A DNA stretch of 22,998 bases from a virus. Shown here piece after piece: positions 1 through 22,998 of the stretch. The first letter of the stretch is position 1. Every line of letters starts with the position of its first letter. The DNA is taken from positions 1-22,998 of the IMG/VR virus record IMGVR_UViG_3300024255_000172, one strand, 5' to 3'. The position numbers were made by a program, and so were the translations under genes. The notes beneath the pieces were generated by a model, which was not told the origin of the DNA, ran no database searches, and saw only the letters and a list, made by a program, of their open reading frames with translations.

Positions 1-34
1 TTATGAGTATTCTGGAGAATAGTACAACATAAGT

Positions 35-3000
35 ATGGCAAAGTATATATCAGGTCGTTCTAAATTAACACCACAAACTGGATTAAGTTCTGATAGATAT
101 CGTTATCTTTCTGTAAGTGAATCCGAACCAAACTTAGGGGATCCTTTAATTGGTCCATCTGCTTATCTTGACAATCTTCCACCACCAGGAAATCAATATA
201 TTGTTATAGGTGTTGATGGATATCCGGGAGAAAGATATTGGATTCCAAATCAAGGAGGTATTATTCCTGGTAGTATTACTATTTTTGATGAGGGAAATCA
301 GGTTGGAGGATTAAGTAGTACTACACAATTAGATTTTGTTGGTAATTCTGTAGTTGCAGAAGGTTTAGGTGGAATTAATCCGGGATTTGCAGTTACTATT
401 ACAGTTGCACCTCCAGGAAATGATACTGAGGTTTTATTTAAAACTTCATCAGGCACTCCTCATGGAGACTTTGCAACAGATAGTAGATTTACATTTGATA
501 ATGGATTATTTGCTGCAGGAGATAGAATTACCGTAGGAACTGGTGGAACAGTCATTACAACGACTGGTATTGGTTCGGTTGGTATCAGAACCGCAAACCC
601 GACACAAGAACTTCATTTAGATGGTGATTTTAGAATCACAGGAACAATCTATGATACTACTAATCAACCAGGAGGACAAGGAAATTTAATAGTCAAGGGT
701 GAATCTGGTCTTGTATGGGTTACACCAAATTCAGTTATTTCTGGTGCCGGTGGAACTATAGGACAAGTTCAGTTTCATAATACTGCCGGTCTTGTAGATG
801 GTGCAGATAATTTTTATTATGATTTTAATAATAATCGTGTTGGTATAGGAAGTACAATTCCAACACAACTATTAGATGTTCTTGGAGTATCTACATTTAG
901 TGGTGGAGTATTTGTCGATAATCTAACTGTTAGTGGAGTATCCACTTTTACAGGACTTGTTGATGCAAATGGTGGTATAGATGCAACTACTTTAAATGTA
1001 TCAGGTCTTTCTACATTTGGTAGTAATGTAGACATTAATGCTTCGGTTGATATATCCACAAATTTGGATGTTGATGGAACAACAGACCTTGATGTTCTCA
1101 ATGTTTCCGATACTGCAAAATTTACAAAAAATACTGATAACACATTAGGTAATACAAATACCGGTGCTGTTCAGGTTGATGGTGGTGTTGGTATTGATAA
1201 GAATCTTACCGTTGGTCAGACAATACAAGCAACTAATCTCAATATTACTGGTGTTGGAACTATAGCACAATTGGATTTGGAGACAGGAGAGTTTGAGAAT
1301 ATTGTTGTAACAGGAGTTTCTACTCTCGGTAATGTTGTAGTAGATGGGAATACTGTATCTACAAAATCTGGAGCAGGAAACCTAATTATTGACTCTGATG
1401 GAGCATCAAGTTTAGTTGTCAAAGATTTTATATTATTGCAAAAAGATACAGAATCTACCGGAACGGACTCTGGTGCTCTTCAGGTTGATGGTGGTATTGG
1501 AGTAAACAAAAGTGTTAATATTGGTCTGGAATTAAATGTAGGTGGTGCAGTATCATTTACTGGACCTTCTGTTGGTGTTGCAGTTACTCTTGCTGCTGCT
1601 GGTGGTATTACAACGACGGGTGGAGATTTATATGTCGGTGGAGATTTATATGTTGGTGATGATATAACTTTTGATTCTTTAACAGCAAGAACTGGTACAT
1701 TTACCGAATCATTAGATGTCCAAGGAATTACAACAACTGATACCTTAAGAGTAGGAACTAATCCAACAGTTAGTATCGATGCAATACTTGATGAAGATAA
1801 TTTAGTATCTGATAGTGATACTGCTCTTGCGACACAACAGTCCATTAAAAAATATGTTGATGATCAAGTTACGGCACAAGATTTAGACTTTGCAGGAGAT
1901 GATGGAACTGGTTCTGTTGACCTTGATAGTCAAACATTTACGATTGCCGGAACCACAAACGAAATAGAAACTTCTGGAGCAAATCAAACACTTACGATTG
2001 GATTGCCTGATAATGTTACTGTTACTGGAAATCTTACAGTAAATGGTAATACTGATTTAGGAGATGCTAATTCTGATACCGTAACATTTAATGCAAGAGT
2101 TAATAGTAATATACTTCCATCAACAAATGGAACATTAGATTTAGGTGGAACAAGTCTTAAGTGGAATAATGTTTATGCAAATAATTTTGAAGGAGCCGTT
2201 ACTGGTAATGCCGATAGTGCCACTAAAATATCGACTGGAAATACAAATACAAATTCATCTCACTTCTTAACTTTTGTTGATAGTAATAATTCACCTAGGG
2301 ATAATGAATTATTATACACTAACTCTGGAATTGTTTATAATCCTTCTACTGGTAATCTTGGAATAGGAATTACAGATCCAGTATCCGAGTTGGATGTTAA
2401 TGGTCCCATCATATCAAGAAGTGGTGCTCTTGTATTTTCTTCAAGTTTAATTAGTGGATCTGTAGATCCTATAACTGCAACTAATGTAGACCATATTTGG
2501 AACAATGATGCAAATCCTCCTAATTCTTATGGTCTTACGGGAACATATCATTTTGTTAATGATTCAACATATAAAGCAACTGGGAATTCTGCCTTAAGAG
2601 CAGGTGGATTTTTTAATATGGATGATACCGGAACCGCATCCCAAAGAGTTCAAGTAACTGGTGGTGCTTATATTTCCGGTAATCTTGGAGTTGGTGTTAC
2701 TAATCCATCACAAAAAATTCAGGTTGCCGGAAATGTAGTCCCTTCTGTAACAAACACGCATGATTTAGGAACTTCAAGTCTTAAGTGGGATAAGGTTTAT
2801 GCAAATAATTTTGAAGGAGCCGTTACTGGTAATGCCGATAGTGCAACAAAATTAGAAACACCTAGAACATTTACTTTAGGTGAAGGTAGCACTGATGATA
2901 TCATTGCTGTCGGAAAAACCTTTGATGGAACTCAAAACGTAGGATTTGCACTTACATTAAAAAACGTTGGTCCTGGTTTAGGTGACTATGGTGATACTAC

Positions 3001-4948
3001 AGGAAAGAAATTTACTAATTTTAATCTTGATAGTAAAGGAAGAGTTACTGGTATAAACACTGTTAGTATTGTATTCAGTGATGCTAATGTTGCTACTGCA
3101 GATTCTTTAACGGACTCAAGAAATATAGCAGCAACAGGAGATATTGCCTGGGATGTTGACTTTAAGGGTCATGAAGATGTAACTGCTGAGGCAACATTAG
3201 CATCTGTTATTACCGCTGGAACTGTTGGTTCTTCTACTCAAGTAGGTGTCGTTACTTTTGATGCTAAAGGAAGACTAACTGCTGCATCAAATATTGGTAT
3301 AGATTTCGGAAATGCTAATGTTGCTACTGCAGATTCTTTAACGGACTCAAGAAATATAGCAGCAACAGGAGATATTGCGTGGAATGTTGACTTTAAGGGT
3401 CATGAAGATGTAACTGCTGAGGCAACATTAGCATCTGTTATTACCGCTGGAACTGTTGGTTCTTCTACTCAAGTAGGTGTCGTTACTTTTGATGCTAAAG
3501 GAAGACTAACTGCTGCATCAAATATAGGAATTAATTTTAGTACGGCCACAGTAGCACAATCGGATAAAATAAAAGTTACGCAAGGAGATACTGACGCAAC
3601 TCATTATCTGACATTTGTTTCTAATGATCCTAATGGAAATTATGAGGACTTATATGGTGATAATGATTTATCTTATAATCCAAGTGATAATTCTGTTAAA
3701 ATGGTTCGATATAAGGGAAATCCTTATGATTGTGTTCCTGCATACAGTAATACTGATTATGACTCTATTTTTTGGGACACAACCGAATCTGCAATAAGAT
3801 TAAAAACTAGTACAACTGATACTACGATAGGAATGGCGTTCCCTGCATTCAAAGTGAATGTAAATCCTGGTGGAAAATTTAAAATTACTCTTCAAATTAA
3901 GTCTGATACAACTTCCTCTGATGGTGTTTATATTAGGGCATATGAATATGATTCAGAACTCCCGACTGGAAAAACGCATGTATCAAATAGTGCAACTAAT
4001 TCTGTAGTACAAGAAGATACTCGAAGAAATGCTACAGTTTCATATGAGAACCAACCTGGAAATACTGATTGGCAGACAATTAATTTTGATTACACACCTA
4101 CTTCCAGTGCAGTTTGGACATCTATTGTTGTACTAAACTGGTCTGGATTAGGTACAAATGCTCTCTGGGTCAGGGATTTAAAAAGAGAAACTATTATTAG
4201 TGAAATCACTAACATTGGTCTTGCTGCAAATCTTGATGGTGGTGCAGCAGGAAGTTTACCATATCAATCAGCAACAGACACAACAACATTTTTAGCAGAA
4301 CCTAATGCGAATGATAAAATTCTTTCATATAATAATTCAACAAATGCTCCTATATGGATAAATGAATCTAGTATTGAAACAACTCAAGCCGCTGCTGCAC
4401 AATCGACTGCTAATAGTGCTGCATCTGCTGCCTCTGCTGCACAATCGACTGCTAATAGTGCTGCATCTGCTGCCTCTGCTGCACAATCGACTGCTAATAG
4501 TGCTGCATCTGCTGCCGCTACTGCTAATGCTACTGCTAATGCTGCTGCTAATTATGCAAGAGCAACAAATATAACCAGAGTAGTTAGCACCAGTGGGACT
4601 TGGGTGGATACTCAGACTTCTGTTACTATCAACAAAAAGAGTTCTTCTACTGCAATATACATAACGATTGAGGACGCAATGTATGCAGGATCACTAGGTG
4701 GTCATAGATTATTAAGGGGAACTACAGCTCTTGTACAATTGACCGGAAATTCATTTGGAAAATCTGGTAGTACTGCGTGGTATGGAAGACAATCGATTAC
4801 TTATGTTGATAATACATCATCTACCGGAAATATTACTTATAAGACTCAATTTAGAAGATCAGCAAGCACAGATAGTGTTGGAGTTAATAATAACAATTCA
4901 TCCAACGTCACTAATACCAGATGCACTGCTGTAGCAATTGAAATTTAA
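35..4948 (+). CDS. Large tail-fibre-like virion structural protein (1637 aa)
   Basis: Probable long fibre on the virion surface, acting in host recognition. The sequence is rich in Gly, Thr, Asn and Val, with alternating beta-strand patterns such as LDV-G-S-F. Fibre-shaft motifs of the form GIG-x-x-x-P-x-x-x-L-x-V-x-G recur (VGIRTANPTQEL, VGIGSTIPTQLL, LGIGITDPVSEL, LGVGVTNPSQKI). Residues about 1222-1390 look like a globular beta-sandwich, possibly carbohydrate-binding, with many aromatic residues. Residues about 1454-1510 hold an alanine/serine-rich 14-residue repeat, likely helical. About 125 C-terminal residues form a separate domain that could be the tip. Two 77-residue-spaced repeats lie at about 1016-1164. 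ATG 35 lacks a clear ribosome site, but no better start is seen. The chaperone-like gene follows directly, as expected for a fibre. The fibre class is confident; the exact fibre is not identified. Confidence 0.85.
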   Translation: MAKYISGRSKLTPQTGLSSDRYRYLSVSESEPNLGDPLIGPSAYLDNLPPPGNQYIVIGVDGYPGERYWIPNQGGIIPGSITIFDEGNQVGGLSSTTQLDFVGNSVVAEGLGGINPGFAVTITVAPPGNDTEVLFKTSSGTPHGDFATDSRFTFDNGLFAAGDRITVGTGGTVITTTGIGSVGIRTANPTQELHLDGDFRITGTIYDTTNQPGGQGNLIVKGESGLVWVTPNSVISGAGGTIGQVQFHNTAGLVDGADNFYYDFNNNRVGIGSTIPTQLLDVLGVSTFSGGVFVDNLTVSGVSTFTGLVDANGGIDATTLNVSGLSTFGSNVDINASVDISTNLDVDGTTDLDVLNVSDTAKFTKNTDNTLGNTNTGAVQVDGGVGIDKNLTVGQTIQATNLNITGVGTIAQLDLETGEFENIVVTGVSTLGNVVVDGNTVSTKSGAGNLIIDSDGASSLVVKDFILLQKDTESTGTDSGALQVDGGIGVNKSVNIGLELNVGGAVSFTGPSVGVAVTLAAAGGITTTGGDLYVGGDLYVGDDITFDSLTARTGTFTESLDVQGITTTDTLRVGTNPTVSIDAILDEDNLVSDSDTALATQQSIKKYVDDQVTAQDLDFAGDDGTGSVDLDSQTFTIAGTTNEIETSGANQTLTIGLPDNVTVTGNLTVNGNTDLGDANSDTVTFNARVNSNILPSTNGTLDLGGTSLKWNNVYANNFEGAVTGNADSATKISTGNTNTNSSHFLTFVDSNNSPRDNELLYTNSGIVYNPSTGNLGIGITDPVSELDVNGPIISRSGALVFSSSLISGSVDPITATNVDHIWNNDANPPNSYGLTGTYHFVNDSTYKATGNSALRAGGFFNMDDTGTASQRVQVTGGAYISGNLGVGVTNPSQKIQVAGNVVPSVTNTHDLGTSSLKWDKVYANNFEGAVTGNADSATKLETPRTFTLGEGSTDDIIAVGKTFDGTQNVGFALTLKNVGPGLGDYGDTTGKKFTNFNLDSKGRVTGINTVSIVFSDANVATADSLTDSRNIAATGDIAWDVDFKGHEDVTAEATLASVITAGTVGSSTQVGVVTFDAKGRLTAASNIGIDFGNANVATADSLTDSRNIAATGDIAWNVDFKGHEDVTAEATLASVITAGTVGSSTQVGVVTFDAKGRLTAASNIGINFSTATVAQSDKIKVTQGDTDATHYLTFVSNDPNGNYEDLYGDNDLSYNPSDNSVKMVRYKGNPYDCVPAYSNTDYDSIFWDTTESAIRLKTSTTDTTIGMAFPAFKVNVNPGGKFKITLQIKSDTTSSDGVYIRAYEYDSELPTGKTHVSNSATNSVVQEDTRRNATVSYENQPGNTDWQTINFDYTPTSSAVWTSIVVLNWSGLGTNALWVRDLKRETIISEITNIGLAANLDGGAAGSLPYQSATDTTTFLAEPNANDKILSYNNSTNAPIWINESSIETTQAAAAQSTANSAASAASAAQSTANSAASAASAAQSTANSAASAAATANATANAAANYARATNITRVVSTSGTWVDTQTSVTINKKSSSTAIYITIEDAMYAGSLGGHRLLRGTTALVQLTGNSFGKSGSTAWYGRQSITYVDNTSSTGNITYKTQFRRSASTDSVGVNNNNSSNVTNTRCTAVAIEI
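2151..2844 (+). repeat. Dispersed pair of 70-bp direct repeats inside the fibre gene
   Basis: Copies at 2151-2220 and 2775-2844 are 624 bp apart (in frame) and match at 68 of 70 bases by eye. They encode the same shaft segment (SLKW-x-x-VYANNFEGAVTGNADSAT). Confidence 0.85.
3081..3525 (+). repeat. Tandem 214-bp direct repeat, 231-bp period, in the fibre gene
   Basis: Copies at 3081-3294 and 3312-3525 differ at only two positions (3148/3379 and 3152/3383). The period is 77 codons, so loss or gain of a copy keeps the frame. Synonymous positions are also conserved, which points to recent duplication or gene conversion rather than protein selection alone. Confidence 0.9.
4394..4519 (+). repeat. 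Three tandem 42-bp repeats coding an Ala/Ser 14-mer
   Basis: Units 4394-4435, 4436-4477 and 4478-4519 are near identical; the third diverges in its last codon. Each encodes AAQSTANSAASAAS-type sequence, two heptads long, compatible with a helical trimeric linker between the fibre shaft and the C-terminal domain. Confidence 0.9.
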
Positions 4949-4956
4949 AATTATTA

Positions 4957-4964
4957 AATAAATA
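4957..4964 (+). promoter_or_regulatory. Candidate T4-type late promoter
   Basis: AATAAATA in the short gap after the first fibre gene, 21 nt before the chaperone start. It matches the T4 late -10 consensus TATAAATA at seven of eight positions. Such octamers occur by chance in AT-rich DNA, so the intergenic position is the main support. Confidence 0.45.
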
Positions 4965-4985
4965 TTAGTAAATTAATTAGTTAAA

Positions 4986-5354
4986 ATGTATCATCATATT
5001 GATTCTGCACTTTTTGAGTTAGTTCCGAGAGCAGAATGGGTTTTTAGAGGAGATTTGTATTCAGGGATAGAATGGCATAATATGCATGGGCATGAAATAC
5101 CGACTGAAGCAGAAGTTCTTGCTAAACTAGAAGAAATAAGAAATTATGAACCCATGAGACTTTTGAGAGAAGAAAGAAATAAAAAAATTGCCACAACAGA
5201 TTGGAAAGCAGCACCGGATGTTGTAATGTCACAAGAATGGATAGATTATAGACAAGCACTTCGTGATTTGCCTGCTACAGCAACACCAATATTAGATGAT
5301 AATTACGAATTAGATATGGCATCTATTATTTGGCCGACAGAACCAACTTCATGA
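4986..5354 (+). CDS. Tail fibre assembly chaperone-like protein (122 aa)
   Basis: Probable assembly helper for the preceding fibre. The second half carries the pattern of the phage tail assembly chaperone family (Phage_tail_APC type): LREERNKKIATTDWK, then a spacer, then WIDYRQALRDLP at about residues 80-91. The Arg/Lys-rich start of that domain, the TDW triplet and the YRQALRDLP motif are the family hallmarks. The N-terminal half (HIDSALFELVPRAEW) is less conserved and may bind the fibre. It lies 37 nt after the large fibre gene, with a candidate late promoter in the gap. Family recognition is by motif; the partner is inferred from position. Confidence 0.8.
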   Translation: MYHHIDSALFELVPRAEWVFRGDLYSGIEWHNMHGHEIPTEAEVLAKLEEIRNYEPMRLLREERNKKIATTDWKAAPDVVMSQEWIDYRQALRDLPATATPILDDNYELDMASIIWPTEPTS

Positions 5355-5361
5355 AGACTTA

Positions 5362-5369
5362 AATAAATA
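5362..5369 (+). promoter_or_regulatory. Candidate T4-type late promoter
   Basis: AATAAATA just after the chaperone stop. It would give late expression of the 62-residue gene, the antitoxin and the tRNA island, which also have an early promoter at 5408. Confidence 0.45.
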
Positions 5370-5407
5370 TAGAAAAATATCGAAAGTCACTGTCCTGATT
5401 GGCACAC

Positions 5408-5436
5408 TTGACACCAGCACTCAGATGCCTTATAAT
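5408..5436 (+). promoter_or_regulatory. Consensus sigma-70 early promoter
   Basis: TTGACA (5408-5413), a 17-nt spacer and TATAAT (5431-5436): a perfect match to the bacterial housekeeping promoter. The -10 box is followed by AACAAGGTAAGC, a block shared with the promoters at 16737 and 18562. The -10 box overlaps the upstream in-frame ATG 5425, so a transcript from here starts after that ATG. This favours ATG 5461, 24 nt beyond the -10 box. Confidence 0.85.
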
Positions 5437-5460
5437 AACAAGGTAAGCAACCAAGGCAAG

Positions 5461-5649
5461 ATGCAAGACGAGTTTCTCACACGATGTGTTGTAGACCCTA
5501 CCAAACGCACATTCTACATCTATTCTAGTGAAGGAGACACCAAAGAAATTGTTTGTGATACTGTAGACCAGTTCATGAATGTTCTTGAGGTCATTCGTAA
5601 TAATTGCCCTGAAGATGCTTTGGTTTATGCAGAACCACTGGAGGTGTAA
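5461..5649 (+). CDS. Conserved-looking small phage protein of unknown function (62 aa)
   Basis: A small soluble protein beginning MQDEFLTRCVVDPTKRTF, with beta-rich middle (FYIYSSEGDTKEIVCDT) and a helical segment (VDQFMNVLEVIRNN). No catalytic motif, membrane segment or signal is visible. The reading frame is open from ATG 5425 (74 aa), but that ATG lies upstream of the -10 box of the early promoter and would not be in the transcript. ATG 5461 has a purine-rich AAGGCAAG just before it and keeps the 23-24 nt -10-to-start spacing of the other two early promoters. The stop is followed at once by the ATG of the antitoxin-like gene, so the two are translationally linked. Confidence 0.75.
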   Translation: MQDEFLTRCVVDPTKRTFYIYSSEGDTKEIVCDTVDQFMNVLEVIRNNCPEDALVYAEPLEV

Positions 5650-5823
5650 ATGGAAGTTTTTACTCTGAAAGAATGGGAAGACAATTTTGATGATCTTATG
5701 GAGAGAGTTGAAAACGGTGAAACCATAGGTATTGTAAGAGAAGATGGTAAGGCAGCAGTCATGATGCCTGCAGATGATGAACTAATACGAATACACACTG
5801 AGAACAATAACGAAGCTCAGTAG
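5650..5823 (+). CDS. Phd/YefM-like orphan antitoxin (57 aa)
   Basis: The start MEVFTLKEWEDNFDDLMERV followed by ENGETIGIVREDGKAAVM has the fold pattern of the prevent-host-death (Phd/YefM) antitoxin N-terminus: short strand, helix, ENGE turn, then two strands ending in the A-A-V-M/L signature. In that family this domain dimerises and binds DNA, and a C-terminal tail neutralises a Doc, RelE or other toxin. Here the tail is short (DDELIRIHTENNNEAQ) and no toxin gene is next to it; the downstream 500 bp are RNA genes. It may be an anti-toxin decoy against host systems or a small repressor; that is inference. The ATG abuts the previous stop with no gap. Confidence 0.75.
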   Translation: MEVFTLKEWEDNFDDLMERVENGETIGIVREDGKAAVMMPADDELIRIHTENNNEAQ

Positions 5824-5879
5824 TTCATCATCTGCTCGTGAGACTTGGTAGTCAGGGGAGTTTTATAAACTCTTTCCTT

Positions 5880-5952
5880 GCCCGTTTGGCCCTCTGGTGA
5901 AGGCGATCTGCTCATAACAGATAGAAGGTCGGATCGTAACCGACAACGGGCA
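5880..5952 (+). tRNA. tRNA with CAU anticodon (elongator Met or Ile2)
   Basis: Folds as a full cloverleaf. Acceptor GCCCGTT/AACGGGC pairs perfectly. The D stem is GCC/GGC, the anticodon stem ATCTG/CAGAT with loop CTCATAA, the variable loop is 5 nt, and the T stem is GTCGG/CCGAC with loop ATCGTAA. The discriminator is A5952 and CCA is not encoded. The first pair is G-C, so it is not an initiator tRNA. CAU could be Met, or Ile2 if C34 becomes lysidine; AUA codons are common in this phage, which makes Ile2 attractive, but sequence alone does not decide. Confidence 0.88.
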
Positions 5953-5955
5953 TTA

Positions 5956-6116
5956 GGAACTTGAGACGTTCCAATCAAGGTGCTCATCGGTTCGGATATA
6001 CCGAAACCCTGTTGGTGAGGATAAACCCCCTTGAATATTCACAACGGAAATTGTGTCTTACTCCATTGCAAACTGTCAGTATACTGGGTGTAACGCCCAC
6101 ATAGCATACGGATAAG
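5956..6116 (+). ncRNA. Unclassified structured RNA between two tRNAs
   Basis: No open frame of note, but many nested pairings. There is a hairpin 5956-5960/5968-5972. A three-layer element has 5975-5980/6029-6034 outside, 5983-5988/6014-6019 inside it, and 5989-5995/6001-6008 stacked on that with a 5-nt loop. Next is a hairpin 6040-6044/6051-6055 (CACAA/TTGTG). A second nested domain has 6057-6064/6110-6116 (one bulge) outside, 6079-6082/6106-6109, and 6085-6089/6095-6099 inside. I could not fit it to a tRNA, hammerhead or glutamine riboswitch. It could be a phage small RNA, a tRNA-processing spacer or decayed tRNA remnants. Confidence 0.35.
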
Positions 6117-6127
6117 TGTAATGTCTT

Positions 6128-6202
6128 GCCCGTGTAGTCCAATTGGCAGTAGACACGAAACTTAAAATTTCGACAGTATCGGTTCGAGTCCGATCACGGG
6201 TA
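6128..6202 (+). tRNA. tRNA-Leu (UAA) with short variable arm
   Basis: Cloverleaf: acceptor GCCCGTG/CACGGGT (six Watson-Crick pairs plus a terminal G-U), D stem GTC/GAC with GG in the loop, anticodon stem CGAAA/TTTCG with loop CTTAAAA (anticodon UAA), variable region of about 5 nt, T stem ATCGG/CCGAT with loop TTCGAGT, discriminator A6202, no encoded CCA. UAA reads UUA, a heavily used Leu codon in this AT-rich phage. Bacterial tRNA-Leu normally has a long class II variable arm, which is missing here. Identity is therefore from the anticodon and A73 only. Confidence 0.85.
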
Positions 6203-6297
6203 TTAAAAGGGGAAGGAGTTAGCCCCACTAGATGTAAAGTCACTCTGCGAGAAATGAAGATTATATGATAGGGTTTTCTTTGGTGAGTGAATAACAT

Positions 6298-6329
6298 GAG
6301 GTTCCTGGTGGTGCGGGAACCTCTTTTTT
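6298..6329 (+). terminator. Strong Rho-independent terminator
   Basis: Stem GAGGTTCC (6298-6305) pairs perfectly with GGAACCTC (6316-6323) over a 10-nt loop, followed by six T. It ends the antitoxin/tRNA transcription unit. The stretch 6203-6297 between the tRNA and this terminator has no gene that I can support, only a small GGGG/CCCC hairpin at 6209-6226. Confidence 0.9.
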
Positions 6330-6334
6330 ATGAA

Positions 6335-6342
6335 AATAAATA
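6335..6342 (+). promoter_or_regulatory. Candidate T4-type late promoter after the terminator
   Basis: AATAAATA five bases after the terminator T tract and 20 nt before ATG 6363. It would restart late transcription for the downstream fibre block, separating it from the RNA island. Confidence 0.55.
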
Positions 6343-6362
6343 AAAGAAAGAATAATATTATT

Positions 6363-6671
6363 ATGTCTTATACAGTAACCACAAAGAATTGTTGGTATAA
6401 TGACTATAGGATGATAGTCAAAATGTTCTTCTTAAATGATGTCCCATTTACGTTTGATGATTTACCTGTGGGATATCTTTATGATCGGGAAATAGTAAGA
6501 GAGGCATATAGTAACAAAGATTATTCGGTAGAAGATATTTACAAGGGTTCTAATTATTTGATATTAGAAAATTGTCATCCTTGCTTTGATGATATCGAAA
6601 TATTAAACCCTGAAAACTTACCAGAAGAGATACAAAATTTTTATAATGGAGAAGAAGATTTACTGAGATAA
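6363..6671 (+). CDS. Unknown small phage protein (102 aa)
   Basis: Not recognised. It is an acidic protein beginning MSYTVTTKNCWYNDY, rich in Tyr, Asp and Glu, with no membrane segment and no obvious catalytic motif. The Cys residues (near residues 9 and 71) do not form a metal-binding pair. An in-frame ATG at 6330 exists but overlaps the end of the terminator and lies upstream of the likely late promoter, so the ATG at 6363 is preferred. It sits alone between the terminator and the 1910-residue fibre gene, and the stop overlaps the next late promoter. Its position suggests late expression, perhaps in virion assembly; that is only inference. Confidence 0.7.
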   Translation: MSYTVTTKNCWYNDYRMIVKMFFLNDVPFTFDDLPVGYLYDREIVREAYSNKDYSVEDIYKGSNYLILENCHPCFDDIEILNPENLPEEIQNFYNGEEDLLR

Positions 6672-6674
6672 ATA
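6667..6674 (+). promoter_or_regulatory. Candidate T4-type late promoter
   Basis: GATAAATA spanning the stop of the 102-aa gene, 32 nt before the start of the 1910-aa fibre gene. Seven of eight match T4 late TATAAATA. Confidence 0.5.
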
Positions 6675-6706
6675 AGTCATAGAAATAGCATAGACGCAGT
6701 AATACA

Positions 6707-9700
6707 ATGCCATTGAATAAACTAGATTCTATTATTAAGAACACTGAAGGTCGTATATTATATGTAAGTCCATCAGATTTGGATTCGACTGATAGTATTG
6801 CTAATCAAGGAAACTCACTTGCTCGTCCGTTTAAGACAATTCAGAGAGCATTAATTGAGTCTGCGAGATTTTCATATGTAAAGGGTAATAATAACGACGA
6901 GACAGAGAAAACTACAATTCTCTTGATGCCTGGTAATCATGTAGTTGATAATCGTCCAGGTTATTCTATTAATAGTGGAGGAACGACCACACCTCCAAAT
7001 GCAAGTTTTGATTTAACATTAGACACTAATTTTGACTTAACTCAAAAAGATAATGATCTTTACAAGTTTAATAGTGTATATGGTGGTGTAATTGTTCCTC
7101 GTGGAACTTCAATTGTTGGTCTTGACTTAAGAAAGACCAAGATACGCCCTCTTTATGTTCCGAATCCAACTGATGATGATGTTCTAAATTCGGCAATCTT
7201 TAGAATTACTGGAGCATGTTATCTCTGGCAGTTCTCTATTTTTGATGGAGATGAATTTGGAACAGTTTACACACAACCAGATAATTTTGAACTTAAATCA
7301 AGTCCAACATTTTCACACCATAAACTTACGGTATTTGAATATGCCGATGGTGTAAATGATGTCGGCACTCAAGGTGTAACAGACCTTGCGATGTATTATG
7401 CAAAACTATCAAAAGCATATAGTGCCGGATCAGGTCGAGAAGTTGATCCTTTAGATAGATTTGATGTAAATAAAGAAGGGTTTACTTCAGTAAGACCAGA
7501 GTTTGAGATTGTTGGTGCATTTGCAGCAGATCCTATTACAATCACATCAATTATATCAGGTGATGGTGCAACACCAACAAGAAGAATTACTGTTACAACA
7601 CAAGGTCCTCATGGATTAGATAGAGGAACACCAATTCGTATTGAAGGTATAGTAGGTGGTAATAATGCTCCTTATAATATTTCAACCAAAGTCATAGATG
7701 TTGATAATACTAGTGATAATATCTTTTTCTATACTATATCATCTAATAATTTTGCACTTGTTAATCCTTCACCAACACTAAACGGAGCAACAGTTACAAT
7801 TGAAACTGATACTGTTTCTGGTGCTTCTCCTTACATCTTTAATATCTCCATGCGTTCTGTATGGGGTATGAATGGGATGCATACTGATGGATCTAAGGCA
7901 ACTGGATTCCGTAGTATGGTTGTGGCTCAATTTACTGGGGTCAGTCTTCAAAAAGATGATAGAGCATTTGTAAAGTATATTCCATCATCTAGAGAATATA
8001 GAAATGATTTTTATTCTTCAGGAACAACACAAACTGCTTCAACTTTATCTTCACAATCTTCATCTAGTGGAACTGTATACCATTTAGATTCTGAGGCAGT
8101 TTATAGAAAAGGATGGGAACAAACTCATATTAAGATTACGAATGATGCAATTGTTCAGATTGTTTCTGTGTTTGCGATTGGATATAACAAGCACTTTGAG
8201 GCACAGAGTGGTGGAGATGCCTCTGTAACCAACTCAAACTCTAACTTTGGTCAATTATCACTAATCTCTGAAGGATTCAAGAAAGAAGCATTCGAGAAAG
8301 ATAATAAGGCATTTATTACTCATATTATTCCACCAAGAACAATTGATTCTACTGAAGAAGATATTGATTGGTTGACTCTTGATAAGGACGTAGCAAATAC
8401 TTTAACTAAACTATATCTTTTTGGATTTAATAATGAAGATGTAAAACCACCAATTCTAACACAAGGATATCGTGTTGGTGCAAAGGTAAACGATAAACTT
8501 TATCTTGGAACTGATTCTGCTGATATTGTGATGCCGGATGGTTCTTCATCATTTAGGGAATATCCGGTAACTTCTGGACCTTCATCAAATGCATTTACGA
8601 TAGGAACTCATAATTTAACAACAGGTGAAAAGGTTATCATTATCAGTGATGATGGAGACCTACCAGAAAATTTAAGAACCAACACAGTTTATTATGCAAT
8701 TGTCAATAATACAACTGTTAAACTTGCAGCATCAAAAGCAGAAGCAGATTCTGATGAACCAATTACAGTATATCGTGGAACAAATCTAAAAATTCTTACG
8801 AGAGTTTCTGATAAACAAGCTGGTGATGCTGGTCATCCAGTTCAGTATGATAAACAAGACCTATCAAATCCTACTGGACTAAATCAATGGTATATTACTG
8901 TATCTAATAATGATATAAAGGATGCACTTTCTGGAACTGGTGCATCAGAACCAACTATTATCAAAAGAATTGCAGATAATAGAAGTTTAGATGAGAAGAT
9001 TTATAAACTTAGGGTTGTAGTTCCAAGTCAACTTGGAAATGCAAAGACACCAGAAGCAGGATTTGTTATTCAAGAATCCAGCACAACTGGGTATGTAGGA
9101 ACTGATGATACGAATAGATCTACTATCGATTCCACTAATTACAATTGGAATCGCAATCCAAGATTTATTAGCACCTGTTCTTTCTCATCACCAACAGTCA
9201 CTGTTGTTACAGAACTTCCTCACAATTTAAAAGTTGGTGATTCAGTCACTATTAAAAATGTAACTGATTCCACAAACACGACTGGATTAATTGATAAGGG
9301 ATATAATGGAACATATAATGTCGATAGTGTTTCTGCAACAAATGATTTAGAATTCACATATACAATTGGTCTTGGAAAGACAGTAGGATCATTTACAAAT
9401 AATGTAAATGACAGAACAACATCACTTCCAAGATTTGAGAGAACTGACCTACAGTCAAATCTTTATGTTTATAGGAACGAGATAATCTCTGAATATAGTG
9501 ATGGAGATTCGAATGGTGTGTATCACATTTACACACTGAATTCTAATAATGCTATTCAGAATGAATTTACAAATCTTGAGTATAGTCAGAATGTAACTGA
9601 TTTATATCCACAACTTGATAGAGATAATCCTAATGATGATCCAAATTCTGCAAAAACTTATGCATTAAGGTCTCCAATTGGAGAAGTTCAGACAGATGAC

Positions 9701-12439
9701 CTTAAAAAGAGTATTACAAGAGAAAGTGCCGATTTATTACTGACATCACTCGGTATTGGTCTTAATATAAAATCAGTTGATAATACAACACCAACATTAC
9801 CAATTATCGAATTTGATAGAAATCACAACTTTAATAGTATTGTAACTGGAACTCTTGGTGCAACAGCAAACTTTACTCCAGGGACTTATTATAATGTAAA
9901 AATTTCTACAGTAGCAGATGCAATTGGCGATTCTGGAACATTTGACAGTGCATGGCAAGGTGCAACTGCAGAAATTAGAGTTGCTCCTGGTACAAGCATA
10001 GACTATGTAAAAATTATGAACGGTGGTTCTAATTATTCTGACGGAACATATTATTTGGATACTCGTGTAATTGGAGCAGGAACTCCTAATACATTTACAG
10101 TTACTTCTGCTGGTATTTCATCTCATATTGGAGATGTAGTTCAGTTTACTGGTGTTGGAACAGGAACTGATACTTATCATCGTATTACTGGTGTCACTGG
10201 TAGAGATAGTATTTCGATTGCAAGAACAACTGGAGATCCTGTAATTACTTCAGATAATTATGCATTTGTGACTGCACCTTCTGTTCAAATATCTTCAAAT
10301 GATAGTTTTTCTAATGGAATTCAAACAATCACTACTAACGGTGGTCATGGACTAGTAACTGGTAATAAGTTTAAAATTATTAACAGTTCTAATGCAAATA
10401 AAGGTGATTTTATAGTTGCAGGAGTTGTAGATTACAATACATTTACTTTCAATACAGAATCTGAGGTATCTACTCTTACTAATGGATATATCCTAAAGCA
10501 CGGATTATCATCAAATAGTGGTGTTTCTGATAGGTCAAATGAAAATCTTCAGTCAAGAGCAATTACTGTTTTTGATGGAGAAACATTAACTCTTTCTGAA
10601 TCTGGTGGTATTGATGCTAGTTCAACAACAACATCATTCTCTGTAAGTAGTCCTGGTATTGCCGGAACTATGACAAGATTCTCATTAGGTTCTTATATTC
10701 AGGTTGATAATGAAATCATGAGAATTGCGAGTGATTCTCTCAGTGGAACTGAAATTACCGTTATTCGTGGGGCACTTGCTACTTCTCCAGCAATACATGT
10801 CGAAAACTCGACAATCAGAAAGATCAAAGTTCCTTCAATTGAGTTCCACAGACCATCAATTATTCGTGCTTCTGGTCATACATTTGAGTATCTTGGATAT
10901 GGTCCTGGAAACTATTCTACGGGTCTTCCACAGGTTCAAGACAGAACACTCACAGAAAGGGAAGAGTTCTTGTCACAGGCACAGGAAAGGTCTTCTGGTC
11001 TCGTTGTTTATACTGGTATGAATAACAAAGGTGATTTCTATATTGGAAACCAGAAGAAATCATCTGCAACTGGTGAAGAAACTAATTTTGATATTCCAGT
11101 CCCAACTATTACTGGTGAAGATCCATCAAGATTGAGTGCAGTATTTGATGAAGTTACAATTAAAGAAAGATTAGTTGTAGAAGGTGGGGATTCAAATCAG
11201 GTTCTTTCACAGTTTAATGGTCCTGTTACTTTTGATGAAAAAATTAAAGCAAATGGACAAGTAAAAATTGCTAATGAAACTGACTCTACAGGAACTACAT
11301 CTGGAGCACTTGTAGTTACTGGTGGTATTGGTGTCGGTAAAACAATTACTGCAGCAAATGCTACAGTCGGTAATGTCACTCTTAATGGTACTACTAATGA
11401 ACTAACTTCAACAAGTGGTAATTTGAATATTAATGCTTCTGTAGGAAATTCAGTTGCTATTCAAACAAATACAAATGTTACTGGTATTTTAGATGTCAAT
11501 GGAATTGCGGACATCGACAATATAAGAATTAATGGCAATACTATCTCTTCACAAGATACTAATGGAGATATTACACTCAATCCTAATGGTATTGGTAATA
11601 TTAATCTTTCTGCTAATACTAATGTCACTGGTACTTTAGATGTCAGTGGTAATACTACACTTGGAAATGAAAGTACAGATACTGTTACTGTACCTGGTAT
11701 TTTAGATGTCAATAGTAGAGCAGATATTGACAATGTAAGAATTGATGGCAATACTATCTCTTCACAAGATACTAATGGAGATATTACACTCAATCCTAAT
11801 GGTATTGGTAATATTAATCTTTCTGCTAATACTAATGTCACTGGTACTTTAGATGTCAGTGGTAATACTACACTTGGAGATGCAATAACTGATAGTCAAA
11901 CTTTGTTTGGTGCTGTTACTATTAAATCAAGAACCAGTGGTAGTGTATTATTGGGAAGTGATAAGGGTAACATAGAATTGCAAAGGGATGATGGAGCATA
12001 TATTGACTTTAAGAGAGGAACTGAAGATTACAATATTAGACTAGATAATTTTACAGATAAAAATTTAACATTAAGTGCTCTCTCAGGAACTGGGGCACTT
12101 AGGGTTACTGGTGATATTACTGCCTTTGCTTCTGACGAAAGATTAAAAACAAATATCTCTCCAATAACAGATGCACTATTTAAGGTTAATTCATTAAATG
12201 GATTTACGTATAAGTTTAATGAGATTGGTGAAAAACTTGGATTTAATCCGGATATTACTTATGCCGGTGTATCCGCGCAAGAAGTTCAGAAAGTTCTTCC
12301 TGAAGTAGTTCATCCAGCACCAGTTGATGATAAATACATAACAGTTCAATATGATAAGGTTGTTCCTCTTCTAATTGAGGCAATCAAAGAACTCTCTGAT
12401 AAGGTTGAAAAACTTGAACAGATATTAGGAGATAAATAA
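6707..12439 (+). CDS. Giant tail fibre/virion protein with C-terminal S74 self-cleaving chaperone (1910 aa)
   Basis: The N-terminus (about residues 1-250; motif LARPFKTIQRALIESA) looks like the beginning of a right-handed beta-helix of the pectate-lyase-like type found in phage fibres. A long beta-rich body follows. Residues about 1500-1750 are shaft repeats (LDV-x-G-x-T-x-LG). The end is an intramolecular chaperone of the peptidase S74 (endosialidase) family: ASDERLKTNI gives the catalytic Ser1809 and Lys1814, then YAGVSAQEVQKVLPEVV and a C-terminal coiled coil (LIEAIKELSDKVEKLEQIL). In characterised S74 proteins this domain trimerises the fibre and cuts itself off just before the Ser; here this would release 102 residues. 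Host-binding fibre is very likely; the attachment site on the virion is unknown. Confidence 0.9.
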   Translation: MPLNKLDSIIKNTEGRILYVSPSDLDSTDSIANQGNSLARPFKTIQRALIESARFSYVKGNNNDETEKTTILLMPGNHVVDNRPGYSINSGGTTTPPNASFDLTLDTNFDLTQKDNDLYKFNSVYGGVIVPRGTSIVGLDLRKTKIRPLYVPNPTDDDVLNSAIFRITGACYLWQFSIFDGDEFGTVYTQPDNFELKSSPTFSHHKLTVFEYADGVNDVGTQGVTDLAMYYAKLSKAYSAGSGREVDPLDRFDVNKEGFTSVRPEFEIVGAFAADPITITSIISGDGATPTRRITVTTQGPHGLDRGTPIRIEGIVGGNNAPYNISTKVIDVDNTSDNIFFYTISSNNFALVNPSPTLNGATVTIETDTVSGASPYIFNISMRSVWGMNGMHTDGSKATGFRSMVVAQFTGVSLQKDDRAFVKYIPSSREYRNDFYSSGTTQTASTLSSQSSSSGTVYHLDSEAVYRKGWEQTHIKITNDAIVQIVSVFAIGYNKHFEAQSGGDASVTNSNSNFGQLSLISEGFKKEAFEKDNKAFITHIIPPRTIDSTEEDIDWLTLDKDVANTLTKLYLFGFNNEDVKPPILTQGYRVGAKVNDKLYLGTDSADIVMPDGSSSFREYPVTSGPSSNAFTIGTHNLTTGEKVIIISDDGDLPENLRTNTVYYAIVNNTTVKLAASKAEADSDEPITVYRGTNLKILTRVSDKQAGDAGHPVQYDKQDLSNPTGLNQWYITVSNNDIKDALSGTGASEPTIIKRIADNRSLDEKIYKLRVVVPSQLGNAKTPEAGFVIQESSTTGYVGTDDTNRSTIDSTNYNWNRNPRFISTCSFSSPTVTVVTELPHNLKVGDSVTIKNVTDSTNTTGLIDKGYNGTYNVDSVSATNDLEFTYTIGLGKTVGSFTNNVNDRTTSLPRFERTDLQSNLYVYRNEIISEYSDGDSNGVYHIYTLNSNNAIQNEFTNLEYSQNVTDLYPQLDRDNPNDDPNSAKTYALRSPIGEVQTDDLKKSITRESADLLLTSLGIGLNIKSVDNTTPTLPIIEFDRNHNFNSIVTGTLGATANFTPGTYYNVKISTVADAIGDSGTFDSAWQGATAEIRVAPGTSIDYVKIMNGGSNYSDGTYYLDTRVIGAGTPNTFTVTSAGISSHIGDVVQFTGVGTGTDTYHRITGVTGRDSISIARTTGDPVITSDNYAFVTAPSVQISSNDSFSNGIQTITTNGGHGLVTGNKFKIINSSNANKGDFIVAGVVDYNTFTFNTESEVSTLTNGYILKHGLSSNSGVSDRSNENLQSRAITVFDGETLTLSESGGIDASSTTTSFSVSSPGIAGTMTRFSLGSYIQVDNEIMRIASDSLSGTEITVIRGALATSPAIHVENSTIRKIKVPSIEFHRPSIIRASGHTFEYLGYGPGNYSTGLPQVQDRTLTEREEFLSQAQERSSGLVVYTGMNNKGDFYIGNQKKSSATGEETNFDIPVPTITGEDPSRLSAVFDEVTIKERLVVEGGDSNQVLSQFNGPVTFDEKIKANGQVKIANETDSTGTTSGALVVTGGIGVGKTITAANATVGNVTLNGTTNELTSTSGNLNINASVGNSVAIQTNTNVTGILDVNGIADIDNIRINGNTISSQDTNGDITLNPNGIGNINLSANTNVTGTLDVSGNTTLGNESTDTVTVPGILDVNSRADIDNVRIDGNTISSQDTNGDITLNPNGIGNINLSANTNVTGTLDVSGNTTLGDAITDSQTLFGAVTIKSRTSGSVLLGSDKGNIELQRDDGAYIDFKRGTEDYNIRLDNFTDKNLTLSALSGTGALRVTGDITAFASDERLKTNISPITDALFKVNSLNGFTYKFNEIGEKLGFNPDITYAGVSAQEVQKVLPEVVHPAPVDDKYITVQYDKVVPLLIEAIKELSDKVEKLEQILGDK
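11532..11878 (+). repeat. Exact 134-bp direct repeat in the fibre shaft
   Basis: Copies 11532-11665 and 11745-11878 are identical by eye over 134 bp; the period is 213 bp (71 codons). Identity at synonymous sites suggests recent duplication or conversion. The unit encodes GNTISSQDTNGDITLNP and following shaft sequence. Confidence 0.92.
12431..12438 (+). promoter_or_regulatory. Candidate T4-type late promoter
   Basis: GATAAATA overlapping the stop codon of the 1910-aa fibre, 18 nt before the next fibre start. It also encodes the last two residues plus stop, so coding constraint could explain it. Confidence 0.4.
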
Positions 12440-12456
12440 CTCTAAAAGTTGCAATA

Positions 12457-14241
12457 ATGGCAAATATTAGGAAGTCATTTAATTTTAGGTCTGGTCTTCA
12501 AGTTGATAATGATAATTTTGTAATTAATGCAAATGGTCTTGTGGGTATCGGAACTTCCATCCCACAAAACTATTTGTTAAATGTTTATGGAGATACGAGA
12601 ACCACTGGATTAACTACGACACGAGATTTATATGTAACTCAAAATGTTGAGGTAATTGGTGTAACGACAGTTGGAGTATTAACCGCAAGTAGTATAGATA
12701 TTGCGAATGGTGTAAATGTTGGTGGTGCTCTTACGGCGGCAACACTTAAACTGGCAAATGGAGATACTGTTGATAATTTAATTGGATTTGCAAGAACTAC
12801 ATTTATTACTGATAATGGTGGAGTAGGTCTTCATACAACATCAAAGATTGGTATCAATACCACAACAAGTCCTGGTGCATCTGATCCCGAACTTTCTGTA
12901 ATTGGTAATGTTGATGTTACTGGAATTATAACAGCAACCACTTTTTCTGGTAATGTAACTGGTGATTTAAATTCGAGTGGTGTTTCTACTTTTACTGAAC
13001 TTAAAGTTGGAACAGCAATTACAATGTCTGCCGGTATTATAACGGCAACTAGTTTTAATGGAAACTTAACTGGAATTGTAAGTGCTACTAGTGGAATTTC
13101 TTCTTTTACTGAACTTAAAGTCGGAACAGCAATTACAATGTCTGCCGGTATTATAACGGCAACTAGTTTTGATGGAGCATTAGATTCTACTAATCTAACG
13201 GGAACTATTGATAATGCTAGATTACCAGATTTAATTACACCAAATATTAATGCTTCTTCTGGTGTTTCTACTTTTACTGAACTTAAAGTTGGAACAGCAA
13301 TTACAATGTCTGCCGGTATTATAACGGCAACTACATTTGTAGGAAGTTTAACAGGAACTGCTACTACTGCCAATAACTTATCAGATGCTGCTAATATTAC
13401 TGAAGGAACTATTAGCAATGATAGACTTCCTGTCACTCCACAATTTACAAGTATAGGAATAGGAACTGATTCTCCAAACGACGCACTACATATTCAACAA
13501 TCTGGAGCAGCAGAAATATATGTAGGAAGTGATACTGACGCATCTTCATTAAGAGTTGGTAGAAATCTTAATGATGATACTTCTGGTATGGTTAAATATG
13601 GAAATACATCAGGAGTATATCCACTTAGTACTGAAAATTCATTAGATTTTATGAATTTTGGTTGGGGTAATGTTAATTTCTATCTTGAGGCGGGAATTAC
13701 TACCACAAGTGATTTTAATTTCAACTGGAATAGAGGTGGATTCACTAATTTGATGACCTTGACTAAGGGAGGAAATTTGGGTATAGGTATTACTAATCCC
13801 ACACACAAACTAAATGTTCAAGGAATTTCTACATTTACTGGTAATGCAAATTTTGATCAAAATGTAACTATTGTTGGTGCATTATCTGCAGATTCTCTCA
13901 CTCTTACTCAATCTTTAAGTGCAAATTTAACTGGTGATGTAACTGGTAATGTGACTGGCAACTTAAGTGGTGATGTGAATGGTAGTTTAGCAGGAATTTC
14001 TACATTTAATTATATAAAATCTACTCGTGTTGGTATTGGAACAACAACTCCAAGATGTGCTTTAGATATTAAAGATTCTACGGCAGCTGGAAGTGGATTT
14101 GTACTATTACCTTCTCAAACTACTGCAGATCGACCAGGTGCAGGTTCAACTATTACAGGTGCATTAATATTTAATGAGGATCTTGTAAGATTTGAATTTT
14201 GGAATGGAACTGCTTGGGTCGGTTTAACTACAGAGGCATAA
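12457..14241 (+). CDS. Tail-fibre-like structural protein (594 aa)
   Basis: Fibre protein of the same general make-up as its neighbours. The N-terminus is MANIRKSFNFRSGLQVDNDN, followed by four GIG-x-x-x-P shaft motifs (VGIGTSIPQNYLL, IGIGTDSPNDAL, LGIGITNPTHKL, VGIGTTTPRCAL). Three 20-residue repeats (ELKVGTAITMSAGIITAT) lie at about residues 179-198, 217-236 and 273-292. The C-terminus (LPSQTTADRPGAGSTITG then WNGTAWVGL) resembles the small beta end domain found on many phage fibres. There is no S74 domain, so folding may depend on another chaperone. It lies 17 nt after the giant fibre and 4 nt before the polyglycine adhesin, forming a fibre operon. Role in host attachment is inferred from composition and context. 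Confidence 0.85.
   Translation: MANIRKSFNFRSGLQVDNDNFVINANGLVGIGTSIPQNYLLNVYGDTRTTGLTTTRDLYVTQNVEVIGVTTVGVLTASSIDIANGVNVGGALTAATLKLANGDTVDNLIGFARTTFITDNGGVGLHTTSKIGINTTTSPGASDPELSVIGNVDVTGIITATTFSGNVTGDLNSSGVSTFTELKVGTAITMSAGIITATSFNGNLTGIVSATSGISSFTELKVGTAITMSAGIITATSFDGALDSTNLTGTIDNARLPDLITPNINASSGVSTFTELKVGTAITMSAGIITATTFVGSLTGTATTANNLSDAANITEGTISNDRLPVTPQFTSIGIGTDSPNDALHIQQSGAAEIYVGSDTDASSLRVGRNLNDDTSGMVKYGNTSGVYPLSTENSLDFMNFGWGNVNFYLEAGITTTSDFNFNWNRGGFTNLMTLTKGGNLGIGITNPTHKLNVQGISTFTGNANFDQNVTIVGALSADSLTLTQSLSANLTGDVTGNVTGNLSGDVNGSLAGISTFNYIKSTRVGIGTTTPRCALDIKDSTAAGSGFVLLPSQTTADRPGAGSTITGALIFNEDLVRFEFWNGTAWVGLTTEA
12991..13332 (+). repeat. Three dispersed 60-bp direct repeats in the 594-aa fibre gene
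   Basis: Near-identical copies at 12991-13050, 13105-13164 and 13273-13332 (one T/C difference seen in the second). Spacings of 114 and 168 bp are multiples of three, so recombination between copies would change fibre length in frame. Confidence 0.88.
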
Positions 14242-14245
14242 CGAA

Positions 14246-15412
14246 ATGACATTACCAAATAGTGGATCACTATCTTTTACGCAAATTATTAATGAATTTG
14301 GAAATCGTGGAAGTATTGGAAACTATCGAGTAAATCAAGATATTGGAGGGAGGAATTGGACTTTAGATGAAAATTTTCCTACATCCGGTTCAGTGAGTTT
14401 CTCAACTTTTCGTGGTAAACGGAGAAATATTGTAGTTGATTGTTATTCCTCTGGTGGAAGTAGAGTTAGTGCAGCAAGTAGAGGAAAAACAACAGTAGGA
14501 GGTGGACCCACTTCCACTAGTGGTGCAAGAGTCATCATTTATGTTAATAACACATTCACTAGTGATAGTACTCAAACTAGAACCCGATGTGCATTAAGAA
14601 CAGGAACTTATGGTAGTGCAGAAAACGGTAATACACCATCAAAGGTGGACATTATTATGGGCAATTCTGGACAAATTTATGGTGGTGGTGGAAACGGTGG
14701 AAACGGTGGAAATGCAGGGGGAAGAAATGCAAATGATGGTAATAGTGGAAGAAGTGGGACCAGTGCATTAGGACTTCAGACAAGTGTAGAGGAAATAGTA
14801 TTGAGTAGTTCATCTCTCATCAGAGCAGGTTCTGGTGGTGGTGGTGGAGGTGGTGGTGCTGCCGGAGAAATTGCACGAGGAAAAAGTGAAGAATATGGTG
14901 GTGGTGGAGGAGGTGGCGGAGGTGCTGGTCAACCTGCAGGATCAGGAGGTTCACGAGGTAATAGTGATGGGGAAGTAGATGATTATGGTGATAATGGTAT
15001 TGGTGGAAGCACTAATAATGGTGGTAGTGGTGGTGAAGGAGCTACAGGTGGAGAGGAAGAAAACAACGCCGATGGTGGTGGTGGTGGAGGTGGTGGATCC
15101 TGGGGTGGTACTGCTGGTCGAGGTGGAGAGGCTGGACAAGGTGATGGATGGGATGCTGGAGAAGCACATGATGGTAATCCTGGGGGATATCCTGGATTGA
15201 GTGAAAGTGGAGAGGAAAATAGACCTGCTATTGCTAATGGATCTGGTGGTGGTGGAGGAAAAGGTGGTGCTAGAGGAACAGGTCAAGATGAAGGACAAGG
15301 AGGAGGTGGAGGTGCCTCTGGATATTCGATTTGTTCAAATAGTGGGATTTCAATTAATGTATCAGGAGGAACTCGTCAAGGTCCTACAGGAGCAGGACAA
15401 GGAGTATCATAG
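14246..15412 (+). CDS. Glycine-rich fibre-tip adhesin-like protein (388 aa)
   Basis: Residues 1-60 carry a pair of P-x-SG-S-x-SF motifs (PNSGSLSFTQIINEFGNRGS and FPTSGSVSFSTFRGKRR), a module common near the start of phage tail and fibre proteins and probably an attachment domain. Residues about 146-362 are dominated by glycine, with three runs of eight or nine Gly separated by short Asn, Ser, Asp and Glu-rich loops. This resembles the polyglycine type II helix bundle of gp38-type adhesins of T-even phages (for example S16), where the loops between Gly runs contact the receptor. Likely function is receptor binding at the fibre tip. An alternative is a structural spike. It is the last gene of the fibre block, directly before two hydroxylase-like genes. 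Confidence 0.75.
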   Translation: MTLPNSGSLSFTQIINEFGNRGSIGNYRVNQDIGGRNWTLDENFPTSGSVSFSTFRGKRRNIVVDCYSSGGSRVSAASRGKTTVGGGPTSTSGARVIIYVNNTFTSDSTQTRTRCALRTGTYGSAENGNTPSKVDIIMGNSGQIYGGGGNGGNGGNAGGRNANDGNSGRSGTSALGLQTSVEEIVLSSSSLIRAGSGGGGGGGGAAGEIARGKSEEYGGGGGGGGGAGQPAGSGGSRGNSDGEVDDYGDNGIGGSTNNGGSGGEGATGGEEENNADGGGGGGGGSWGGTAGRGGEAGQGDGWDAGEAHDGNPGGYPGLSESGEENRPAIANGSGGGGGKGGARGTGQDEGQGGGGGASGYSICSNSGISINVSGGTRQGPTGAGQGVS

Positions 15413-15439
15413 ATAGATAAATTAGATTATTATAATATA

Positions 15440-16066
15440 ATGGAAAAATTAGAAGCAATAGTGGATGAATTTCCTTTTCCTCATATGATTATTGAGAATT
15501 TTTATAATGAACATGAATTAAAACTTATATGGGAAGAATTAAACTTTTATACTAAACCGGGAAAATTTTTAGAAGCAAAATATTATGGTGGAATAGTTGA
15601 TTATACAAACTCTAAAGCACTTTTATTAGATGAAATATATAAAAATCATAGACCTTTATCAAATATTTTAACCGTAAATAGAAAGTTATTTAATAGCGGA
15701 GTCTTAGATCATTTTGCTAATATACATCAATGTTGTATTTTAGCAACTGATTCAAATTACGATACAACCAAAGTAAGATACTATCACGATGGAGAGTATT
15801 ACGATCCTCATACTGACAAATGCCAACCATTTTTAGGATTTTCATATTTTTATAAGGAACCAAAAAAATTTACAGGTGGAGAATTATTTTTCCCACAATA
15901 TGATTACGAGATTACTTGTAATAATAATTCTATGATTATCTTTCCTGGATGGGTGGAACATGGAGTTACTAAAGTTGAAATTGATGAGTCTGATTACTTT
16001 GATGGATTTGGTCGTTATGCAATTACTTCATTTTTTGGACGTAAACAAATTGTAGGGGGAAAATGA
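15440..16066 (+). CDS. 2OG-Fe(II) oxygenase, prolyl-hydroxylase-like (208 aa)
   Basis: Likely iron- and 2-oxoglutarate-dependent oxygenase. The iron triad is visible as H124-x-D126 (YYDPHTDK) and distal H174 (GWVEHGV); R192 (FGRYAIT) is placed to bind 2-oxoglutarate. The conserved strand order with GGELFFP between them fits the double-stranded beta-helix of the P4H-like group. Length is normal for phage members. Substrate is unknown: family members hydroxylate proline or lysine side chains, nucleic acid bases or small molecules. The next gene is a second oxygenase with a 4-base ATGA overlap, and the preceding gene is the polyglycine adhesin, so a fibre protein is one possible substrate (inference). 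Confidence 0.88.
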   Translation: MEKLEAIVDEFPFPHMIIENFYNEHELKLIWEELNFYTKPGKFLEAKYYGGIVDYTNSKALLLDEIYKNHRPLSNILTVNRKLFNSGVLDHFANIHQCCILATDSNYDTTKVRYYHDGEYYDPHTDKCQPFLGFSYFYKEPKKFTGGELFFPQYDYEITCNNNSMIIFPGWVEHGVTKVEIDESDYFDGFGRYAITSFFGRKQIVGGK

Positions 16067-16632
16067 TAAATCAAAATTTTATATCAATTTATGATGATAT
16101 CTTATCAAAAGAATATTGTGATATTATCATTAATGAATTTGAGAGTAAATTAGACCAACATCGTAAAGGTACAGTTGGAAATAATGTTGTCAAACCAAAA
16201 GTTAAAAAATCTACAGATATTTCTTATAGAACAACTAACAATTGTGATACTGTTTCTATTATTTTAAACACCTTAGAACTTGGTATAAATGAATATAGAA
16301 ATAATTACCCTGATGTAGATCACATAGGTTCTTGGACTATTGACCCACTCTTTAATATACAAAAATATAAACCAAATGAAGCATATTTCGGTTCACATTG
16401 TGAATCTGCATCAATAAGATCATGTAAAAGAGTTCTTGCCTGGATGTTCTACTTAAATACCGTAAATGATAATGGAGGAACAAGGTTTCCAACATATGAT
16501 CTTACTATAAATGCCAGAATGGGTAGATTAGTTATTTGGCCTGCATATTGGACTCATCAACATCATGGTATTGTAAGTGAAACTGAAACAAAATATATTG
16601 CTACAGGATGGCATATATTTAAAGATACTTGA
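16063..16632 (+). CDS. Second 2OG-Fe(II) oxygenase-like protein (189 aa)
   Basis: Predicted 2-oxoglutarate/Fe(II) oxygenase distinct from its neighbour. The double-stranded beta-helix core is seen as YFGSHCES (H112-x-E114), VLAWMFYLN, NGGTRFP and WPAYWTHQHHGIVS (distal histidines 165-168), followed by ETKYIATGWHIF, where a Lys near 177 would replace Arg as the 2-oxoglutarate contact. H-x-E instead of H-x-D is a less usual iron ligand pair but occurs in the superfamily. It overlaps the upstream oxygenase by 4 bases and ends right at a promoter-like TTGACA. The pair probably act on the same or related substrates; the substrate cannot be read from sequence. Confidence 0.82.
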   Translation: MINQNFISIYDDILSKEYCDIIINEFESKLDQHRKGTVGNNVVKPKVKKSTDISYRTTNNCDTVSIILNTLELGINEYRNNYPDVDHIGSWTIDPLFNIQKYKPNEAYFGSHCESASIRSCKRVLAWMFYLNTVNDNGGTRFPTYDLTINARMGRLVIWPAYWTHQHHGIVSETETKYIATGWHIFKDT

Positions 16633-16657
16633 CACTATCGTAAAAACCCTGTAGACT
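16629..16657 (+). promoter_or_regulatory. Possible sigma-70 promoter in the helicase leader
   Basis: TTGACA (16629-16634), a 17-nt spacer, then TAGACT (16652-16657, four of six to TATAAT). It overlaps the stop of the oxygenase. A transcript would cover two hairpins, 16645-16650/16667-16672 (AACCCT/AGGGTT) and the one at 16700-16730, before the main promoter at 16737. Confidence 0.4.
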
Positions 16658-16699
16658 ACCTTTGTTAGGGTTGAAGAGGAAGCTATAAGACACTTTAAG

Positions 16700-16732
16700 A
16701 ACCGTCCACCAGGTCGCACTGGGGACGGTTTT
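16700..16732 (+). terminator. Terminator-like hairpin before the helicase promoter
   Basis: AACCGTCC (16700-16707) pairs perfectly with GGACGGTT (16723-16730), followed by only a short T run (four T in total including the last stem bases). It would end late fibre/oxygenase transcripts before the early promoter at 16737. The weak T tract keeps confidence moderate. Confidence 0.6.
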
Positions 16733-16734
16733 CT

Positions 16735-16757
16735 GCTATAATAAGAAGGTAATCGAG
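16735..16757 (+). promoter_or_regulatory. Early promoter, extended -10 type, with conserved leader block
   Basis: TG-C-TATAAT (TATAAT at 16737-16742) is an extended -10 promoter without a good -35 box. The following bases AAGAAGGTAATC match the leaders at 5437 and 18568 (consensus A-n-n-AAGGTAA-k-C). The helicase start codon lies 23 nt beyond the -10 box. Confidence 0.75.
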
Positions 16758-16765
16758 GGACACCT

Positions 16766-17956
16766 TTGACCATCACTCTCAGACCCCATCAACGCAAAGC
16801 ACTGAATGAGATGCTGGCATATGACAAAGGTCAGCTGATCATCCCTACGGGTGGTGGTAAGACCTTGTGTATGATACACGATATTATTGAGAATCAAAAG
16901 TATATTGATAATGGTTCTACTATTGTTGTTGTAGCACCACGTATTCTGCTTGCTGAACAACTTTGTAGTGAGTTTCTGGAAGTCATTGATACAACTCACA
17001 CACATGTGATGCATGTTCATAGTGGTGAGACTTCACACTTCTCTACAACAAAAGCAGAAAAGATCAATCTGTTTGTAAATACAGCAAGAACTGCTGGTGA
17101 GAATGTAGTAATCTTTACCACATATCACTCTCTACATCGTCTTGTAGAAGCAGATATCGAAGTCAATACGATTTACTTTGATGAAGCACATAACTCAGTC
17201 CAACGTAACTTTTTCCCTGCTACGGAGCACTTTTCTGCTGATGCTGATCGGTGTTATTTCTTCACTGCTACTCGTCGTACTTCTGCAACTATTTTTAAAC
17301 CCGGTATGAATGATACTGAGGTATATGGTGATGTAATTTATCGTGTTCCTGCCACCAAACTGGTTGATGGTGGTTATATTCTTCCTCCTCAAATCAAAGC
17401 AAAAAAGTTTGAGGTTCTTAAGGCAAATGAGATTTCTGCCGACCGTGACTGCAACAATATTGTAGAAACTTTAGAAGAGAATAACACAAGTAAAGTTCTT
17501 GTTTGTGTTAAGAGTGCTAAACAACTTATTAATCTTATGTCGCAAACTGATTTTGCTATGCGACTGAATAATATGGGTTATTCTTTTCTTTATATCACTT
17601 CAAAAACAGGAGCGATTATTGACGGTCAAAAAGTCAATCGTGAGGTTTTCTTTAATACTCTGAATGCTTGGGGCAAAGACCCCTCTAAGAAGTTTGTTTG
17701 TCTCCATCGATCTATTTTGAGTGAAGGTATTTCTGTTAATGGTCTTGAGTCTGTTATTTTTCTCCGCAATATGGATGTAATTGAGATGACTCAAACTATC
17801 GGAAGAGTTCTTCGCACTGCTCCTAATAAAACCTACGGACTTTGTGTTGTTCCTGTTTATTCGCAGGTTGGTATTGCTACGGAGAAACGTATGCAGAATG
17901 TTGTTGATACTGTCTTTGGTCGTGGTGAGATGCTTGATAGTGTAGTCAATCGATAG
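16766..17956 (+). CDS. SF2 DEAH-box helicase, SSL2/RadD/UvsW-like (396 aa, TTG start)
   Basis: ATP-dependent nucleic-acid helicase or translocase. Motifs in order: LRPHQ (Q-motif like), Walker A PTGGGKT (27-33), VVAPRILLAEQL (motif Ia), DEAH (139-142), TAT (167-169, motif III), then in the second RecA domain ILSEGISVNGLESVIF (motif V) and QTIGRVLR (343-350, motif VI with arginine fingers). The family repairs or remodels branched DNA; T4 UvsW is the phage paralogue, but this protein begins directly at the helicase core and lacks UvsW's N-terminal domain, so a simple uvsW label is not justified. The start is TTG 16766, with GAGGGA upstream and the same 23-nt spacing from the -10 box as the 18591 gene. 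Next ATG would be residue 16 and would cut off motif Q. Confidence 0.88.
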   Translation: MTITLRPHQRKALNEMLAYDKGQLIIPTGGGKTLCMIHDIIENQKYIDNGSTIVVVAPRILLAEQLCSEFLEVIDTTHTHVMHVHSGETSHFSTTKAEKINLFVNTARTAGENVVIFTTYHSLHRLVEADIEVNTIYFDEAHNSVQRNFFPATEHFSADADRCYFFTATRRTSATIFKPGMNDTEVYGDVIYRVPATKLVDGGYILPPQIKAKKFEVLKANEISADRDCNNIVETLEENNTSKVLVCVKSAKQLINLMSQTDFAMRLNNMGYSFLYITSKTGAIIDGQKVNREVFFNTLNAWGKDPSKKFVCLHRSILSEGISVNGLESVIFLRNMDVIEMTQTIGRVLRTAPNKTYGLCVVPVYSQVGIATEKRMQNVVDTVFGRGEMLDSVVNR

Positions 17957-17976
17957 ATATATGGGAGGCATCAAGC

Positions 17977-18042
17977 GTAGTCAGGGGTGATAAAACTTGT
18001 GTAAGTCCTCACATAAATAAATGTAATCATACCCCTGATTAC
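17977..18042 (+). promoter_or_regulatory. Long hairpin next to the endonuclease start, with late promoter in its loop
   Basis: Arm 17977-17989 (GTAGTCAGGGGTG) pairs with 18030-18042 (TACCCCTGATTAC) over 13 pairs including two G-U, ending one base before ATG 18044. The 40-nt loop holds CATAAATA (18012-18019), a T4-type late promoter. Read-through RNA from the helicase would contain both arms and block the start; RNA begun at the late promoter would lack the first arm and be open. T4 I-TevI is known to use this arrangement. Confidence 0.65.
18012..18019 (+). promoter_or_regulatory. T4-type late promoter for the homing endonuclease
   Basis: CATAAATA, seven of eight to the T4 late consensus, 24 nt before ATG 18044 and inside the hairpin loop described for 17977-18042. 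Confidence 0.6.
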
Positions 18043-18043
18043 G

Positions 18044-18523
18044 ATGAAAGAATACTACACTTACGCTTACTTGCGTGAAGACGGAACGCCCTACTATGTC
18101 GGTAAGGGTAAAGGAAATCGTGCATATGTTAAGCACGGACTTCACACTGTTCCACCAAAAGAAAGAATACTTATCCTCAAAAATAACCTAACTGAAGAAG
18201 ATGCATTTAAGCACGAAGTTTATATGATTGCTGTATTCGGTAGAAAGGATATAAAAACTGGTATTCTATACAATAGAACTGACGGTGGATTAGGTGGAGA
18301 CACTGGATATTTTGGCACCGAAAGACATAAGAAAGATTGTAAGAAAAGAACTGGGGAGAAGAACAGTTTTTATGGTCGTAGGCACTCCCCAGAGACCCTA
18401 CAAGCAATGAAAGAATCCCTAAAGGGTAGAAGTGCTTGGAACAATCGAAAATACCTTCCAGAAGAGCAGGTAAGTTCCCATGCACTCTATATGAGAGAGT
18501 GGAGAAAGAAGAGACAATCTTAA
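18044..18523 (+). CDS. GIY-YIG homing endonuclease with NUMOD3 motifs (159 aa)
   Basis: Free-standing homing endonuclease that would cut DNA lacking the element and spread by repair copying. The catalytic domain is residues 1-85: [18 protein letters not shown] carries the GIY/YIG strands, then N25-R26 (catalytic Arg), E58 ([10 protein letters not shown], metal ligand) and N77 (ILYNRTDGG). All the expected residues are present, so it is probably active. Residues about 91-127 (ERHKKDC then [19 protein letters not shown]) are NUMOD3-type DNA-binding motifs, followed by a basic tail. No intron splice structure is visible and flanking genes look intact, so it appears intergenic. Its leader hairpin and internal late promoter suggest expression only late in infection. 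Confidence 0.92.
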
Positions 18524-18559
18524 AACTGGCACATTGCCTTCCCACACCCCCCTCTCTCT

Positions 18560-18582
18560 GCTATAATACAAAGGTAATCAAA
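18560..18582 (+). promoter_or_regulatory. Early promoter with conserved leader block
   Basis: CTGC-TATAAT (TATAAT 18562-18567) is identical to the helicase promoter over CTGCTATAATA, followed by CAAAGGTAATC. A partial -35 TTCCCA (18539-18544, four of six) lies 17 nt upstream. The start codon is 23 nt beyond the -10 box. It heads the small-gene operon that runs to the end of the window. Confidence 0.75.
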
Positions 18583-18590
18583 GGAACACC

Positions 18591-19034
18591 ATGAAAGTTG
18601 CAGTGACTCTTTATGAATCTGGAACAACTTTTGAAGAGGTTGTCATTGCTCGTGATTATCAGCAAGCAAATCAGAAAGCACTTGCACGTAATCCTGGGTC
18701 TACAATTGTAAGCACCACTGCTATTTTTGATCAACCTGATCATGATACTTCTTGGACAGAAGATACATCATATAATGAAGATTATTCTTCCTCCTCTAGT
18801 TCTTCTAGTGGACTTGGTGGACTTGCAGTTCTAGCACTTGGTGGATGGTTAGCATGGGAAGCATGGAAGTTGGGTTCTGCTGTTGTTATGACTGCTTGGC
18901 AGTGGATTGTAGGTGTCGCACAATGGTCTTGGGGTTTATTCTCTTGGATTCCATTTATGTCACCACAACTTCTTGTTGGTCTTATTTTTGGTTTCTTCTT
19001 TATCGTTCTTATTCTTGGAGCACTTGATGACTGA
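18591..19034 (+). CDS. Predicted small membrane protein with Ser-rich linker (147 aa)
   Basis: Not assigned to a family. Residues 1-50 form a soluble alpha/beta domain (MKVAVTLYESGTTFEEVVIA). Residues about 51-70 are acidic and then a run of eight Ser. The C-terminal half is hydrophobic with many Trp: a first membrane segment around GLAVLALGGWLAWEAW, an amphipathic Trp-rich stretch (WQWIVGVAQWSWGLFSWI), and a second segment LLVGLIFGFFFIVLILG near the end. Expression from an early promoter makes a lysis holin unlikely as the only role; a membrane-targeted host-takeover protein is possible. AAAGGA is a good ribosome site 7 nt before ATG. The stop overlaps the next start by 8 bases. Confidence 0.8.
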   Translation: MKVAVTLYESGTTFEEVVIARDYQQANQKALARNPGSTIVSTTAIFDQPDHDTSWTEDTSYNEDYSSSSSSSSGLGGLAVLALGGWLAWEAWKLGSAVVMTAWQWIVGVAQWSWGLFSWIPFMSPQLLVGLIFGFFFIVLILGALDD

Positions 19035-19281
19035 ACACCCACTGACTGACGAGAAGGCACTAAATTTGTTTTCTTTTGAACGACTCATTGATACATCCGA
19101 GCCTATTTCAATCGAGGACGCAATGCGTACCGCTGCTGATTGGCAGTTGGAACAGGTTATGAAATGGTTAGACGAAAACCTCAGCAACTACACCGACGAT
19201 GATTACCTCGGTGACTGTGAACCTCTCCACAAGTTACAGGATTACTTAAAGAAAGCAATGCGCCCACAGGAGGACAACTGA
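19027..19281 (+). CDS. Unknown small acidic protein (84 aa)
   Basis: Not recognised. The protein begins MTEHPLTDEKALNLFSFERL and looks mostly helical and acidic, with EDAMRTAADWQLEQVMKWLDENL as a likely central helix. No cysteine pair or catalytic motif. The open frame extends upstream into the membrane-protein gene, but ATG 19027 is chosen because it gives a short overlap with the preceding stop typical of this operon. The C-terminal codons (RPQEDN) also encode AGGAGG, the ribosome site of the next gene. Confidence 0.75.
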   Translation: MTEHPLTDEKALNLFSFERLIDTSEPISIEDAMRTAADWQLEQVMKWLDENLSNYTDDDYLGDCEPLHKLQDYLKKAMRPQEDN

Positions 19282-19553
19282 TGACTAAAGACATCAGACA
19301 TTTAAGGAGAACATTATCGGCATCACCCCGCGAAAATCCAAAAGTTATAATGCTACAATATGATGCTTTTGTCAACATTACAGACAAAACCTATGAAATC
19401 AAACAGTCATATATTGATGGTCTTTCTGAACAACAATATCAGATAAAAGGTGCGAAAACTCACCCATGGAAAGAGGGAACGACTTATGAAGAAATTATAG
19501 AATGGCTATCCAATAAGGGATTCCGTTTGCTTCCCCAGGAGGACAACTCATGA
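19281..19553 (+). CDS. Unknown small protein (90 aa)
   Basis: Not recognised. Basic N-terminus (MTKDIRHLRRTLSASPREN), then a mixed alpha/beta sequence with YEIKQSYIDGLSEQQYQIKG and a helix TTYEEIIEWLSNKGF near the end. AGGAGG at 19268-19273 is 7 nt before its ATG, and the ATG shares a base with the upstream stop. Its own last codons (LPQEDNS) repeat the trick, holding AGGAGG (19537-19542) for the next gene. The 13 bases CAGGAGGACAACT occur at both junctions. Confidence 0.75.
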   Translation: MTKDIRHLRRTLSASPRENPKVIMLQYDAFVNITDKTYEIKQSYIDGLSEQQYQIKGAKTHPWKEGTTYEEIIEWLSNKGFRLLPQEDNS

Positions 19554-19804
19554 CTAAGTTTCTCAAACCACATGTTCATAATCAGAGTCTCTTGAATGTA
19601 AAATCAGGAGACCCTGATGGTTTTGTAACTAATGATGGAATGTGGGCTGCTGTTCCATTAGCAGGAAAGAAGAAAGGGTTCTGTATTATACATAATGGTA
19701 GTCAAGTGCATAGTGTAAAAACGTATAAACAAGCACTTGATTATATCAAAAAGTATTCTAAAATCAAAAAGAAAGCAACCTCTTCTCTTGAACAATTTCT
19801 ATGA
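19550..19804 (+). CDS. Unknown small basic protein (84 aa)
   Basis: Not recognised. The middle (DGFVTNDGMWAAVPLAGKKKGFCIIHNGSQVHSV) looks like a small beta-sheet domain, followed by a lysine-rich helix (TYKQALDYIKKYSKIKKKAT). The basic tail could bind nucleic acid, but that is only a composition argument. It is joined to both neighbours by 4-base ATGA overlaps, and has the AGGAGG ribosome site 7 nt before ATG. Confidence 0.75.
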   Translation: MTKFLKPHVHNQSLLNVKSGDPDGFVTNDGMWAAVPLAGKKKGFCIIHNGSQVHSVKTYKQALDYIKKYSKIKKKATSSLEQFL

Positions 19805-19983
19805 CTGATAAACAACAAAAACGTAAAGATGCACTTGGACTTTTTTATGAGAGTGTATTGAAACCAGATCATGAACTCAGAAAATGTGCTCACAATCAAG
19901 AATGTTTCTTTGAGTTGATGGAATGGCGAGCAGAAATTTTAGAGTATCTTGACCGTCGTAGAAATCAGGAGTTTCACCAATGA
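19801..19983 (+). CDS. Unknown small helical protein (60 aa)
   Basis: Not recognised. Charged and probably all-helical (KRKDALGLFYESVLKPDHEL, then CFFELMEWRAEILEYLDRRRNQEF). ATGA overlaps connect it to both neighbours, which supports it being a real coupled gene despite its size. Confidence 0.65.
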   Translation: MTDKQQKRKDALGLFYESVLKPDHELRKCAHNQECFFELMEWRAEILEYLDRRRNQEFHQ

Positions 19984-20228
19984 CGGCACAATATGTGCTT
20001 TTTTTGGTATTTGGAGTTATATTATATGCGATAGTCACTGATCCAAATGTCGCAAGAGCATTTGATTATGTTCTTAAGTTAGTGAAAGCACAAATAAGTC
20101 ATAAGATATGGTGGTTAAGACATAATCCTTCTAATCCTGTGGTAAAATATATGATGTATCGTAAGAATCTCAAACTTGCAGAAGAACTTACTGCAAAAAT
20201 AAATAAGCATTTAGAGGCAAAAGAATAA
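19980..20228 (+). CDS. Small single-pass membrane protein (82 aa)
   Basis: Not recognised. The N-terminus is one membrane segment (residues about 5-21, VLFLVFGVILYAIVTD) and the rest is a long basic helix region (VLKLVKAQISHKIWWLRHN, then MYRKNLKLAEELTAKINKHL). The layout suggests an inner-membrane anchor with a cytoplasmic helical tail. ATGA overlap with the upstream gene. Confidence 0.72.
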   Translation: MTAQYVLFLVFGVILYAIVTDPNVARAFDYVLKLVKAQISHKIWWLRHNPSNPVVKYMMYRKNLKLAEELTAKINKHLEAKE

Positions 20229-20229
20229 T

Positions 20230-20544
20230 ATGCTGTCTACAAACTACCGTCTTCGGTTAGAATTTATTTGTAAATGTATTGCTGCTGGAGAAGAAGTTGA
20301 TTTACCATCAATGATTTGGGCAAATAAACTTGCTAAGGCAAACACCACAGCAAATGAAATGTTGAAAAAAGCAAGAAGACAATCTTCACAAGAAATTGAG
20401 GAAGGTAGTATGGATGACTTCTTAAACAATATGGGGTTAGGAGACCCTGATCCAACAAATCATAAGACAGGATTTGGATCTGCTGATGAGATTGTAGATT
20501 GGTTTAAGAGAGATAAACCAGAGGATTGGAGAACAAGGGACTGA
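20230..20544 (+). CDS. Unknown phage protein (104 aa)
   Basis: Not assigned a function. The first half is helical (NYRLRLEFICKCIAAGEEVDL, MIWANKLAKANTTANEMLKKARR), and the second half is acidic with MDDFLNNMGLGDPDPTNHKTGFGS and EIVDWFKRDKPEDW. The DPDP-x-N turn followed by GFGSADEI may be an interaction motif. It starts one base after the previous stop. No membrane segment or metal site. Confidence 0.75.
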   Translation: MLSTNYRLRLEFICKCIAAGEEVDLPSMIWANKLAKANTTANEMLKKARRQSSQEIEEGSMDDFLNNMGLGDPDPTNHKTGFGSADEIVDWFKRDKPEDWRTRD

Positions 20545-20567
20545 TAGTGGGAGGCAACGTGATTAAA

Positions 20568-20804
20568 ATGCAAGCAGTAATTTACAGCAACGGAAGTCAA
20601 GAGTGTGAGAGAATGATATCTCTTATTAAATCTCTTGGTGATGATTTTCATGAATATGTTTTAGGTATTGACTTTGATGATAAGGCATTTGAGGCAGAGT
20701 TTGGATCAAATGCAACATATCCTCAAGTCGCAATTGGTTATCATCACATTGGTAGTATGAAAGAAGCACTTCAGTATATGAACGAACAGGGAATGTTTGT
20801 ATGA
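20568..20804 (+). CDS. Glutaredoxin-like protein missing the first active-site Cys (78 aa)
   Basis: Thioredoxin-fold glutaredoxin type: MQAVIYSNGSQEC is the first strand and active-site loop, ATYPQVAIG holds the cis-Pro (P52) strand, and HIGSMKEALQYMNEQG is the last helix. Glutaredoxins use C-x-x-C or C-x-x-S with the first Cys as nucleophile; here the site reads S10-Q-E-C13, so only the second Cys is present. Redox activity may be lost or altered. Start choice: ATG 20568 gives the family-like N-terminus, with GGAGG 13 nt upstream; GTG 20559 in the same frame is an alternative, with GGAGG only 4 nt upstream. Confidence 0.8.
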   Translation: MQAVIYSNGSQECERMISLIKSLGDDFHEYVLGIDFDDKAFEAEFGSNATYPQVAIGYHHIGSMKEALQYMNEQGMFV

Positions 20805-20992
20805 ATTTTGAGTTATCATTAGAAGATTATACTATCATTCTTAACGCACTTCATTATTATAAGAAAGTTGATAAGAGGGGAAACTTTGATTCTTATGATG
20901 AGGAAAGAATCAATGAATTAAGAGATAAGTTAGCACATCAACTTATTTGGAGGAATACTGATATAGATAATTTTATAACGAAAGAACTGTAA
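20801..20992 (+). CDS. Unknown small protein (63 aa)
   Basis: Not recognised. Helical and charged (SLEDYTIILNALHYYKKVD, then YDEERINELRDKLAHQLIW). The pattern helix-turn-helix with Tyr and Leu spacing suggests a small helical hairpin or dimer. It overlaps the glutaredoxin-like gene by 4 bases and the next gene by one. Confidence 0.7.
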   Translation: MNFELSLEDYTIILNALHYYKKVDKRGNFDSYDEERINELRDKLAHQLIWRNTDIDNFITKEL

Positions 20993-21201
20993 TGACTTCA
21001 GTAATTTTAATTGGTTGCTTTACTCCACTGATTATTATTTTTATTATAATGAAACTTTCTGTGTGGGTGTCTGCTGTTAATTCTGAGAAAACTTATGTCG
21101 CAGGAGAAAAATTCAGAATCCGATCAGGATTTGTGGAAAATCCATATGAAGACGTTGATGAGGAGGAAGAAGAATATGGAGACCGCACAGATTATCGATG
21201 A
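20992..21201 (+). CDS. Small single-pass membrane protein with acidic tail (69 aa)
   Basis: Not recognised. Residues about 4-29 (VILIGCFTPLIIIFIIMKLSVW) form one membrane segment near the N-terminus. The C-terminal tail is acidic (DVDEEEEEYGDR), and its codons supply the AGGAGG ribosome site (21161-21166) of the next gene. The start shares one base with the upstream stop. Confidence 0.68.
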   Translation: MTSVILIGCFTPLIIIFIIMKLSVWVSAVNSEKTYVAGEKFRIRSGFVENPYEDVDEEEEEYGDRTDYR

Positions 21202-21325
21202 TGCCTTATATAAGTATTATACTGTAGAACAAGGTAAACCCGTTCCTAATTGGAAGTATATGAAAGACCAAGATTGGTGGATTGATTATCTTGAAAGTTT
21301 AGGTATTGACCCAAGAAATCCATAG
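21176..21325 (+). CDS. Unknown very small protein (49 aa)
   Basis: Not recognised. Begins METAQIIDDALYKYYTVEQG and ends with a Trp-rich stretch DQDWWIDYLESLGI. The frame is open upstream to 21095, but ATG 21176 has AGGAGG 9 nt before it and gives a 26-base overlap in place of a 107-base one, so it is preferred. Confidence 0.62.
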   Translation: METAQIIDDALYKYYTVEQGKPVPNWKYMKDQDWWIDYLESLGIDPRNP

Positions 21326-21347
21326 TGTTAAATATAATACAAGTTGC

Positions 21348-21524
21348 ATGAAAGCAATGGATCAGAACTTAAATTGGAACCTATTACATCAGTTTGCTAA
21401 ACAATTAGGTGATGAGGGTCATGACTACAAGATACATCAGAGATCCTTATCAAACAAAGTGAGCACACACAAGGAAATTGTGATAGAATATGGGTATAAA
21501 CAAGAGAAACCTGATGCCCGATGA
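21348..21524 (+). CDS. Unknown very small protein (58 aa)
   Basis: Not recognised. Contains NWNLLHQFAKQLGDEGHDY and a basic second half (HQRSLSNKVSTHKEIVIEYGYK). ATG 21348 follows a 22-nt gap; ATG 21357 in frame is also possible and neither has a good ribosome site. The overlap with the next gene and lack of another frame here support it moderately. Confidence 0.55.
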   Translation: MKAMDQNLNWNLLHQFAKQLGDEGHDYKIHQRSLSNKVSTHKEIVIEYGYKQEKPDAR

Positions 21525-21732
21525 AACTTGGACAGTCATGAACAATCTTGAGCAATCATTTTCCCGGATTTCTACGATAGAATTTATGTTGGATGAATTG
21601 CAAGAGGCTGTAGATGAACAAAATCAAATGAAAATTGTTGACATTTGTTATGCACTAAATTCTTTCCTTCCAGTTTATACTGAAAACTGGGATAAAAACT
21701 TTAAGAAAGCATGGAAACAGGTGGTAGTATGA
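21514..21732 (+). CDS. Unknown small helical protein (72 aa)
   Basis: Not assigned a function. Predicted helical bundle: MPDETWTVMNNLEQSFSRIS, FMLDELQEAVDEQNQ, MKIVDICYALNSFLPVYTEN, then a basic end (NFKKAWKQVV). ATG 21514 is preferred because it gives the short overlap usual in this operon and has AAGAGAAA upstream; ATG 21490 would add eight residues. The stop overlaps the next ATG. Confidence 0.7.
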   Translation: MPDETWTVMNNLEQSFSRISTIEFMLDELQEAVDEQNQMKIVDICYALNSFLPVYTENWDKNFKKAWKQVVV

Positions 21733-21935
21733 TTCCAGTTTTTGTTGACGATCCGAACACATGGACAACAATACAGGTTCCACCAGAGATTGTGAGAATC
21801 TGTAAGGATTTTACATTACTTGATCCCCATAACGATGATAATACAGTCAGTGAAAAATTAAGATTGATTGATTGTTATTGGTATAATATGGGGTATTATG
21901 ATAGTGCTCCTCCCCTCTTTCCTTTGTTTAAGTAA
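21729..21935 (+). CDS. Unknown small protein (68 aa)
   Basis: Not recognised. Begins MIPVFVDDPNTWTTIQVPPE; the Pro-rich strand followed by IVRICKDFTLLDPHNDD and LRLIDCYWYNMGYYD suggests a compact alpha/beta fold. ATGA overlap with the upstream stop, with GGTGG-type purines upstream; the next gene begins one base after its stop. Confidence 0.68.
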   Translation: MIPVFVDDPNTWTTIQVPPEIVRICKDFTLLDPHNDDNTVSEKLRLIDCYWYNMGYYDSAPPLFPLFK

Positions 21936-21936
21936 T

Positions 21937-22104
21937 ATGATTAATCCAATCTCTTATGTAAAGAACACCAGAACTTCTTATTCTAAGTTCTTAGAAAAGA
22001 GTGTGAAAGAAGTTCAGGTTCAATTTGATGATGAAAATCCTGCATGGATTCCTTATGATACTTTAATCGCAATAGATCGCATGATTACAAATGGAAAAGA
22101 ATAA
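21937..22104 (+). CDS. Unknown very small protein (55 aa)
   Basis: Not recognised. MINPISYVKNTRTSYSKFLE then KEVQVQFDDENPAWIPYDTL. The frame is open upstream but only in conflict with the previous gene, so ATG 21937 is used. It overlaps the following gene by 14 bases. Confidence 0.6.
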   Translation: MINPISYVKNTRTSYSKFLEKSVKEVQVQFDDENPAWIPYDTLIAIDRMITNGKE

Positions 22105-22504
22105 TGTTGTAGAATACATAGGATGCTCTCAAGAACAGATAAGATGGGGAAACAATGATGATCCTACTTTATCTCTTGTAGTTGGTAAAGAGTATACAAT
22201 TGAGAAGGTAGATGTTCATTCTCAACATACAAAAATCAAACTCTATAATAAAGTAGGATGGTTTAACTCAGTATGCTTTGAACTAAAACATTCTGGGGTA
22301 AATAGTAGTTTAGAATATCTAAAAGACATGGATCCTGATAGCATACAGTTAGAGACCACATCTAAACTCTTTGAATATGAAAAACTGTCCAGAGAAATTG
22401 AGAACTGTGAAGATCTTGATACAATGAAAGTAATGGCAAGATGCTTTATTAAATTGTATCTAAGACATCAAGAAGTTACAACCCAAATTATGAAAATGCC
22501 ATGA
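22091..22504 (+). CDS. Two-domain small phage protein, unknown function (137 aa)
   Basis: N-terminal part (residues about 1-67) is a small beta domain: YIGCSQEQIRWGNNDDP, VVGKEYTIEKVDVHSQHT, IKLYNKVGWFNSVCFEL. This resembles an SH3-like barrel of the type seen in many phage small proteins, where Trp, Phe and the GKEYTI turn recur. The C-terminal part (about 90-135; LFEYEKLSREIENCEDLDTM, IKLYLRHQEVTTQIM) is a helical hairpin with a faint likeness to the phycobilisome-degradation protein NblA, which I could not confirm. ATGA overlap with the next gene. Confidence 0.75.
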   Translation: MEKNNVVEYIGCSQEQIRWGNNDDPTLSLVVGKEYTIEKVDVHSQHTKIKLYNKVGWFNSVCFELKHSGVNSSLEYLKDMDPDSIQLETTSKLFEYEKLSREIENCEDLDTMKVMARCFIKLYLRHQEVTTQIMKMP

Positions 22505-22713
22505 GTTTAATTGATCCCTCTGACCCACTGTTCTTTACAGAATCATCCAGTGAATCTTATGATCGACATCACTATAAAGTTGTAAAATCTGATGGTATGT
22601 CTCTTACAGTAGAATCATGGGGAGAAGCACAATCAGTCTGGTGGAATACTCCATCATCTTTTCTCTCTCATATTGATGTGTTAGATAAAAAAGAAGTAAA
22701 AGGTTTCGGATGA
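22501..22713 (+). CDS. Unknown small protein (70 aa)
   Basis: Not recognised. Begins MSLIDPSDPLFFTESSSESY; the central HHYKVVKSDGMSLTVESWGEAQSVWWNTP looks like a short beta hairpin followed by a Trp-rich helix. Starts by ATGA overlap and ends with an ATGA overlap to the next small frame. Confidence 0.68.
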   Translation: MSLIDPSDPLFFTESSSESYDRHHYKVVKSDGMSLTVESWGEAQSVWWNTPSSFLSHIDVLDKKEVKGFG

Positions 22714-22856
22714 TTAATGATTTTTTAGACAACTTAGGTGCTCAACAACATGAAAAAATGATTGAGAAAAATGCCAGCAAAGAAGAATACTACAACTCGC
22801 AAAGTGAAGGCAAAGAGTTCAATAAAAACTCCCAAGAAAAAGAATCTAACTCCTGA
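22710..22856 (+). CDS. Possible tiny overlapping protein (48 aa)
   Basis: A frame starting by ATGA overlap with the previous stop: MINDFLDNLGAQQHEKMIEK, then a Lys/Glu/Asn-rich tail. It runs out of frame over the first 86 bases of the next gene, which is long for this operon. Without it, 22714-22770 would be the longest gap in the operon after 18591. It may be real, or only the first part matter for translational coupling. Confidence 0.4.
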   Translation: MINDFLDNLGAQQHEKMIEKNASKEEYYNSQSEGKEFNKNSQEKESNS

Positions 22857-22998
22857 AGAAATGCATCCATTCAAAGCATTCCCTTATCGTTTAGAGTATA
22901 GGGACGGAAATGAAGATCGAATCTGCCATTTTGATTGTAATGAACACAGACAAGCATACATCAAACGATACAAACTCAGAAAAAACAAATACACAATT
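22771..22998 (+). CDS. Unknown protein, 3' end cut by window (76+ aa)
   Basis: Open from ATG 22771 to the window end. The N-terminus is very basic and disordered-looking (MPAKKNTTTRKVKAKSSIKT), then a folded part FPYRLEYRDGNEDRICHFDC followed by EHRQAYIKRYKLRKNKYTI. Two Cys and two His (ICHFDCNEH) are close enough to consider a zinc site, though spacing does not match a standard finger. The basic tail suggests nucleic-acid contact; function unknown. Confidence 0.7.
   Translation, partial: MPAKKNTTTRKVKAKSSIKTPKKKNLTPEEMHPFKAFPYRLEYRDGNEDRICHFDCNEHRQAYIKRYKLRKNKYTI

Follow-up and report, generated by a model that had tools for sequence, protein, structure and literature searches.

Our results indicate that a free-standing GIY-YIG endonuclease gene in a cyanophage fragment is preceded by a leader whose last 14 nt, up to the ATG, pair with an upstream arm, and that a late-type promoter box lies in the loop between the two arms. 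This pairing is real and rare, and the leader belongs to a mobile cassette. We consider it probable that the 5′ end of the cassette is a cis-acting translation lock, opened by the promoter inside its loop. Our confidence comes from the structure, the covariation, the position of the box and the cassette membership, alongside which we infer promoter activity, read-through and a block to translation.

The leader of the window endonuclease

The window, that is, the whole 22,998-base record analysed here, carries phage tail-type genes, two tRNAs (tRNA-Met(CAT), 5879-5953, and tRNA-Leu(TAA), 6127-6203), a helicase gene and then the free-standing endonuclease. With 84% matches between the flanking genes and Synechococcus phage S-SKS1, the window is, by sequence, a fragment of a T4-like cyanophage. 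It also contains a Phd/YefM antitoxin-like small protein just under the Pfam cut-off (5650-5823) and an adjoining pair of 2OG-Fe(II) oxygenase genes (15440-16066 and 16063-16632).

The DEAD/ResIII helicase (Pfam; 16766-17956, this and all following window features being on the plus strand) is also present in S-SKS1 and in many cyanophages. Direct reading places a terminator-like hairpin, ACCGTCC...GGACGGTTTTC (16701-16733), 5′ of the helicase unit, followed by TGCTATAAT (16734-16742), a candidate extended -10 (early-type) promoter of the helicase. There is no clear terminator between this box and the leader, and the helicase message would read into the leader. In T4, uvsW is a late gene. To the right of the cassette, a second TGCTATAAT promoter candidate (18559-18567), common to the empty S-SKS1 locus, precedes the next gene (at 18591).

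The endonuclease (18044-18523, 159 aa) matches NUMOD3 in Pfam and the homing endonuclease family phrog_314, and its best PDB sequence match is the I-TevI DNA-binding domain (1i3j), in agreement with the GIY-YIG identity initially assigned. Its AlphaFold model gave a weak match to the UvrC GIY-YIG fold (E 0.1), and the GIY-YIG core Arg and Glu (residue 26 and E58) are invariant in 19 relatives. Relatives are numerous in viral contigs. Note that three GIY-YIG/NUMOD3 endonucleases (MW015081.1, 62515-63273; MN695335.1, 41542-42165; PV340852.1, 156271-156693) are misannotated as 'translation initiation factor 2'.

The lock stem is formed by the 5′ arm CGTAGTCAGGGGTG (S2, 17976-17989) and the 3′ arm TACCCCTGATTACG (18030-18043), with 14/14 positions paired and G-U pairs at 17980/18039 and 17989/18030. 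The initial annotation had described 13 pairs ending one base before the ATG; the stem is there, but an extra C-G pair brings it to 14 and its last pair touches the ATG at 18044. The T4-type late box placed in the loop by the same annotation was borne out in both sequence and position: CATAAATA (18012-18019) lies 24 nt 5′ of the ATG, with a predicted start at ~18025, and corresponds to NATAAATA, the published cyanophage late promoter (PMC2984593). It is the sole promoter-like box in this loop, which has no -10-like box. ATAAATA itself is not enriched in the window (8 copies vs 10.5 expected by chance); 8/8 are on the coding strand and several lie 20-40 nt 5′ of ORF starts.

The 5′ arm sits inside the loop of a further hairpin, P1, made of two short helices flanking a conserved internal loop, CA/GTAAGT. 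By direct reading, the 5′ strands are GAGG (outer, 17965-17968) and CAAG (inner, 17972-17975); the leader alignment and its covariation place the 3′ strands at CTTG (inner, 17996-17999) and CCTC (outer, 18007-18010), the latter just after the conserved GTAAGT (18001-18006). As read from their complementarity, P1 and the lock can form an H-type pseudoknot, although the role of P1 may be limited to offering the 5′ arm in a form that pairs quickly.

When folded, as the initial annotation had suggested, the leader formed the lock stem in both the minimum-energy and the centroid structures, and an equally good stem arose in just 2/3000 dinucleotide shuffles of the leader (17957-18043). The predicted unpaired probability of the start region was 0.10 in the long RNA vs 0.61 in the short RNA. 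Since the z value for folding of the whole fragment was only -2.1, the strong evidence for the lock is comparative. At gathering score, Rfam matched only a tRNA in the window, and seven relative loci gave chance-level matches only; with no Rfam match for leaders of class A or class B (defined below), a self-splicing element or known RNA family was ruled out.

Covariation and the mobile cassette

Homologous leaders retain a stem of 12-16 bp up to the ATG with wholly different arms. We aligned 49 of these leaders, which share the layout of the window leader (class A), with MAFFT, using shuffles and slid registers as controls. Over 24 pairs x 49 leaders, 96.3% of the cells were paired and 17/24 pairs had changed on both sides, so the compensatory changes that the initial annotation had proposed to look for are present. 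The covariation score was 0.333 vs 0.112 after shuffling, 0/500 shuffles reached the observed percentage paired or score, and slid registers were 31-47% paired. Although kinship among the sequences inflates these counts, an effect of this size and the exchange of entire arms, for example TTGGCG/CGCCAA vs GGGGTGA/ACCCC, go well beyond that in this alignment. Helices 1 and 2 of P1 also covary. Among imperfect pairs, G-U is commoner than A-C (8:1 for class A; 22:11 for class B, the sister class described below), an indication that the pairing molecule is RNA of the coding (sense) strand.

The TAAATA core, nearly invariant and among the most conserved columns, lies 20-26 nt 5′ of the ATG, and the 3′ arm ends 0-1 nt from the ATG in 50/54 class A leaders. 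The loop holds a -10-like box in 35/54 and TGNTANNNT in 21/54, preceding or overlapping the late box. For comparison with other genes the stem-score cut-off was set at 11, since 8.5 was too lax (85/327 other late-box leaders pass). The box plus arms of score >=11 were found in every class A leader (54/54) and in 47/70 of class B, vs 30/327 non-selected control genes whose late box lies equally far from the start; by inspection, ~25 of those 30 are themselves nuclease or NUMOD genes. Loss of the pairing with the gene kept, which the initial annotation had named as evidence against its reading, is not what the cassette family shows; box plus arms are nevertheless missing from 27/151 GIY-YIG leaders, mostly in other lineages or gene contexts.

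In S-SKS1, the same gene pair has no endonuclease between its members. A second comparison, for a relative, is offered by the isolates Sf-CH5 and Sf-CH8, whose aligned flanks are 99.7% identical: the class A cassette is missing from Sf-CH8, with the 5′ break at the first base of P1. A search for further empty sites among phages gave one useful locus. Near the first insertion, Sf-CH5 has a second endonuclease insertion (L147:2220-2792, compared with L151) that is also absent from Sf-CH8 and has no leader.

A search with the P1 pattern, made without the protein, found the leader before GIY-YIG genes, HNH genes (phrog_374, NUMOD4/HNH_3), other GIY-YIG genes and unassigned nuclease-like genes; Pfam left several cargo proteins unnamed, some of which PHROGs named. 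The pattern had no match in the bacterial/archaeal genome collection. Twice the leader stood before no clear ORF. L127 (minus strand, ~2400-2450) and L089 have class A arms and a late box with no nuclease ORF behind, and are either decayed cassettes or in another use. Among relatives, the helicase site alone accounts for eight distinct arm pairs, and its cargo is found in three kinds of state. The initial annotation had left the control as 'convergent or inherited'; within cyanophages the leader is inherited and shuffled between cargoes, and it has no obvious kinship to that of T4 I-TevI.

Two ideas about the arms were rejected. The insertion site does not determine the arms in the manner of a guide, since eight arm pairs occur at one site and one arm pair at several sites. 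Nor was it upheld that the arms of a single genome are strictly orthogonal: one genome (G008) has two cassettes with common arms, and cross pairing between arms of different leaders is frequent in class A.

Class B leaders

A further 70 GIY-YIG leaders, class B, are arranged in another order than class A: late box 1, the 5′ arm hairpin, a terminator-like hairpin with a T run, late box 2, the 3′ arm and the ATG. Box 1 is present in 67/70 leaders (vs 3 TAAATA in 4983 nt of background) and the terminator-like hairpin in 63/70. The start region after box 1 and that after box 2 read alike, NTANTGC. A scan anchored on the terminator tail and box 2 only, with the arms not used and an arm score of 8.5 or more counted, found at least 120 distinct places, which precede several nuclease families; among the matches listed, 112/120 had arms and 109 of these had box 1. 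Box 1 was missing from the two empty sites examined, and its origin as a native late promoter of the target was ruled out at both comparable sites (S-B68 vs S-H34/S-N03; L046 vs S-SRM01).

From this layout, the predicted RNA 1 would be ~57 nt long, and its computed interaction with the mRNA leader had a median of -14.4 kcal/mol for its own leader vs -2.7 kcal/mol in crosses. We give an even chance to the reading that class B encodes a ~57-nt antisense RNA on the same strand, directly upstream of the second late promoter, from which the endonuclease mRNA would be made, the layout being that of a predicted tandem antisense RNA gene. If true, class B would be a self-contained RNA brake borne by selfish endonuclease cassettes, spread over several nuclease folds and dozens of loop sequences. 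The order promoter-hairpin-terminator-promoter-arm-ORF is seen in L144, L145 (e.g. L145:1410-1494) and ~60 other class B leaders; L147 is class A.

We take the c4 antisense layout to be similar to that of class B. In phages P1/P7, c4 lies directly upstream of its target and on the same strand, in which it resembles class B only (Citron and Schuster 1990, cited in PMC8198154); class B differs in its predicted own late promoter and terminator and in having homing endonucleases as targets. For tandem antisense RNAs such as c4 of phage P1, we drew on PMC8198154 and on the Weinberg list in PMC2864571. The c4-type arrangement, with a separate promoter and 3′ end ahead of a same-strand target, is seen in layout in the class B relatives but not in the window leader. 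CfrI of cyanophage S-PM2 is, like class B, an antisense RNA that touches a cyanophage homing endonuclease, but it is an opposite-strand transcript of ~225 nt over psbA and F-CphI (PMC2984593).

A proposed RNA lock with a promoter inside

We propose, for class A, that RNA entering from upstream (the helicase message in this case) would be locked: its 5′ arm, offered in the loop of P1, would pair with the 14 nt before the ATG and keep ribosomes off the endonuclease start. Transcription from the loop promoter, here the T4-type late box only, would begin ~6 nt after the box, and because the 5′ arm is left out, the product would be an open mRNA with a 19-nt leader. The endonuclease would be made only from its own promoter, whichever gene the cassette sits behind.

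The initial annotation had proposed an early/late switch. The lock over the start site and the late-type box in the loop agree with it, but a purely early/late control is weakened by the relatives. Many class A relatives have a -10-like or TGNTANNNT box in the loop, and early-type RNA that began at such a box would be free of the lock as well; the leader sequences fit better with 'own promoter open, read-through locked' than with 'late open, early locked'. In cyanophages, early promoters have been proposed to overlap late ones (PMC2984593). It speaks against the lock that the 3′ arm holds no Shine-Dalgarno sequence to sequester, in the window leader or in the class A leaders examined; what the stem covers is the last 14 nt before the start.

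Three other explanations of the window leader were weighed. Its 5′ hairpin could be a transcript in its own right, acting in trans on the endonuclease mRNA by pairing; this is the reading proposed for class B, where the upstream box, the terminator-like hairpin, the arms recovered by the anchored scan and the preference for the own leader all speak for it. However, both the upstream box and the terminator are missing from the window leader, and in class A they occur in 10/54 and 6/54, which makes a trans-acting antisense RNA unlikely here. A hairpin that ends the helicase message by processing, stabilisation or termination would suit a stem a few bases after the helicase stop, and processing by RNase E has been discussed for the surroundings of segG, segB and mobE (PMC2988022); yet no T run follows the stem, the 3′ arm is fixed to the ATG and the late box to the loop, and the same leader also stands behind other genes. 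We regard this explanation as very improbable.

Least probable of all is a palindrome that works as DNA, whether as an operator through which the endonuclease represses its own gene or as a mobile-element end. I-TevI does bind an operator over its late promoter (PMC2988022), and the cassette end coincides with the start of P1. Against this, the arms change wholesale and in step, with the eight arm pairs at one helicase site, the same leader precedes unrelated nucleases, and the imperfect pairs are biased towards G-U. An operator over the late box in addition to the lock is possible.

By analogy, an I-TevI-like lock best explains the window leader, and the layout itself is already known. I-TevI was the precedent that the initial annotation had named. 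In T4 I-TevI, I-TevII, I-TevIII and segB and in Aeh1 mobE, hairpins hide the start on read-through RNA and late promoters bypass them (PMC2988022, PMC3014915). The three I-Tev leaders share with the window a start-covering stem, a late RNA without the 5′ strand and a GIY-YIG/NUMOD3-type protein, but they are intron-encoded and have a Shine-Dalgarno sequence, whereas the window endonuclease is free-standing and has none; they also differ from the window family in lacking its extra P1 hairpin/pseudoknot and its sharing among unrelated nucleases. T4 segB and Aeh1 mobE are closer in being free-standing homing endonucleases with a hairpin and a late promoter (PMC2988022); they were described as single cases, whereas here we have a covarying, transferable leader family with P1.

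We found no published description of this leader family in the open-access literature. What is new is P1 with its potential pseudoknot, the place of the leader in a mobile cassette, the unrelated cargo nucleases (GIY-YIG, HNH and others) and class B. Free-standing homing endonucleases of T4 have, for the most part, been reported either to lack a promoter or to be under a single control. In this case, the lock and its promoter would form a portable module that moves with the cassette and is exchanged among GIY-YIG, HNH and other nucleases, so that a selfish gene could settle downstream of any gene and not be expressed from it. Finally, a simple I-TevI-like form without P1 was also seen: on the minus strand of L352, another GIY-YIG ORF, of 199 aa, follows a plain stem of 21 bp whose loop contains a late box.
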